Positions 1 through 64,000 of a stretch of DNA of 64,000 nt are shown piece by piece (positions within the stretch are counted from its first letter, which is position 1; each line of letters begins with the position of its first letter). This DNA is from Spirochaetia bacterium (GTDB lineage Bacteria > Spirochaetota > Leptospiria > Turneriellales > JAOUOS01). The notes beneath the pieces were generated by a model, which saw only the letters and a list, made by a program, of their open reading frames with translations, did no database searches and had not been told where the DNA came from. The stretch spans positions 1 through 64,000 of the forward strand of contig JAOUOS010000013.1 in NCBI GenBank assembly GCA_029880285.1, given 5' to 3'. The position numbers and the translations under genes were made by a program.

Positions 1-277
1 CCGGCCCGTTTGTTATGCTGTCGCCGCAATATCCGGTAAGAACGCCAGCTACTGAGCTACAAGTAGAATCGCATACAGTACATGATGTTTCGCCGTAAAG
101 GCATGACTCTGTAATAGTATTACCATCATCACACCCCTCATTTTCTTCTATTATATTATTGCCGCAAACCGCCAGAGGCCCCACATCTGTAATACTTTCA
201 ATATTCTCTTTTGAACAATTGACAGAAAAGGCGCTCATAAGAACGATCAAAATTAAAAACATGATATTTTTTTTCAT
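1..277 (-). CDS. Cysteine-rich lipoprotein, DUF4215-like repeats (5' part only; continues past the left edge)
   Basis: The minus-strand frame opens with ATG at 277 and stays open to base 1, giving 92 residues. A hydrophobic segment (residues 5-17) ends in a lipobox-like FSVNC, so the protein is probably a lipoprotein anchored at Cys21. The mature part has CGNNIIEENEGCDDGN and CGDSITNG, which is the pattern of Myxococcus-type disulphide/DUF4215 repeats (CGDG...EE.CDDGN). Such repeats occur in secreted and surface proteins with paired disulphides. A good ribosome site, AAGGGG at 284-289, supports the start. Function is unknown; the rest of the gene lies outside the window. Confidence 0.75.
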   Translation of the reverse strand, partial: MKKNIMFLILIVLMSAFSVNCSKENIESITDVGPLAVCGNNIIEENEGCDDGNTITESCLYGETSCTVCDSTCSSVAGVLTGYCGDSITNGP

Positions 278-522
278 TTTTTACCCCTTAAGATTTTATC
301 TATTATCTAAAATTTTTATCAACCCTTTATTAGAGTTAAATAAAAAAAATTTGTTATTTATACCACATAAATTGTACTTTGTCAATAGGCAATATTACCT
401 ATTTTCGCGCGTTTTTCAGGGAAAAATATCAATTTTATGGTATATTTAGGGATTATATTCTTTCTGTAAGAAAAAATTCAATAAACGCCCTAACCAGCAA
501 AAATATAGATCGATATTTCAAT

Positions 523-1122
523 TTAAATAGAAAGCCATGAAAGTATATTGTAATCTTGAAATATAAAATTTTCACTTCCCGCGTATACGACCGATCCGGC
601 GGATTTTTTCTGCAATTTATTGAGCCATTTCATTTGATTTATAAAATCGGGATGAAAAGTTTCTGAAGATTTTATTTCTGTAAGATCAAGATAATCTCCC
701 CTATCTTTTACCAGATCAACTCCATGGCCGTGTTGATCTCTCCAAAAATATAACGGAGCCTCGTTCCCTTTGCAAAAATAATCTTTCATGACTTCAGTAA
801 TGAACCAGTTTTTAAATATTTGTCCTCTTAATGGATGTACATTTAGTATATCGGGCGATTGTATGCGTAAAAGATAACAAAGTAATCCACTGTCATAAAA
901 ATAGACTTTGGGAGCTTTGATAATTCTCTTAGAAAAATTACGAAAGTGCGGTTGTAAAAAGAATATTACAAAAGAAGCCTCGAGAACGCCTGCCCAGGCT
1001 TTTGCGGTTGGCTGGGTAATACCCACATCTGCAGCAATTGCCGCGGTCCCAATAAAGTAAGCGCCCGATAATTTTGAAGCTGTTTTTTTAAATAATTCTG
1101 AATATGTCTTTGAAACACAGCC
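523..1122 (-). pseudogene. DUF4143/AAA_14-family ATPase, C-terminal remnant
   Basis: The frame is open from 1122 down to the stop at 523. It encodes the C-terminal part of the common AAA_14/DUF4143 proteins: a helix-turn-helix-like stretch (DVGITQPTAKAW), then LEASFVIFFLQPHFRN, KAPKVYFYDSGLLCYLL and a nuclease-like end with DLTEIKSS. These proteins are normally about 380-400 residues with an N-terminal P-loop ATPase domain. Here the ATPase half is missing. A stop lies directly upstream (1123-1125) and the first possible start is a GTG at 1026 inside the conserved domain. I read it as a truncated, non-functional relic. Confidence 0.7.
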
Positions 1123-1142
1123 TCATTATCTATCAAATGAAT

Positions 1143-1181
1143 ATATTGTCAATTCAAAATGGTATTTTAAATTGACAATAT
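1143..1181. terminator. 18-bp hairpin downstream of the BrnT/BrnA-like pair
   Basis: Arms at 1143-1160 and 1164-1181 match at 17 of 18 positions around a 3-nt loop. The hairpin lies 19 nt after the stop of the antitoxin gene and just before the broken ATPase frame. It could terminate the toxin-antitoxin transcript, though no long T-run follows. It could also mark the junction where the ATPase gene was truncated. Confidence 0.45.
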
Positions 1182-1199
1182 CAACGAATCGGAATGAAG

Positions 1200-1457
1200 T
1201 TAACCGATGGCGATTTTTTCTTCTAACCAATTTTTAATAATTTTATTAGAGCTTATACCTTTTTTCTTTTCTAGTTCATTTAATTTTTTAGATAATTTAA
1301 TGTCTAAAGTTATATTAAAAGTTTCTGACTTAATATCTATTTCACATTTAACTTCTTTTGATCTATCTAAAATTTCTGCTGAAGAATGACTATCCCAGTA
1401 ATTTCCCTTCTTTTTGTACTCTTTAATATCTTCATTGGTAATATTATTTTTTGCCAT
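1200..1457 (-). CDS. BrnA/CopG-type antitoxin (PF12441-like)
   Basis: This 85-residue protein has the layout of the CopG_antitoxin family (PF12441). It starts with a GNYWDSHSSAEILD segment, followed by a short strand (CEIDIKSETFNITLDI) and two helices ending in SSNKIIKNWLEEK, a ribbon-helix-helix DNA-binding fold. It should neutralise the toxin encoded just upstream (1444-1707, overlap 14 nt) and repress the shared promoter. Gene order toxin-then-antitoxin is typical of BrnT/BrnA. Family assignment is from sequence pattern only. Confidence 0.72.
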   Translation of the reverse strand: MAKNNITNEDIKEYKKKGNYWDSHSSAEILDRSKEVKCEIDIKSETFNITLDIKLSKKLNELEKKKGISSNKIIKNWLEEKIAIG

Positions 1458-1707
1458 AAAACCGTTTCTCCTTATTATCCATATCTCTGCACGATATAGG
1501 TAATATTTGATGATTCCCTTTATAAATAAAAAATACTATCAAATGTCTTCCGTTATTTGTTTTACCTAAAGCAAGGTATAAGTTCTCATTTTTTCGATGG
1601 CCTTTTTCTACAAATTGAACGTATGTCTTATTTTCAAAAACTTCTTCAACTTCTTTTTTATAAACCTTGTGCTTTACAATTAGTTTTTCAATAACTTCAT
1701 CAATCAA
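1444..1707 (-). CDS. BrnT-like ribonuclease toxin
   Basis: The 87-residue protein follows the BrnT plan: KHKVYKKEVEEVFENK near the N-terminus, then ENLYLALGKTNNGRHLIVFF, a central beta-sheet, and the C-terminal ISCRDMDNKEKRFY helix. BrnT toxins are RelE-fold ribonucleases that inhibit translation. The gene overlaps the antitoxin gene by 14 nt, so translation is probably coupled. It is 66 nt downstream of the response regulator gene on the same strand, so the pair may have its own promoter in that gap or be read through. The usual N-terminal FEWD motif is weak here. Confidence 0.7.
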   Translation of the reverse strand: MIDEVIEKLIVKHKVYKKEVEEVFENKTYVQFVEKGHRKNENLYLALGKTNNGRHLIVFFIYKGNHQILPISCRDMDNKEKRFYGKK

Positions 1708-1773
1708 GCCAAATAATTTTTTCTATTTTCAATTTAATCGTTCCTGTGTTATTTTTCAAATAAAAGTTTGTTA

Positions 1774-2421
1774 TTACAAAAAACCCATTTCATTGGCCTT
1801 TACCATCATTTCGGCCTGGCTGTGAATATTCAGCTTTTTATAAATATTTTGTATGTGATTTCTTAGAGTTTTTTCGCTTATATGAAGCGATTCGGCTGTT
1901 TTTTTTACCGAAGTGCCCGTAGATAAAATTTCAAGAATCTGCATTTCTCTTTGAGATAAAGATTCTGAATGAGTTGCCTCTGTATTAAGTTTAAAATTAT
2001 TTAATATTTTAGCCGCTACCGTAGGGGATATAACAGCACCGCCAGATACGACAGTTTCAAGAATAAAATCTACAGGAGGGGCCTCTGATTTTTCTATGTA
2101 ACTTTTAGCTCCCGCTTTTAACGCCTGCAGTATGGTTTCTTCTGAAGAAACAACAGTAATGATGATAATTTTTATTTTAGGATATTTTTGATTTATAAGC
2201 CGGGTAAGCTCTACGCCGTTAATACCGGGAAGGTTAATATCTATAAATAAAAAATTCTGCTTCCCTTTTTTATTATCATGCCAGTAGTGCTCGGCGCTTT
2301 GCCATGAGAAAACTTCTTTTACAGATTTATTTTTTTTTAATAATTCTGAAAAATGATCGCGAAATATTTTATTGTCTTCAATTACGCCAATAGTTAGATT
2401 TGGTATTTTAGATTTTGTCAT
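1774..2421 (-). CDS. NarL/FixJ-type response regulator
   Basis: The protein is 215 residues with a receiver domain (about 8-125) and a LuxR-type helix-turn-helix (about 152-215). The acidic pocket is E15/D16, the phospho-acceptor is D61 in FIDINLPG, and K111 is the conserved lysine. The DNA-binding domain shows LSQREMQILEILSTG and SEKTLRNHIQNIYKKL. It should be a phosphorylation-controlled transcription factor. No histidine kinase is adjacent, so it is an orphan here. The cytochrome genes at 2532-3925 lie upstream on the same strand and are possible targets by position only. Confidence 0.9.
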   Translation of the reverse strand: MTKSKIPNLTIGVIEDNKIFRDHFSELLKKNKSVKEVFSWQSAEHYWHDNKKGKQNFLFIDINLPGINGVELTRLINQKYPKIKIIIITVVSSEETILQALKAGAKSYIEKSEAPPVDFILETVVSGGAVISPTVAAKILNNFKLNTEATHSESLSQREMQILEILSTGTSVKKTAESLHISEKTLRNHIQNIYKKLNIHSQAEMMVKANEMGFL

Positions 2422-2531
2422 TGGCTATTTATATTACAATTAATTAGGTCATTTTTTTATATGATATGTCAAGATAAAAATCTTATTATAAATAAGAATT
2501 GATATAGAGAAAATTATAATTTTTTTAAAAT

Positions 2532-3362
2532 TTAATCGTCGTCATCATGATCTTCATGTTCATCATCATCATCGTCCGCATGTTCTTTTTTATATTTTCT
2601 ACCGGGATTTTTAGAGCCAGGATTTCGTAAATGATCATATTTTCCCGATTTCCAGATTCTTTCGGCTTCGTGTTCGTCGCCGCTTCTGTGGCACAATTCA
2701 CATTTTTCATAATCTCTTATGCCTTCTTCTATGTGTTCTCTTTCAATTTTTCGGGGGGAGTGTTCATGGCAGCTGTAGCAGGTATATTTTTTATAGTCTT
2801 TATCAAGATGACAGTCTTTGCATCTGGATGGATGATGTCTGTCAAAGCGAAAGTATTTAGTATGATTAAATTTTGCGGGTAACCAGCGTCTTGTGTCGTG
2901 GCAATCTAAGCATTGTTGATTTTTTTCATGTAAACTATCCGCAGGAATTTGATGGCATGCCGTACAGTTCTTTTGTAAAGAAAGTTCTAATACATCATGT
3001 GAAAATTCACGAATTAAGATTTTAGGCTCTAGGCCAGCGTGATCTGTATGGCAAACGCCGCATGTTTCTTTTGAAAGAGATGCGTGAAATAAAATTTTCT
3101 TTTTATCTTCAGTTTTAGTGACTTTTGTGCCATCTACCGTAAAATGACCTATATTTTTTGGTTTATGACATGATATACATTTTTCACTAGAAATCCCCTG
3201 AAAGATATCATGACATTTTAAGCAGTTCTCTTCAAGTTTCGTATGGCCCTTTGACAAATTTCCCGGGTTTATGGTTTGTTTTGGATATTTGTAGATTAAA
3301 AAAAATACCGTAATTAGCGCCGCTGTTAAATACAATATGCGAATCATTAGAATTTTTCCCAA
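2532..3362 (-). CDS. Octahaem c-type cytochrome with Asp/His-rich tail
   Basis: The 276-residue protein has one N-terminal hydrophobic segment (about 5-24, uncleaved anchor or signal) and eight CxxCH haem c sites, at residues 47, 62, 101, 133, 151, 181, 195 and 221 (first Cys). Several extra His are available as distal ligands. The last 16 residues (261-276) are almost only Asp, Glu and His, which looks like a metal-binding tail. The start overlaps the end of the cytochrome b gene by 16 nt, so both are probably made together. The expected role is periplasmic electron transfer, with the membrane cytochrome as donor. I cannot assign the terminal acceptor. It resembles the cytochrome c3/NapC-like multihaem group rather than a named enzyme. 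Confidence 0.85.
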   Translation of the reverse strand: MGKILMIRILYLTAALITVFFLIYKYPKQTINPGNLSKGHTKLEENCLKCHDIFQGISSEKCISCHKPKNIGHFTVDGTKVTKTEDKKKILFHASLSKETCGVCHTDHAGLEPKILIREFSHDVLELSLQKNCTACHQIPADSLHEKNQQCLDCHDTRRWLPAKFNHTKYFRFDRHHPSRCKDCHLDKDYKKYTCYSCHEHSPRKIEREHIEEGIRDYEKCELCHRSGDEHEAERIWKSGKYDHLRNPGSKNPGRKYKKEHADDDDDEHEDHDDDD

Positions 3363-3925
3363 AACATAAAAATAGTTATTATATGAGCTAAAGCTAATAC
3401 CGCGAAAGCAGAAGTAATAGGTTTATGAATAACGCGCCACTGGTTGACAGTTTTTACCGCTATGGAATCCCAGAAAATTTTTGATTCAATTTCATTTTCT
3501 GAAAGCCCACTTTTTAAAAAGATTTCTTTTCTATTTTTTAATGTGTCTTTTGCTGTTTGCACCAGATAGCGGCCCGCTAAACCGCTGCCTGCAGCGATAA
3601 GCATGGCAATAGAAGCCGCCCATGGAAGATAAGCGTTAAAGTGAATTCCTGAATGAATTAAAACCAATAGAGTTCCAAGCCATGAAAAAAATTCATGCAG
3701 CTGTAAGTAAAATTTAGGAGAGCCTTCTGTTATGATTTTTCTCTTTCTTAAAGAATAGAGAAATGAAGCAATAATAAATAAAGTACCGGGGATGCCAAGG
3801 TATCTGCCTATCCATGCCAGTTCAAAAAGATGTAAAAATAAATCTATGATAATGGTAAATATCACTAACGAAAAGAACCATACAACAGAAGGTATTATAT
3901 CTTTTGTTAAAACAGAATGCTTCAT
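3347..3925 (-). CDS. Membrane cytochrome b-like protein (bis-histidine dihaem)
   Basis: This 192-residue protein has about four to five membrane segments (residues 12-34, 43-58, 77-96, 101-119, 164-188). His77 and His91 lie 14 residues apart in one helix region, and His167 and His181 are 14 apart in the last. This is the classic spacing for two stacked b haems ligated between two helices. The gene runs directly into the octahaem cytochrome gene (16-nt overlap). Together they suggest a quinol-oxidising module that hands electrons to periplasmic haems. No exact family could be named; cytochrome b561/ferric reductase-like membrane proteins are the closest type. Confidence 0.72.
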   Translation of the reverse strand: MKHSVLTKDIIPSVVWFFSLVIFTIIIDLFLHLFELAWIGRYLGIPGTLFIIASFLYSLRKRKIITEGSPKFYLQLHEFFSWLGTLLVLIHSGIHFNAYLPWAASIAMLIAAGSGLAGRYLVQTAKDTLKNRKEIFLKSGLSENEIESKIFWDSIAVKTVNQWRVIHKPITSAFAVLALAHIITIFMFWEKF

Positions 3926-4163
3926 ATGATGAGTAATTTTATACTTGATATCTTTATTTAGTTGAGAATAACAAAATATAGAACTTTTTTAAGTAAAAGA
4001 CCAAAATATTTATGAAACGAATTCATTTTTCGATGCGATAGGTTCTGACAAGATATTCATTTTTTTAGTTCATTATTGATTTCAAATCTGTGTCAAAAAG
4101 TAAGCAATCACCGGAGTTTTAGCGCGACGTAACACTTAATACGGAAATCTCATACCTATAGAT

Positions 4164-4949
4164 TTAAAAATCGATACCCCACTGGCAGTCAAATAAGGGA
4201 AAAAACTTCCAATCAGGGGCCGATTTATCATACGGCATAGGGCTTAAAGCAAATTTATATCCGGCTGAAACTCGAAAACCTTTTGAAAAATGATAAGATA
4301 AAAGAAAAGAATTTTCAAATGCCCAGTTGTTGCGGTAATGGTTTAGTATAAATAAATCAAAATCGAAATTATAAAATAAATTATAAAATATATTGCCGTC
4401 AAAATCAAGACCGGTACGCCCAGAAGCTTTATTATGAAAAACAGACATTCTATGATAAGCCAGTACAAAATCAATAGTAGGGTAATCACTTTTACCAAAA
4501 TTTTCAGATAAATATAAAGTAAAAGCAGGGGTTATCATAATATGTTTATTGATGTAAAATGATAAATAAGCCGTATTTGTTAATACAAAAATATGGGGAA
4601 CTTTTGAAAGAGGCGGCAGAAGACCTATGCCATCTTTTGCAAAAGCTCTTAAAAACGGCGTAGGGTAATAAATGCCGTGTTCAGTCGCGAAAAATCCGCT
4701 CAACAAATTATCCCATGATTTTTTTAAGAAAAAATTTGGTATTAAAGCGTTCCAAAAAGGAAAGGTAGAAAGTTCTATATTATCGGTTAAACCATATTGA
4801 AGAGGTTGAAACAAACCAATTTCAAAACGATTTTTAGGAACCACCTTACCCGTACCTATGGGCCAGTTTGAATTTACGGAATATAATAAATTAACAGAGA
4901 AGATTGATAAAGAAAAAAGAACTATAATTTTAATTTTTTTCATAATCAT
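4164..4949 (-). CDS. Predicted outer-membrane beta-barrel protein
   Basis: The 261-residue product has a signal peptide (residues 3-25, ending near LLYS). It is followed by an aromatic-rich mature part with alternating strands such as NRFEIGLFQPLQYGLTDNIEL and VSAGYKFALSPM, ending in phenylalanine. These are features of outer-membrane barrels. It sits 5 nt after the phosphatase-family gene on the same strand, so the two are probably one transcript. The family is not recognised. ATG at 4949 is followed at codon 3 by another ATG (4943), and either could be used. Confidence 0.6.
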   Translation of the reverse strand: MIMKKIKIIVLFSLSIFSVNLLYSVNSNWPIGTGKVVPKNRFEIGLFQPLQYGLTDNIELSTFPFWNALIPNFFLKKSWDNLLSGFFATEHGIYYPTPFLRAFAKDGIGLLPPLSKVPHIFVLTNTAYLSFYINKHIMITPAFTLYLSENFGKSDYPTIDFVLAYHRMSVFHNKASGRTGLDFDGNIFYNLFYNFDFDLFILNHYRNNWAFENSFLLSYHFSKGFRVSAGYKFALSPMPYDKSAPDWKFFPLFDCQWGIDF

Positions 4950-4954
4950 TATAT

Positions 4955-6022
4955 TTATGGAATGTTGACCTCAACTGTTAAGGGCGCGTGATCAGAAAGT
5001 GGCATTGTATCATTTTGATGAACGAAGCCCGTTCCCGATACAATGGTTAAATTGGTAAAAATATAATCTAATTTTCGGTTCCAAAATCCGTTTTTATTGG
5101 TAGTATGGGTGTAATAGGGCGCGTTTTGCTCTTCTGTATTGCCATATTCAGCTAAAGAAATTGCCGGATTATATAACGCGTAAAGTTCATCAAGCCATGT
5201 TTTTTCTTCTGAATAATCGTCGGCGATGTATGTTTCTTCGCATATAGAATCGGGAAAGTTACTTGTTTTCGCGCTGTTAGGCGGAACCGTATTTAAATCG
5301 CCAGCACCTATTAAATTTTCACCTTCCACTTTTAATTTGTCAAGCTCTTTCTTAAATATATCAATTTGTTTCTTTTTAGTGCCATCTGTTGAATAGGCCG
5401 CCGCATGAATTCCCGCAACATAAATGTTTTTACCGCCGCTTAAATTTATATTTGTTTTTAAAATGTTTCTTTTAAGATAAAAGTATTTATCTAGATCAGG
5501 TTGATCTGACCTTAAAGGCAGCGCGATTCTTTCTGCCGATATGAATTTCCATCGTGAAAAAATGGCGTTACCGCTGTCAACCCGGCCTATACCGTCACTG
5601 GGAACATAATCGGCCTTCCATTGTGACGCATAAGCCGCGTAATTTAGCTGGGTTCTATCAAGAATATACTGAACCTGATCTATGTATGCGGCTCTTTTTG
5701 AATTAATATCAATCTCCTGAACAATAAGAATATCGGGATTGTATTCATTTATTTTTTTAATGAGATTGTCTAAATTTTTAGTTACTTCGTTTTCAGTCAT
5801 TAAAACTCTTTTATCATAGCAGTCAAAAAAAAAGTCTATTCGTCCGCCGCCAAATTTAATATTCCAGTTCATTATTTTTAAAACAGCAGGGGGAGACGTA
5901 GCTGTTGTTTTGGATTTTGATTCATATAAAACGGCGTCTTCAAGATCATCAAATTCAGTGTTAAAAAAATCGCATGAGAAGAACAAAAGTAAGATAGTTA
6001 AAATGTACAAGCGGAAGATCAT
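4955..6022 (-). CDS. Exported endonuclease/exonuclease/phosphatase-family lipoprotein
   Basis: The protein belongs to the EEP (DNase I-like) superfamily. It has MNWNIKF (Asn), VQEIDIN (Glu), SGNAIFSR, AGDLNT and the C-terminal SDHAPL catalytic His. I start at ATG 6022 because it places a signal peptide (RLYILTILLLFFSC) directly at the N-terminus with a lipobox Cys. A longer frame to a TTG at 6091 exists but puts 23 extra residues ahead of the signal. EEP members hydrolyse phosphodiesters or phosphomonoesters (DNA, sphingomyelin, inositol phosphates). The substrate cannot be told from sequence. It is probably attached to the periplasmic or outer membrane and cotranscribed with the barrel gene at 4164-4949. 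Confidence 0.82.
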   Translation of the reverse strand: MIFRLYILTILLLFFSCDFFNTEFDDLEDAVLYESKSKTTATSPPAVLKIMNWNIKFGGGRIDFFFDCYDKRVLMTENEVTKNLDNLIKKINEYNPDILIVQEIDINSKRAAYIDQVQYILDRTQLNYAAYASQWKADYVPSDGIGRVDSGNAIFSRWKFISAERIALPLRSDQPDLDKYFYLKRNILKTNINLSGGKNIYVAGIHAAAYSTDGTKKKQIDIFKKELDKLKVEGENLIGAGDLNTVPPNSAKTSNFPDSICEETYIADDYSEEKTWLDELYALYNPAISLAEYGNTEEQNAPYYTHTTNKNGFWNRKLDYIFTNLTIVSGTGFVHQNDTMPLSDHAPLTVEVNIP

Positions 6023-6143
6023 AATCCATGTTCTTTTTGGGGAATTAAGCGGCAATTGAAATTTAATATATGCTATGGAAAACCAGAGCAATTTTTTTTT
6101 GAATATGCGGTATATATTTATATTTTAGGGGTATTACATTTAT

Positions 6144-6659
6144 ATGAAATGTAGAAAACAGCCGCTTTGGGCAAAAGCAAAGATAAATAATGTATGGGAA
6201 GTACGAATAGATTTATTAACATGGGAAAAAATAATCTATACGGCTAAAAAAAGAAAGAAAACATACTCTTGGATTGTCAGATATTGCGTTTTTAGCTTGT
6301 TAAAAGTTAAAAATCTTCGTTGGACAAAAAGAATGCAGAATTTGAATCAAGAATTAAAATATAATTTAAAAGAAAAAAAACATCGCCATATGCTTTGTTT
6401 ATATGGTCAAGATGAAATTCTTTTAAGAAACAGTGCTTTAATTTTAGGTGTTTCTGTTTCTAAGATGATAAGACTTGCTATAGCTGTTTATATTGATAGA
6501 GTATTAAATGGGATGACCAGTAATAGTAATTTGTTTTGGCAAGGTATAAAGATTTATTCAAAAATAAAGTATTTTCGTTCTATGAGAGAAAATTATATAG
6601 CTATGGTTTTTCATAACTATAAAAAATTTTTAATAGAAGAATATTGGGGTTTTTCATAA
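6144..6659 (+). CDS. DUF1564-like protein, possible ribbon-helix-helix
   Basis: The 171-residue basic protein is unlike its neighbours. Residues 103-135 (MLCLYGQDEILLRNSALILG, then VSVSKMIRLAIAVYID) resemble the C-terminal part of DUF1564, a family expanded in Leptospira, with a short strand and two helices as in ribbon-helix-helix proteins. A similar strand/helix unit may occur at the N-terminus (WEVRIDLLTWEKIIYTAKK). An AGGGGT ribosome site lies about 14 nt before the ATG. Function is unknown; DNA binding is only an inference. It starts on the plus strand, divergent from the phosphatase operon, and is followed after 4 nt by a lipoprotein gene. Confidence 0.5.
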   Translation: MKCRKQPLWAKAKINNVWEVRIDLLTWEKIIYTAKKRKKTYSWIVRYCVFSLLKVKNLRWTKRMQNLNQELKYNLKEKKHRHMLCLYGQDEILLRNSALILGVSVSKMIRLAIAVYIDRVLNGMTSNSNLFWQGIKIYSKIKYFRSMRENYIAMVFHNYKKFLIEEYWGFS

Positions 6660-6663
6660 TTCA

Positions 6664-7113
6664 ATGCATAATTTTATAAAATTACTTTTACTTATATCTT
6701 TAATTCTCTGTTCCTGCGCGTTACCATGGGACATTGTTAAAGAAAGAAAAATAATGTCAAAATTTCATCGTCGCTTGATATGGGAGAAGGGAAAGGATAA
6801 AAGGTGTAATGAGGAATTTGTTATAAAAAGAATAAATGATGAGAATCGTTTTTACTATATATTAGCCGAACAGGAAAATTGCGCGGTTTTTATTAGTATT
6901 ACAGCAGATAGTGAAGAAAGTTTTTTCTTAAAGAAAATAGTAGTTATGACGAATGAAGAGACTATTACTTTTAATGATCTTAACTCAAAGCTAATTATAG
7001 AAAAAGTAGGATGGGGTAATAAAATAAACCTAAGCTGGAAAAATGATACTTTATTGTATAATATAAATTTATATTTAAAATCAAAAGATTATAGTGTATT
7101 TTATAATCTATAA
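6664..7113 (+). CDS. Small lipoprotein of unknown function
   Basis: The 149-residue product has a short signal (residues 5-17) ending in LILCSC, so lipid attachment at Cys16 or Cys18 is likely. The mature part is lysine-rich and mixed alpha/beta with no recognised domain. It begins 4 nt after the DUF1564-like gene and its stop directly abuts the convergent acetyltransferase gene at 7114. The two plus-strand genes form a small island between conserved metabolic genes. Confidence 0.6.
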   Translation: MHNFIKLLLLISLILCSCALPWDIVKERKIMSKFHRRLIWEKGKDKRCNEEFVIKRINDENRFYYILAEQENCAVFISITADSEESFFLKKIVVMTNEETITFNDLNSKLIIEKVGWGNKINLSWKNDTLLYNINLYLKSKDYSVFYNL

Positions 7114-8073
7114 TTATATTCCTGAACCTTGTGAGAATAAAGTTTCTTGAAGAGCAGCCTGTGTTATTTTGCTGCCAGCAGCTACATCTTCGGTGAGCCA
7201 TACATTGCCGCCTATAACAGAGTTCTTACCGATGGTTACTCTTCCTAAAATTGTTGCGCCGGAATAAATAATAACACCATCTTCAATAATGGGATGTCTG
7301 GGAATTCCTTTTATGGGGTTACCCTTTTTATCAAGAGGAAAGCTTTTCGCTCCCAGCGTAACCCCTTGATAAAGTCTAACATTATTGCCTATAATACATG
7401 TTTCGCCAATAACTACACCAGTGCCGTGGTCAATAAAAAATCCTTCACCTATAGTCGCGCCCGGATGAATATCAATTCCAGTTGTACTGTGAGCATGTTC
7501 TGTTATCATCCTTGGCAGCAGGGGTACATCTAAATTAAATAAGGCGTTTGCAAGGCGATAGCTGGTTATTGCGGTAACCCCAGGGTAGCAGAAAATGGTT
7601 TCTCCGGGAGAAGAAGCAGCAGGATCTCCATTGTACGCGGCTAAGACATCTTTAGCGGCTTTTTTTTGTATATCGGGAAGTTTTGCTAAAAAGTTTTTTG
7701 TGAGATCATACGAAATATTATTGCATTTTAAACATTCTTTTTCATGAGAGCATGAAAAACATAGACCTCTTCGTATTTGTTCAGCCAGCTCACGCTGTAA
7801 TGTATCAAGAGTGGCCCCAACATGAAAATGTAAATTTTGGATGGGTAGTTCAGACGGGCCAAAATATCCGGGGAAGAGTACCGCTTTTAGTTCTTCTATA
7901 ATAGAAAGTGTTACCTCTTTTGAAGGTAAAAGTTGAAAATGCGGATCCCAGTCTGCACGGTGAACCAGCATTTCATTTTTTGTTATTAATCTTTCAACCA
8001 GATCGGATAGAAAATTTTTATTCTCAGGATCAAGAGGAATTTTTGTGTCTGAAAATTTTTTAGAAGGTTTCAT
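7114..8073 (-). CDS. cysE: Serine O-acetyltransferase, EpsC type
   Basis: The 319-residue enzyme transfers acetyl from acetyl-CoA to L-serine, the first step of cysteine synthesis. The C-terminal half carries the left-handed beta-helix of hexapeptide repeats, with DIHPGATIGEGFFIDHGTGVV, then NNVRLYQGVTLG and GATILGRVTIG. The long N-terminal helical region, including a cysteine cluster CFSCSHEKECLKC, is typical of the EpsC form rather than the short CysE. The gene starts 6 nt after the cysK stop, so cysK and cysE are one operon. Confidence 0.93.
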   Translation of the reverse strand: MKPSKKFSDTKIPLDPENKNFLSDLVERLITKNEMLVHRADWDPHFQLLPSKEVTLSIIEELKAVLFPGYFGPSELPIQNLHFHVGATLDTLQRELAEQIRRGLCFSCSHEKECLKCNNISYDLTKNFLAKLPDIQKKAAKDVLAAYNGDPAASSPGETIFCYPGVTAITSYRLANALFNLDVPLLPRMITEHAHSTTGIDIHPGATIGEGFFIDHGTGVVIGETCIIGNNVRLYQGVTLGAKSFPLDKKGNPIKGIPRHPIIEDGVIIYSGATILGRVTIGKNSVIGGNVWLTEDVAAGSKITQAALQETLFSQGSGI

Positions 8074-8079
8074 TTCACG

Positions 8080-9006
8080 TTATTCTTCAAAAAGCCATGT
8101 GCTTAAATAGCGTTCTCCGGTATCTGTTATAATTGTAACAATAACTTTGCCTTCATTTTCTGGTCTTTTGGCAACTTCTAAAGCCGCGTAAACATTACCG
8201 CCTGATGAGATCCCCACTAAAATACCTTCCTTTTCAGCTAAAAGCCTGGCAGTTTTACCAGCTTCTTCATGATCAATTTGTATTATTTCATCAATAATTT
8301 TAGTATTTAAAGTATCAGGCACAAATCCTGCTCCTATTCCTTGAATTTTATGAGGTCCGGGAGAACCTCCGGATAAAACAGGAGAGCCTTTAGGTTCTAC
8401 AGCAATGGCTTTGAATTCCGGTTTTCTTGATTTTATGATTTCTGCCACACCGGTAATTGTTCCTCCTGTTCCCACACCCGATATCAGTATATCTACTTTA
8501 CCTTCGGTATCATTCCATATTTCTTCAGCAGTTGTTTTTCTATGCACTTCAGGATTTGCCGGATTTTCAAATTGCTGTAATATTAAATATTTAGAATCAT
8601 TTTCAGCCAGTTCTTTTGCCTTTTTTATGGCTCCGGGCATACCTTCGGCACCCGGTGTTAGTATAAGTTCAGCTCCAAATATTTTTAACAATCTTCTTCT
8701 TTCAATGCTCATTGTATCAGGCATTGTTAATACAAGTTTGTAACCTTTCGCTGCGCATATAAACGCTAAACCAATACCAGTATTGCCGCTTGTTGGTTCG
8801 AGTAATATTGTTTCTTTTGTTATTTTCCCTGATTTTTCCGCCGCTTCAATCATACTTTTTGCTATTCTATCTTTAACACTCGATAATGGATTTTGAGATT
8901 CCATTTTAACAAGAACAATTGCTTTTAAGCTTGGGTCTATTTTATTTAGTTTAATTAATGGTGTTTTTCCCACCAGGTCGATTACGCTATTTGCCACATT
9001 TTTCAT
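8080..9006 (-). CDS. cysK: Cysteine synthase A (O-acetylserine sulfhydrylase)
   Basis: This 308-residue PLP enzyme makes cysteine from O-acetylserine and sulfide. The PLP lysine is K45 in SSVKDR, the substrate loop TSGNTG is at 72-77, and the phosphate-binding GTGGT lies near residue 177. Length is normal for the family. A strong ribosome site (AGGAGG) precedes the ATG at 9006. It is the first gene of the cysK-cysE pair, and the two products commonly form the cysteine synthase complex. Confidence 0.95.
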
Positions 9007-9057
9007 TTTTTGCCTCCTGAAAAAGATGATACTATTAATTGAATCATCTTTAAAAAT

Positions 9058-9822
9058 TCAATTTTTCTCTTTCGTATATTTAATTATAAAAAGAGAGAGA
9101 TCGTCTTTTAAGTTGTTTTTACCTCCAGCAAATTCAAAAGTTTCAGTTAAAACATTATTACATATTTCGTCTGGATTTTTATATTTATGTTTTTCCAACA
9201 TATTAATTAAGCCTTTTTCTTCAAGCATTTTTCCATCTGGTGATACAGCTTCTGTAAGTCCATCTGTAAATAAAACCAAAGTTTCATTTTGGTGAAGACG
9301 TCCCGCATATTCAATAAGAAAAATTTCTATTTGCTCATGTATAATTGTGCCTTCAGAATTAATTCTTGAAAATTCTCCGTCTTTATTAATTAATATTACC
9401 GGCGGATGTCCAGCTCTGGCGATTTTTAAAGCCCCTGTTTTAAGGCATAAAAAGCCGATAATGGCGGTTAAGAAATGTTCTCCCATTTTGCCATGTAACG
9501 AGCGGTGAATTTTTTTAAGAGTCCCCACAGGATCAGAAATATGTTCCCCCCAAAGCTGTAAAGACATCTTAACCATAACAGCCAAAAGGGCCGCGGGAAC
9601 GCCATGTCCCGATACATCGCAAATGAAAAATCCTAGTTGTTCTTCACTTTTTTTATAGTAAAAATCAAGAAAATCACCGCCTAAATCATGCGCGGGCTCA
9701 TATTTAAAAGCCAGTTTAGCGCCGTCAATATTTGGCATCCCTTGCGGTAAGAGCAGTTTTTGAATTTCACGAGCTTTTTTTAACTCTCGTTCGATATTTT
9801 CATATTTATTATTTTCAGACAT
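9058..9822 (-). CDS. SpoIIE-type PP2C serine phosphatase
   Basis: The 254-residue protein is a stand-alone PP2C/SpoIIE domain. It has GGDFLDFYY and CDVSGHGVPAALL (metal aspartates), ARAGHPP, LFTDGLTEA and a final DDLSLF. Such phosphatases usually dephosphorylate anti-sigma antagonists in partner-switch pathways. No sensory domain is fused beyond a short N-terminal helix. The window also encodes an RsbW-like kinase domain (26435-27460), which could be in such a pathway, though they are 17 kb apart. It is divergent from the acyl-CoA dehydrogenase gene with only 10 nt between start codons. Confidence 0.88.
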   Translation of the reverse strand: MSENNKYENIERELKKAREIQKLLLPQGMPNIDGAKLAFKYEPAHDLGGDFLDFYYKKSEEQLGFFICDVSGHGVPAALLAVMVKMSLQLWGEHISDPVGTLKKIHRSLHGKMGEHFLTAIIGFLCLKTGALKIARAGHPPVILINKDGEFSRINSEGTIIHEQIEIFLIEYAGRLHQNETLVLFTDGLTEAVSPDGKMLEEKGLINMLEKHKYKNPDEICNNVLTETFEFAGGKNNLKDDLSLFIIKYTKEKN

Positions 9823-9832
9823 TTTAATTTTA

Positions 9833-12268
9833 TTGCCACAAAATAAAGAAAAAACATTTACACAAGCCCATTATTTAAATTATTTGATTCGAAAGATGAA
9901 AAAAGATGTATTAGAAGCCTACAGGATTTTTGCTGAAAAATCAATAAAAAAAAATATTTCACAATATGAAGAAATTACACCTGACCTTAAAATTAAGAAT
10001 ATTTACGAATCAGCTATAAAAAATGGTTTAATAGCAAAAGACAAAGGTCATGGCTATGAACTATGGGAAGACGTAACTTCTAAAGATAGTATTTTATTTA
10101 ATATTAAAGCTGTCTCAATTTTAAGTGAAGTTAACGCGGGTATTTCATTTCATTTGGCCCAAATGGCTTTAGGAACCTTGTTTCGAAATAAATTAAAAAT
10201 TAAAGAAAATAAAATATTTGTATTGTCGTTAGAGTCGCAGTTTAATTTTTTTAAAAATATTTTAGATCCTGTGGCGGTAACAGAGCAAAATAATTATTCT
10301 TTTTTTTTACAGGCATCAGAATATTGGGAAGAAGTTATAATCCCTTTTATTGATAATAACAGTATAATTCAATGGGTAAGGTTAAAAAAAACAGAATGTA
10401 AAATTTATAATTATGAAAACTCTCATGGTATTAACGAAACAAATTTTATAAAAATAATTGTGCCGATTAATTTATTATATCAAAATAAAATAAAGATAAA
10501 TTCAAATACAGCAAAAACCTTATATCTTGAAGCGTGTATTCTTTATATGCTTTCTATAATGGCGGTAGCTTATGGGGCGGCATTATCGGCTTATAAAAAA
10601 GCGATAAAATACAGCGAACAAAGAGAGCAGGGCGGTAGTGTAATAAAGAATCATTTTTATATTCAAAACACTTTATCAGAAATTAAATTAAATTTAAAAA
10701 ACTGTGAAGACATATTTCAAAACATAAGTATTAAATCTGATCGAAAAGAAAGTTTATTCAATATTTTAAGATATAAGTTAACCGTAATGCCATATGCTTT
10801 TAAGTCAGCTAATCTTTCTCTGCAAATTTTTGGCGGCTATGGATATATGAAAGAATTTGGTATTGAAAAAATTGTACGTGATATCAACCACTTAAGTTTA
10901 TTAGGCGGTTCTTGTAATCAATTAAAACAAGCTTATTCTCAATTATCAAATGATCCATTCTTTTTGAAAAAAAATGAGAATTTAAATGAAAATATTTATT
11001 CGAAACTGATATTAAAGGCAAAAATAAAGACCATAGATATAAGAAATTATAATGAGTATCTTTGGACAAAAGACACACAGAATCTTCCGAATTCTCTTCA
11101 GAAATACAGAAAGCACATTAAAGATTTTGCTAACAAACATTTGAAAGAGGTATCGCATAAGTTAGATTTGTCTCTAGAAAAAAATATACAAATCGATACA
11201 CTTAAAAAAGCGGCAAAAGCCGGACTTTTTTCTGATTTTTTACCTTTTCCCTTTGGTTCAAAAAAACTAAAAAACTATTTTTATACAGATACTCTTTTGC
11301 AATGTATTAAACTTGAAGAAATAAGTTCCGTATGCGGAGGTCTGGGACTTTTATTAGGAGCTAACGCATTAGGAATACTTCCTGTATTTTTATCTAAAAA
11401 TAAAAAGCTTATAAGAAAATTTATTATAAAAAGTTCCCGTTTAGCTTTAAAAGAAAAACTTCAGCTTTTTTCCTTTGCGATAACAGAACCTTCAGGCGGT
11501 TCCGATTTGCAAAATACAAAAGGTGCTTCTTTATACAAGTCCGTAACTTGCGCGAAAAAAGTAAAAGACGGTTATTTATTAAATGGCAGAAAATGTTTTA
11601 TTTCTAATGGTTCTTTCTCTTTTTATTTTACAGTTTTCGCTGTTATTGATAAAGATGATATGAGTTCATATACATGTTTTCTTATAGATAAAAACATGAA
11701 AGGCTTTAGTTTGGGTAGAGATGAAAAAAAGATGGGACAGAGAGCTTCTCCTGCTTCTGAGCTTATATTTGATAATGTTTTTGTTCCCAATAGCAATGTT
11801 ATTGGGAAAGCGGGGGATGGATGGATGCTTTCTCAAATGTCTTTAAAATTCTCCAGAATTCCAACAGCCGCTATTTCTTTGGGTATTGCGAGATCTGCTT
11901 TAGAAAGTTTAATAGAATTTGTTAGTATGAGGCAGAATTATCTGTATAATATCGCCGATATTGAAAGCGAGATTACTCAATTAATTATACAAGTATCGGC
12001 CGCCCGTTTGATGCTATGGAAAACCGCAGCAAGTAAAAAAATTACACCAGATAGTGCCGCATTAACAAAAGTATTTTGCAGTGATACAGCTGTAGAAGTT
12101 TGTCTTAAAGTTATGGATTTAATGGGAAGTCAGGGGTTTTTATACGAAAATAAAGCTGAAAAAGCTTTTAGAGACGCCAGATTAACTCAAATATATGAAG
12201 GTACAAATTTTATAAATAAACTTGTTTTAGTAGAAAACTTAAATTATAATTTTAATAAAAAAAAATAA
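9833..12268 (+). CDS. Double-length acyl-CoA dehydrogenase, two fused ACAD units
   Basis: The 811 residues hold two acyl-CoA dehydrogenase units. The C-terminal one (about 400-811) is canonical, with the FAD/substrate motif ITEPSGGSD at 550-558, FVPNSNVIG, and DARLTQIYEGT with the catalytic Glu789. The N-terminal one keeps the C-domain pattern (SAYKKAIKYSEQREQGG and FGGYGYMKEFGIEKIVRD) but has Gly358 where the catalytic Glu should be. It also shows no TEP.GGSD motif. Fused ACAD pairs are known (for example mycobacterial FadE34), where one half is catalytic and the other structural. The start is a TTG at 9833; ATG 9896 is an alternative. An acetoacetate-decarboxylase-like gene follows after 7 nt. 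Confidence 0.85.
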   Translation: MPQNKEKTFTQAHYLNYLIRKMKKDVLEAYRIFAEKSIKKNISQYEEITPDLKIKNIYESAIKNGLIAKDKGHGYELWEDVTSKDSILFNIKAVSILSEVNAGISFHLAQMALGTLFRNKLKIKENKIFVLSLESQFNFFKNILDPVAVTEQNNYSFFLQASEYWEEVIIPFIDNNSIIQWVRLKKTECKIYNYENSHGINETNFIKIIVPINLLYQNKIKINSNTAKTLYLEACILYMLSIMAVAYGAALSAYKKAIKYSEQREQGGSVIKNHFYIQNTLSEIKLNLKNCEDIFQNISIKSDRKESLFNILRYKLTVMPYAFKSANLSLQIFGGYGYMKEFGIEKIVRDINHLSLLGGSCNQLKQAYSQLSNDPFFLKKNENLNENIYSKLILKAKIKTIDIRNYNEYLWTKDTQNLPNSLQKYRKHIKDFANKHLKEVSHKLDLSLEKNIQIDTLKKAAKAGLFSDFLPFPFGSKKLKNYFYTDTLLQCIKLEEISSVCGGLGLLLGANALGILPVFLSKNKKLIRKFIIKSSRLALKEKLQLFSFAITEPSGGSDLQNTKGASLYKSVTCAKKVKDGYLLNGRKCFISNGSFSFYFTVFAVIDKDDMSSYTCFLIDKNMKGFSLGRDEKKMGQRASPASELIFDNVFVPNSNVIGKAGDGWMLSQMSLKFSRIPTAAISLGIARSALESLIEFVSMRQNYLYNIADIESEITQLIIQVSAARLMLWKTAASKKITPDSAALTKVFCSDTAVEVCLKVMDLMGSQGFLYENKAEKAFRDARLTQIYEGTNFINKLVLVENLNYNFNKKK

Positions 12269-12275
12269 TTTATTT

Positions 12276-12956
12276 ATGAAAAAGAAACCTCTTAGTAAAT
12301 ACGATATAGAATATGAAAACGCTGTATCTTGTATATTCTTCTTTTTAATTGATTATAAAAAAGCTTTAAAACTAATTCCAAAACCTTTTTTACCAAAACA
12401 TTTTTTTAAAAACAAAGCTTTAGCTGTTTTGTCTTTTTATGATTATCCTAAAAGTTCAATTGGCCCATACAAAGAAGCAGCTTTGGCAATAAAATCCAGG
12501 CATACACTAGAAGAAGAGTCAGGCTTTTTTGTTGTAAACCTTCCCGTTACCTCTAAAGAAGCATTTATCAAAGGTAAAAAATATTGGGGATTTAACAAAA
12601 CGCTTGAGAATATAGAAGTGTATCAAAGTAAAAAAAATTATCATGCTCGTATTTTCAATTTAAGAAATAAAAATACCCTTGAAGTAAAATCAGTTTTACG
12701 TTTTGGTTTTAATTTAAGATATAGAGATACCCTTTTATTTTCATTAAAAAATAAAAGACCGGTAAAAAGCAGACTTCAAACAAATGGAATGGGTAAACTT
12801 TTTTTATTTTCTAGGTTTCGTTTAATTTTAACTGATAAAACTAATTCTATATCTAAAACAATACAGAGCTTAGAATTAGATAAGAAACAACCTTTTTTAT
12901 CTTTTATTTCAAACAAATATAATGCTCAGTTGCTTGAAGCCGAGAGAATAAGTTAA
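12276..12956 (+). CDS. Acetoacetate decarboxylase-superfamily protein
   Basis: The 226-residue protein shows the ADC-like fold pattern: SSIGPYKEAALAI, then VTSKEAFIKGKKYWGFNKTL, where the lysine is a candidate for the Schiff-base residue of acetoacetate decarboxylase. Only one lysine of the usual KK pair is present, so true decarboxylase activity is uncertain. Many members have unknown substrates. It follows the double acyl-CoA dehydrogenase by 7 nt, so both probably act on the same acyl or beta-keto acid pathway. It is convergent with the HD-GYP gene. Confidence 0.65.
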   Translation: MKKKPLSKYDIEYENAVSCIFFFLIDYKKALKLIPKPFLPKHFFKNKALAVLSFYDYPKSSIGPYKEAALAIKSRHTLEEESGFFVVNLPVTSKEAFIKGKKYWGFNKTLENIEVYQSKKNYHARIFNLRNKNTLEVKSVLRFGFNLRYRDTLLFSLKNKRPVKSRLQTNGMGKLFLFSRFRLILTDKTNSISKTIQSLELDKKQPFLSFISNKYNAQLLEAERIS

Positions 12957-12961
12957 TTAAA

Positions 12962-14161
12962 TTATAACTTTATCAGAAGCCTTTCAAGTTCTTCTTCAAC
13001 AAGAATTCCAAGCTGGTGAGGCGATTCAGCTTTTGTAATATATTTATCAGAATGATAGAGTAAGTGAATAAACTCAGGTTTTTCTAAACTTTTTCCACTA
13101 GCCGTTTTAAGAAGCATAACAATAGGTCTCATTGGCTTTTTTCTAACCGCACCCGCTACTATTCCTACAGCTCCATTTGAAAGAGAAACAAGTGACCCTA
13201 TAGGATATATTGCCATTTTTTCTAGTAAAAGCTTCATAAATACTGGATCGTATCGGTATAATCCCAATGTCAATAGTTCTTTCATGGCGTTATAGGGTAG
13301 TATAGATTCTTGATAATTTTTTTTCTCAAGCATAGCGGCTAAAGAATCGGTTATGGCTGCAATTCGTGAATATTCTGTTATCATATCTCCCTTTAGTTTT
13401 TTGGGATAACCTGATCCATCATAATGTTCATGGTGCTGTAAAGCCACTATAGCCATCGTGTTTTTTAATTTAACAACTTGTGTTAAAAGCTGATATCCAT
13501 ACACAGTATGGGCCTGTAGTTTTCTTCTATCTTCTTCAGTAAAAGCTGAGTCTTTAGATAATATTTCTGAAGGAACTTTTGACATACCAATATCTAATAG
13601 TAAGATGCTGAATATTAACTCTACCATTTTTGGTTTTGAAAACTCTAAGGTCTGCGCCAAAGAAACAGCGAATATAGCGCTTGAAATAGCGTGTTTTTCA
13701 ACAGTTATTTCGTCTTCAACCGGTCTATAAAAAAGATGTATGAAAGAAAGAGGCGTTTTATTAACAAAGTCTACTATTTCATCAGATAAATCTCGTATTA
13801 AACTAATTTGAAAAGGTTTTTCTTCGGGGATAGAGATATATGCTTCTCTTAATAATTTCAATCCTTTTTCAAAGAGTTCATTAAAAGACCATTTTTTTTG
13901 AATAGCTAATCTCAAGTCATTTTTAGCTTCATCTATTTCTTTTTTCTCTTTAAGATCAAGTTTTCTAACAAATAGTTCATCAGAGATGTCAATAGCTATT
14001 CCCATTGTTTCTACTTCTTTTATGTTCCAGTGTATTAATCTGTCAATATCTGACTGTTTAAGCGGTTCTTTGGCGTTAACAAGAATATTGTCTTTATCAA
14101 TATATACAGGCATATTGAAAGCCATACCTGCTTTTAATTCATTAACTAATACTTTTTTCAT
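12962..14161 (-). CDS. HD-GYP domain protein with altered HD pair
   Basis: The 399 residues comprise an N-terminal DUF3391-like region (about 1-130) and an HD-GYP domain (about 140-330). The signature HHEHYDGSGYPKKLKGD is intact, as is the first metal His (EKHAISSAIF). At the HD site the sequence is LLLDIGMSKVP, so the His of the HD pair is replaced by Leu while Asp stays. HD-GYP domains hydrolyse cyclic di-GMP. With this change it may be inactive or a sensor. A candidate promoter with a perfect TATAAT lies upstream. Confidence 0.85.
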   Translation of the reverse strand: MKKVLVNELKAGMAFNMPVYIDKDNILVNAKEPLKQSDIDRLIHWNIKEVETMGIAIDISDELFVRKLDLKEKKEIDEAKNDLRLAIQKKWSFNELFEKGLKLLREAYISIPEEKPFQISLIRDLSDEIVDFVNKTPLSFIHLFYRPVEDEITVEKHAISSAIFAVSLAQTLEFSKPKMVELIFSILLLDIGMSKVPSEILSKDSAFTEEDRRKLQAHTVYGYQLLTQVVKLKNTMAIVALQHHEHYDGSGYPKKLKGDMITEYSRIAAITDSLAAMLEKKNYQESILPYNAMKELLTLGLYRYDPVFMKLLLEKMAIYPIGSLVSLSNGAVGIVAGAVRKKPMRPIVMLLKTASGKSLEKPEFIHLLYHSDKYITKAESPHQLGILVEEELERLLIKL

Positions 14162-14187
14162 AAAAAATATATTTTCTTTTTCAATGT

Positions 14188-14218
14188 ATTATACTTTATA
14201 TACGATAAAATTCGTCAA
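14188..14218 (-). promoter_or_regulatory. Candidate sigma-70 promoter of the HD-GYP gene
   Basis: On the minus strand a TTGACG box (14213-14218) precedes a perfect TATAAT (14188-14193) with a 19-bp spacer. The -10 is 26 nt from the start codon. The spacer is 2 bp longer than ideal. Confidence 0.45.
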
Positions 14219-14309
14219 ATCTTATCCTATAAAATAGTTTTTTTTAATTTTTTAAATATAACGTACGATTTTTATCAATATCTTACAAAAAAATATAGGT
14301 ATTTGAATT

Positions 14310-14340
14310 TTGCAAGCAAAAATTTTTCTTTTTATATAAT
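14310..14340 (+). promoter_or_regulatory. Candidate sigma-70 promoter of the giant coiled-coil gene
   Basis: TTGCAA (14310-14315) and a perfect TATAAT (14335-14340) lie 19 bp apart, placing the start of transcription near 14347 and a leader of about 50 nt. No clear Shine-Dalgarno is seen before ATG 14397. Confidence 0.4.
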
Positions 14341-14396
14341 TGTGGAAAAGTAAAAAAAAGAATTGAAATTTTTACTTCATTTTCCAATGTGACATA

Positions 14397-17300
14397 ATGC
14401 TAGAGTTTGCTCTTCCTTTCTTTGCGTCTGTTTCTGTTTTTATTTTATTGAGGCGTCTTGATAAGTCAAATTTAAATTTAAGAAAATTAAAAACCGTTAT
14501 CGAAAGAGGGCAAAAAGAGCTTATTGAAATAGCCCTTAAAAAAAAAGAAGAACTTAAAGATGCGGCTACAGATTTCGATTTAGTTCAAATAAACTCTGAA
14601 AAATATCTCGATAAAATTAAACAAGAAATTGAAACAGTACAAAATTCTATTCATCAGGTTGAAAACAGCCGTTCCCAGCTTTTTGCCATGGATAAAGAAC
14701 TTAAATCTCTTGAAGATACAACTCGATCTGTAAAAGAACAGCTGAGATTTATTAACGAGTCTTTAGACAGGGTCGATCAGCATCATAAGAAAATGAAATG
14801 GCTTGAAGATCATATTAAATCAATAGACGAAGATGCTTCTAGAATGGTACAGGTTTTTCAAAGTTCATTAAGAGATAAGTCAGAAGAAATGTCTCTATTA
14901 TTGGAAAAAAAGTTTGAAAAAATAAGTTCTGAAACTATAGATTATCAAAAAGAACTAAGAGAAACCCTGATTGAAAAACAAGACCTTTTATCTGAACAAA
15001 TATTAAATGAATACAAAGAGCTTGAAAATTCTCTTAAAAAAAGCGCAAAGCATTTAACAGAAGAGCTTGAAAAAAGAGTAAGTTCATATTATTCGCAAAT
15101 TAATGAAATGGATGAGAATATCGCTCGCAATGAAGAAATTCTTCAAAGTAAAATTCCATCAATGGTTCAAGATATTAAAAAATCCATTCAAAATGATTTT
15201 TCAGTAGAAGAACAAAAACTTGAAGAAATAAAAGCAACAGCTGCCAAAACAGAAGAAGCTATTGGTAAAAAAATAAATGAGTTTAGAAGTGAAATGGAAA
15301 ATCATAGAAAAGCCCTATTCGGAGATATATCAGAAGAAGCTGATAATATTAGAAATCAAATACAAAGTCTTGATTTAGAAGCATTGGCTAAAAAAGACGA
15401 AATTATTAAAGCAACAAGAACAGAAGTTCAAAAAGTTCAACAGTATGTAGATAAGTTAGAAGAATTTTACCATAAAGCCAGTGAAAGTCTGCAAGTTCAG
15501 GCAAAAAAGCAGGAAGAAGAGTTTCATCAAAAAATAAATCATTTTGAAGAAAAGAGCAGTGAGATTGTTTCAGAAATTTATGAAATTAAACAAGAAGCAT
15601 TGTCTCAGGTTTCAGTTTCCATAGAAAATGCTTTTAAGAAAATTGATACCCGCTCAGGTCAAATAGCCGATTCAAGGCTAAGGGAGATAGAAAGCAAATA
15701 TGAAATATTGAGTTCTGAAATTGAGGCAAATATTGAAAAAATTCAATCTGCCGCAGAAAACACATTGGCGCAAATTAATGAAAAATCACAACGCTTGTTT
15801 TTTGAGAATAGTGAAAGCTTTAATAAAGATGTAAAAAATGCCAAAGCTGAAATGAAACAGGTTATGAGCACAATAGAAACTTTTGCTGAAGATGCTGTTT
15901 CTGCAGTTAACAAAAAATCTACAGAATTAATTGAATTAAACAATGATGAATTCTTTCATAGGGTAAACAGCGCGAAATCTGAAATTAACAAGGCCATAGC
16001 TAATATTGAAAATATTAGTCAAAACGCTTCCTTTCATATTGAAAAAGAAACATTAAAAACAATAAATAAAAATAGCGAAGAATTTATAAACCATATTGAA
16101 AAAGTTAAAACTGATATAAATGAAAGCCTGCGAAAGGCAGAGACTCTTGTAGAAGAAGCAATAGTAAATATTGAAGAAAAGTCACATCAGATTATAAATG
16201 ACAATAATGAAAACTTTTTTGAAAGGGCAGACAAAGCTAAATATGAAATGGCTCAAATGCTATCGAACATTAAATCTTTAAGTTCTTCTGTTTTATCTGA
16301 AATTCAAGAAAATGCAGAAGAACTGCTTAAAGAAAGCCGAGAAGAATTTTCTAATGAAAAGATTAAATTAAAAGATGAAATTAATGAGCATTTATCAATA
16401 ATTGAAACTGCCATGAAAAATGTTTCTTTAAAAATAAAAGAAGAGTCTAGTATAATTTTAAACGAAAATTACTCAGAGTTTTTCGATCAGGCTAATAAAT
16501 TAAAGTCAGAAATAAAAGGCGACATAGCGCAGATCGAGACCTCTCTTGAGAGCGCGATATCTCAAATTGAAGAAAAATCAAAGCATGCTTCAAAAACAAA
16601 CAGGGAAGATATCATTGAAGAAATTAATAAATTAAAAACAGAGACAGAAATAAGTCTTTCTCAAATAGATAATGCTCTTGATAAAGCACTTTCTCAAATA
16701 GAAGAGCAGTCTGTAAATGTCTTTGACACTAAACTTGATGAAATTACAAATGAAATAAATCAGTTAAAATCAGAAGCCGCAGAAAAAGTGAATCTTATAA
16801 ACTCGGCTTTAAAAGAAGCTATAACAACAGTTCATGATCAAACATCTGAAATTACAGAAAAAGGTCATGAAAGTATAGTAAATGAAACTGAAAAATTAAA
16901 ATCAGAAATAAATAACGGCATAAAATATATTACTGAAGAAATTGAAAAAAGTATCAATCTTCTTGAAGAAAAATCTGCAAATCTGCTTGAAAATTATCAA
17001 ACCGATTTAAATGTCGAAACAGAATCAATAAAAGATGAATACCAGAGCATTAAAATACAAATTGAAGAGATTCATGATAACCTTATAGATAAATACAATT
17101 CCATAGAAGAAAAAATTCATTATTTAAATAGTGAAGCAGAAAATCTTTTTAAAGAGTATCTCGAAAAATTGCAGAATTCTGAAGTTGAAATAAAAAACAA
17201 TGTGACTAAAGAAATTCTAAATATGAAAATTTCAAACGATGAGCTTCTTTCTCAGTTGAATTTACGCTTTGAAAAAATAGATTCATCTGAAAATGGAATT

Positions 17301-20192
17301 AAAGAATTATTTGATATGTTCGCTCAAAAACTTAATGAGTCTGCAGAAAATACTCGTGACGAATTAATAAAATATTCTGATGATTTTAAGATGGTAACTG
17401 ATAACGCGAAAGAAGAAATTCTTGATCTTATAAAAAATGCAGATGATTCTGAAAAATCTATGCAGGAAAAATTTGAAAAATTCCATAATGAGATGTTAAA
17501 TATAAAAGATGATATAAGAGAAGAAGTATCTAAATATAATATAGATTTAAGTGAGTCTGCGAGTGAAATTAAAGAAGATATACTCTCTTGTATGAAAGAA
17601 ATGGATGAATCGCAATCACTTCTTCAGGAAAAATTTAATCAATATGTTAAAGAATTGGTTTTATCTAAAGATCATGGTAAAAAAGAAGTAGATGAATTAG
17701 TTAATGGATTAAAAAATTCCACTGCAGATTTTAAAAGAGAAATAGAAACCCACCTTAACCAGTCTGAAGAAGTTGAAAATCTCATGCAGGAAAAATTTGA
17801 AGAATATCTTGAATCGATAAATAGCGCACAAGAAAATACAAAATTGCAATTTGAAAAATATAATAATGAACTTGAAAAAACTACGTTACAAATATTTAAT
17901 GAGTTAAAAAGTAAGTATGAAAAATTTGAAGACTATGAAGATATTTTTAATAGCAATATCATAGAACTAAAAGAAGAAATTAAAGAGGCTGAAAAAAAGC
18001 TAGAAGAACAATTTAAATTGAAATCTTCAGAGTTTGTGAATTTATCGGGAGATTATAAAAAAGAACTCAATAAGAATTTAAGTAAGTTTGATGACTTTGA
18101 AGATTTATTTAATAAGAAATACACAGAATATGTAAAAAAACTTCAGGAATCTGAAAATGCCTCAAAGAAATTATTTTCTGAACAAATTGAAAAGTTATCT
18201 AAATCTTCAGAAGATGTTTTTGAAAACCTTGAAGGCAGATTAGATAAAATAGATAAATTAGAAGTTCAAATTAAAGAAAAACTTGAAGATTATCAGGATC
18301 AAATTGAAACCTATGAAGATAACGCCAGAAAACAATTTGATAAATATATTAAAGAGCTAAAAACTTCTTCTGATTCCATAAAAAATGAATTTGAATCTGA
18401 GGTAAGCGAACAGTTTATAAAAATTACGGAACAAATTGCATCACTTGAAGATGATATGAAAAATATATATGATAAATCTGGTATTGATTTTGAAAAACGA
18501 ACCGGTATTCTGCTTGAAAAAATATCTAATATAGAAAAGAATTTATTAGATTCACAGGATAGAATTACTAAAGACTGGAATGAACAGGCAGAAGAAATTA
18601 TAAAGAAGATAAATGAAAAAGATAAAATGTTTGAACAAACAGCTGAAAAGTGGGAGCTTAAACTTGAAAATTATATTAAAGACGCTCAGGATGATGTGCA
18701 TAAGGGATATCTCGAGCTAGAAAAGAAAAATTCAGAGATAATTGTTAAACTAAATTCTGAAGTAGATAACCGTTTAGATAAGATGCATGAAATGAGTGAA
18801 AAATGGGAATCAGAAAATAAAGAAAATATCGCAGAGGCTGTAAGCCAATTTAAACAAAATTTGCAGGAAAAAGAAAAGCAAATTTATAATGACTTGAAAC
18901 AATTTTCAGTTAAAGTACAGGAATTTAAAAAAGATTACGAAAATGAGAATGCTAAAGTATTAGAACTGCTTGAAAATGAGAAAAAGAAAAAAATAGTAGA
19001 AATACAAAGTCTTTCAGAAAAACAGCTGGGTTTATTCGCCAATGAAATGGATACCTTATCTTCTTCTTATTTTGATGAATTTAATAATAAGTCGAAAGAA
19101 AATATAAATAAAATAATTTCAATGAAAGAAGACTTAGATTCAACATTAGAAGATTTTCAATCGAGACAACGAGATGTTATGTCATCTATTATTGATGAAA
19201 CTCAAAAAACGGGTGATGAAATACAGTCACTTCAAGCAATGTTAAAAGAATTAAAAAAAGAATCTTCAGTGGCCGAAAAAGCTCAAGAAAACGCGGCCTC
19301 AATTAGAAAGTTAATAACAGAATTTGATTCAAAACTAAATACAGTTAAAGAGAAAAACGCGAGCATTGATGAGCTTTTTGTTAAAGTGGAAGGTTTAAAA
19401 GATTTAAGGTTTAAATTAGATTCTGAACTTGCACTTATGGCTCAAAAGAGAGAAAAGGTAGAAAAACTAGAAGAACGACTGCAGATAATCTTAAACTTAA
19501 AAGATGAAGTTGAAGAGAAAGGTGAAAATTTAGAAGGTATTAAAGATAAATTAAATGAAATTAGTGCTGTGTATATGACCTTAGATGGACAAAAACAAAG
19601 CCTAGATGACGTTTTAGAAAACTTTATGGAACAGCACAAACTGGTAGAAAAAGCTGTATCAACTATTGAAAATCAAGAACAGGGTATAGAAAAACTTCAG
19701 GAACAAATTGATAAACTAACTGAAGTATTTAGTAGTATTGAGAAAAAAGCTGATCAAATGAATAGTGAAGTTGAAAAGGTAAAAGATCAGGTTGTATCTC
19801 TTGAAAAACATGAGTCACAAATTGAAGAAGTAAAAAATAAATTTTTAGAAATTGAAGATTTAATTTCAGATATAGATAAAAGAAAAAACCAGATTGATAT
19901 ATTAAAAAAACGCTTTGAAGAATTAAGATCAGATATGAGCGCTAGTGTTGACGCCATTGAACAAATTGAACAGGATGCTGAAGATAAGGTTAAAAAATTA
20001 GCAGAATTTATAACTGCCGTTGATAAAAATAATGGTGATGGCGTTCACATCTCTAAAGATTTTGGCGTAGGTGATAAAAAAGAAATGGTAATAAGACTTG
20101 GTAAGATGGGATGGTCGTCAGATGAAATTGCAGATAAAATTAATATAGACAAAGGTACTATAGAAACCATTCTTTCAACATTTAATGCGTAA
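14397..20192 (+). CDS. SpiroCoCo-type giant coiled-coil protein
   Basis: This 1931-residue protein starts with one membrane helix (residues 2-18, LEFALPFFASVSVFILLRR) and continues as almost uninterrupted heptad-rich, acidic and lysine-rich coiled coil. Between about residues 430 and 930 the sequence repeats a degenerate unit of roughly 75 residues (IEEKS ... I...NEDFF.R.NKAKSEI..). The last 40 residues form a small domain (MVIRLGKMGWSSDEIADKIN, then a predicted helix) that resembles a helix-turn-helix and is shared with the SpiroCoCo family of spirochaetes (Borrelia BB0512 type). A cytoskeletal or envelope-linked scaffold role is inference. It stands alone, followed 58 nt later by recG. Confidence 0.8.
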   Translation: MLEFALPFFASVSVFILLRRLDKSNLNLRKLKTVIERGQKELIEIALKKKEELKDAATDFDLVQINSEKYLDKIKQEIETVQNSIHQVENSRSQLFAMDKELKSLEDTTRSVKEQLRFINESLDRVDQHHKKMKWLEDHIKSIDEDASRMVQVFQSSLRDKSEEMSLLLEKKFEKISSETIDYQKELRETLIEKQDLLSEQILNEYKELENSLKKSAKHLTEELEKRVSSYYSQINEMDENIARNEEILQSKIPSMVQDIKKSIQNDFSVEEQKLEEIKATAAKTEEAIGKKINEFRSEMENHRKALFGDISEEADNIRNQIQSLDLEALAKKDEIIKATRTEVQKVQQYVDKLEEFYHKASESLQVQAKKQEEEFHQKINHFEEKSSEIVSEIYEIKQEALSQVSVSIENAFKKIDTRSGQIADSRLREIESKYEILSSEIEANIEKIQSAAENTLAQINEKSQRLFFENSESFNKDVKNAKAEMKQVMSTIETFAEDAVSAVNKKSTELIELNNDEFFHRVNSAKSEINKAIANIENISQNASFHIEKETLKTINKNSEEFINHIEKVKTDINESLRKAETLVEEAIVNIEEKSHQIINDNNENFFERADKAKYEMAQMLSNIKSLSSSVLSEIQENAEELLKESREEFSNEKIKLKDEINEHLSIIETAMKNVSLKIKEESSIILNENYSEFFDQANKLKSEIKGDIAQIETSLESAISQIEEKSKHASKTNREDIIEEINKLKTETEISLSQIDNALDKALSQIEEQSVNVFDTKLDEITNEINQLKSEAAEKVNLINSALKEAITTVHDQTSEITEKGHESIVNETEKLKSEINNGIKYITEEIEKSINLLEEKSANLLENYQTDLNVETESIKDEYQSIKIQIEEIHDNLIDKYNSIEEKIHYLNSEAENLFKEYLEKLQNSEVEIKNNVTKEILNMKISNDELLSQLNLRFEKIDSSENGIKELFDMFAQKLNESAENTRDELIKYSDDFKMVTDNAKEEILDLIKNADDSEKSMQEKFEKFHNEMLNIKDDIREEVSKYNIDLSESASEIKEDILSCMKEMDESQSLLQEKFNQYVKELVLSKDHGKKEVDELVNGLKNSTADFKREIETHLNQSEEVENLMQEKFEEYLESINSAQENTKLQFEKYNNELEKTTLQIFNELKSKYEKFEDYEDIFNSNIIELKEEIKEAEKKLEEQFKLKSSEFVNLSGDYKKELNKNLSKFDDFEDLFNKKYTEYVKKLQESENASKKLFSEQIEKLSKSSEDVFENLEGRLDKIDKLEVQIKEKLEDYQDQIETYEDNARKQFDKYIKELKTSSDSIKNEFESEVSEQFIKITEQIASLEDDMKNIYDKSGIDFEKRTGILLEKISNIEKNLLDSQDRITKDWNEQAEEIIKKINEKDKMFEQTAEKWELKLENYIKDAQDDVHKGYLELEKKNSEIIVKLNSEVDNRLDKMHEMSEKWESENKENIAEAVSQFKQNLQEKEKQIYNDLKQFSVKVQEFKKDYENENAKVLELLENEKKKKIVEIQSLSEKQLGLFANEMDTLSSSYFDEFNNKSKENINKIISMKEDLDSTLEDFQSRQRDVMSSIIDETQKTGDEIQSLQAMLKELKKESSVAEKAQENAASIRKLITEFDSKLNTVKEKNASIDELFVKVEGLKDLRFKLDSELALMAQKREKVEKLEERLQIILNLKDEVEEKGENLEGIKDKLNEISAVYMTLDGQKQSLDDVLENFMEQHKLVEKAVSTIENQEQGIEKLQEQIDKLTEVFSSIEKKADQMNSEVEKVKDQVVSLEKHESQIEEVKNKFLEIEDLISDIDKRKNQIDILKKRFEELRSDMSASVDAIEQIEQDAEDKVKKLAEFITAVDKNNGDGVHISKDFGVGDKKEMVIRLGKMGWSSDEIADKINIDKGTIETILSTFNA

Positions 20193-20250
20193 TCGTTTTT
20201 TGTATTTATAAAATTCATTCTATTTCTAATTATAAAATATATAAAGTTAT

Positions 20251-22305
20251 ATGATAGCTTTGGCAGATACAAATTTATTTAATTTAAAACAGCTGAATTA
20301 TTTTAAAAAAAAAGGAATTGTAAATATTAGAGATTTGCTTTTTTACTTTCCCAGAAAATATATTGATAGGAATAAAAAATTAGATTTAAGAAAAATAAAT
20401 CCGCAGGAAGTCATTACGTTTATTGCTGCCGTAAAAAATAATATTATAAAATACGGCAGAAGACGAAGATTATCTGTCGTATTAGAATATGAAGGAACCT
20501 TAATAGAAGCTGTATTTTTTCAAAAGCTTTCTTATTACCAACGAGTATTAAAAAATGGTGTAGAAGCCGCGTTCTCTGGAAAAATAGAAATATTTAGAGG
20601 GACATATTCTATGACGCACCCCGACTTCGAAATAGTAACCGAAGATGAATTAGTTCATACAGGAAAAATAATTCCCATATATAAAATCACAGAAACTATG
20701 CAAAGCAATTTTATTACCAGCAGAGTTATAAGACAATCGATACATTCAATTATAAAATTATATTTTAATAATATATACGATCATTTATCTGAAGAAATAA
20801 TTCAAAAGTTAAATTTATGTGATATTTCAATAGCAGTTAAAAATATGCACTTTCCTAAATCTTGGGAAAATTTAGAAACAGCGAAAAGGCGTTTAGCGTT
20901 TGATGAGCTTTTAGTTTTTTGTGTGCTTATGGATGAAATTAAAGAAAAAAGAAAAGAAATAAAAAAATCTTTTAGTTTAAAAAATAACAACGATTTATAT
21001 ACATCAGAGCTGACCAATAAACTTCCTTTTGAATTAACAAAAGATCAAAAATCAGCTATTAGTAAATTAAATGAATTATCAAGAAATAATTGGCCTTTTG
21101 GAGCATTGCTTCAGGGAGATGTTGGCAGCGGTAAAACACTGGTAGCTTTATTTTCTGCCTTAAAATATGCTGAAAATAAAATTCAAACCGCAATAATGGC
21201 GCCAACAGAAATTTTAGCAAAACAACATTATAAGAATTTTTTAAATTATCTTTCGTTTATGCCATTTTTTCCTATGGATATATTAGTTGGCAAAGAAAAA
21301 GCTTCAGAGAGAAAAGCTAAGCTACAAAGACTAAAAAGAGGCGAAACTCTATTAATTATAGGAACTCACAGTTTAATACAGGAAGATGTAGAATTCTTAA
21401 ACCTGGGTTTCGTAATTATTGATGAGCAGCACCGATTTGGCGTTGAACAAAGAGAGTCTTTAAGAAAAAAAGGATTAAACACTGATTTTTTAGCGATGAC
21501 CGCTACACCTATTCCCAGAAGTTTAACTTTGACTATATATGGCGATTTAGAGCCAATTATTATAAATGAAAAACCAGCGGGAAGAAAGCCCGTAGATACC
21601 CGTTTATTCGATGAGAAAGATATTGATAAACTTTATAAAGGCATAAAAAAATACGTAGATCAGGGAAGGCAGGCTTATATTGTATATCCTTTAATTGATG
21701 AAAATGAAAATACTGAATGGGCTTCTTTAATGTCAGATTATGAATATTTAGAGAAAGATATTTTTAAAGGTTACCGAATGGGAATATTACACGGCCGATT
21801 AAGCAGTGAAGAAAAAGAAAGAGCCATGCAAAAATTTAAAGAAGGTTTAATACAAATTATAGTTTCTACAACTGTAGTTGAGGTAGGTGTAGACGTGCCT
21901 AACGCTGTTGTAATACTTATAAGAAATGCAGAAAAATTCGGTTTATCTCAACTTCACCAGTTAAGAGGCAGGGTAGGACGCGCCGAACATCAAAGTTTTT
22001 GTATTATGGTAAAATCAAATAAAATTACAGATGAAGCAGAAAGACGTCTTCAAGCAATGCTTGAATCTGAAGATGGTTTCTATTTAGCTCAAAAAGACCT
22101 TGAAATTAGAGGCCCGGGAGAATTATTAGGCATAAAACAATCTGGTCTTTCAGAATTTAAAATTGCCGATTTAAGATACCATTCAAATCTCGCCGAAAAA
22201 GCTAAAACTATTATTAATGAAAACAAAAAAATAAAAGAGACCATTATGAGTGTAAACAAATGGCAGACTAATTTGAGAAAAGGTTTTCTTTTATTTCATA
22301 ATTAA
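20251..22305 (+). CDS. recG: ATP-dependent DNA helicase RecG
   Basis: The 684-residue superfamily 2 helicase remodels stalled replication forks and Holliday junctions. The N-terminal wedge/OB region (about 60-160) is followed by motif I GDVGSGKTLVAL, motif II IIDEQHRFGVEQ, motif III MTATPIPRSLT and the helicase C motifs VSTTVVEVGVDVPNA and HQLRGRVGR. The TRG region is conserved near the C-terminus. Length is normal for the family. It is convergent with prmC, with a 3-nt gap. Confidence 0.96.
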   Translation: MIALADTNLFNLKQLNYFKKKGIVNIRDLLFYFPRKYIDRNKKLDLRKINPQEVITFIAAVKNNIIKYGRRRRLSVVLEYEGTLIEAVFFQKLSYYQRVLKNGVEAAFSGKIEIFRGTYSMTHPDFEIVTEDELVHTGKIIPIYKITETMQSNFITSRVIRQSIHSIIKLYFNNIYDHLSEEIIQKLNLCDISIAVKNMHFPKSWENLETAKRRLAFDELLVFCVLMDEIKEKRKEIKKSFSLKNNNDLYTSELTNKLPFELTKDQKSAISKLNELSRNNWPFGALLQGDVGSGKTLVALFSALKYAENKIQTAIMAPTEILAKQHYKNFLNYLSFMPFFPMDILVGKEKASERKAKLQRLKRGETLLIIGTHSLIQEDVEFLNLGFVIIDEQHRFGVEQRESLRKKGLNTDFLAMTATPIPRSLTLTIYGDLEPIIINEKPAGRKPVDTRLFDEKDIDKLYKGIKKYVDQGRQAYIVYPLIDENENTEWASLMSDYEYLEKDIFKGYRMGILHGRLSSEEKERAMQKFKEGLIQIIVSTTVVEVGVDVPNAVVILIRNAEKFGLSQLHQLRGRVGRAEHQSFCIMVKSNKITDEAERRLQAMLESEDGFYLAQKDLEIRGPGELLGIKQSGLSEFKIADLRYHSNLAEKAKTIINENKKIKETIMSVNKWQTNLRKGFLLFHN

Positions 22306-22308
22306 AAA

Positions 22309-23163
22309 TTAAACCATCGCCATAATAAATCTATCTTTGTTTGAAAAATCCTTTTTTATTTTAATGTCATAAAATCCTATTTTTTTTAATATTTTAATTT
22401 GATTTTTTATTAAAATCGGGTTTGTTTCTAAAAAAAATAGACCTTTTGATTCTAAGAGTAAATATACAATATTAAAAAATTTAGTATAAAAATCATCAGG
22501 TTTTTTTATAAGAAGAGCTTTTTTAGGTTCAAATTTTTTAACGGTGCGCGTAAGTGTTGTGTATTCTTCTTCAGTAACATAGGGAGGGTTTGATACAATT
22601 ATATTAAACTTTGGATTGTTTATTTTATATTTAAGAATATTTTTATTATTATATTTTATTTTAATACCTTTATCTAAAGGTATTAGTTTATCTGCGTTTA
22701 ATTTACATATTTTTAAAGCTTTTTTACAGATATCTAAAAACTCTAAATATTCAATGTTGCAATATAAACCCAGAGTAATTCCAATACATCCTGAACCTGA
22801 ACCTATATCTAAAAGTTTATATTTTATTTTATGATTTACAGAATTAATTATCCATTCTACAAGTTCTTCTGTTTCTGGTCGGGGTATTAAAACATTTTTA
22901 TTTACGAAAAAATCATTTGAATAAAATTCTTTTTTTTGAATTAAATATGCCGTTGGCATACCTGTTATTTTATTTTTTATTAATTTAAAAAAATATTTTT
23001 CTTCTTTGAAAGATAAATTATATTCTTCATTAGTGATTAATTGGTATTTTTCAAGTTTTAAGATATGGCTTAAAAGTATTTGGCTTTCTAGCCGTGGTTT
23101 TTCAATATGATTGTCTTTTAATATTTTTTCAGATTCAAAAAGAATTTGTTTTATGTTCTTCAT
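22309..23163 (-). CDS. prmC: Release factor glutamine N5-methyltransferase PrmC (HemK)
   Basis: The 284-residue SAM-dependent enzyme methylates the GGQ glutamine of RF1 and RF2. The N-terminal helical domain carries RLESQILLSHIL. The catalytic domain has LLDIGSGSGCIGITLG for SAM and the signature SNPPYVTEEEY for the glutamine. IPRPETEELV is also typical. Length is standard. No prfA is adjacent here, though prfA-prmC pairing is common elsewhere. Confidence 0.95.
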   Translation of the reverse strand: MKNIKQILFESEKILKDNHIEKPRLESQILLSHILKLEKYQLITNEEYNLSFKEEKYFFKLIKNKITGMPTAYLIQKKEFYSNDFFVNKNVLIPRPETEELVEWIINSVNHKIKYKLLDIGSGSGCIGITLGLYCNIEYLEFLDICKKALKICKLNADKLIPLDKGIKIKYNNKNILKYKINNPKFNIIVSNPPYVTEEEYTTLTRTVKKFEPKKALLIKKPDDFYTKFFNIVYLLLESKGLFFLETNPILIKNQIKILKKIGFYDIKIKKDFSNKDRFIMAMV

Positions 23164-23335
23164 TATTTTTTTTAATATTAAAAATTCATTGTCTTATTGT
23201 ATAGTATTTTATTTTAACCCTTTAGAAAAAGTTTTTGAATACAAATTAAAGTAAATATTTTTATCATGCGCAATTTAAAAATCGAATATTTAAATTATTT
23301 GTGTCACTTCATAAAATAAGATTAAATTTATACTT

Positions 23336-24376
23336 ATGAGTATTTTTAATAAAAAAACAATAAATCTTTTATCAAAATATCAACCTTCAAACGTGATTTT
23401 GCCAAAAATCGCCGCTATAATTAAAAAAAATAAAAAATTTTTACTTACTACGCATATTGGTCCTGATCCTGATGGTCTTGGCAGTGAAATTGCGTTATAT
23501 TTTTTACTTAAAAAGTTAAAAAAAGAGGTAATAATCTTAAATAATGAAAAAACTCCTGATTTGTTATCTTTTATTGATAGTACTAAAAAAATACAATTTT
23601 TATCAGATCATGAATTAAAACAGGGCTTATGGGATAATAAAATAAATGATTATTTTGTTTTTGTGCTAGATTGTTCAGAATTAAAAAGAATAGATAAAGT
23701 AGCAGATCTTTTTATAAAATTAAAACTTTCATGGGCCAGTATAGATCACCATTTAACTCCCCCTGAAAAAAATTTATTTATAGACGCTGATTATTCAGCA
23801 ACTGCTGAAATAATTTGGGATTTATATCATTATTTAAAAATACCAATTGATAAAAAAACGGCTTTAGCTTTATATTCTGGTATTGTCGCAGATAGTGGCA
23901 ACTTTCGTTATTCAAAAACATCTTTGAGAACTCATTTAGCGGGCGGTGAACTTTTACAGACAGGAATAGATTCTGATGAAATCTATAGAATGATTTTTGA
24001 AGCTCATCCAATAGACAGGCTTATATTAAAAAAAAGAATTTTTAGTAAGTTAATTATAAATAAAAAATTAGGATACGTGATAGGCCAGTATAGAAGAAGA
24101 ACAAGCAAAAATCTTTCTCTGGGAGATTCTCCTACAGAAGGTGTTATTAATTCACTTTTATCGGTAAGCGGAATAAAAATTGCCGCTTTATTTACAGAAA
24201 CAGCCGAAGGCGACATGAAATGCTCTTTAAGATCGGTAGGTAATGTTAGTGTAGCAAAAATTGCCGAAAAATACGGCGGCGGAGGGCATAAAAATGCCGC
24301 AGGCTTAAGAATAAAGCTTCCTTATAGAAAAGCTAGAAAAATTATAATAAAAGAAATCGAAGAATATTTATCTTAA
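23336..24376 (+). CDS. DHH/DHHA1 phosphoesterase, NrnA-like
   Basis: The 346-residue protein has the DHH motifs TTHIGPDPDGLGSE (His40, Asp44, Asp46), VLDCSELKRID, SIDHHLTPP and GIVADSGNF, and the DHHA1 motif GGGGHKNAAGLRI. NrnA-type enzymes degrade short oligoribonucleotides and 3',5'-phosphoadenosine phosphate; related enzymes split cyclic dinucleotides. Which activity applies here is unclear. The stop region overlaps the convergent ABC permease gene by 4 nt. Confidence 0.88.
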   Translation: MSIFNKKTINLLSKYQPSNVILPKIAAIIKKNKKFLLTTHIGPDPDGLGSEIALYFLLKKLKKEVIILNNEKTPDLLSFIDSTKKIQFLSDHELKQGLWDNKINDYFVFVLDCSELKRIDKVADLFIKLKLSWASIDHHLTPPEKNLFIDADYSATAEIIWDLYHYLKIPIDKKTALALYSGIVADSGNFRYSKTSLRTHLAGGELLQTGIDSDEIYRMIFEAHPIDRLILKKRIFSKLIINKKLGYVIGQYRRRTSKNLSLGDSPTEGVINSLLSVSGIKIAALFTETAEGDMKCSLRSVGNVSVAKIAEKYGGGGHKNAAGLRIKLPYRKARKIIIKEIEEYLS

Positions 24377-25746
24377 TCTTTTTTTATTAAAGAAATTGTT
24401 TTTTTCGCAGTAAGTAAAACTGCTGGTAAAAAAGAAAAAAATCCGGCTAATAAAATGGCAGATAAGGTCAGGTATGTTTTTTCAGAAGCGCTAATCATTA
24501 ACCCTTTCTGGTTAGCGGTGACTTCTGATATTAAAGGGATGCTTAAGAAAATTTCTCTTAAATAATTATATAATAATTCAGCCAGTTCAAATGAAAGAAA
24601 AGAGTAAATAAATCCCCATAGGGCGCCTTCAAAAAACATAATAACCCAAATAAAAAAGGGCGACGCGCCAAATACCATGCAAAGTCCAAATTCATATTTG
24701 TTTGTCGCGGCAATTAATGAAAAAGAATTAAATAAAGAGATAAGAGTAATAAGAAGAAGTATAAAACTTAAAGCCATAAATAAATAATCAAACTGCTCAA
24801 TTTTTTTATATAGCATGTTATATTCGTCTTTTTTAACAGGAGCAATTAAATTCATTTTTAACGCTTTTTCTTTTATTTCTTCAATATACTTAGGATGCGA
24901 TACTTTAACAAATACCTGATCGTAAGAATTTACTGCGTTTGTCATTTTCCACTGTTGGTGTTTCCACTGTACCCATTCTAATGGAATGCCGGCAGCCGTA
25001 ACATAATCTTCAGGTATAAAACCGCATACTTTAGCGATAATATTTTCTTTTACTTCTGCATTTCGCATGACCACGCTTCGGCCTATTTTCACAGGAAGTT
25101 CTAAACCTATTAAATTTTCTTTTTTTATTAAAGGCATACGCGGAATAATTAATCCGTATGAATATAATATTTCAGCATATTTTTCTGGTACTACTACCGG
25201 TATAACACTTATTGTTCCTCCATTTGGTAATTTTCTAGCGTCGGGTTTAAAATCTTTCATGCATAATAAATGAGATTTAACAAGAGTTTCGTCAATTCCC
25301 TGAAATATCATATCCATTTGAAAAGCAATGCCTTGTAAAGCGTTATGTTCTACAGCTACCATCGCGGGCTGTTGAAACATTTGTGTATAAAAAACATTTT
25401 CAACGTGATCCCATTTTTTTATTTCTCTTATTTCTTTAGTAGATATTCCCATATTTACACCTTGGGGATTCCCAAATAAAGAAAAAATTAAAGATTTTTC
25501 TTCTTTTTGTTCCGCCTGAAGGCGAATTACTTTAGAAGGCAGACTTTCTTCAAGTTTAGACTCTATATGATTTTTTATGGGCCTTATTAATCCCAATGAA
25601 AATATTAAAATAATTAAAGTTAAAAAAAGCCCGAATGATGATAGAATATTTTTAACAATATGTTTACGCGAAAGTAAAATAAAAACAGAAATTTGTTTTC
25701 TAAGAAAATTGAGAAAATAAATTATATTATTATAATATTGATTCAT
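24373..25746 (-). CDS. FtsX/LolC-type ABC transporter permease
   Basis: The 457 residues follow the four-helix FtsX/MacB/LolC layout. TM1 is near residues 33-53 and a large extracytoplasmic domain covers about 55-310. Three more helices lie near 316-340, 355-380 and 425-450. It starts at the last base of the ATPase gene (1-nt overlap) and is the last gene of a four-gene operon with a sensor kinase and response regulator. Either lipoprotein release or mechanotransmission is possible. The periplasmic domain does not show a clear family signature. Confidence 0.82.
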   Translation of the reverse strand: MNQYYNNIIYFLNFLRKQISVFILLSRKHIVKNILSSFGLFLTLIILIFSLGLIRPIKNHIESKLEESLPSKVIRLQAEQKEEKSLIFSLFGNPQGVNMGISTKEIREIKKWDHVENVFYTQMFQQPAMVAVEHNALQGIAFQMDMIFQGIDETLVKSHLLCMKDFKPDARKLPNGGTISVIPVVVPEKYAEILYSYGLIIPRMPLIKKENLIGLELPVKIGRSVVMRNAEVKENIIAKVCGFIPEDYVTAAGIPLEWVQWKHQQWKMTNAVNSYDQVFVKVSHPKYIEEIKEKALKMNLIAPVKKDEYNMLYKKIEQFDYLFMALSFILLLITLISLFNSFSLIAATNKYEFGLCMVFGASPFFIWVIMFFEGALWGFIYSFLSFELAELLYNYLREIFLSIPLISEVTANQKGLMISASEKTYLTLSAILLAGFFSFLPAVLLTAKKTISLIKKD

Positions 25747-26438
25747 TATTTTAATTTTGCTTTTTTATTTATTTGAATAAGATTTTGATTTTCTAATTTA
25801 TATATTACATCAGATTTTTCTTTAACCGCAGAACTGTGGGTTATACATATAAGAGTATAATTTTGTTTTCTTAATTTTAGTAAAATTGAAAGTATTTCTT
25901 TTTCTGTTATTTCATCAAGGTTACCGGTTGGTTCGTCTAAAAGTAAAATTGGCGGTTTTAAGAGAAGAGCCCTGCATAAAGCCGTTCTTTGGGCCTCGCC
26001 TCCTGATATATCTTTTGGAAACGCTTTTTTTCGGTGATATATATTCATCTCTTTCATTAAATTAATTACGCTTTCTTTTTTAATATTTTTACCGGTAAAA
26101 TAAGAGGGAAAGTATATATTTTCTTCAACGGTTAAATGCGGCATTAACCTAAAATCTTGAAACACGAATCCTATATTATTTTTTCGAAAATTTCCTAAAC
26201 CTATTTCTCCTGTTTTGTATACGGGTTTATTTTTTAATAAATATTCGCCAGATTGGGGTTTTAAAAAGCCGCCTAAAAGATAGAGTAAAGTGCTTTTACC
26301 CGAACCAGATTTGCCTACAATACTAATTAAACGGCCTTGTGAAATATTAATATTAATATCGTTTAATATGTTTTTTTTCCCGTATGAAAACGAAAGATTT
26401 TTTAAACAGATTAAATTATTTGTAGAATTAAATTTCAT
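25746..26438 (-). CDS. ABC transporter ATP-binding protein, LolD/MacB type
   Basis: The 230-residue ATPase has Walker A GKSGSGKST at 42-50, Q-loop GFVFQDFRLMP, signature SGGEAQRTALCRALL and Walker B ILLLDEPTG. Sequence type matches the LolD/FtsE/MacB group that powers four-helix FtsX-like permeases. It overlaps the response regulator gene by 4 nt and the permease gene by 1 nt, so all are translated as a unit. Confidence 0.9.
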   Translation of the reverse strand: MKFNSTNNLICLKNLSFSYGKKNILNDININISQGRLISIVGKSGSGKSTLLYLLGGFLKPQSGEYLLKNKPVYKTGEIGLGNFRKNNIGFVFQDFRLMPHLTVEENIYFPSYFTGKNIKKESVINLMKEMNIYHRKKAFPKDISGGEAQRTALCRALLLKPPILLLDEPTGNLDEITEKEILSILLKLRKQNYTLICITHSSAVKEKSDVIYKLENQNLIQINKKAKLK

Positions 26439-27460
26439 ATTTCGTATATTGAAATATTCTTATAGGGAATTACCTGTACAGGATTATAAAAGCAGAGAAC
26501 CTCTGTTTTTTTATTATTTTGTATATTGAATATTAAATGAGTCATGTGTTCTCTAAGTAAAAAAATTCCTCTGCCATGGCTGTCAGATAATCCATGAGGC
26601 AGGCGAGTTTCAGGATTTAGATGTGCGTGCCTGTGCAAACGGTAAAGTATTTCTTTTTTAGTTAACGCTCCATGCGGATCTTGACAGGCTATAATTATCC
26701 AGTCATCATAGAAGCCATACTGTAATATAAAATAATCTTCAGGTTCTAAAATTACATCTTCCTTAGGAATTAATTTATCCTGATCTTCTATTATATGCTG
26801 GTATTTATATGTGCCATCTTTATGTTTTGGGGCTCTTATCATTGCGTTTAATGTTATTTCATCAAGAACAAGTTTACTTAAAGATTCAGGAATATTCTTT
26901 TCATCTTTTATTATTTTACATATTCTATCTATCCATGATACACGATCTTCATGATTTTTAATTGTAATACTAAATACTTCTTTATTCTTAGGTATTATTG
27001 TACTTTTTAATTCGGTAGGAAAGTAAACTTTTATATCATGAAAATATTTTTCTATACCAAAAATATCTTTAGTAATAGATTTGTAGGCCATCACAAATAT
27101 ATCGCGAAGACTTAACTGAGAATGTTTTGTAATCACCTGATCAATCTCTTCGTCTTTAATAAATTGAATATAATCATTAATATCATATGATGTAATAAGC
27201 GCTATTTTAATATTTGGATATTTATGTTTGCAGTATTTGACAAGTTTTGAAGCAGATTCTTCAGCTAAATTAATATCAGAAATTAATAAATCATAGTCAG
27301 CGTTTTCTGTTAAAAAATTAAAAGCCAGATTAATATTTTCTACCGCGTCTACAATGAAGTATGGCTTAAGATAATCTTTAATGGCTAATAATATAGATTC
27401 AGCGTCTTCAACTAATAGAATCTTATATTTTTGCTTTTTTAATTCATTTTCAATTAACAT
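26435..27460 (-). CDS. Response regulator with RsbW-like ATPase output domain
   Basis: The N-terminal receiver domain (about 12-125) has E18/D19, phospho-acceptor D62 (LLISDINL) and K112. Instead of a DNA-binding domain, the C-terminal part (about 150-325) looks like a GHKL anti-sigma kinase. Its N-box is LVLDEITLNAMI (Glu201, Asn205), followed by DPHGAL and the GRGIFLLREHM lid segment at 296-306. Such RsbW/SpoIIAB-like domains phosphorylate STAS antagonists or bind sigma factors. It follows the sensor kinase gene by 2 nt and overlaps the ABC ATPase gene by 4 nt. No STAS partner is adjacent. Confidence 0.82.
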   Translation of the reverse strand: MLIENELKKQKYKILLVEDAESILLAIKDYLKPYFIVDAVENINLAFNFLTENADYDLLISDINLAEESASKLVKYCKHKYPNIKIALITSYDINDYIQFIKDEEIDQVITKHSQLSLRDIFVMAYKSITKDIFGIEKYFHDIKVYFPTELKSTIIPKNKEVFSITIKNHEDRVSWIDRICKIIKDEKNIPESLSKLVLDEITLNAMIRAPKHKDGTYKYQHIIEDQDKLIPKEDVILEPEDYFILQYGFYDDWIIIACQDPHGALTKKEILYRLHRHAHLNPETRLPHGLSDSHGRGIFLLREHMTHLIFNIQNNKKTEVLCFYNPVQVIPYKNISIYEI

Positions 27461-27462
27461 AA

Positions 27463-28623
27463 TTATAATGGGAAGATTAATTTAAATCTTGAATATTTTC
27501 CCCTCGAATCTGCTTCAATAGACGCATTATGTTCATCCATTATTTTTTGAACCAGTGATAAACCAAGACCATGGCCGCTTTTATTCGATTTAGTCGTAAA
27601 ATAAGGGTCAAAAATTCTTTTTAAAATATTAGGTTTTATTCCTCCCCCATTATCAATAAATTGGATCTCAAGTTTTTCTATATCTTTTTTGTGTTCAAAA
27701 AAAATTGGTTCATAAATTTTTCGGCTGATTATCCATACTGTTTTTTTGTAATGCGCCGTAGTTTCAATACAATTTTGAAATAAGTTTATAAATATTTGTC
27801 TTAGTTTTTGATGGTTTCCTTTTATTAAAATATTCTTTTTAAGGTTCCATTTAAAAATTATTTTAAGTTCATTTTTGTGTAATCTCTTTATTTCTTTTAT
27901 GGTATCTGAAACAACAGAATAAAGAGAAATATTTTCTAAAAGATACGTTTCTTTTTGATTAAATCTTTTAATGTCAGAAACTATATGAGACGTGTTTTCT
28001 ATATCAGATTTTAATAATTGTATTTTTTTTTCTAGTAAATTTACAGGAACTAGTTTTTTATTTTGAAGATTCTTTTCAATGCTTTGCAGGGTTAAACTCA
28101 TTCCGGTTAGAGGATTCGTTAATTCATGCGCGACAGTTTGAATTAGGGTTCCTAAAGCAATTAATTTTGAGTTTCTAGCGCTTTCTTCTTCTTTTTCGCG
28201 GTGTTTAGTAATATCTTTAAGGCTTTCAATTAATAAATATTCATCGTTATTTACTCTTGAGGTGAAAATATTTATTTCAAAATATTTAATTAGTCCTACC
28301 GGTTCACCGGGTTCTTCTATGAGTATTTCATTTGAATAATGATAATTACTTTGCGCAAGTTTTTTTATATCTTCATTTGTACCATCATGGGGGCAAAATT
28401 CGCATTTAGAATCATAACCATAAATTATCTTGTAACATGGTTTTTCGAAGAAATTTTTATTTAATTTGAAATTAAAAAATTCGACAGCTGTTTTGTTCAA
28501 ACTAATTATTTTCTGTTTATTATTTATAGAAAATATTGCAATATTAAGAGCATTAATCAAATTAAAAAAACTTTCTAAGTTATGTGATTGGTTAAACTGA
28601 AAAAATTTTGAAATATTTTTCAT
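27463..28623 (-). CDS. PAS sensor histidine kinase with Cys cluster, no membrane segment
   Basis: The 386-residue kinase has an N-terminal PAS-like domain (about 15-140) with Cys63, Cys74 and Cys77 in CYKIIYGYDSKCEFCPH, a cluster that could bind a metal or Fe-S centre. The HisKA box carries His166 (AHELTNPLTG). The ATPase domain shows NLFQNCIE, DNGGGI, IFDPYFTTK and GHGLGLSL. No transmembrane helix is seen, so it senses inside the cell. It is the first gene of the operon with the RsbW-like regulator and ABC pair, and very probably phosphorylates that regulator. Confidence 0.9.
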   Translation of the reverse strand: MKNISKFFQFNQSHNLESFFNLINALNIAIFSINNKQKIISLNKTAVEFFNFKLNKNFFEKPCYKIIYGYDSKCEFCPHDGTNEDIKKLAQSNYHYSNEILIEEPGEPVGLIKYFEINIFTSRVNNDEYLLIESLKDITKHREKEEESARNSKLIALGTLIQTVAHELTNPLTGMSLTLQSIEKNLQNKKLVPVNLLEKKIQLLKSDIENTSHIVSDIKRFNQKETYLLENISLYSVVSDTIKEIKRLHKNELKIIFKWNLKKNILIKGNHQKLRQIFINLFQNCIETTAHYKKTVWIISRKIYEPIFFEHKKDIEKLEIQFIDNGGGIKPNILKRIFDPYFTTKSNKSGHGLGLSLVQKIMDEHNASIEADSRGKYSRFKLIFPL

Positions 28624-28684
28624 TTGTAATTCACTAGATTGTTTTGCTTCTTTGTAGACAAGAATTATTTTATTTATAAAAAAA

Positions 28685-28718
28685 AAAAGAAAGCCGGCAA
28701 TATAACCGGCTTTCTTTT
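28685..28718 (-). terminator. Intrinsic terminator of the first secreted paralogue
   Basis: A 13-bp perfect stem (28685-28697 with 28706-28718, GCCGG/CCGGC core) and an 8-nt loop lie 25 nt after the stop at 28743. On the minus strand a long T-run follows. It separates the paralogue from the kinase operon. Confidence 0.85.
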
Positions 28719-28742
28719 CATAGTATATTTTATTTATTTAAA

Positions 28743-29444
28743 TTAATTATCATATACTGATTCGCTCAAATCTTTTATAATTTGCGCATCATTTTTCTTA
28801 TCTTTATGAAGCTGAAAAGAAACTGTGTAATGATACATTTTGTCAAAATATACTAAGTTTTTTAAATAAAATTCTCTTTTAAATTTTATTCTCATTGGGT
28901 TACTTAAAGTATTTTCCATATTTCCTAGATTTACCTCATATGGTACCCCGCCGTTATTTACATTAATGATCTTAATATCTAAATTATCTTTAGTCGCAGG
29001 AGATTCATCAATAACAGTATTTTCTGTTTTGGTTCTTTTTTCATAATTTTCTTCCATTACAGAAGTAATTATCTTACTTAATTTATCCCCATTATAAAAA
29101 AGTTTCATTTTTTTCGTTTTCATGCCAATGATATTAGATTTATTATAAGATCTTCCAATGAAAGAATAACTCTCGATCTCAATATAATCTTTGCCTTTGG
29201 TAAATTTTGTTTGAGCCGGAGTATAATTTACCGGTACATCTTGAAGTTTATGATAGTTGCCTAATGATTTATTAACTTCTAAAATCTTATCATCTAGGTT
29301 ATCTTCTGTTTGATCTAATTCTAACGCTTTTTGAGATTCAGAATTTGTTCTCAAACTTTTCCAGTTTTTTGCTTCTTGCGGCCAAACTTGCGTAAAAGTT
29401 GCCGCTGCCGTAGTAAAGGCTAATATTTTAATTGTTGTTTTCAT
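28743..29444 (-). CDS. Secreted protein of unknown function, paralogue 1
   Basis: The 233-residue protein has a signal peptide (residues 1-22, ending near WPQ). The mature part is nearly colinear with the 231-residue product of 29750-30445, sharing YHKLQDVP, NYTPAQTKF, KGKDYIEIESYSF, KTKKMKLF, YEKRTKTENT and MENT.SNPMRI.FKR. The conserved strands suggest an exported beta-rich protein. No family is recognised. It has its own ribosome site (AAGGAAGGAC) and terminator, and shares an upstream motif with its paralogue. Divergence is spread along the length, so the duplication is not recent. Confidence 0.72.
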   Translation of the reverse strand: MKTTIKILAFTTAAATFTQVWPQEAKNWKSLRTNSESQKALELDQTEDNLDDKILEVNKSLGNYHKLQDVPVNYTPAQTKFTKGKDYIEIESYSFIGRSYNKSNIIGMKTKKMKLFYNGDKLSKIITSVMEENYEKRTKTENTVIDESPATKDNLDIKIINVNNGGVPYEVNLGNMENTLSNPMRIKFKREFYLKNLVYFDKMYHYTVSFQLHKDKKNDAQIIKDLSESVYDN

Positions 29445-29479
29445 TTTCGTCCTTCCTTTTTTGATATTATATTATCTTT

Positions 29480-29506
29480 GACGAAAAAAGAAATATCTTT
29501 GCAACA
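29480..29506 (-). promoter_or_regulatory. Upstream motif shared by both secreted paralogues (copy 1)
   Basis: Positions 29480-29506 and 30473-30499 share GACGAAAAAAGAA, then ATAT, TTGC and CAACA, and lie 28-36 nt before the two start codons. The rest of the upstream regions differ. This suggests a common promoter or operator kept after duplication. Confidence 0.35.
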
Positions 29507-29691
29507 ATAGAAATAAAAAAATATAATAAATATACATTGTCATATTAAAAAGTAATATATACAACATACAATAATATATAATTAGCACAATATAAGAACA
29601 TATATATATAAATAGATGTAAGTATGTGCATGATATTAAAATGTAATATAAATAGAAATTAATAATAAATCTAAAACTTTTATAGGAAAAA

Positions 29692-29742
29692 AATATATAA
29701 CTAAAAAAGCCGGTTTAAAACCGGCTTTTTTAGTTATATATT
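29692..29742 (-). terminator. Perfect 51-bp palindrome, terminator of the second paralogue
   Basis: Arms 29692-29716 and 29718-29742 (25 bp each) are exact reverse complements around one base. The core AAAAAAGCCGG/CCGGCTTTTTT gives a strong hairpin with T-runs in both directions. It starts 8 nt after the stop at 29750. The stem is about twice as long as a usual intrinsic terminator. Confidence 0.85.
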
Positions 29743-29749
29743 GATAAGT

Positions 29750-30445
29750 TTACTTATCGAATATTGAGTCGGTTAGTTCTTTTATAATTTTCTCGTCATT
29801 ATTTTTATCTTTTTGAACTTGAAAAGATTCAGTATAGCGGAATAGTTTTTCAAAATACATTAAGTTTTTCAAGTAAAAGTTTCTTTTAAATTCTATTCTC
29901 ATAGGATTACTAACTGTATTTTCCATGTCTTTTACTATAAGATTGTATGGATTTCCGCTGTTTACCGTATTTGTTATTACAACATCAGATAAATCTTTTG
30001 TCAAAGGTGTTACATCAATGATAGTATTTTCTGTTTTTGTTCTTTTTTCATAGTCTTCTTGCATTACAGAAGTTTCTACCTTAGTTAAAGTATTTCCGTT
30101 AAAGAAAAGTTTCATCTTTTTTGTTGTCATTCCCACAATATTATTTTTGTTGTAAGATTTACCATTAAAAGAATAGCTTTCAATTTCAATGTAATCTTTA
30201 CCTTTATTAAACTTTGTTTGAGCCGGAGTATAATTTATTGGAACATCTTGAAGTTTGTGGTAGTTGCCAAGTGATTTATTCATTTCTAGAATTTTCTCAT
30301 CAAGATTTTCTTCAGTTTCATCTAACTCTATAGATTTTTGAGAGTTAGACTCCATTCTCAAATTTTTAGCTGAACTTTGCGCCCAAAGCTGGGTTAAAAA
30401 TAAACCAGCAATAACAAATGTTATTAATTTAATTGTTGTTTTCAT
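29750..30445 (-). CDS. Secreted protein of unknown function, paralogue 2
   Basis: The 231-residue protein has a signal peptide (1-22, ending AQS region) and is a diverged copy of the protein encoded at 28743-29444. Shared blocks include NKSLGNYHKLQDVP, NYTPAQTKFNKGKDYIEIES, KKMKLFFNG, YEKRTKTENT and SNPMRIEFKRNFYLKNL. The C-termini (IIKELTDSIFDK versus IIKDLSESVYDN) align as well. A strong ribosome site (AGGAGGAAG) precedes the ATG. It sits 58 nt after the AddB-like gene. Function unknown; periplasmic or surface location is inferred from the signal. Confidence 0.72.
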   Translation of the reverse strand: MKTTIKLITFVIAGLFLTQLWAQSSAKNLRMESNSQKSIELDETEENLDEKILEMNKSLGNYHKLQDVPINYTPAQTKFNKGKDYIEIESYSFNGKSYNKNNIVGMTTKKMKLFFNGNTLTKVETSVMQEDYEKRTKTENTIIDVTPLTKDLSDVVITNTVNSGNPYNLIVKDMENTVSNPMRIEFKRNFYLKNLMYFEKLFRYTESFQVQKDKNNDEKIIKELTDSIFDK

Positions 30446-30472
30446 TTTCTTCCTCCTTTTTATGATTTTTAT

Positions 30473-30499
30473 GACGAAAAAAGAATATATTGCTCAACA
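30473..30499 (-). promoter_or_regulatory. Upstream motif shared by both secreted paralogues (copy 2)
   Basis: This is the second copy of the GACGAAAAAAGAA motif described for 29480-29506. It begins 28 nt before the start of paralogue 2. Confidence 0.35.
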
Positions 30500-30503
30500 A
30501 ATA

Positions 30504-33500
30504 TTATAAATATTTTTTATTATGAATTTTTAATAAATAATCGTGTAAATTTATATCATTTTTAATTCTTAGCATTGCTTTATCGAAAGGAATACCGTCA
30601 CAAATTAATTGAAATTCACAATTTCTACAGGGATAAATAAATTCTTCATTTGATTTATTTTTATTTCGATGCGGTACAGCAAAGAAGTAGTGTTTTTCCA
30701 GTATATTATTAATGATATTTAACTGGGGTTTTATTGTTTCTAAAAAATTTTCTCGCGTTATATTTTCAATAGTATATTTATTTGATATAATATTGTTTTC
30801 CAGCGTTTTCACAGAGTTGTTTTGAATATAAATATTAGTTCCCGAAAATATGGTTTTTCCTTTAATGGCTTCTTCTTTTATAAAAGTTTCAGCCGCTGCT
30901 TTTATGTATACAGCTAATTGAATATCATTTAAAGTAGTTAAAAAATTTAGATTTGCGGCTGGTTTAATCTTACTTGTTTTATAATCTATAATTATATATG
31001 TATTTGAGCTTTCATTAAAATCTATTCTATCAATTGAACCTTTAAAATAAAATGGACCTAGTTTAATGTTTTCAAATTTATATTCAGTAGCTAGAGGTAT
31101 AAATTCATACAGCGGATGTTTTTCAAGCTTAACTAAATTGAAAAAGCTTAAAAAGTATTTCTTAAAAAGGTTATGCTGATTTTCAATGTCTTTTTTTATA
31201 AGCAGATTGTTTTTATTTATATTATTACTGTTAAAATTAATTTTTAATACAGTATTTTTAAATACATCTTCTAATAAGCTTATTATTTGATTTTTTGAAT
31301 GAGAAACAGCAAAAGTATGATAAGATTTATTCTTATTAATTTTCATAATTTCATTAATTAAATACTGTGAGGCCATATGAAAAAGACTGCCTTTTTCTTT
31401 CGCGGGCAAAGATAATGATAAATTATTAAAATTTAAGTTTTCAATTTTCAATAACCTATTATACCAGAATTTTTGGGGACAATTTTGCAATATATCAAAA
31501 GCTGATGGCGATAAGTTATTAATTAGCTTTTTTGTATCTAATGTATTAGAAATAAATCCAAAATATTTTTCAATGTATTTAATGTTTTCATTTGTTTTTA
31601 TTTGATAAAAATTTTTGTATAAATTATAATTAATTTCTTTATTTATTTCATCCTCTGTTGACATATTATTTTCAATTAAGAAATTTATAGAAAAATTGGA
31701 CTTTATATCATTTTTAAGTTGAAGCGGTAAATCCCATGAAGCCTTAATATCAGGTAGTTTTTCATATAAAGGTAAAAGTGAAATACTTTCAGATTTATTA
31801 TCCATATTAAAATATTTTTTTAATATAAAAAAAACTACCCAATCAGGAAAACTATTATCTTCTAATGAAAAGGTGAAAAAAACCGCTTTAGGAATTTTTT
31901 CTATATATTGTGAAAGTATTTTTTGTTCTTCTTTTCTGTTTATTTTAGAAAAATTTATTAAATTTTTATTTTCTAAGTCAATTAATCCGGTTTCAATTTG
32001 TTTGTATTTATATAAGAAATTTAAATCGCATAAAAATAAAAATTTAATATTTGAATGAATACCATCATTGATATGTCTTATTACAATGCCCCATTTATCA
32101 TGTTCGTTTTCGTTGATTTTATTTTTTATTTTTAATTTTTCTAGCTCATCCCGCATAATAGAAAAAAAATCATGTTTGCTGATTTTTTCATGTATTGTGT
32201 CTAAGAACGCAAGATTTTGAAATATTTTATTTAATGAAATAATTGTTTCATTATAATTATTAATTAGTTCTGCCGTAAGATGTTTTTCTCGTTTTGTATA
32301 TTTTAATATGATTTTATTAAATAAATTAATATAAGCGGATGGTTTGTTTTCATTAGGTAGTTTTTCAAATTCGCTGGCTAATAACTCTATTGATAAAGAA
32401 AAATAGTAAAACTCAAGATGTGTATTTTGTTTGTTCTTTAAATATTGAATTAGTGATGGTAAAGTTATATCAGAAGTATTTTTATTTTTTAAAAATACTT
32501 CTTCCCATAAGAAAGGGTCAAGATATTTTTTATCTACAGTTATATTCTTTTTATAAAGATATTTTTCTAAATAATTAAAATTAAAAAAAGGTGATTTTAT
32601 AAGATAAAGAATATTTTCTATATTTATTTTATTTTTTAATTTTGTGTTTATACAAAATATCGTTATGAGAATATTTAAGAAAAAGCTGTATCCAAAAGTT
32701 TTTGTAGAGATATTATTTTTTAAATCATAGGGAATATTTTTTTTATTCAAATGATAAGTTATAAAATCTAAAATATTGTCATTGGCATAACTAATTTGAA
32801 TATCGTACAATGAAACAGAATTGTTAATTAAATAGGCTATAGTTTCAGAAATTAAATGCGCTTCGGCGTAAAAAGTTTGAGATTTCCATATTTTTATTTC
32901 TTTTTTTTTCTCTTTATTAAATTTTACTAAGTTAAGATTATCTTCTATGCTGCAGGCAGAGCCTATATGTTCGTTTAATTCGAATATAAATTTATTAACT
33001 TTATATTTTTCAAGAGAACTAATAAATTTGTTTAAGTTATTTTCTGATGTTAAATTATTATTTAATATAATATTCCAGCTAGGCTCGCATATAGAGTTTA
33101 AAAACTCTAATTTTTTCTTTTCAGTATATCCCATTTCTAAAGGTAATATCCATAATACATCATGTTTCTTGTTTTCTTCAAAATTTATTTTATAATTTAA
33201 ATTGTACGCTTTAGTTAAAAATAAGGGCAGATGCAAATAATTTAATTTTTGTATTTCTTCGTTTATAATCTCAAATAATTTTAAAAGTGTTTGTGTTTTT
33301 TTTGAATAAGTATTTTCATTTATTTTTAAAAAAGGATTTAACCAGTTAAAATTGGTCCAAAGAGAGTGTATTTCATTTTTGAAACCGCTTAACTCAAAAA
33401 TATCTTTAAATATATTTAAAGATATTTTTAAGTTTTTTTTTTCTAAAATATTATTTATAATTATTTTTTCAAGAAAACTATTATTTAAAACTTTTTCTTG

Positions 33501-33716
33501 AATTTCTGTTAAAAAAGGCAGAGTTTTGTTAAGCCACATATTAATCGTGTAAAAATTAACCGATAGCAAAGAAGATATATTTAGCTCTTCATGAAAAAAA
33601 ATTCGATATCTTATTATATCTGTAGTGTCTTGGCATAAGACAATTAAATTTATATCTGTATTATTTTTATTTGCGTCTAGCCATTGAGTGATAATATTTT
33701 TTATATTAGAATTCAT
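30504..33716 (-). CDS. AddB-like PD-(D/E)XK nuclease
   Basis: The 1070-residue protein ends in a RecB-family nuclease domain (about 740-1065). It has SPSAFDILQNCPQKFWYNR, GSIDRIDF, IIIDYKTSK and CRNCEFQLIC. Together the first Cys and the last three form the C...CxxC.....C pattern of the Fe-S cluster in AddB and Dna2 nucleases. The N-terminal two thirds resemble a degenerate helicase but no Walker A GKT is visible near the N-terminus, unlike most AddB. It should act in double-strand break processing. No addA is adjacent, though a short UvrD-like helicase gene lies at 52354. It follows the nitrilase-family gene by 11 nt. Confidence 0.75.
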   Translation of the reverse strand: MNSNIKNIITQWLDANKNNTDINLIVLCQDTTDIIRYRIFFHEELNISSLLSVNFYTINMWLNKTLPFLTEIQEKVLNNSFLEKIIINNILEKKNLKISLNIFKDIFELSGFKNEIHSLWTNFNWLNPFLKINENTYSKKTQTLLKLFEIINEEIQKLNYLHLPLFLTKAYNLNYKINFEENKKHDVLWILPLEMGYTEKKKLEFLNSICEPSWNIILNNNLTSENNLNKFISSLEKYKVNKFIFELNEHIGSACSIEDNLNLVKFNKEKKKEIKIWKSQTFYAEAHLISETIAYLINNSVSLYDIQISYANDNILDFITYHLNKKNIPYDLKNNISTKTFGYSFFLNILITIFCINTKLKNKINIENILYLIKSPFFNFNYLEKYLYKKNITVDKKYLDPFLWEEVFLKNKNTSDITLPSLIQYLKNKQNTHLEFYYFSLSIELLASEFEKLPNENKPSAYINLFNKIILKYTKREKHLTAELINNYNETIISLNKIFQNLAFLDTIHEKISKHDFFSIMRDELEKLKIKNKINENEHDKWGIVIRHINDGIHSNIKFLFLCDLNFLYKYKQIETGLIDLENKNLINFSKINRKEEQKILSQYIEKIPKAVFFTFSLEDNSFPDWVVFFILKKYFNMDNKSESISLLPLYEKLPDIKASWDLPLQLKNDIKSNFSINFLIENNMSTEDEINKEINYNLYKNFYQIKTNENIKYIEKYFGFISNTLDTKKLINNLSPSAFDILQNCPQKFWYNRLLKIENLNFNNLSLSLPAKEKGSLFHMASQYLINEIMKINKNKSYHTFAVSHSKNQIISLLEDVFKNTVLKINFNSNNINKNNLLIKKDIENQHNLFKKYFLSFFNLVKLEKHPLYEFIPLATEYKFENIKLGPFYFKGSIDRIDFNESSNTYIIIDYKTSKIKPAANLNFLTTLNDIQLAVYIKAAAETFIKEEAIKGKTIFSGTNIYIQNNSVKTLENNIISNKYTIENITRENFLETIKPQLNIINNILEKHYFFAVPHRNKNKSNEEFIYPCRNCEFQLICDGIPFDKAMLRIKNDINLHDYLLKIHNKKYL

Positions 33717-33727
33717 AAAAAAGAATT

Positions 33728-34480
33728 TTATTTTCTAGAAAAAGAATAAAGAGCGTTAAAATTATTTCTAAATTCCAGAACCTCTTTTTTTGCGATTTTA
33801 AAAGATTTGCCTGAAATCGATTGTTTTAAATTTAAAACAACCTTTCCATACGGATTAACCACTATAGAATTACCTCCCATTTCAATTTCAACACAATTAT
33901 TTACGGCGTTTGTTAATAAAAGCCAGCATTGATTTTCAAGCGCTCTTGATTTAGCTAAAATAAGCATTTGATCAATTCTTTCTTTGGGCCATTCTGCCTG
34001 TACAATTATTAAATGAGTTTCTTTTTTCGCGTATTTTCTAAAAAATTCAGGAAATCTTAAATCGTAGCAGATGCTTAATCCTATTAAAAAATCGTTATAT
34101 AGAAGGGTTTTTTCTTTTTTGCCAGCGGTTAAATATTTATCTTCATTAAGAGCAGGAATTAAATGCACTTTGTCATACGTTGAAATTATTTTACCCTTAT
34201 TATTTATAAAAAAGGAACGGTTAAAATATTTATTCTTTTCATGCCAAAAAAAACTGCCGCAAAAAGCTTTATTGTATTTTAAGCATAAATCTTGAATTAT
34301 TTTTAGATATTCAGCGTTTTTAGTAGAATGAGTATTAATATTTTTATAATCAAAACCTGTTAAAAAAAGTTCAGGAGCTAAAAATAAATCAAAAAAATTT
34401 CTAGTAAATATAGTCTTAAAATGATTAAAGTTTATTTGTATATCATTTTCAATAGTTGTTTGATATAAAAAGATATTCAT
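33728..34480 (-). CDS. Nitrilase-superfamily amidohydrolase
   Basis: This 250-residue protein has the Glu-Lys-Cys triad of the carbon-nitrogen hydrolases: Glu37 (LAPELFLTG), Lys104 (YDKVHLIPA) and Cys138 (GLSICYDLRFPE). Sequence length and the ICYDLRFPE box fit omega-amidase/YafV-like enzymes that hydrolyse alpha-ketoglutaramate or similar amides, but the substrate is not certain. It starts an operon with the AddB-like gene and is divergent from a barrel-protein gene. Confidence 0.87.
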   Translation of the reverse strand: MNIFLYQTTIENDIQINFNHFKTIFTRNFFDLFLAPELFLTGFDYKNINTHSTKNAEYLKIIQDLCLKYNKAFCGSFFWHEKNKYFNRSFFINNKGKIISTYDKVHLIPALNEDKYLTAGKKEKTLLYNDFLIGLSICYDLRFPEFFRKYAKKETHLIIVQAEWPKERIDQMLILAKSRALENQCWLLLTNAVNNCVEIEMGGNSIVVNPYGKVVLNLKQSISGKSFKIAKKEVLEFRNNFNALYSFSRK

Positions 34481-34565
34481 AAATTTATAAGGATATATTT
34501 ATTTATATCTATAAATTATCAAGAAACTTACTAAATACTTTTTAAATATAGCCGAAAAATTAAAT

Positions 34566-35300
34566 ATGAAGATGAAACGGTTGTATTTTAAATGTGTTAT
34601 ATTATTATTTATAAGCGGACTAAATTCCCCTTCTTTTTCAATAATACCGCATATTGATGTTGTTGATACTCATACGGCTATTACTTTACCCCGTGCCACT
34701 TATAATATAAGTTTTTGGGGTTATGAAAACGGTGGCATATTAAATAAAACAGTTTTAGGTCTAAATGAATTTATTTATGTAGGCGCTTCATTTAATGTTG
34801 AAGGGGCAATTGGTACGGGCGACGCAAAATTTAATATACCTGGTGTTATAGCAAAAATAAAATTTACAGATGGATGGGCAGATTATCCGCTTCTTATCGC
34901 GGCAGGATACGATTCGTTCTATACGGGAAGAAACAGTAACGGTACTTATGATAATAATAACAAGATAGTATACGGGCCACACATATCCATTACAAAACCT
35001 GTTTTTGCAATGGAACAGGAACAGCATATTCACGCGGGAATTAGAACGCCTATTCAGCCGGCATCTGTTCCTAAAGATACAGAATTGTATATTGGCATTG
35101 ATTTTCCCATTGGTTATTTTGTACCTATGATTGAAATTGAGAGAATTTATTTTGACGCAAAAAGAACAAAAGAGATATTATTTAACTTTGGTTTAAGATT
35201 TAATATATTTGAAGGCTTGGCAGTTGAGTTTGATCTTATGACAGGTATGAAAAGAAAAAGTTCTAGAATGCTGGTCTTTGAATTTATGGGTTATTTTTAA
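34566..35300 (+). CDS. Predicted outer-membrane barrel protein
   Basis: The 244-residue product has a signal peptide (about 1-25). The mature chain has repeated short amphipathic strands (for example ATYNISFWGYENGG, PLLIAAGYDSFY, KEILFNFGLRFNIFEGLAVEF) and ends in MGYF, fitting an outer-membrane barrel. No family is recognised. Its stop codon overlaps that of the convergent kdsC-like gene. Confidence 0.6.
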   Translation: MKMKRLYFKCVILLFISGLNSPSFSIIPHIDVVDTHTAITLPRATYNISFWGYENGGILNKTVLGLNEFIYVGASFNVEGAIGTGDAKFNIPGVIAKIKFTDGWADYPLLIAAGYDSFYTGRNSNGTYDNNNKIVYGPHISITKPVFAMEQEQHIHAGIRTPIQPASVPKDTELYIGIDFPIGYFVPMIEIERIYFDAKRTKEILFNFGLRFNIFEGLAVEFDLMTGMKRKSSRMLVFEFMGYF

Positions 35301-35776
35301 ACTTCTTCTTTATTTAATAAAAGCTCTATAATTTCTCTTACCGCGCCCATCCCGCCGGCTGATTTGGCTTCATAATGAACAATTTTTTTAACTTCAGCTG
35401 CGGCATCAGAAGGGCAGGCCGAAAATTTACATTTTTTCATTAGTTCAATATCGTTAATATCATCACCAATATAAGCTAAGTTATCCCACGTAAAATTATT
35501 TTCTTTAAGCCAGTAATCCATCCACTCTGTCTTATTTTTTATACCTAAACCAGCATGTTTTATTGATAGATCGTTTATTCGCGAAAGAACACTGCCGCTT
35601 TCTCTCGCGCTTAATACGCCAAAAATTTTGCCTTCTTTTTGCCAAAGCGTAATTCCCATACCATCTTTTACATTAAAAACTTTAAGAGACTCTCCTTCAG
35701 AAGAATAATAAATTCTGCCGTCAGTTAAAGTACCGTCAATATCTGAAAATAAAACCTGAATATCTTTATTTTTCAC
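35297..35776 (-). CDS. kdsC: KdsC-type HAD phosphatase (Kdo 8-phosphate phosphatase family)
   Basis: The 159-residue HAD C0 enzyme has the catalytic DIDGTLTDG (Asp12, Asp14), KDGMGI and GDDINDIELM. The family releases phosphate from Kdo 8-phosphate in LPS synthesis; the closely related NeuA-type phosphatases act on other nine-carbon sugars. Size is standard. The presence of LPS-type glycosyltransferases at 44939-46515 fits. Its start overlaps the TPR gene stop by 4 nt. Confidence 0.87.
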   Translation of the reverse strand: MKNKDIQVLFSDIDGTLTDGRIYYSSEGESLKVFNVKDGMGITLWQKEGKIFGVLSARESGSVLSRINDLSIKHAGLGIKNKTEWMDYWLKENNFTWDNLAYIGDDINDIELMKKCKFSACPSDAAAEVKKIVHYEAKSAGGMGAVREIIELLLNKEEV

Positions 35777-37650
35777 TTTAAATTATATTTATTACGCAGC
35801 CTGACTATATGCCTTCTTGCTTCGTCAGGCAGTATGCCCATGAGTTCAGCTTTTTTATATGATTCAATAGCGCCCTTTATATCATGAGATTTTTCCTGAT
35901 GTTCTGCCAGTGTAAAGTATATTTTTTTTAAAGTAAGACTGTTTCTTATCGATTCAATACCCGCTATTAAATGTTTTTGATCTTCATATTCTTCTTTAGC
36001 TTTATAGTATCTTTCAAGTACTTCTTGCTCTATGTCTTCTTCTAAAACGGGAATCTTCGCCTGCATAGCTAATTCAAATAAAAAATTTTGCTTTTCGCGT
36101 TCTTTAATAATTATGTTTTCAATTTGTTCATGAAATGATTGAGAATTTTTTAGTGCCTCTAACATCTTTGTGTATTGTCTTGTTTTAAAATAAACCTGCG
36201 ACAAAAGAGACGATGTTATAATTTTTGTTTTTAACAAGTTAACTGAGTTTAACACGAAATCTTCATTTTTATTATTTAATATATTTTGATATTCAAGAAG
36301 CAAGAATTCGGCTCTTTCAAAGTTTCCTGTTTTTTCTGTATGAATTTCAGCAGTTAGAAAAATTAAATTTTCTTTTTGATTTTCAGAAGACTTTTCAAGA
36401 GCTTTTTCATAATAATAAGCCGATTCAACATATTTATTTAAACGATAGTATAAAGAGCCTAGTGTATTCATAATTTTTGAAACTTCGGTATCTGTTAATT
36501 TTAACGAGTTTTCTGTAGTTTCATTGGTTTTTAACGCGTTTTCAAAAGAATAAATAGCCTTGTGATTTTTTTCTGAGGTTTTATATTCATTGCCTAGAAT
36601 ATAAAAATAACGGGGATTTTCAGGATTTAGCTTTGCCGCTAAACTAAGAATTTCGGCATAAGCGGTAAAGTTTCTGTTTGGGCTGAAATCTTGAACGAAG
36701 CCTGAATTAAAATTTGTTTTATAAATTATTCTTTCATCTAAAGAACGGTGTTTTTCTTTTAATGTAGTTTCTATCTCTCTTGTTAAATGTGCTACTTCAT
36801 ACAAAAATTCAGCAGATTCAATATTCCATGCTTTTTCAAAGTTTTTATAGGTTTTGTCTAAATCTTCAATTTTTAGTAAGATTTCATTTTTTTTGGTTTT
36901 TATATCAGTTAGAGCTTTTTTGTTATTTTCAATTTGATTTAAGCTTTCGCGTATATCTGATGCAGACTGGCGTAACATTTTATCTTCTAAAATAATATTA
37001 TTTTCTTTAAGCTCTCTTTCTTCTTTATTCATTTTTATTAAGTTTTCTTTTCTTTTCTGATAATCTTCAGCTGTATTTTTTTCATTTTTTTCAGACTCAA
37101 TTAAAGCTAGCCTGTCTTTATTTAAAAAAACTTCCGTAGAAAATTTTAATGTGCGGTACTGTAGGGCCGATAAAAAATGCCGCGCCGCTAAATTTATTTC
37201 ACCTTTTTGTTGATATGCTTTTGCTAAATAATAATGAGCTAAAAAGATGTTGGGGGCCTCTTTGATAAATTTTCTTTTAGCGGGGGTAGATAAAAATTCA
37301 TTAATAAATAATCTTTGCGTATTTTTATTCCATTCTTTTGAAACAGGGTAATCAAATTCTCTTTCTGTTTCAATATCTAAATCTCTTCTTATTTTTCTTT
37401 TCGATGGGTCAGATTTATAAAATTCGTTTAAAATATTATTTAATGATGATATCACTTCATCAACATTTGAATTTTTAGTTGATTTCTTAATATCAGATAT
37501 AGAATATTTTTTATATCTTTCAATATTATTTTCTAAATTTGTGTTCAATTTAGAATTATAATTTTGAAGAGTTTCTTCTTGAGAAAATAAGCTATAACTG
37601 AAAGAAAATATGATAAAAAATAAAAAGGATAGTGATAAGTGATAGTTCAT
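35773..37650 (-). CDS. Secreted TPR-repeat protein
   Basis: The 625-residue protein has an N-terminal signal peptide (residues 5-23, ending LFSQ). TPR-like helices are seen near residues 130-170 (FLAHYYLAKAYQQKGEINLAARHF), 345-425 (YFYILGNEYKTSEKNHKAIY and LGSLYYRLNKYVESAYYY) and 575-605. A lysine/glutamate-rich coiled coil spans about 185-275. It is probably a periplasmic scaffold. It precedes kdsC with a 4-nt overlap, hinting at an envelope role. No specific function can be named. Confidence 0.75.
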   Translation of the reverse strand: MNYHLSLSFLFFIIFSFSYSLFSQEETLQNYNSKLNTNLENNIERYKKYSISDIKKSTKNSNVDEVISSLNNILNEFYKSDPSKRKIRRDLDIETEREFDYPVSKEWNKNTQRLFINEFLSTPAKRKFIKEAPNIFLAHYYLAKAYQQKGEINLAARHFLSALQYRTLKFSTEVFLNKDRLALIESEKNEKNTAEDYQKRKENLIKMNKEERELKENNIILEDKMLRQSASDIRESLNQIENNKKALTDIKTKKNEILLKIEDLDKTYKNFEKAWNIESAEFLYEVAHLTREIETTLKEKHRSLDERIIYKTNFNSGFVQDFSPNRNFTAYAEILSLAAKLNPENPRYFYILGNEYKTSEKNHKAIYSFENALKTNETTENSLKLTDTEVSKIMNTLGSLYYRLNKYVESAYYYEKALEKSSENQKENLIFLTAEIHTEKTGNFERAEFLLLEYQNILNNKNEDFVLNSVNLLKTKIITSSLLSQVYFKTRQYTKMLEALKNSQSFHEQIENIIIKEREKQNFLFELAMQAKIPVLEEDIEQEVLERYYKAKEEYEDQKHLIAGIESIRNSLTLKKIYFTLAEHQEKSHDIKGAIESYKKAELMGILPDEARRHIVRLRNKYNLK

Positions 37651-37673
37651 AATTTATAAGTTTAGTATCGGCT

Positions 37674-37874
37674 CTAATGGTTTAATATTTCATTTAAGAT
37701 TTTTTCAACTTCGGGTAAACAGGTACCGCATCCTGTTGAAGCTTTGGTATCTTCAATTAGGGCTTTAATTGTTCTATTCCCATTTTTAATGGAATTTTCT
37801 ATATCTTGCCTAGAGACATCTTTACACAAACATATTTTTGGCGGTCGCGTGTATATTATTCCATTTCCATCCAT
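37674..37874 (-). CDS. Bfd-like [2Fe-2S] ferredoxin
   Basis: The 66-residue protein carries four cysteines as CxC (15, 17) and CxxC (49, 52) in CLCKDVS and TGCGTCLPE, the pattern of bacterioferritin-associated ferredoxin/NifU-like Fer2_BFD domains. Bfd reduces ferritin iron for release. Gene position supports an iron role: it is divergent from feoB with 100 nt between, and a 35-bp palindrome lies in that gap. No Shine-Dalgarno is seen ahead of the ATG. Confidence 0.82.
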   Translation of the reverse strand: MDGNGIIYTRPPKICLCKDVSRQDIENSIKNGNRTIKALIEDTKASTGCGTCLPEVEKILNEILNH

Positions 37875-37939
37875 ATATAATACATTACTACAATAATTAC
37901 TATTTTCAAAAAATAATAGACGGGATGTCGATTAATTTA

Positions 37940-37974
37940 TTATTGTTATTGAGAACGGTTCTCAATAACAATAA
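37940..37974. promoter_or_regulatory. Perfect 35-bp palindrome, probable Fur-family operator of feoB
   Basis: Arms 37940-37956 and 37958-37974 are exact reverse complements around G37957. The centre TGAGAAC-G-GTTCTCA has the 7-1-7 architecture of a Fur box (TGATAAT-N-ATTATCA). The right arm ends at the base before the feoB start codon, so no ribosome site is present there. Bound regulator, or the hairpin in the RNA, would cover the initiation region. Iron control is inferred. Confidence 0.72.
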
Positions 37975-39900
37975 ATGGAAAAAGAAAATAAAATAGTTTA
38001 TTTGGTTGGTAACGCAAATGTAGGTAAATCGGTAATATTTTCAGCGTTAACAAGAAAATATGCCGCTGTTTCAAATTATCCCGGTACAACGGTAGAAATT
38101 ACCGAAGGGGAGTTGTTTAATGGCAGTTTGCAAAAAACAAACGTAAAAATTATTGATACCCCGGGTATAAACTCTTTGGCTCCTTTAAGTGAAGATGAAA
38201 GAGTAACCAGAGATATATTATTAAAACATGAAATAGAAAGAAAAGAAAAGCCAGAAGTAATTCTTGTTATTGACGCAAAAAATTTAAGAAGAGGCCTTGT
38301 AATAGCCTGTCAGCTTATTTATGCAGAAATCCCATTTATAATAGTTTTAAATATGATGGATGAAGCTGTGGCCTCGGGAATAAAAATTGATATAAAAGAA
38401 CTTGAAAGACGAACAAAAGTACCAGTTATACCTGCTGTTGCCGTGCAAAAAGAAGGAATTTCTAAAATCATTAATTATGCTGCTAAACCAATTATCGCCT
38501 CAAAATATAATTTAATCTCTCATGCCGAAGTTATTGATTATTCAGAATTTATTAAAAAAAAGGGTATATCATTCTTAGCCGGTATTTCTTTGGCAGAAAC
38601 TGATAAATCTGTGCTTGGTTTTATGGAAGATAAAAAAATAAAAGATGTTGAGAATTTTTTATTAAAAAAAAATGGATTCATAAAAGAAATACATAAGTTA
38701 TGGTTTGAAAATGTAAATGAAATCATGAGTGGAGTATTTCAGAAAATAAATCCATCCGCGAATCCTAAATTTACTAAATTAGGTTTATATACCATAAGAC
38801 CCCTGTCGGGCTTATTTATACTATTAGGCGTTTTATATCTGGTTTATAAATTTGTGGGAATTTTGGGAGCAGGCTATGCTGTTGATTTTTTAGAAAAAAT
38901 TATTTTCATTAAATATGTAAACCCTTTTTTTATTAACGTTTTTCATTTTTTATCTTTGCCTGAAATTATAAACGAAGCTTTTATAGGTGAATTTGGCATG
39001 CTTACCATGGGATTAACTTATGCAGTAGCCATTATACTTCCTATTGTTTTTACATTCTTTATTGCCTTTAGCTTTCTTGAAGATTCGGGGTATTTTCCGC
39101 GGATGGGAGTTCTTTTAAATTCTGTTTTTTCATTTATGGGTTTAAACGGCAAAGCGGTACTTCCCATGGTATTGGGTTTAGGGTGCGATACAATGGCCAC
39201 TATGACAACGAGAATATTAAATAGTCATAAAGAGAGAGTAATAGTAACACTTCTTCTTGCTCTTGGGGTACCCTGTTCAGCTCAGCTGGGGGTATTAATG
39301 GCTTTGGGCGCCGGACTGCCTGAAATATATATGATAGCATGGGTGTTTATTATTATTTTTACGCTTATCTTTGTAGGTTACTTATCGTCAAAAATTGTAA
39401 AGGGCAAACCGGCTCTATTTTTAATGGAACTGCCTCCTCTTAGAATTCCCCAGTTTTCAAATATACTGAAAAAAACTTATATGCGTTCAAAATGGTATTT
39501 AAAAGAAGCCGCCCCTTTATTTATATTAGGCTCTTTTATTCTTTTTTTATTTAATAAATTTTTAATTTTAAATTTATTTAATAATTTATTAAAGCCATTA
39601 ACCGTTTATGGTCTGGGACTGCCTGCTGAGTCTGCTTCTAGTTTTGTAATGGGGTTTTTAAGGCGAGATTTCGGAGCAGCAGGCTTCTTAAAACTTCATG
39701 CCGAAGGAAAAATGGATAATCTTCAAACTCTTGTTTCTTTGGTTGTAATTACGCTTTTTATTCCCTGTGTCGCTAATTTCTTAATGATTATTAAAGAAAG
39801 AGGGCTATTTACCGCGATGGGGATGTTTTTATTTGTAATACCTTTTTCTTTTTTAGTGGGTACCGTGTTAAATCATACGCTAAGATTTATGTTTTATTAG
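37975..39900 (+). CDS. feoB: Ferrous iron transporter FeoB
   Basis: The 641-residue protein has the GTPase domain (G1 GNANVGKS at 12-19, G3 DTPG, G4 NMMD) followed by about eight membrane helices. The two Gate motifs are visible, including GLGCDTMATMTTR and LGVPCSAQLGVLMALG. It imports Fe(II) across the inner membrane. It is shorter than the E. coli protein (773) and no feoA lies next to it. The start at 37975 abuts the palindrome described above. Confidence 0.95.
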   Translation: MEKENKIVYLVGNANVGKSVIFSALTRKYAAVSNYPGTTVEITEGELFNGSLQKTNVKIIDTPGINSLAPLSEDERVTRDILLKHEIERKEKPEVILVIDAKNLRRGLVIACQLIYAEIPFIIVLNMMDEAVASGIKIDIKELERRTKVPVIPAVAVQKEGISKIINYAAKPIIASKYNLISHAEVIDYSEFIKKKGISFLAGISLAETDKSVLGFMEDKKIKDVENFLLKKNGFIKEIHKLWFENVNEIMSGVFQKINPSANPKFTKLGLYTIRPLSGLFILLGVLYLVYKFVGILGAGYAVDFLEKIIFIKYVNPFFINVFHFLSLPEIINEAFIGEFGMLTMGLTYAVAIILPIVFTFFIAFSFLEDSGYFPRMGVLLNSVFSFMGLNGKAVLPMVLGLGCDTMATMTTRILNSHKERVIVTLLLALGVPCSAQLGVLMALGAGLPEIYMIAWVFIIIFTLIFVGYLSSKIVKGKPALFLMELPPLRIPQFSNILKKTYMRSKWYLKEAAPLFILGSFILFLFNKFLILNLFNNLLKPLTVYGLGLPAESASSFVMGFLRRDFGAAGFLKLHAEGKMDNLQTLVSLVVITLFIPCVANFLMIIKERGLFTAMGMFLFVIPFSFLVGTVLNHTLRFMFY

Positions 39901-40009
39901 TTTAATATAAATGAGCCATTTGGGCAGGAATTTATATGTAATTGTCTTTTTATTTACAATGCGACTTTAAATTAAAAACTCGCTAATCATAAATAAGTAA
40001 TTTTTAATG

Positions 40010-40094
40010 GGAGAGATGTCAGAGTGGTCTAATGTGCACGCTTGGAAAGCGTGTGTACAGCAATGTACCGGGGGTTCAAATCCCCCTCTCTCCG
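40010..40094 (+). tRNA. tRNA-Ser (anticodon GGA)
   Basis: The 7-bp acceptor stem pairs 40010-40016 (GGAGAGA) with 40087-40093 (TCTCTCC), with discriminator G at 40094. The anticodon stem CACGC/GCGTG closes a 7-nt loop with GGA at 40044-40046. A long variable arm and GGTTCAAATCC T-loop are present, as expected for serine. CCA is not encoded. It reads UCC/UCU serine codons. Confidence 0.95.
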
Positions 40095-40231
40095 AAAGTA
40101 TCAATATATTTAAGAGCAAAATGAATATCTCCGATAATCTACTTGTCTGGGTGTGTTAATTATCAATATTGGAAAAAATCAATAAAATGAGAATAAATAA
40201 AGGAATGTATAACTTATAATATTATAAAATA

Positions 40232-42001
40232 ATGTATTTTAAAAGATTTCATATTCTATTAGCTTTATTTTTATTACTTACTGTTGTTGAGCCTATTTTT
40301 TTAAACTCAGCGATTTGGGCCAAAAAAGAAAAACTAACTAAAAAAAACAGCTTTAGGGCAGATTTTAGAGATAAAGATATCATGGACTTTTTAAAGGCCA
40401 TGTCGGGCCTAATTGGTAAAAACATTATAGCTGATGAAAAACTTAAAGGTAAAATTACGGTAATTTCTCCTGAAAGAATTCCAAAAGATATGGCATATAA
40501 TTATATGACAGCCGTACTTGCCCTAAAAGGTTTTGGCGTTGTTAAAGACGGCGAGATATTGACTATTGTTCCTTTAAAAGACGCTATTGCTATTGAGCAG
40601 GATATTCATTTTGGAAGAGAACCTTTACCCGAAGATTGGCTTAAAGATAATAAAGTGGTAACTGCTATTTTGCCTGTTTATAGCGGTAAACCTTCAAGAT
40701 TAGCCGGGCTTTTAAAAAGAGTAACCGGAGCAGAAACTCAGTTAATTGATTACGACGAATTAGAAATGATGATAATACTGGGTTCAGCGTTAGAGGTAAA
40801 CAGGTTATTAAACTTAGTTGTAAAAATTGATCCTGAAGAGTATGATAAGCCCAAAGATGAAGAAGAAGATCCGTTTAGCTTTGTTCATATTTATCGAATG
40901 GAAAATATGGAAGCTGATAAAATTGAAGCGACTCTTCGAAAAATGAGAATTCCTGAATTAGAAGAAAAAAATGATGCAACAGGAGCTCAAAAAACAGCGC
41001 CTCAAAAGGGAGGTCGTCCGCCGGTACCCGCGAGAAGACCTACTGTGCCGCAAGGTGGGGGTTCTCAAAATTCAAAACAAATAGATATAATCTCTCATAA
41101 AGAATCAAATACTCTTATTTTTATAGGTGAAGCTGAAGAATGGGCCATTGTTAAAAAATTAATAAAAAAATTAGATATAAAAAGAGATCAGGTTTTATTA
41201 GAAGTACTGATAGTAGAAGTATCTGCTGACGCTACGAATTCTTTTGGTATAGACTGGCAGATGACAGATCCGGCTTTTGCTCAGTTTAATTCGGGTTTAG
41301 CCTATGAAGGGGGCATCGTTTCAGAAGGCACAGGGGGAGATGTTGTACTAAACCCGTTTAATACGCTTTTAGGTTTTTCACTGGGTTTTCTGAATAAAAC
41401 AGGCGCCAGTATATGGGGTTTACTAAACGCCAATATCAATAGAAAAAACTTTGCTATTTTATCAGCGCCACAGGTTTTAACTTTAGATAATCAGGAAGCA
41501 GAAATAAACGTGGGCGAAGATGTGCCCATTGTTACCGGCACAAGGCTCGCGGGCGGTACGGGAACCGATGCTGTCGCGAATTATTCATATGATTACAGAT
41601 CTGTCGGCATAAAATTAAAATTTACTCCGCAAATTAATCAAAATAAAGAAATAACATTAGATTTATTTCAAGAGGTAAAAGCCATATCGACACCTGCAGG
41701 CGATGTTACGCAAAATCCATCTTTTAAAAAAAGAGATATCAAAACAGTTGTTCGAGTTAAAGATGAGCAGACAATAGTTATTGGCGGTTTAGTCTCAACT
41801 GATAAGCAGAAAAATATTAGAAAAATTCCAATTTTAGGTGATATTCCTATTTTAGGATACTTATTTAAAAGAACCAGTACCGAACTTAGAAGAACAAATC
41901 TTCTTGTATTTATAACGCCTCATATTTTAACCAGTAGAAAAGTTGCCGATGCGGTAACAAATCAGGCAATAGAAAGTCAGAAAAACAGCCAAAAAAAATA
42001 G
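40232..42001 (+). CDS. gspD: Type II secretion secretin GspD
   Basis: The 589-residue protein has a signal peptide (about 5-28), an N0 domain (FRADFRDKDIMDFLKAMSGL), one or two N domains and a secretin domain ending with VVRVKDEQTIVIGGL and PILGDIPILGYLF. LLEVLIVEVSAD opens the secretin core. A Pro/Gly/Gln-rich linker (about 248-285) joins the ring domains. It forms the outer-membrane channel. It is shorter than E. coli GspD (about 650), with fewer N domains and no obvious S-domain. It leads a gspD-gspE-gspF operon. Confidence 0.93.
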   Translation: MYFKRFHILLALFLLLTVVEPIFLNSAIWAKKEKLTKKNSFRADFRDKDIMDFLKAMSGLIGKNIIADEKLKGKITVISPERIPKDMAYNYMTAVLALKGFGVVKDGEILTIVPLKDAIAIEQDIHFGREPLPEDWLKDNKVVTAILPVYSGKPSRLAGLLKRVTGAETQLIDYDELEMMIILGSALEVNRLLNLVVKIDPEEYDKPKDEEEDPFSFVHIYRMENMEADKIEATLRKMRIPELEEKNDATGAQKTAPQKGGRPPVPARRPTVPQGGGSQNSKQIDIISHKESNTLIFIGEAEEWAIVKKLIKKLDIKRDQVLLEVLIVEVSADATNSFGIDWQMTDPAFAQFNSGLAYEGGIVSEGTGGDVVLNPFNTLLGFSLGFLNKTGASIWGLLNANINRKNFAILSAPQVLTLDNQEAEINVGEDVPIVTGTRLAGGTGTDAVANYSYDYRSVGIKLKFTPQINQNKEITLDLFQEVKAISTPAGDVTQNPSFKKRDIKTVVRVKDEQTIVIGGLVSTDKQKNIRKIPILGDIPILGYLFKRTSTELRRTNLLVFITPHILTSRKVADAVTNQAIESQKNSQKK

Positions 42002-42008
42002 GTTTTCA

Positions 42009-43709
42009 ATGCATAAACCTATAGGAAAAATACTTGTTGAAAACAGAGTTCTTGATTCCGAAGAGCTTGAAAAAGCTTTAGCTTTACAAAAAAAATCAGC
42101 ATCAAAAGTACGCATTGGCCAAATTTTAATAAAAAAAGGCGTATTATCTGAAGAAGATCTAATGAGAGCTTTAGCTTCTCAGTATAAAATGGAATTTATT
42201 GAAAAGCTAGAAGTAAAAAACGTAGATCAAATTAAGAAAAAAATATCGTTAAAGCTTTTACAAAAACATAGAGTTGTTCCTTATTATTTAGAAAAAACAA
42301 GTATTAAAGTAGCGTTATCTGATCCGCTTTCTCTTCATCCTTTAGATGAGGTAAGGCTTTTATGGTTAGGTTATAAAATAACGCCTGTTTTAGCGTTAGA
42401 ATCTGAAATATTACGTATTATTAATAACTTTTTTGAAGAAAAAGAAGGCTCTTCTGGACAAATGGAAGGTGAAGAAGGCCTTGAGTTTCTTGATGAAATA
42501 GAAGATTTACGCGATTCTGTTGATTTAGCTAATGAGGCCCCCATCATTAAAATGGTTAATGTTATATTATCAAACGCGGTAAACCAGCGCGCCTCTGACA
42601 TACACATAGAACCACAGGAAAAAGAACTTCTTGTTAGATACAGAGTTGATGGTATGCTTCATAAAGTATTAAGTCCGCCAAAATCAATTCAAAGTGGAAT
42701 TATTTCACGTATTAAAATTATGTCAAATTTAAATATTGCTGAAACCCGCCTTCCTCAGGATGGACGCATAAAAATTCGTTTTGGAGGTAAAGATATAGAT
42801 ATCAGGGTATCAACTTTACCGGCGCAGTTTGGTGAAAGACTTGTTATGAGACTTTTAAATAAAACAGAAATGAATTTTGATTTAAATACAATAGGATTTG
42901 AAAAAAATGTTTTAGATAACTTTAAAAAATTAATAAAAAACCCTAACGGCATTATTTTAATTACGGGACCTACCGGTTCGGGTAAAACCAGTACCCTATA
43001 TGCGTCTTTGCAGACAATTAATAAAGAAGATATAAATATAATTACAGTAGAAGACCCTGTAGAATATCAAATATCAGGTATTGGTCAGGTTCAGGCTAAG
43101 CCTAAAATTGGTCTTACCTTTGCAGAGGGTCTAAGATCCATTTTAAGACAGGACCCTGATATAATCATGGTGGGTGAAATTCGTGATGAAGAAACAGCCA
43201 GAGTTGCGGTGCAATCGGCCTTAACCGGGCATTTGGTATTTTCTACCCTTCATACAAATGATGCGCCTTCAGCAATAAGTAGACTTCTTGATATGAGTAT
43301 TGAACCTTATTTAATTTCAGCTACCTGCAGGGGGTTTATGGCTCAAAGACTTGTGCGTCTTTTGTGTAACTCATGCAAGAAAAAAACTCACATAAAAAAT
43401 ACCGAGCTGAAAAAATTAGGTTATAGTTATAAATATGGTAAAAAAATATCACAAAGCCAGAATAATATAGTAATTTTTGAGGCGGGCGGATGCAGTGAAT
43501 GTATGAATACGGGATATAAAGGACGTACAGGCATATATGAACTTTTAATGATAGACGATAAAATACGCGACCTTATTATAAATAACGCAAGTATTGATAA
43601 ATTAAAAACCGCGGCAATAGACGCAGGTATGATGACTTTAAGAGAGGCTGCTCTTGCTAAAGTTGTAAACGGAGAAACCTGTCTTGAAGAAGCGTTAAGA
43701 GTTACATAA
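42009..43709 (+). CDS. gspE: Type II secretion ATPase GspE
   Basis: The 566-residue ATPase has the N-terminal GspE_N domain (1-150), Walker A TGPTGSGKTSTLYASL near 320, Asp box EDPVEYQ, Walker B MVGEIRDEETA and His box STLHTNDAPSA. Two CxxC pairs (LCNSCKKK near 453 and GGCSECMNTG near 492) form the zinc-binding domain. It drives pseudopilus assembly. The gene starts 7 nt after gspD. Confidence 0.95.
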   Translation: MHKPIGKILVENRVLDSEELEKALALQKKSASKVRIGQILIKKGVLSEEDLMRALASQYKMEFIEKLEVKNVDQIKKKISLKLLQKHRVVPYYLEKTSIKVALSDPLSLHPLDEVRLLWLGYKITPVLALESEILRIINNFFEEKEGSSGQMEGEEGLEFLDEIEDLRDSVDLANEAPIIKMVNVILSNAVNQRASDIHIEPQEKELLVRYRVDGMLHKVLSPPKSIQSGIISRIKIMSNLNIAETRLPQDGRIKIRFGGKDIDIRVSTLPAQFGERLVMRLLNKTEMNFDLNTIGFEKNVLDNFKKLIKNPNGIILITGPTGSGKTSTLYASLQTINKEDINIITVEDPVEYQISGIGQVQAKPKIGLTFAEGLRSILRQDPDIIMVGEIRDEETARVAVQSALTGHLVFSTLHTNDAPSAISRLLDMSIEPYLISATCRGFMAQRLVRLLCNSCKKKTHIKNTELKKLGYSYKYGKKISQSQNNIVIFEAGGCSECMNTGYKGRTGIYELLMIDDKIRDLIINNASIDKLKTAAIDAGMMTLREAALAKVVNGETCLEEALRVT

Positions 43710-43710
43710 A

Positions 43711-44931
43711 ATGGCTGTTTTTGTTTATAAAGCTTTTGACAGCAGGGGTAAAACAATTGAGGGACACATTGATGCCCCTAATTCACAAATGGCGCAGAAA
43801 AAACTACGCCAGCAGGGATTATATGTAAAAGAGCTTAAAGAAGACATTGCCATAAGAGATAGAGAGCTTTTTCCTTTTTTAAGCAAGCTTGTTTACAGAA
43901 TTCCCCGAAAAGAAATTGGATTATTCGCCAGACAGCTGGGAACCCTTTTAGGCGCGGGTATACCATTAAATGAGGCCATGAATGATGTTTGGGAACAGAA
44001 TACAAACAGGCATTTTAAGAAAATATTGGCGCAGATAAAAGAAAATATTGTGCAGGGCCAATCTCTATCTGAATCTTTGGCTTCACATAAAGATATCTTC
44101 CCGCCGGTTTATGAAAATATGGTAAAGGTGGGCGAGGCAACAGGCTCTTATGAACCTACTTTATTACGGCTTTCTGAACTTGAAGAAAAAAACGAAGAAT
44201 TAAAAAGTAAGGCAATAACCGCGCTAATTTATCCTGCTATTATGTTTGTTTTATCTATTGTAGTTGTTATTTTTTTATTAACATCTGTAGTGCCTCAAAT
44301 TGAAAGTATATTCTCTAATTTTAAAGCTGAACTTCCTTTACCTACCAAGATAGTGCTTGGCTTTTCAAAAATTGCCAGAGCGTTGTGGTGGCTAATACTG
44401 CCTTTATCTGCTGCCACTGCGTATGGTATACACCGTTTTAGGCAAACTGTGGAAGGTAGAAAAAGATGGGATAGTTTTGTTATGAAAATTCCATTTTTTG
44501 GAACGCTTCTTGTTAAAATTCAGGTAAGTAGATTCGCGCGTAATCTTGGTGTTTTGCTTGAAGCTAATGTGTCTCTTCTTTCTGCTCTTGAAATTGTCGC
44601 GGCAGCTTCAGGTAATGAAGTTTTTAGGCAGGAGCTTACGCAGGCAGAGCGGGCCATACGAGAAGGCGATATGTTAAAAAACGCGCTTCGGGGTTCTAAG
44701 ATACTACCCGATATGGTAAAAGGAATGATGGCCGCGGGAGAATCTACTGATAGAATGTCTGAACTGTTACTTAAAGTTTCGGATATTATGGATAATGAAA
44801 TTGATACCGCGGTAAAGGGCCTGACAAACTCAATAGAGCCCCTTATGATTATAGTTATGGGATTTGTTGTAGGAGGCATCATGGCCTCTATTATGCTGCC
44901 TCTTTATAAAATGACAACTCTTATAAAATAA
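43711..44931 (+). CDS. gspF: Type II secretion inner-membrane protein GspF
   Basis: The 406-residue protein has two T2SSF domains (about 65-190 and 270-395). Each contains the family motif (FARQLGTLLGAGIPLNEAM and FARNLGVLLEANVSLLSAL). Three membrane helices lie near 170-195, 220-240 and 375-400. It is the inner-membrane platform of the secretion system. It starts 1 nt after gspE ends. gspG and other pseudopilin genes are not in this window. Confidence 0.95.
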   Translation: MAVFVYKAFDSRGKTIEGHIDAPNSQMAQKKLRQQGLYVKELKEDIAIRDRELFPFLSKLVYRIPRKEIGLFARQLGTLLGAGIPLNEAMNDVWEQNTNRHFKKILAQIKENIVQGQSLSESLASHKDIFPPVYENMVKVGEATGSYEPTLLRLSELEEKNEELKSKAITALIYPAIMFVLSIVVVIFLLTSVVPQIESIFSNFKAELPLPTKIVLGFSKIARALWWLILPLSAATAYGIHRFRQTVEGRKRWDSFVMKIPFFGTLLVKIQVSRFARNLGVLLEANVSLLSALEIVAAASGNEVFRQELTQAERAIREGDMLKNALRGSKILPDMVKGMMAAGESTDRMSELLLKVSDIMDNEIDTAVKGLTNSIEPLMIIVMGFVVGGIMASIMLPLYKMTTLIK

Positions 44932-44938
44932 GTATTAT

Positions 44939-45760
44939 TTATAAAAGATAACGGTTAACCCCTTCTTCAGCTTTTATTTTTTTAGATTTAATTGCTTCTA
45001 ATAAATATTTATCGTTTTTTTCAAAATTTGCCCTATCAAATTCTTTGTGCCAAAGATGTAATACTGGCAGAGCAAATCTACCGTCTTTTCGGTATATTCC
45101 CGAATTAATTAATCGTATTGCTAAATCAGAATCTTCTCTGCCCCAGCCGACAAATTTTTCGTCAAAGCCATTTACATTAAAAAAATCATTCTTCCAGCAT
45201 GAGAAGTTACAGGTTCTTACTCCTTTCCATTCTTTTTTTAGCAGATTTCTAAGATAAAAATTCTTTAAATAGAAAAAAGGCATTATTCTATTTACTTTTC
45301 TTTGCATTCGTAGAGAAAGCCATTCTCGTAATTTAAATAGATGTACCGGAATATTTTGATTTAATATAATACTTGAGAATTTTTCTGATAATAGTATTCT
45401 ATTTCCCGCGATAAATTTTCCCGTTTTAGAAAAATAAATATGTCTTTCAACAAAAGACGGTAAAGGTATAGAGTCTCCGTCTATGAATATTAAATAATTT
45501 CCATTAGAGATTGCGGCAGCTTTATTTCGGGCCGCTGCGGCCCTAAATCCCTCATCTTTTTGCCATGAATGTTCTAAATTAAAAGGAAGATTTGGTTTTA
45601 ATCTTTTAATACATTCAGCAGTTTCTGCCGTCGAACCATCATCAGCTATAATTACTTCAAAAGATTTTTCGGTTTGGGCCGAAAATCCTTTTAACACTGC
45701 TTCAAGTGCTGCCGGCCAATTATATGTTGTGATAATCACAGAAGTCTTTATTTTACTCAT
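44939..45760 (-). CDS. Family 2 glycosyltransferase with Glyco_transf_7C-like end
   Basis: The 273-residue protein starts with SVIITTYNWPAALEAVLKGF and has IIADDGSTAET and FIDGDSIPLP (DxD-type metal site), the GT2 fold. The C-terminal part, NVNGFDEKFVGWGREDSDLA and VLHLWHKEFDR, matches the C-terminal region of galactosyl/chondroitin-type transferases. It probably adds a sugar to a surface glycan or LPS. It is convergent with gspF (8-nt gap) and lies 5 nt downstream of the next glycosyltransferase. Confidence 0.87.
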   Translation of the reverse strand: MSKIKTSVIITTYNWPAALEAVLKGFSAQTEKSFEVIIADDGSTAETAECIKRLKPNLPFNLEHSWQKDEGFRAAAARNKAAAISNGNYLIFIDGDSIPLPSFVERHIYFSKTGKFIAGNRILLSEKFSSIILNQNIPVHLFKLREWLSLRMQRKVNRIMPFFYLKNFYLRNLLKKEWKGVRTCNFSCWKNDFFNVNGFDEKFVGWGREDSDLAIRLINSGIYRKDGRFALPVLHLWHKEFDRANFEKNDKYLLEAIKSKKIKAEEGVNRYLL

Positions 45761-45765
45761 ATAAG

Positions 45766-46515
45766 TTATTTTTTATTTATATAAATTAATTTTATATATT
45801 TATAGTATGTTCCTTCGGCATTTGAAACAGCGAGTAAAAAACCTTCTTTGCCGTCTAAAAAACCTGTTTTTAAAATATACCCCCTGAAAAATGTCCAAAA
45901 AGCCCGGGAGACAGCCTTAATTATGCCTGATGATTTTCCTTCTTTTTGAATAGCTCCCATAGTTGTATACCTATTTAAGGTATCTAAGACTTCTTCAATA
46001 TCTGAAAATGCGTAATGTAAAAAAGTTTCTTTTAATTTTGCTGTTTTTCCATTAATTAATACTTCTTCATGAACTTTTGAGTTTGAAAATTTCCCCTTTT
46101 TACGTTTAAACAAACGAATAATATAGTCTTTTTTCCAATCGCCGTATTTTAAAAATTTTCCGCAATAATTAGATATGCGACGAATGTAATATCCATCGTA
46201 AGAATTATTTTTTGATATTACATTAATAATTTCTTCTTGAAGAGGTTTTGGTATAACTTCATCAGCATCAATGGAGAGTATCCAGTCATTTGTGCATAAC
46301 GAAAGCGCTCGATTTTTTTGAATGCCAAAACCTGGCCAGTTTTTAGAGTATACCTTTGTGGTAAAATTTTTACAAATAGACACCGTTTTATCGGTACTAT
46401 GTGAATCTATTACTATAATTTCATTGGCCCATTTTACTGATTCAAGACAGCGTTTAATATTTATTTCTTCATTTTTTGTAATAATAATAACTGAAAGAGG
46501 AATATCTTTTTTCAT
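45766..46515 (-). CDS. Family 2 glycosyltransferase, WaaE/KdtX-like
   Basis: The 249-residue enzyme has SVIIITKNEEINIKRCLESV and IVIDSHSTDKTV, and the acidic site ILSIDADEV. The order WANEIIVIDSHSTDKT ... QKNRAL ... DWILSIDADE is typical of LPS core beta-1,4-glucosyltransferases (WaaE/LgtF). The C-terminal third, with an FFRGYILKTGFLDGKEGF segment, fits these enzymes as well. The sugar and acceptor are not proven. It is the first gene of a two-gene glycosyltransferase operon. Confidence 0.87.
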   Translation of the reverse strand: MKKDIPLSVIIITKNEEINIKRCLESVKWANEIIVIDSHSTDKTVSICKNFTTKVYSKNWPGFGIQKNRALSLCTNDWILSIDADEVIPKPLQEEIINVISKNNSYDGYYIRRISNYCGKFLKYGDWKKDYIIRLFKRKKGKFSNSKVHEEVLINGKTAKLKETFLHYAFSDIEEVLDTLNRYTTMGAIQKEGKSSGIIKAVSRAFWTFFRGYILKTGFLDGKEGFLLAVSNAEGTYYKYIKLIYINKK

Positions 46516-46597
46516 TTCTACGTATTTTACTATTTTCCTATTATCAATTTATGAACAAACGGGCAACTTAAAATTATTTGCTAATGTTATTCAATAT

Positions 46598-47338
46598 TTA
46601 GTCATGAATTTTTCTTTTCTGGGCTTCACCTGTCATAGGTACAAAACGAACGGGAATTAATCTTTCTTTTTCAATATTGCCTTTACTATCTTTTTTAATT
46701 AAAATAAGTTCCTGGTAAAATTCGCCAACGGGAACAATCATTCTACCGCCTTTTGCCAGCTGGTTTATAAGCGGCTTAGGAATTTCAGGCGGGGCCGCCG
46801 TAATTATAATTAAATCGAAAGGAGCTTTCTCTGGCCAGCCCTTGTATCCATCGCCGCATTGTACATGAATATTATTGTATTTTTCTTTTTCTAGCATTTC
46901 TTTCGTTTTTTCACAAAGAGAATTTACAATTTCAATAGAATAAACATCTTTAACTAAAACAGATAAAACAGCAGCCTGATATCCGGAACCTGTACCTATT
47001 TCAAGCGCTTTATCATCTTTTTTAGGATATAATTCATTGGTCATGTATGCGACAATATAGGGTTGTGATATAGTTTGTTCATATCCTATTGGCAGCGGGC
47101 CGTCATCATAGGCAAATTTATAATATTCTTCTGGCACAAACTTATGCCGTTCAATTTTTATCATAGCTTCAATAATTGATTTATTGGTAATTCCCCTTGC
47201 CTCAATTTGAGTTTTTACCATTTTTTCTCGTTTTAATTTCATAGTATTTAATTCGTTTGGTATAATTTTACAGCTTATAAGAAGCAGTAAAATAAAAAAA
47301 AAATAAATATTTCGATAAATTGAAAAAAACATTTTCAT
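46598..47338 (-). CDS. pcm: Protein-L-isoaspartate O-methyltransferase family, lipoprotein form
   Basis: The methyltransferase domain has MVKTQIEARGI, RHKFVPEEY, the SAM motif ALEIGTGSGYQAAVL and DLIIITAAPPEIP, the standard PCMT pattern that marks damaged aspartyl residues for repair. I start at ATG 47338 because it puts a signal sequence at the N-terminus, ending in LLLLISC; a TTG at 47380 would add 14 residues. The lipobox suggests export, which is odd for a SAM-dependent enzyme. A cytoplasmic, membrane-anchored form is the alternative. No Shine-Dalgarno is visible. Confidence 0.82.
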   Translation of the reverse strand: MKMFFSIYRNIYFFFILLLLISCKIIPNELNTMKLKREKMVKTQIEARGITNKSIIEAMIKIERHKFVPEEYYKFAYDDGPLPIGYEQTISQPYIVAYMTNELYPKKDDKALEIGTGSGYQAAVLSVLVKDVYSIEIVNSLCEKTKEMLEKEKYNNIHVQCGDGYKGWPEKAPFDLIIITAAPPEIPKPLINQLAKGGRMIVPVGEFYQELILIKKDSKGNIEKERLIPVRFVPMTGEAQKRKIHD

Positions 47339-47620
47339 ATATAATATAATAATATCCAGATTAGAAATCAAAAAACCCAAAATAATTCTTGTATATAAAA
47401 AAGCCGTGGGGGTGCAAAACTATATTGTGAGCAATACGTGTCTTATCTAACAAACGGGTAAAAATTATATTTTCAATGTGGCAGAATAATACCGCTTATG
47501 GTCCAAATTATAATTTTTCTGAAGCTGCTTGATATAGTGGGTGCGTGTTTTAAGCATCCCGAGACTTAAAGAAATACATACAAAAACGCATCCTTTGGGC
47601 TTAAAAAATAAAATAAAATG

Positions 47621-47648
47621 TTGACAGGCTAATAATAATATATCTTAT
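47621..47648 (+). promoter_or_regulatory. Candidate promoter of the RelE-type toxin-antitoxin pair
   Basis: A perfect TTGACA (47621-47626) is followed by a 16-bp spacer and a weak TCTTAT (47643-47648). The AAAGGA ribosome site at 47655-47660 precedes the ATG at 47668. Confidence 0.45.
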
Positions 47649-47667
47649 TTATTGAAAGGAAAAAGTT

Positions 47668-47877
47668 ATGGCAGTTACAATTGATAAAGTTATTCACGAT
47701 TTAGACGAGCTTTCTTTTGAAGATAAAGAATATGTAAAAGAAATTTTTGATAAGATGTTTATTGAGGCACGACGCGCGCAGATACTAGATCGCGGCAAAG
47801 AGGCGATAAAGGACTATGAGACTGGGAAATCTAAAAGAGGTTCCGTTAAAGATTTAATGAAAGTTTTAAATGATTAA
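47668..47877 (+). CDS. Antitoxin of a RelE/StbE-type pair
   Basis: The 69-residue acidic protein has VIHDLDELSFEDKEYVKEIF, then an arginine-rich helix and KRGSVKDLMKVLND. This is the length and pattern of small antitoxins that precede RelE/ParE toxins and bind them through a C-terminal helix. It overlaps the toxin gene by 8 nt. The exact antitoxin family was not identified. Confidence 0.72.
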   Translation: MAVTIDKVIHDLDELSFEDKEYVKEIFDKMFIEARRAQILDRGKEAIKDYETGKSKRGSVKDLMKVLND

Positions 47878-48142
47878 TATAGATTGGAATACCAGATTTG
47901 AAAAAATATTTAAGAAGTGGACCAAAAAATACCCCGAATTAATAAACACCTTTGAAGAACGTCTTGATTTGTTTGTCCAAGAGCCTTTTAATCCGAAATT
48001 AAAAACCCATCCTTTAACTGGTAATATGAAAGATTACTGGTCTTTAAGTATTACTTATGATCATAGGTTGATTTTTGTTTTTAAAGAAAACAGAACTATT
48101 GCTGTTTTAGTTGATATAGGCACCCACGATGAAGTATATTAA
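47870..48142 (+). CDS. RelE/StbE-family mRNA interferase toxin
   Basis: The 90-residue protein has the RelE/YafQ fold pattern: FEKIFKKWTKKYPE, then NPKLKTHPLTGNMKDYWSLSI, YDHRLIFVFKE and the C-terminal VLVDIGTHDEVY. These toxins cut mRNA on the ribosome. Translation is coupled to the antitoxin by an 8-nt overlap. The pair directly precedes the decayed RHS region, which suggests a mobile or accessory site. Confidence 0.87.
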   Translation: MINIDWNTRFEKIFKKWTKKYPELINTFEERLDLFVQEPFNPKLKTHPLTGNMKDYWSLSITYDHRLIFVFKENRTIAVLVDIGTHDEVY

Positions 48143-48149
48143 CCTTTTT

Positions 48150-48463
48150 TCTTTAGCTGAAAAAGGGGCCTTAGACGATTTTTCTAATTTTTCAGAAAGT
48201 CGCATAGAGTTCCCCTTTGGAGAAATCTGGTTTCACCGCGCTAATGTCACCTCCTGTGACGGGGCGCGGTACCTGTGAATCCGTTCACAATGGAAGAGGG
48301 CCACAGCGAAGAACATGACCTTCTGTGATTTAAGTTCACAGGCAAAGAATTAGACGAAGAAACGGGGTACATGTATTTTGGAGCAAGGTATTATGATCCT
48401 AAGATATCCGTTTGGCTGAGTACTGATCCGGCGTTACCGGAGTACTTGCCGACGGGTAAGTAG
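48150..48463 (+). pseudogene. RHS core remnant with frameshift and stops
   Basis: Frame 3 encodes SRIEFPFGEIWF (48198-48233), the segment that precedes the RHS core repeat. The next readable part (48272-48460) is in another frame: FTMEEGHSEEHDLL, a TGA at 48326-48328, then FKFTGKELDEETG, MYFGARYYDPKIS and WLSTDPALPEYLPTGK, and a TAG at 48461-48463. These are the classic RHS-repeat-associated core motifs. There is thus at least one frame change and two nonsense codons, and no large N-terminal RHS shell. The TAG falls where a CAG glutamine is expected (GK-Q-LFFPEE). The frame reopens downstream as the tip ORF. Confidence 0.8.
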
Positions 48464-48502
48464 CTTTTCTTTCCTGAAGAAGCATTAGACCCATATAAAC
48501 AA

Positions 48503-49102
48503 TTGAAAGGTATGGGTGGGGTTTACAATACGAAGAATAATAATGTTTATAATTATTCTTTAAACAATCCGGTAAAATTTGTTGATCCAGATGGCAGATT
48601 GGCATTTCCATGGCATTTTGCTATTTCATTTGTTGCTGGTCTTGATAGTGGCTTAGGTTTTTGGAAAAGTTTAGAATTGGCATATGAATCGGCAGCTGCT
48701 GATTTTAGAGAAGGTACCCAGGGTACTAATATCTCTTTTACAAGAGCACATGCGATGGGTGATTATTATCCTGCTGATAGTCCACAAAAGGGTCGACCAC
48801 AAACCATCGAAGAGGCACTTCAGTCTACAGATGATTATATATCAAGCGGTCTTATAAAAGATGATTATGGTGGTGCAGTACATGCCGCACAAGATAAGGC
48901 AACACCAGCCCATGGTGGCAACCTATGGGAAGGTTTTGGCTTCGACTTGAAAACTGTAAAACATATTTTTGAAGATATTGTTCCTACTGCTAGTACTATT
49001 GGAAAGGCTTACGATAATACTAAAGATGTAATATCGAGAATGCCAGATACTATAGAAATGGATTCGACTAACCAGCCTATGGGGGGCGGTTTTCTGGATT
49101 AG
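48503..49102 (+). CDS. RHS C-terminal tip with zinc-hydrolase-like motif
   Basis: The frame is continuous with the core remnant across the TAG, and the first ATG is at 48503 (GMGGVYNTKNNN, YSLNNPVKFVDPDGR, still RHS core). From about residue 34 it changes to a unique 165-residue domain. This has an RAHAMGDYYPADSP segment and GAVHAAQDKATPAHGG, a His-x3-Asp pattern like that in zinc-dependent phospholipase C and S1/P1 nucleases. RHS tips are usually variable toxins, so a hydrolase toxin is possible. Catalysis is not proven, and expression is doubtful because the upstream RHS is broken. Confidence 0.6.
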   Translation: MKGMGGVYNTKNNNVYNYSLNNPVKFVDPDGRLAFPWHFAISFVAGLDSGLGFWKSLELAYESAAADFREGTQGTNISFTRAHAMGDYYPADSPQKGRPQTIEEALQSTDDYISSGLIKDDYGGAVHAAQDKATPAHGGNLWEGFGFDLKTVKHIFEDIVPTASTIGKAYDNTKDVISRMPDTIEMDSTNQPMGGGFLD

Positions 49103-49174
49103 ATCGGCTCTATTTTTTAAGATATCGGGAAATAAATAGGATAATATATAGAGCTGTTAAAATATAGAGAAATT

Positions 49175-49759
49175 ATGAATAAAATATTTTTTCTATTAAT
49201 TTTTATATCAATAGTATGCTCCAACCCGAACTTGAAAACTATAAATTCGCAAGAAAACTCAATTGTTCATATTGCTCCTAATTGCATAGGTATGCCCGTA
49301 GAAAAGATAATATTGATTAGACATAAAGATAGATATTGTGCCATTAAATTTACCATTTTTAAGAAAAGCAATGAATCGTCTTATGATAAAACAACATTTT
49401 ATGCTGAATATGAGAGTTATCAGGTTTTTGATAAGGATAAATCCATTTCGGAAAGTAATATAAAAAAGAAAAGAAATAAACTTATACAATATCCATTACG
49501 CGGCATAGGTAGACTTGCATTCCAATTTGGTGAAATAAAAATAAATTGTGGTGACTTTGATTTTTCTTGGTCTTGGCCGGGATTTGTGATTTTTCCAGAG
49601 GTTGAAGGTAATGTAAAAAATGAGTATGTATACGAATTTGCACCTACAAAATGGGATGATGTATTTAAAGTTGATTTATTTGATAAAAGATTAAAATGGT
49701 ACAGATATGACTCAAAACGGAAAGATTTGAGAGTTAGTATTTATGATATACATAAATAA
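49175..49759 (+). CDS. Lipoprotein-like protein, candidate RHS immunity partner
   Basis: The 194-residue product has a signal (residues 3-15) with SIVCSN, a loose spirochaete-type lipobox. The mature part is beta-rich (SWSWPGFVIFPEVEGN, KVDLFDKRLKWYRYD) with no known domain. It lies 72 nt after the RHS tip on the same strand, where immunity genes for RHS toxins usually lie. A periplasmic immunity protein would fit an enzyme acting there. This is by position only. Confidence 0.5.
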   Translation: MNKIFFLLIFISIVCSNPNLKTINSQENSIVHIAPNCIGMPVEKIILIRHKDRYCAIKFTIFKKSNESSYDKTTFYAEYESYQVFDKDKSISESNIKKKRNKLIQYPLRGIGRLAFQFGEIKINCGDFDFSWSWPGFVIFPEVEGNVKNEYVYEFAPTKWDDVFKVDLFDKRLKWYRYDSKRKDLRVSIYDIHK

Positions 49760-49832
49760 TTTATATTATCCAATATTAATTGGCTCGCAAGGGTGATTTA
49801 TTACATCACCCTTAAAACTTCATAAAACAACA

Positions 49833-50078
49833 ATGCTCACACCCGCAGAATTAATCACCGCTCTTAAAGAAGGCCGTTATACTGTTGTCGAATCTTATTT
49901 AAAACATACTTACCTTGAAGACAAGAAGGCATGTTTTATTTCCCTTCGACGCTGCATGGCTTTGCCTACTGGCGTAACGGGGCAAGTAGTTGAGAAGCTT
50001 CGCCGGTTGAGTAAAAAGAGAGCTGATAATTTTATGAAAGAGAGTAAAAGGTATTTTAGTATTGTCTTGGCGGCGTAG
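49833..50078 (+). CDS. Small protein of unknown function (81 aa), possibly a fragment
   Basis: The frame encodes LTPAELITALKEGRYTVVES, then a hydrophilic helical stretch and a C-terminal IVLAA. The start is ATG at 49833, 73 nt after the lipoprotein gene. G+C by eye is higher than in neighbouring genes, suggesting a foreign origin. It is not recognised. It may be a truncated gene in the RHS island. Confidence 0.35.
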   Translation: MLTPAELITALKEGRYTVVESYLKHTYLEDKKACFISLRRCMALPTGVTGQVVEKLRRLSKKRADNFMKESKRYFSIVLAA

Positions 50079-50172
50079 AGAAGAATGGGACGCAGATTTT
50101 ACGGATTGAATGGATAAACGCAAATGAAGAAGGGAGTGTTTACAACCGAGAAGAAAGTGAATAACTTGCCTC

Positions 50173-50361
50173 GTGTGCCGCAAAGAATTAATTTTTACAG
50201 TTAGAGTGCTCGGCACTGCGCATAAGATCGCTTACAATGAGGGAAATGAGCCAATGCACATTCACTGTCAAAGCGCAGAAAAAGAATGTAAATTTTGGCT
50301 TATGAGAGAAATATATGATGTTGAAATTGCATATAGTTGTAAATATGTATTTACAAAATAA
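50173..50361 (+). pseudogene. DUF4160 protein fragment
   Basis: The short frame includes NEGNEPMHIHCQSAEKECKF and WLMREIYDVEIAYS, which match DUF4160 (NE..EPPHIHV...KEAKFWL). The usual N-terminal MPTV.RFYG block is absent: upstream only a GTG (50173) and VRVLGTAHKIAY remain, and the C-terminal helix is cut short. DUF4160 genes normally pair with DUF2442, which is not present. I read it as a remnant. Confidence 0.55.
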
Positions 50362-50436
50362 TCATTTATTTTATCTTAGTTAAGAAAATAATAGTTTATA
50401 CAATAAATATTATTTTAATACCGATTATATATTAGC

Positions 50437-52314
50437 ATGATACAAAATATAAAAAATCATTTGTTTAGTGAAAAAAATCTTAAGATAAAATTAACAGTTC
50501 ATTTATCTCTTCTTGTAATTATTTCATTATTATCATTTTATTTAATAAATAGAAATATGAATAGAATGCGTTATGACTCATTGTTAATACATGTTTCAGG
50601 ACGCCAGCGGATGCTTTCGCAAAAATATTCAAAAGAAATTATAATGGCTCTCTCTCAAAAAATATTAAATAATGAGCAGGGTTTTTATCGTTCTGTGGCC
50701 AATGCCGAAGAGATAAAAAATTTTTACGAAGAAAATCATAAAGCAATTACTCAAAATGGTAAAATTCGTATTGGTGCTGGTTATGAAGATTTATCTAAAT
50801 ATGAAAATTTTAAATATATAGATAATTATAACCAAATTGAAAGTGAATGGGAAAAATTAAAAAATTTATGTGTTACTTGTTATGATATTAAAGACAATAA
50901 AAAAGCAGAGATTCTAATAGAAAAAATCAGATTAAATAGTGATAAGCTTTTAGGTTCTTTTGATATAGTTTCTAATTTAATACAAAAAGAAAGTAGTTTA
51001 AATTTAACAATATTAAGTTATAATTTAATAATATTATTAGCATTTCTTATCGTTCTTATAATTATTCTTTTCTTTTTAATAAATTTTTATATAATTAATC
51101 CCTTAAAAAAGAGAAAAGCAGAAGCTGAATTCTTATCAAATGAGGCACAAAAAGCAAATTTTGCGAAAAGCAGATTCTTGTCTACAATGAGTCATGAGAT
51201 GAGAACTCCTTTAAATAGTATAATTGGCGGTATTGATTTACTTGAAAAAGATAAATTGAGTAATTTTCAAAAGAAAATAACCGATATAATTAAACATTCC
51301 TCAAAATCTCTTCTTTTTTTAATAAATGATATTCTTGATTTTACAAAAATAGAAAAAGAAAAAATGGAACTAGAAAAAACCGAATTTAACCTTGATAACT
51401 TAATTGTAGAACTTATTGAGACTTTTCAGTTTGAAGCCGCGAGAAAAGAATTAGAAATAAAATATATTCCCGATTTAACTGTTCCTGAATTTTTAATTGG
51501 CGATCCTTACCGTTTGTCACAAATTTTAAGAAACTTGATTAGTAACGGTATAAAATTCACAATGAAAGGAGGCATATTTATAACCGTAAAGTTACTTGAA
51601 ACTATTGATAAAAAAATTCTGCTGCAGTTTGAAATAAAAGATACCGGTATAGGAATTCCAGAAGATAAGGTTGAAAAGCTATTTAAATCTTTTACTCAGT
51701 TAGATGAATCGACAACAAGAAAATTTGGAGGTACAGGACTCGGACTTTCAATTTCAAAAGAACTCATTGCACTTATGGGTGGTAGTATAAAGGTTGATAG
51801 CAAAGAAAAAAAAGGTTCTATTTTTACATTTACCTCTCTTTTTAATATTACATCGTATGATAAGAGAAAAATTAATGAGAAGTATGAAAATAAAACAAGC
51901 GTTAACAATGAGAAAAAATTAAAATTAGATAAAAAATATAAAGTATTGGTAGTTGAAGATAATTCTGTTAATCAGGTAATTATAAAGCAGTATTTAAAAA
52001 AGAATAATTTTCGGGTAAAGATAGCTAATAACGGTAAAGAGGCGTTAACTTTATTAAAAAATTATGAATTTGATATTGTTTTATTAGACTGCGAAATGCC
52101 TGTTATGGATGGATTTGATACAGCTAAAAATATTCGTAAAATAAATTCTCAAATAAAAAATATTCCTATAATAGCGGTTACAGCAAGCACAGAAGAAAGT
52201 GAAAAACAAAAATGTTTTGACGCGGGGATGGATGATTTTATTCAAAAACCAATTGATTTTGAATTACTTATCTCACGTACACATTATTGGATAGACCTCA
52301 GGCGCTCTGCCTGA
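50437..52314 (+). CDS. Hybrid sensor histidine kinase with PilJ-type sensor
   Basis: The 625-residue protein has TM1 (about 17-38), a periplasmic PilJ/NIT-like domain beginning HVSGRQRMLSQKYSKE, and TM2 (about 185-212). HisKA follows with SHEMRTPLNSIIGG, then HATPase (NLISNGIKF, DTGIGIPEDKVEKLF, FGGTGLGLSISKEL). The C-terminal receiver has EDNSVNQ and LLDCEMPVMDGF with KPIDF. The PilJ-like motif is known for nitrate or type IV pilus sensing, so the ligand is uncertain. The stop codon lies in a short hairpin (52298-52314). The mini-helicase gene follows after 39 nt. Confidence 0.92.
   Translation: MIQNIKNHLFSEKNLKIKLTVHLSLLVIISLLSFYLINRNMNRMRYDSLLIHVSGRQRMLSQKYSKEIIMALSQKILNNEQGFYRSVANAEEIKNFYEENHKAITQNGKIRIGAGYEDLSKYENFKYIDNYNQIESEWEKLKNLCVTCYDIKDNKKAEILIEKIRLNSDKLLGSFDIVSNLIQKESSLNLTILSYNLIILLAFLIVLIIILFFLINFYIINPLKKRKAEAEFLSNEAQKANFAKSRFLSTMSHEMRTPLNSIIGGIDLLEKDKLSNFQKKITDIIKHSSKSLLFLINDILDFTKIEKEKMELEKTEFNLDNLIVELIETFQFEAARKELEIKYIPDLTVPEFLIGDPYRLSQILRNLISNGIKFTMKGGIFITVKLLETIDKKILLQFEIKDTGIGIPEDKVEKLFKSFTQLDESTTRKFGGTGLGLSISKELIALMGGSIKVDSKEKKGSIFTFTSLFNITSYDKRKINEKYENKTSVNNEKKLKLDKKYKVLVVEDNSVNQVIIKQYLKKNNFRVKIANNGKEALTLLKNYEFDIVLLDCEMPVMDGFDTAKNIRKINSQIKNIPIIAVTASTEESEKQKCFDAGMDDFIQKPIDFELLISRTHYWIDLRRSA
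52298..52314 (+). terminator. Short hairpin overlapping the hybrid-kinase stop codon
   Basis: TCAGGC (52298-52303) and GCCTGA (52309-52314) form a 6-bp stem with a 5-nt loop; the TGA is the stop codon. A T-rich stretch follows. It is weak for an intrinsic terminator. Confidence 0.3.
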
Positions 52315-52353
52315 AGCTAATTTATTTTAATATAATATACAAAATAAAAATAC

Positions 52354-53580
52354 ATGACCAAAGAACAAAATATAGCCTCTAGATATTTATGGGAAAATGA
52401 AAAACCTGTTTTACAGGTTGTAGCAGGCGCGGGTTCAGGAAAAACCTATACCTTAATTGAAGCTGTTTTAAACTGTTCACAGAAATTTTGCAGGGGTGAA
52501 GAAATATGTATAGTAACTTTTACAAAAAAAGCCGCCAATGAACTAAAAGAACGACTCTTTAACAAGGGAATTGAAGTAGGCTTTGCGGGTACCATGCATT
52601 CTTTGGCTTACCAGCTTTTAAGTAAAGCAGGTATGAAGTCTGTTATTAACAAAAACTCAAAAACTCTTTTGAATAATTTAATGAAAAAAATGTATCCACA
52701 ATATTCTCATATTCCTGTTGATCTTGTTGGTATTGATAATATATTATCAGTAGAAGAAAAAGAAAAACTTGTAATAAATTATAATAAAGAAAAAGAAAAA
52801 CTCGCAGTTATAGATTATGATGATTTAATTATAAAAGCAAAAGAAATGCTTGAAAAGAAAATACTAACGCATAATTATAAGGTGGTTTTTTTAGATGAGT
52901 TTCAGGATGTTTCTTATTTTCAGTTTTTATTTATTAATTCGCTTCGATATGAAAAATTATTTGTTGTTGGTGATGACTGGCAGGCAATTTATAAATTCAG
53001 GGGAGGTGACGTAGGGTTATCTTTAAATTTTCAAAAATACGTTCCCAATTCTCAAAGAGTGTTTTTAACTAAGAATTTTAGAAGTCAAAAAAAAATTGTT
53101 CAACTTGGCAACAAAGTAATCAAATTATCTGATAAATTTATTAAAAAAAAATTAAAGGCGGGTATTTCGTCTGACAAAAAACCGGTTTTATTTATTAATT
53201 CAAAATATGAAAGTTATCATGAAGCTTTAATAAAATATAATGAATTTCGTATGAAAAAAAACAATCTGCATCCGGTAACTATACTAGTAAGAACAAATTT
53301 TATAAAAAGAAAACTTACGCCTTTAATTTTACCCGGCGATCAAATTTTAACAATGCATGCTTCAAAAGGTCTTGAGTTTGAAAAAGTATTGCTTTTTGGC
53401 ATTTCTGAAAATATTATGCCGCACCGCTGGGGTGACAAAGATGAAGAAACAAGGCTTCTTTATGTTGGTGTAACCAGAGCTAAAAAATCTTTAGAGTTTT
53501 TAGCGTGGGAAGAAAAAAACAGATATTCAAGATTTCTTCCCTTTTTAGCCAAAAACTGTAAGATTCAATATTTAAAGTAA
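52354..53580 (+). CDS. Minimal UvrD/Rep-family helicase
   Basis: The 408-residue superfamily 1A protein has every core motif: GAGSGKTYT at 25-33, TFTKKAANELKER, FLDEFQDVSYFQ, VGDDWQAIYKFRGG, LTKNFRSQKKIV, TMHASKGLEFEKV and RLLYVGVTRAKKS. Family members are usually 650-750 residues. Here the 1B and 2B insertions are very short, so the protein is nearly only the two RecA-like domains. It stands at the edge of the RHS island, on the plus strand. The role is unknown; DNA repair or partner helicase of the AddB-like nuclease is possible. Confidence 0.88.
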   Translation: MTKEQNIASRYLWENEKPVLQVVAGAGSGKTYTLIEAVLNCSQKFCRGEEICIVTFTKKAANELKERLFNKGIEVGFAGTMHSLAYQLLSKAGMKSVINKNSKTLLNNLMKKMYPQYSHIPVDLVGIDNILSVEEKEKLVINYNKEKEKLAVIDYDDLIIKAKEMLEKKILTHNYKVVFLDEFQDVSYFQFLFINSLRYEKLFVVGDDWQAIYKFRGGDVGLSLNFQKYVPNSQRVFLTKNFRSQKKIVQLGNKVIKLSDKFIKKKLKAGISSDKKPVLFINSKYESYHEALIKYNEFRMKKNNLHPVTILVRTNFIKRKLTPLILPGDQILTMHASKGLEFEKVLLFGISENIMPHRWGDKDEETRLLYVGVTRAKKSLEFLAWEEKNRYSRFLPFLAKNCKIQYLK

Positions 53581-53582
53581 TA

Positions 53583-55193
53583 TTATTTTTTTAATACCGG
53601 TAAATACCAGTAGGCACAAATAAATAAAATAAAAGAGATTATAAAAATATATTCTGCGAAAGTATTATTTTTACTTTCAGGCTGTAAAAAACCAAAAGAA
53701 TAAATAGTATCAACAAACTCTGGGATAACTTTTTTTTCTTTTTTATCATAAAGAATCTTTTTTAAGTTTGAGATAATATCAGATACTGAGTTTATATTTT
53801 CTGCTTCATGAGAAGCATTGTAAACAGATATCCGTTCTTCTTGCTGCATTTCAGATTCAAAAGAAAATTTATTGAATGAGTAGGTACCGTAAAAAGGCAA
53901 CATAAAAAAATCGCGATTTGAAAGCGGGTCAAATTCTTTTAAGATGACAAAAGAGTTAAAATATAAATTAAGATTGTTTTCAATTTTTTTTTGCAAGTAA
54001 AGGGGTTTTTGAATTTCTGCAAGACCGCCTGAAAAAAAAGGAGATACAGCTTTTAAACTTTTAGCGAAAATTTGTATAGCTTTCTCGAGTTCTAATACAG
54101 GAATAAAAATTTCATTTTGAATAGGAGGGATATGCCAAAAAAAAGTATAATGATTTTCGTTTTTATAAAAATTTTCAAAAATAAGAGTTTTATTATTTTC
54201 AAGTTTGTCGGGCCTTTGGTTAGTCATTATTGTAAGCGTCGGTTTTTCTGTTTTAAAATTATTGAATTCGTTTAAAAAAATTAAAAAATCAAAATTCTTA
54301 GATTTCAATGTTCTTAAATTTGTATCTGAATTTATATTCCAAAAAATATTTTTTTCAAGTACATGTGAAAGGCGCCATGTAAGTATATTAAGATTTTTAG
54401 AATAAAAATACCCAAGGGGAACGCCTTTTTGTAAAGATAATAATCCGGTTATTGATTTATATTTGTTTTCAAAAGAATTTGAACTTATTAAGTTTGCTTT
54501 AAAAATAATATTTTGTGGTGATATATTTGAAGGTATAGGAATATCAAAATTAACCCAGCCTGAAAAATTGGCTTTAATATTTATTTTTAGCACTTTGTCA
54601 TTGAATGTTATTAATTCTAAAACAGCTTGTTGTTTTGATTGAATTAAAAATTTTAATGAACATGTATCTCCTAATACGCATGCGGGAGGTATTTTAGAAT
54701 CAAATATGCCTTCAATATTTTTTGTGAAGGGAAGTTTTATTGTAAATTCTTTGTTATTTTCGATGGGTAATGATACATCAGTTATAAATATTCCATTTTT
54801 TTCAGGAGGATGCAAGTACTCAAAACTCAAATTTTCAAGATAACTTTTTTCAAAATTCCAGATTTGTGCATTTAATTTCTGTTTTTTAAAGTCAAAAATA
54901 TTATCATCTGTAATATTAAACTCTTTCTTTAAGTCTTCGATAAGTTTTTTTTTAAATGAAAAATCAGTAAAAATGTTTGAATAACTCATATCTATATATA
55001 ATGAATGTTTATCATTAACAAGATTCTTTTGAATTTTTATATGTAAATTTAGTAATACAATAGCAATTAAAAGAGGCAAAAATCGGGCCCATATTTTTAA
55101 ATGAAAAAAGTTTTTATAAAAAACGGCGCAAAATAAAATAAATAATAACCAAATAATAAAATTTTCAGGTAAGAAATAAGTTTCTTTTACCAT
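53583..55193 (-). CDS. Membrane protein with large extracytoplasmic region, unknown
   Basis: The product (536 residues from ATG 55193) has two membrane helices at the N-terminus (about 10-30 and 35-55) and one at the C-terminus (about 510-530). I start at 55193 because a longer frame overlaps the recN end, whereas this ATG lies 1 nt after the recN stop. The layout resembles BatA/aerotolerance-type proteins (N-terminal helix pair, beta-rich domain, final helix) but no metal site or vWA motif is visible. Translation is likely coupled to recN. Function unknown. Confidence 0.6.
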   Translation of the reverse strand: MVKETYFLPENFIIWLLFILFCAVFYKNFFHLKIWARFLPLLIAIVLLNLHIKIQKNLVNDKHSLYIDMSYSNIFTDFSFKKKLIEDLKKEFNITDDNIFDFKKQKLNAQIWNFEKSYLENLSFEYLHPPEKNGIFITDVSLPIENNKEFTIKLPFTKNIEGIFDSKIPPACVLGDTCSLKFLIQSKQQAVLELITFNDKVLKINIKANFSGWVNFDIPIPSNISPQNIIFKANLISSNSFENKYKSITGLLSLQKGVPLGYFYSKNLNILTWRLSHVLEKNIFWNINSDTNLRTLKSKNFDFLIFLNEFNNFKTEKPTLTIMTNQRPDKLENNKTLIFENFYKNENHYTFFWHIPPIQNEIFIPVLELEKAIQIFAKSLKAVSPFFSGGLAEIQKPLYLQKKIENNLNLYFNSFVILKEFDPLSNRDFFMLPFYGTYSFNKFSFESEMQQEERISVYNASHEAENINSVSDIISNLKKILYDKKEKKVIPEFVDTIYSFGFLQPESKNNTFAEYIFIISFILFICAYWYLPVLKK

Positions 55194-55194
55194 A

Positions 55195-56913
55195 TTAATA
55201 TTTAAGAAGAGTTCTCGCGTGTTGAATAGCTGAATCGGTAATTTCGGAACCTCCAATCATGCGGGCAATTTCTTGAATTCTTTGTTTTTTATTTAATCTA
55301 GTAATTCTTGTACCATACTCAGAATCTTTTGAAACTTTAAAATGTCGCGTATCAGATATATTTAATCCGGCTATTTGATGCAGATGTGTAATAACTATAA
55401 CCTGAGAATTTTGGGCCAAAGAGGCTAATTTGTTTCCTACGGATTCTGCGATTCTACCTCCCACGCCGGCGTCTACTTCATCAAAAAACATGCAAAAAAC
55501 AGGGTCTGAATCTATAATTATTTTTTTAATAGCGAGCATAATTCGGCTCATTTCTCCCCCCGAAGCAATTTTTCGAAGCGGACGAAGCATTTCATTTTCT
55601 CCCGAGGCAATTAAAATTTCAATAATATCAAGTCCGGTTGGATGAATTATATATTTTTTTTCCAGATTTTTTTCGTGAACATAAATTCCAAATTCGCCAA
55701 ACTCCCATTTTATGGAGATTCGAAGGCGGGTGTCTTCCATACCTAAATACGAGAGTTCTTTTTGTACTTTTTCTTCAAGACTTGTCGCGGCTTTTCTGCG
55801 TGCGATAGAAACCTCTTCGGCAAGTTTAATCATTTCATTTTCAATTTCTTTTAATTGATTTCTTATTTTTTGTTCTTCTTCTGAAGAAAGTTCAATACCT
55901 TCATGCTCTCTTTTCGCTTTTTCAAGATAATCTTTTACGTTTGAAATAGTTTTACCGTATTTTCTTGTAAGGTTATGAAGAATGTCTAATCTTTCTCTTG
56001 CAATAGAGAGCTGCTCGGGATCGATCATTATAGAGTCTGCTTTGTGCCTTATTTCACTGGATACGTCTTCTAATAGAAAATAAGATTCTCTAAATGAATT
56101 TAAGGTGTCAGATAATTCTGGGTCAAATTGGCTGTTTTTTTCAAGCAATTTTTCGACTAAAGAAAGCCTTGATAATATGTTATGATCGCCTCTTTGAAGT
56201 TCATTATGAATTTCAGATAAATCTTTTAGTATAGTTTCGGCATGAGATAAAGTTTTTTCTTCGGCTGTTAATTTATCAATTTCTTCATTATCATTTAATT
56301 TAGCGTTTTCAATTTCTTTAATTTCATACATTAAAATTTCTAGCCTTCTGTTTTTCTCTTCTTCAGATAACGAAACACTGGTAAGTTTTTGTTTTAATAT
56401 TTTTCTTTCACTGTGAAGTTTTTGAAGCCGTGAAACTTGATTTTGTAAAAAGGCATATCTGTCTAAAATTTGCTGGTGTGTCGAAGTTTTTAATATATTT
56501 TGATGTTCATTTTGACCATGAATATCAACAAGATATCTGCCAATTTCTTTAAGAAGAGAAATCGAAATTTGGTTTGAATTTATAAAACATCGGCCCCTGC
56601 CTTCTATAGTAATTTCTCTTTTTAAGACAATGAAATCGTCTTCTATACTTAAATTATTTTCTTTAATTAATTGATGTATTAAATTAAATTTATCTTTGCG
56701 GTCAATTTGAAAAGAAGCTTCAACAAAAGATCTAGCGGCTCCTGTTCTTATTAAATCGGTTGTGGCTTTGCTGCCTAAAACCAAACCTAAAGCGCCCAGA
56801 ATTATAGATTTTCCCGCGCCTGTTTCGCCGGTAATAATATTTAAACCGCTGCCAAAAGAAATTCGAACTTCTTTAATTAAAGCAAAATCTTTAATGTATA
56901 ATTCAGATAACAT
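55195..56913 (-). CDS. recN: DNA repair protein RecN
   Basis: The 572-residue SMC-like ATPase has Walker A ITGETGAGKSIILGALG at 27-43, a long coiled coil (about 150-370) and the C-terminal ASGGEMSRIMLA signature with Walker B FFDEVDAGVGG. It organises double-strand break ends. The length matches the family. It lies in a minus-strand row downstream of the Omp85-like gene (5-nt gap). Confidence 0.95.
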   Translation of the reverse strand: MLSELYIKDFALIKEVRISFGSGLNIITGETGAGKSIILGALGLVLGSKATTDLIRTGAARSFVEASFQIDRKDKFNLIHQLIKENNLSIEDDFIVLKREITIEGRGRCFINSNQISISLLKEIGRYLVDIHGQNEHQNILKTSTHQQILDRYAFLQNQVSRLQKLHSERKILKQKLTSVSLSEEEKNRRLEILMYEIKEIENAKLNDNEEIDKLTAEEKTLSHAETILKDLSEIHNELQRGDHNILSRLSLVEKLLEKNSQFDPELSDTLNSFRESYFLLEDVSSEIRHKADSIMIDPEQLSIARERLDILHNLTRKYGKTISNVKDYLEKAKREHEGIELSSEEEQKIRNQLKEIENEMIKLAEEVSIARRKAATSLEEKVQKELSYLGMEDTRLRISIKWEFGEFGIYVHEKNLEKKYIIHPTGLDIIEILIASGENEMLRPLRKIASGGEMSRIMLAIKKIIIDSDPVFCMFFDEVDAGVGGRIAESVGNKLASLAQNSQVIVITHLHQIAGLNISDTRHFKVSKDSEYGTRITRLNKKQRIQEIARMIGGSEITDSAIQHARTLLKY

Positions 56914-56918
56914 TTTTC

Positions 56919-58346
56919 TTAGAATATATGCTCGAAATTCATTGAATAGCTTACGCCTTCTTGAGAAAACCCAACATCAAAAAAAGATACCATAGACTGG
57001 TTCCATGCGGTTCTTAAACCAATACCTTCGCCGTATTTGTATCCTGAGAATTTAAAATTCGATATATTGTCAAAAATTCTTCCTGTATCAAAAAAGGGAA
57101 CAAGAATGAAAGCAAAATTTTGGTTTAAAATATCAATATCAAACATTGTCCAGCGGATTTCAAAATTTAAAAGAGAATGAATATTGCCTATGAATCTGTT
57201 TTGTGTATATCCCCTTAAAGTAGAATAACCTCCCATGCCGCTTTTACTGCCAGAAGTAAAGCTGTAATTATCTAAAGCGTAAAAGGGAGCAGATTTTGAA
57301 ATATACGCAAACACATATCTTGCCGTAAAAACAAGATCGGCAATATTTTCAATAGGTGAATAATAAAAGCGGGGTGAAAAGGTATATTGAAAATAGTTAT
57401 GTTCAGAGCCAATAAGCTTATTTGAAATTTCAAAAACAGTATCTATAAATAATCCATTGTTAGGGTCAGGCTCAAAATCTCTTGTGTCGTAAGCGAATCC
57501 AAATTTTAAAACATTGTTCCATCCGCCATTGCATCCTTTAATTATATTAGCATCACAATCTTCTTTTAATTTAGTTGTACCCATTATCGCGTTTTTTTCT
57601 TCTGTCCCGTCTGCTTTAAAAGCTAAGACTTTTTTTCCTGTATAATCGGTAACAGATATGTTAGCAATATCAAGACCTAAAAAGCCTCTCGTAAAAGCCT
57701 TGTAGATATCCCGTTCCAGAGAAACTTTCATTGATGGTTTTTCTTTTATGTACTGAACATATTTTGAATATGCCGTATTAGTTTCTTCTTGTAGTTCTCT
57801 GATTTTTTCTTTAAAACTTGTATATTTTATGTGAGTATTTCCGTATGGATCTGTTAATGTATTTAGTGTATTTTCGCCGGTGCCAAAATATGTAGCAGCG
57901 ATATTTTTATCAAAGGTAAAGGCAGATTTAATTCTAAATAAAGAACCCATGAAATAGGGAGCTTCATATAGTAATTGATGGTACTGCCATCCGTTTGTTG
58001 TTTGAAAAAATTGACCATAAATTCTGTAGCGGTATGGCGTATAAGCAAAATAGGGATCGTCACGTGTGCCATTGTTATAATATACAAGTCTTAGTCCGTA
58101 GCCAAACCCTTTATCAACATCTAAGCTATAAAGGGGTAAAGGAATTAAATATCCTTTTTCTTTTTTCTTTTTTAAATCTTTTTCTGATATGGGTTTCTTT
58201 AATTCTAAACCTTCAGGTATAGTCGTATTATCTTTATTTGGTTTTTCATTTATTTCTTCTTGGTCTTGAGGTTTTAAATTATCTTGAGAATAAACAGCCG
58301 CGGGAAGACTTATTAAAATAAAAAAAATAATTAGTATGTTTTTCAT
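56919..58346 (-). CDS. Omp85-like outer-membrane protein without POTRA domains
   Basis: I start at ATG 58346, which has a GGTGAT ribosome site 5 nt ahead; another ATG at 58358 is 4 codons earlier. A signal peptide (about 1-21) precedes a lysine/proline-rich linker and a barrel. The barrel shows GGYSTLRGYTQNRFIG, the (V/L)RGY motif of the BamA/TamA L6 loop, FFDTGRIFD, and a C-terminal phenylalanine. POTRA repeats, normal in BamA and TamA, are absent. It therefore resembles the 'surface antigen' Omp85 group with a direct periplasmic linker. Its partners are unknown. Confidence 0.82.
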   Translation of the reverse strand: MKNILIIFFILISLPAAVYSQDNLKPQDQEEINEKPNKDNTTIPEGLELKKPISEKDLKKKKEKGYLIPLPLYSLDVDKGFGYGLRLVYYNNGTRDDPYFAYTPYRYRIYGQFFQTTNGWQYHQLLYEAPYFMGSLFRIKSAFTFDKNIAATYFGTGENTLNTLTDPYGNTHIKYTSFKEKIRELQEETNTAYSKYVQYIKEKPSMKVSLERDIYKAFTRGFLGLDIANISVTDYTGKKVLAFKADGTEEKNAIMGTTKLKEDCDANIIKGCNGGWNNVLKFGFAYDTRDFEPDPNNGLFIDTVFEISNKLIGSEHNYFQYTFSPRFYYSPIENIADLVFTARYVFAYISKSAPFYALDNYSFTSGSKSGMGGYSTLRGYTQNRFIGNIHSLLNFEIRWTMFDIDILNQNFAFILVPFFDTGRIFDNISNFKFSGYKYGEGIGLRTAWNQSMVSFFDVGFSQEGVSYSMNFEHIF

Positions 58347-58362
58347 ATTTATCACCATAGTT

Positions 58363-58962
58363 TTATTCTTTTAAGAGTTCTACTATTCTTTTCGCGGCTT
58401 CATCTGGACTTGTATCTGTAATATCAACAATAGCATGAGCAGATTTTTGATATAGTGGTTTTCTTCTACGTAGAATATCAGTTATATTATTTTGTGAATT
58501 TTCTAAAGAAGGTCTTTGCTTATTATTTTTTAACGTGTGTATTCGTGAAAGCAGTTTGTCGTCATTCATATATAAATAAATTGTAAAAAAATTTGTTTTA
58601 AGAAAATTTGTTTTTTCATCAGAAGACATATGCTCTGAATTTTCAACAATACCTCCCCCCGTATCTAATAAAACGTGACCGTTTATTTCAGATATTTTTT
58701 TTAGTGCGTTTGTTTCAAGTTTTCTAAAATATTCCCAGCCATTTTGATTTACTATAGATTCAATAGAAGATGAATTTTCTTTTTGAATATAGTCATCTAA
58801 AGATATAAGTTCCAAATTCCAATATCGCATAAGGTGTTTCGCAATAGTTGTCTTTCCGGCGCCTCGAAAACCTATCAAAGCAATTTTACTGTATTTTGGA
58901 GTTATTTTTTCAGAATTATTCGGTTTATATTTTTTTCTTATACTCTTTTTTTTATATTTCAT
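58363..58962 (-). CDS. aroK: Shikimate kinase
   Basis: The 199-residue kinase phosphorylates shikimate. Walker A GFRGAGKTTI is at 31-40, then LDDYIQ (shikimate site), GWEYFRKLE and DTGGGIVEN (Walker B region). It is longer than E. coli AroK (173) by a basic N-terminal extension of about 25 residues. The start overlaps the aroE stop by 4 nt. Confidence 0.92.
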   Translation of the reverse strand: MKYKKKSIRKKYKPNNSEKITPKYSKIALIGFRGAGKTTIAKHLMRYWNLELISLDDYIQKENSSSIESIVNQNGWEYFRKLETNALKKISEINGHVLLDTGGGIVENSEHMSSDEKTNFLKTNFFTIYLYMNDDKLLSRIHTLKNNKQRPSLENSQNNITDILRRRKPLYQKSAHAIVDITDTSPDEAAKRIVELLKE

Positions 58963-59879
58963 TTTATTAATAGTTCCTTTTGTAAAGCGCTTTCCATTTC
59001 TTTAAGGGGAGCTGTTTGCCCGGTAAATAATTTAAATTGATGCGCCGCTTGATATAGCAGCATTTTATGTCCGTAGATGATATTAATTTTTTTCTTTTTA
59101 CATAATTTTATGAGGGGGGTTTCTTTGGGATTATAAACAATATCAAATACGGTTTGATGAGAAAATAAATATTCAGAATTTAAAGGAGTTTGATTTTCAA
59201 AAGTATATCCTTTCATGCCAATAGGAGTAGTATTTATAATAAGATCAAATTCTTTAAGTTGACTGGAGTTTGAAAGAACAGTGGTTGACCATCTTTTTAG
59301 ATCTTTTGATTTAAAATTTTGAGTTTTATCGTTATTGAAAAAGTAAAATTCGAGCTTTGGAGACTTTTTTATTAATCTAAGATTTTTTATTAATTGAACC
59401 GCTGATTTATTATTTCTTGATAATATGCCAATTTTTGCGGGCGCTTCTTTTAATAAACTAATACCAATCGCCCGCGCCGAGCCTCCGGAACCGATAATTA
59501 AAACATTTTTACCTTTTATTTCCATTTTTTCTTTAATGGCTTCAACTGCTCCTAGGCCGTCTGTATTATATCCTTCTAATAAACCTGCTTTGTTCCATAA
59601 AACAGTATTTACGGAACCAATTTGTACCGCTAATGAATCTATTTTATCTACAAGCCGCATAACTTTAATTTTATGGGGAATAGTAACTGATACACCATGA
59701 ATATTTAATTTTTTCATAGCGGCTTTAAGGTTTATTAAATTTTTTATGGGAAAAGCTAAATATACGGCGTTAATATTCGCGGCTTGAAAAGCAGTGTTAT
59801 GAATCACGGGTGAAAAAGTATGTCCCAGAGGGTATCCTATAATACCGTAAATTTTCGTTTGCGTGTTAATTTTTATCAT
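58959..59879 (-). CDS. aroE: Shikimate dehydrogenase
   Basis: The 306-residue enzyme reduces 3-dehydroshikimate with NADPH. It has GYPLGHTFSPVIHN (substrate site), VTIPHKIKVM, GSGGSARAIG (NADP loop) and NTTPIGM. Length is a little above the usual 270-290. aroE and aroK overlap by 4 nt, so the shikimate-pathway pair is translated together. No other aro genes are in the window. Confidence 0.94.
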   Translation of the reverse strand: MIKINTQTKIYGIIGYPLGHTFSPVIHNTAFQAANINAVYLAFPIKNLINLKAAMKKLNIHGVSVTIPHKIKVMRLVDKIDSLAVQIGSVNTVLWNKAGLLEGYNTDGLGAVEAIKEKMEIKGKNVLIIGSGGSARAIGISLLKEAPAKIGILSRNNKSAVQLIKNLRLIKKSPKLEFYFFNNDKTQNFKSKDLKRWSTTVLSNSSQLKEFDLIINTTPIGMKGYTFENQTPLNSEYLFSHQTVFDIVYNPKETPLIKLCKKKKINIIYGHKMLLYQAAHQFKLFTGQTAPLKEMESALQKELLIK

Positions 59880-59890
59880 TACAGTTTAAA

Positions 59891-60295
59891 TTAAATATCA
59901 TTACTAAAGTTTGGTTTATTTTTTAAAAATATACTGTAAATAAATTTAAGTTCATGAATTATTTTTGACTCTTCTTTTAAATAATTTGTAAGATAATTAT
60001 ATTCAATCTGGTTAAAGTTATTTTTCATTGTCATAGTAGATGTTCTCTTTATTCCTAAAATATTATCTTCTTGTGCGGCGTAAGCGTATTTTAACCGGCT
60101 TTTTGCTATCCATTCAAAAATATGATTCTTATGTGAAATTTGGAATTTTTCAATTTTTGATTTTTTGTTCTGCAAAAATTTTTCATTTTCCCATAAGTAG
60201 ATATCAATTTGATTTTTATTATCTTGAAAAAATCTGAAAACCTGATTTTTTATTTTTTGTTTTAATGCCTCCTTTTTTATTTCATAAAGCGGCAT
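59891..60295 (-). CDS. Unknown 134-residue protein
   Basis: The product is charged and helical (KKEALKQKIKNQVFRFFQDN, SYLTN-like segments) with no signal peptide and no recognised domain. It sits between the VKOR-DsbA gene (7-nt gap) and aroE (11-nt gap) on the same strand, so it is probably part of that transcript. Nothing more can be said from sequence. Confidence 0.55.
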   Translation of the reverse strand: MPLYEIKKEALKQKIKNQVFRFFQDNKNQIDIYLWENEKFLQNKKSKIEKFQISHKNHIFEWIAKSRLKYAYAAQEDNILGIKRTSTMTMKNNFNQIEYNYLTNYLKEESKIIHELKFIYSIFLKNKPNFSNDI

Positions 60296-60302
60296 ATTGA
60301 AT

Positions 60303-61556
60303 TTAGGGTAAAGATGGTTTCCCTTTTTTTCTTAAAAATTCAGCTTTTACCAACTCTTCAAGAAAAAATCCCACAGGAATAGCAGTTTTCTTGCCATTAA
60401 TGTAAACAGCGGGTGTGCCTGTAATATTTAATTTAAGTGCTTCTGTTATATCTTTTGAGACAATCTTTTTAGGTTCATCACCGGCCATACAGGCATCAAA
60501 TTGATTCATATTTAATCTGATAGCTTTTGCCATGTCACTTAAGTCTTCTTTTCTTACGCCTTTTTTAAGCCATTCATCCTGTTTTATGTAAATTAAATCG
60601 TGCATATCCCAAAACTTTCCCTGTTTTTGGGCGCATACAGAAGCATAGGATAGTTGGCAGGCGCCCTGATGAAGCTGTCTTTTTATTGAAGGATTACATT
60701 CCATATCAAGAGGAAAATGCCGGTAAGCTACAGATATATTTTCATCATGTTTATTTACAACTTCTTTAAGCATACCCCCAACATATTTACAATGAGGACA
60801 CATATAATCGGCAAATTCAGAAACAAATATAGCGGGATTAGCGCCTCCTTTTTTAGGGGCTTCTGAGTCATCTAAGTTGGCAGCAGTTTCTTTTTGAAAG
60901 TTTTTATAGAATATTTCCCATGCTTTACTAATAAGTTTATAAGGATCATTTGATATAGATTCTTTACTTTCATCAGAAGGGGCAGTTTTAGACATAGAAT
61001 AAATCCATCCACCCATAACCGGTATAAAAACAAAAGATAATAAAATAGTATAACTTATTGGAATAGATAGTGATTTAAGATTTGAAAAAGAGGGTATTAA
61101 AGAAATTTTATTTTCTTTTTGAAGTTTTTTTATTTCTAGATACGAAAAAATAAGAATACCCGCTGTAGAAAGATATGTTAATAGACATAGATTGCATAAT
61201 GTTCCCAGACGGGCTATCATATAAATAAATAAAAATATATCTATAATAAAAGCTAAAGCAGATAACCATAAAACAGAAACTATAAATGTCGTCTCTTTTG
61301 TTACTAAATAATATATAAGTGAAAAAAGAATAAGTAAATAAAGCATGAATCCCCATAAAGATAAGGGCAGCCCCGCAAACTCAGAAGCAGTCGACTTATT
61401 GACGACACTGCATCCGCTGTCAGAATCTGTGCCGCATACAGTTTGAACAAACGCAGAGTCAAAATTAGGGTTATTATGGTATTGTACTAATAACGCAGAT
61501 ATTAAGATGCCAAAAAAAGCAAAAAACAGGGCCAGATAAGTTAAATTTTTTTTCAT
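60303..61556 (-). CDS. VKOR-DsbA fusion, disulfide-bond formation
   Basis: The 417-residue protein joins a vitamin K epoxide reductase domain (about 1-185, with about five helices) to a DsbA-like thioredoxin domain (about 236-405). VKOR cysteines are C41 and C49 (CGTDSDSGC) and the quinone-side C121 and C124 (CNLC). The thioredoxin site is CPHC at 253-256, with a cis-proline in GTPAVYING. Such fusions oxidise periplasmic thiols and pass electrons to quinone, replacing DsbB plus DsbA. A strong ribosome site (AAGGAG) precedes the ATG. Confidence 0.93.
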   Translation of the reverse strand: MKKNLTYLALFFAFFGILISALLVQYHNNPNFDSAFVQTVCGTDSDSGCSVVNKSTASEFAGLPLSLWGFMLYLLILFSLIYYLVTKETTFIVSVLWLSALAFIIDIFLFIYMIARLGTLCNLCLLTYLSTAGILIFSYLEIKKLQKENKISLIPSFSNLKSLSIPISYTILLSFVFIPVMGGWIYSMSKTAPSDESKESISNDPYKLISKAWEIFYKNFQKETAANLDDSEAPKKGGANPAIFVSEFADYMCPHCKYVGGMLKEVVNKHDENISVAYRHFPLDMECNPSIKRQLHQGACQLSYASVCAQKQGKFWDMHDLIYIKQDEWLKKGVRKEDLSDMAKAIRLNMNQFDACMAGDEPKKIVSKDITEALKLNITGTPAVYINGKKTAIPVGFFLEELVKAEFLRKKGKPSLP

Positions 61557-61706
61557 TTAGATTTCTCCTTGAAATAGATATATATAATTATTTTTTGTTT
61601 ATATTTTATTTTTAATTTAGTAATGTTCACGTCCAAAAAATGATAAATTAGTTAGGCGTCAACGAATTAAAGCAGGAGATTAAATCAAAAAATTTGAGAT
61701 GAAAAT

Positions 61707-61748
61707 GCGAAAGACACAAAGAAAATGACTGTTCTTTATATCTTTCGC
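61707..61748. repeat. Hairpin with 14 paired bases in the 249-nt gap
   Basis: GCGAAAGA (61707-61714) pairs with TCTTTCGC (61741-61748), and AAAGAA (61718-61723) with TTCTTT (61732-61737) around an internal 3x3 bulge. It lies downstream of the OmpL47-type gene on the minus strand and 151 nt before the VKOR start. A terminator or leader element is possible. Confidence 0.4.
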
Positions 61749-61772
61749 GCGTTAAAACGTTTGTTTATAAAC

Positions 61773-61800
61773 TATTTGTATTTTTTTGTAAATACAAATA
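61773..61800 (-). terminator. Hairpin after the OmpL47-type gene
   Basis: Arms TATTTGTATTT (61773-61783) and AAATACAAATA (61790-61800) are perfect 11-bp complements with a 6-nt loop, 6 nt after the stop codon at 61806. No clear T-run follows on the minus strand, and the AT-rich stem is weak. Confidence 0.35.
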
Positions 61801-61805
61801 AGTTA

Positions 61806-62960
61806 TTATAAATTTCTTTCTCTTTCATTAAGTGTTCTTCCGCTTGCGTCTTTAAATTTTAGATTACTTTTGGGACGATCAAAGTCAAGCCAAAAATAAT
61901 ATTCTCTAACTTCAGAAATATTCCCTACATTGTCTTCGGCTTTTACGCTTATTTGATAAGAATCTGCTTTTTGAAATTTAATAGGTCCCTTGTATTGCAC
62001 AAAATTTTCATCATTAACTTTAATGTATATCGTAGCGACTCCTGAACCGTCAAAAACTCCTATTTTAGGATCAATACCTTTAAAAGCAATTTGATAGTTG
62101 CCGTTTACATAGTAGCCATTCTTTTTATCTTTATCTGGTATAATTAAAATAGCCTTTTCATTAATTTGAAGATTTTTGTTTCTTTTCATCGCGGCAGCTG
62201 GTACGTTTATCCAGTGATCTTTATCAATTTCTATAAGAGGGGGCGTATTATCAACAATAACATTGTATTTTTTAATTTCAGCCAAGTTTCCCACGTTATC
62301 TATTGCCGTATAATAAAATTCATATACACCTTCAATGCCATCGGCTACGCTAAAAAAATTTTTTTCAGAACTTATACCCGTTCCTCGGGGAGCCATTTGG
62401 TCAATAGATATGCCGGCATAGGTTGATCGAATTCCTGAACCCGGTTCGCGGTCTTGCGCAGAGATGTAAAATTTTAATCTTTTTGAGCAGTATAAATAAC
62501 CGTTTTTTTCAAATACTCCTCTATCGGTGCCAATTTCAGTTACAGGCGGTGTGTTATCAACAAAAACCTGATATAAAACAGTTTTCTCTATATTGCCGCT
62601 GTTATCAATGGCTCTATATTGAATTAGCCGGTTACCTTCTTCTTCTAGTCTAAAAGGTTCTTCGTAGATTCTGAATTTTTCACGGTCTATAGCAAATTCA
62701 ACGTGATGTAATCCTGTCTTTGAATCTTCAGCGTCTAACTCAAAAACAACCTCACTATTTACGTAACTAACGTCTCCATCTGAATAGCGTGATGCTCTTC
62801 TTTCATAAAACGGGCTTAAATATTTGTTACTTTTATTTTCTGCCTGTTGGGTAGATGCTGATTTTACATTCTTAGCCGGCGCTGAATATGTTTTCTGCTG
62901 GGCCAAAATAAAACTCCCTGGTATTAAAAATAAAGTAATTAAAGTGATTAGTTTTCCCAT
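61806..62960 (-). CDS. OmpL47-type beta-rich repeat protein, exported
   Basis: The 384-residue protein has a signal peptide (1-20, ending LAQQ). It carries three Ig-like repeats of the OmpL47 type, each with a G.H.VEFAID or similar strand, an IQYRAIDNSGNIE block and the linker VDNTPP, which occurs twice (near 130-140 and 230-240). Leptospira OmpL47 and related proteins carry this repeat; surface and matrix binding has been proposed for them. A clear AAGGAG site precedes the ATG. Localisation to the surface is inference. Confidence 0.75.
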   Translation of the reverse strand: MGKLITLITLFLIPGSFILAQQKTYSAPAKNVKSASTQQAENKSNKYLSPFYERRASRYSDGDVSYVNSEVVFELDAEDSKTGLHHVEFAIDREKFRIYEEPFRLEEEGNRLIQYRAIDNSGNIEKTVLYQVFVDNTPPVTEIGTDRGVFEKNGYLYCSKRLKFYISAQDREPGSGIRSTYAGISIDQMAPRGTGISSEKNFFSVADGIEGVYEFYYTAIDNVGNLAEIKKYNVIVDNTPPLIEIDKDHWINVPAAAMKRNKNLQINEKAILIIPDKDKKNGYYVNGNYQIAFKGIDPKIGVFDGSGVATIYIKVNDENFVQYKGPIKFQKADSYQISVKAEDNVGNISEVREYYFWLDFDRPKSNLKFKDASGRTLNERERNL

Positions 62961-63238
62961 ATTTAATACTCCTTAATATTCGATTTTTTTATTCTCTAAT
63001 TTTTAGCTATCTGCTTTTGTAGAGTGATTACATAATAATAAATATCGCAATAAAGAGACAAAAAAATATTCAATATTGTCGGTTTTTTTTGTAATTTTTG
63101 AAAAAGAAAGTAATAAAGAGATTGATATGATTTTATTTTATATTTATTAAAAATTTGATTTATTAGCTATTATATAATAAATAAAATAAAAAAAAGTTGA
63201 TTTTTCATATGTTCTTTGGTTATTTACCCATGTTCAAT

Positions 63239-64000
63239 ATGAAATTAATTAAATATATTACGGCTGTATTAATTTTTTTATTTTTAATTACCGTCCATTT
63301 TTCCTGTAAAGAAAAATATCCGGCAATGAACTTTTTAAATCCAATAGATCGTGAGCATGATGGATTTTTAGACCCAGATACTTATCAGGTTACCGAGCAG
63401 GCAGGCGCATTTCGTGTTGAAGATTTTATAAAACCTCAAAATACATATGTTCCCCATGCTTTACCTGAAAAATTTGACTTTAAGAATTTGTACAGCTACA
63501 ATAATTCTTTAGAATCTAAAATAAAAAAAGATAATCTTATCTCACTTGAAGATATAATGAATACAGATTTAATATACCTGCCTGCTGATAAAATTTCAAT
63601 AGGGAATATTGATGAAAATATTGATAATAAAGTAAAGATTAAAAAGAAATTATTATCAAACGCTTGTCTTACCGCAAAAGTGAAAGCTTTATACCGATGG
63701 TTTTATTTAAAAAGTAATGTAACAAGTCAAAATGAATTAAAGAAAGAAAATAGCTTGGCTAAAGATGAGAATAGTTATCAAGAAGAAGAAAAACTTCCGC
63801 TTCTTGACGGCTTTGATAAAGATCTGTTCCCGCCTTTGAATTATTATGAGTCATCTTTTACAGAAAAAGCTCTGCCTATTCTTGAAAATCAAATTAATAT
63901 AGACTTATTAGATTTAGAATTAATTGCTGAAGACTACATCAATCCTCAATATTTAAAATGTAGAGTGGTCTATCACATAAAAAAAGAAGATTTATATAAA
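63239..64000 (+). CDS. Lipoprotein, N-terminal part (runs off the right edge)
   Basis: From ATG 63239 the frame is open for 254 codons to the window end. The signal (LIKYITAVLIFLFLITVHFSC) gives a lipobox Cys23. ATGs at 63209 and 63230 are in frame but would place extra residues before the signal, so I prefer 63239. The mature part starts with an acidic loop DREHDGFLDPD that could bind calcium (EF-hand-like), then a charged region with no known domain. Function unknown. Confidence 0.65.
   Translation, partial: MKLIKYITAVLIFLFLITVHFSCKEKYPAMNFLNPIDREHDGFLDPDTYQVTEQAGAFRVEDFIKPQNTYVPHALPEKFDFKNLYSYNNSLESKIKKDNLISLEDIMNTDLIYLPADKISIGNIDENIDNKVKIKKKLLSNACLTAKVKALYRWFYLKSNVTSQNELKKENSLAKDENSYQEEEKLPLLDGFDKDLFPPLNYYESSFTEKALPILENQINIDLLDLELIAEDYINPQYLKCRVVYHIKKEDLYK

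Follow-up and report, generated by a model that had tools for sequence, protein, structure and literature searches.

Two kinds of described system are the closest counterparts of the locus analysed here. Fur boxes have a reference consensus (PMC3788343), and template switching, known as quasipalindrome correction or template-switch mutation in E. coli, yeast and RNA genes, can generate a perfect hairpin in a single event (PMC8794818). Among related FeoB genes, those of Geobacteraceae feature Fur-like dyads (e.g., TTGAAAATGATTATCAA) that are located roughly 80–120 bp upstream, away from the start codon, and have no extended arms.

In contrast, the feoB gene described in this report is preceded by a dyad that is perfect over 35 bp and ends exactly at the start codon. 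As in Fur boxes of the 7-1-7 form, a TGAGAAY-N-RTTCTCA dyad would overlie what is probably the promoter of a gene for iron uptake, in a genome encoding one Fur homologue, and its core recurs at iron genes in the phylum. Unlike known boxes, the dyad has C/G instead of T/A at the inner base and outer arms whose sequence is not conserved. Template-switch products are similar in being perfect inverted repeats with species-specific arms, and imperfect congener copies accompany one of the sites described below, at a fur gene. The difference is that template switching would here have affected the operator of a transcription factor, next to a start codon, and is read from sequences rather than observed in real time.

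A perfect palindrome at the feoB start codon

The analysed window is a 64,000-nucleotide stretch of a Spirochaetia genome, referred to as G000. In the window, feoB (37975–39900, plus strand) encodes a 641-residue ferrous iron transporter that matches the Pfam FeoB_N and FeoB_C domains and the NCBIfam model TIGR00437 (381 bits against a cut-off of 315.65). The codon preceding the ATG at 37975 is an in-frame TAA (37972–37974); the start therefore cannot be located further upstream in frame and is fixed at 37975. The next in-frame start codon downstream falls in the P-loop. Full-length FeoB shares 41–48% identity with deltaproteobacterial and other-phylum FeoB proteins, versus about 25–40%, often in partial matches, with most other spirochaete FeoB proteins searched. 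FeoB may have been acquired horizontally in the family of G000 and in two further genomes of the same order (G004 and G006).

The sequence immediately upstream of feoB, TTATTGTTATTGAGAAC-G-GTTCTCAATAACAATAA (37940–37974), is a palindrome in which an inverted-repeat search identified two 17-nt arms (37940–37956 and 37958–37974) that are 100% complementary and separated by a single nucleotide. The original prediction of a perfect 35-bp palindrome ending at the feoB start codon is thus borne out. A 41-bp perfect palindrome, TGCCTCCATATATTGAGAATCATTCTCAATATATGGAGGCA, is found at the feoB start of G001, a Spirochaetia MAG that belongs to the same GTDB family but to another genus and whose FeoB is about 65% identical; the contig carrying it matches Spirochaetia MAG 8_1_Oct_SF_Bin25. 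Here, the ATG lies within the right arm.

Perfect palindromes with arms of at least 12 bp and a spacer of up to 5 were absent from 476 kb of order-1 Markov sequence matched in length and composition, which excludes chance as the source of the feoB palindrome under this model. In real sequence long palindromes do occur. Eleven with arms of at least 15 bp were counted in the 876 kb of G000 that were sampled (12.6 per Mb), and the rate is about 13 per Mb both in G000 and in the 773 kb sampled in G001. Because these elements mostly lie 3′ of genes as terminators, and because the G001 hairpin is flagged as terminator-like, the feoB palindrome might be taken for an intrinsic terminator, or for a palindrome that arose by chance and has nothing to do with Fur. 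This can hardly be so, as the G000 palindrome is not followed by a T tract, is located at a gene start and contains a Fur core that is conserved in G001 and in the distant G074. Within the sequence sampled from G000 and G001, the feoB palindromes are the only long ones in contact with a start codon.

The Fur-box core and its recurrence at iron genes

The G000 and G001 palindromes have in common only a 17-bp core, TTGAGAACGGTTCTCAA in G000 (37949–37965; TGAGAAC-G-GTTCTCA in the 7-1-7 notation) and TTGAGAATCATTCTCAA, a textbook Fur box, in G001. Both belong to a 7-1-7 dyad (19-bp class) related to GATAATGATAATCATTATC, the corresponding sequences being TGAGAACGGTTCTCA in G000 and TGAGAATCATTCTCA in G001. 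The G000 core differs from the TGAGAATNATTCTCA form by one base per half-site.

The exact 17-bp core TTGAGAAYNRTTCTCAA is present in 12 of 393 Spirochaetota genomes, versus a single genome for the reversed control pattern. It precedes feoB in G000, G001 and G074, a TonB-dependent receptor gene in G037, an imelysin gene in G019, a Fur-family gene in G296 and an imelysin homologue in G218, the latter assigned by similarity because its ORF is incomplete. Some exact-core sites, a minority, fall within coding sequence; these probably occur by chance. The shorter 15-bp core is found before bfd in G007, before a TonB receptor gene in G005 and before fur genes. A literature search on the exact motif string retrieved no paper.

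G000 encodes one FUR-family protein (G000:C84:32388-32744), whose best NCBIfam matches are Fur models, with scores below their cut-offs; no match to a DtxR-type regulator was obtained in the genome. The presence of the core at the same place in G001, its association with iron genes across the phylum, the single Fur homologue and the lack of a DtxR match make a strong case that the palindrome is very probably the Fur operator of feoB, as judged from these comparisons, and agree with the proposal that its centre is a diverged Fur box. These data provide a concrete Fur-box consensus, and a proposed promoter layout described below, for a group in which Fur-family sites are poorly described.

The original prediction called for the palindrome to be sought elsewhere in the genome and in relatives. 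The core occurs once only in G000, with no second copy within one mismatch. It is shared with feoB of G001 and G074 but is absent, as is the palindrome, from feoB of G004 and G006, whose FeoB proteins are 56–57% identical. At feoB of the scanned relatives from other phyla, neither a palindrome nor an extended dyad was found, and just the ordinary upstream Fur boxes of Geobacteraceae were detected.

An ORF encoding a 66-residue bacterioferritin-associated ferredoxin-like protein (37674–37874, minus strand; Pfam Fer2_BFD) diverges from feoB, and its start lies 65 bp from the palindrome end. In G007 and G016 a Fur core lies immediately upstream of bfd, and control of the G000 bfd by the site at feoB is possible. 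The suggestion that the palindrome jointly controls the two genes is, however, not supported; bfd is missing from the feoB locus of G001.

Predicted promoter layout and the hairpin alternative

In the gene orientation, a TTGACA or TAGACA hexamer begins precisely 32 bp upstream of the 17-bp core at G001 feoB, at the imelysin genes of G218 and G019, and in G002; at G074 feoB the distance is 33 bp. The G000 counterpart is the putative −35 hexamer TAGACG (37917–37922, plus strand), also 32 bp before the core. By itself it is a weak match to the consensus, and its assignment derives from the equidistant hexamers found elsewhere and from in-register conservation of the sequence upstream in G000 and G001. 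With an 18-bp spacer, the candidate −10 hexamer is TATTGT in the left arm (37941–37946, plus strand), a weak candidate that matches 8 of 12 consensus bases and falls below the promoter-scan threshold. Neither of the G000 hexamers is strong, and neither is flagged in a scan for the consensus.

Given a normal spacer, the conserved −35 distance would mean that the −10 hexamer lies within the left arm and that transcription begins inside the core; the Fur box therefore probably covers both. Under this layout, and as known Fur biology leads one to expect, RNA polymerase would be blocked by Fe(II)-Fur in iron-replete cells. Under iron limitation, transcription would start within the box, and a short leader devoid of a Shine-Dalgarno motif would run directly into the AUG. 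A second layout is suggested by the spirochaete family f49 (G309, G390, G264, G367, G378 and G389; L331-L337), in which the Fur core lies about 10–20 bp after a TTGAC and is followed within a few bases by the start of a small Fur-family gene, placing the box between −35 and −10.

That the palindrome leaves no room for a ribosome-binding site is true as stated. This is nothing unusual, as no more than 42 of the 237 long ORFs sampled in this genome carry an SD-like motif; a control position gives 8 of 237. Since most genes have no such motif, its absence was dropped as an argument.

Initiation had been predicted to be blocked by a bound regulator or by an RNA hairpin. Repression by the bound regulator is the likely mechanism. 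According to the second alternative, the whole palindrome (35 bp in G000, 41 bp in G001) would be selected as a feoB-leader hairpin hiding the start codon, a translational switch added to Fur control. Several features are consistent with this possibility. For instance, the arms of G000 and G001 differ but remain perfectly paired, as a conserved stem predicts, and the predicted stems (−17.0 and −29.8 kcal/mol) have the AUG next to or inside them. Moreover, a conserved ATAAT just upstream can be read as a −10 element, which would place the entire hairpin in the mRNA. By contrast, the −35 spacing common to unrelated Fur targets puts the start inside the core, and the mRNA would therefore carry the right arm only and form no long hairpin. 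With the AUG buried in the perfect 19-bp stem of G001 (−29.8 kcal/mol), no expression of the gene would be expected. A search of Rfam for described RNA families, such as RNA thermometers or cis-regulatory hairpins, gave no match at 37940–37974 at E ≤ 1. The hairpin is absent from the Feo genes of farther relatives, and the same extension occurs at other Fur boxes in which the ATG is more distant, as in G218. The hairpin explanation is accordingly quite improbable.

Extension of the palindromic arms

Palindromic extension of at least 6 bp was observed at 7 of the 69 sites carrying the exact 15-bp core, versus an expectation of 0.02, or of 0.28 at a generous match rate of 0.4. The seven extended sites are located at the fur gene of G227 (a perfect palindrome of 49 bp), at feoB of G001, G000 and G074, at the imelysin gene of G218, at an FMN-binding gene of G013 and at a TonB receptor gene of G037. 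Extension is 2 bp or less at 54 of the 69 sites. The extended palindromes end 0 nt (G000), 1 nt (G227) and 1 nt (G013) before the ATG, and the G001 palindrome includes it.

The outer arms might represent extra Fur half-sites, with two or three dimers bound side by side and palindromy selected for binding. Fur multimers are known to extend beyond the box (PMC3788343), TAACAA is found outside the core in both G000 and G019, and the hexamers flanking the core in G218 (TGATAT) and G037 (TGATTT) are similar to half-sites, so that selection for Fur binding may account for some of the extension. As a general explanation this is unlikely, since the outer arms TGCCTCC of G001 and GCGGAATTC of G227 are unlike any Fur half-site, the arms reach 9–17 bp past a 15- to 17-bp core, and most core sites feature the short extensions reported above. 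Alternatively, the symmetry of long spirochaete Fur operators may be maintained whatever the arm sequence, a hairpin or cruciform, in RNA or DNA, providing a second layer of control at the start codon; we regard this as rather doubtful.

We favour, as the probable explanation, an ordinary Fur operator located over the −10 region and transcription start, the arms of which were made perfect by template switching up to the start codon. Because the outer arms of G001 are unrelated in sequence to those of G000 yet are equally perfect, the 9 bp at either end of the G000 palindrome do not constitute a conserved protein site. The Fur box (17-bp centre, 7-1-7) would rather be a good hairpin seed that provokes template switching during replication, by which one flank is rewritten as the complement of the other. 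Such rewriting would be limited by the constrained start codon, or would copy it, and the palindrome would therefore end exactly at the ATG. That the arms were perfected by homogenisation of the inverted repeat reaching the start codon is moderately likely.

At the fur gene of G227, the palindrome can be compared with that of three congeners (G210, G162 and G135), whose fur genes are about 90% identical and which have the same box but imperfect arms. The right arm reads TTTTAGCGAATTCCGCG in G227, TTTTGAGAATTGCGCG in G210, TTTTGGGAATTGCGCG in G162 and TTTTGAGAAATGCGCG in G135. Compared with G210, this arm of G227 has two substitutions and one inserted nucleotide, and every one of these differences brings it closer to the complement of the G227 left arm. 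In the sequence comparison, these differences fit the signature of template switching, and the pattern relative to the three congeners looks like block rewriting of one arm. The rooting of the tree is weak (support 0.151), and an older perfect palindrome may therefore have decayed instead. A DNA search found no further congeners of the site. At feoB, the family of G000 is represented by two genomes only, and either arm may have been the one that was rewritten. The FMN-binding genes of G010 and G013 were considered as a second case of conversion. A 31-bp palindrome is present in G013 only, and the pair was rejected because the proteins are just 57% identical, too distant for the direction of change to be inferred.

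If the template-switching explanation is true, regulatory dyads can turn into perfect palindromes without every base having to be selected, and operators would be sites at which this replication process carries promoter sequence into 5′ leaders as far as the start codon. By the same token, paired changes within a stem are not necessarily a sign of RNA structure.

Other long palindromes were also noted. In the window, a 51-bp perfect palindrome with 25-bp arms and with A and T tracts (29692–29742) is located between the paralogous ORFs 28743–29444 and 29750–30445, both on the minus strand; it resembles a bidirectional terminator, and perfect pairing extends 11 bp beyond the A/T tracts. A perfect 34-bp palindrome (33396–33429) lies within a coding region of 1070 residues. 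A 38-bp perfect palindrome, CCCGTGAAGGTGACGATCCGGATCGTCACCTTCACGGG, is identical at L233:292-329 in G000 and L258:5429-5466 in G001, in unrelated surroundings, and a variant is found at L239:3786-3819; this element is perhaps mobile or functional.
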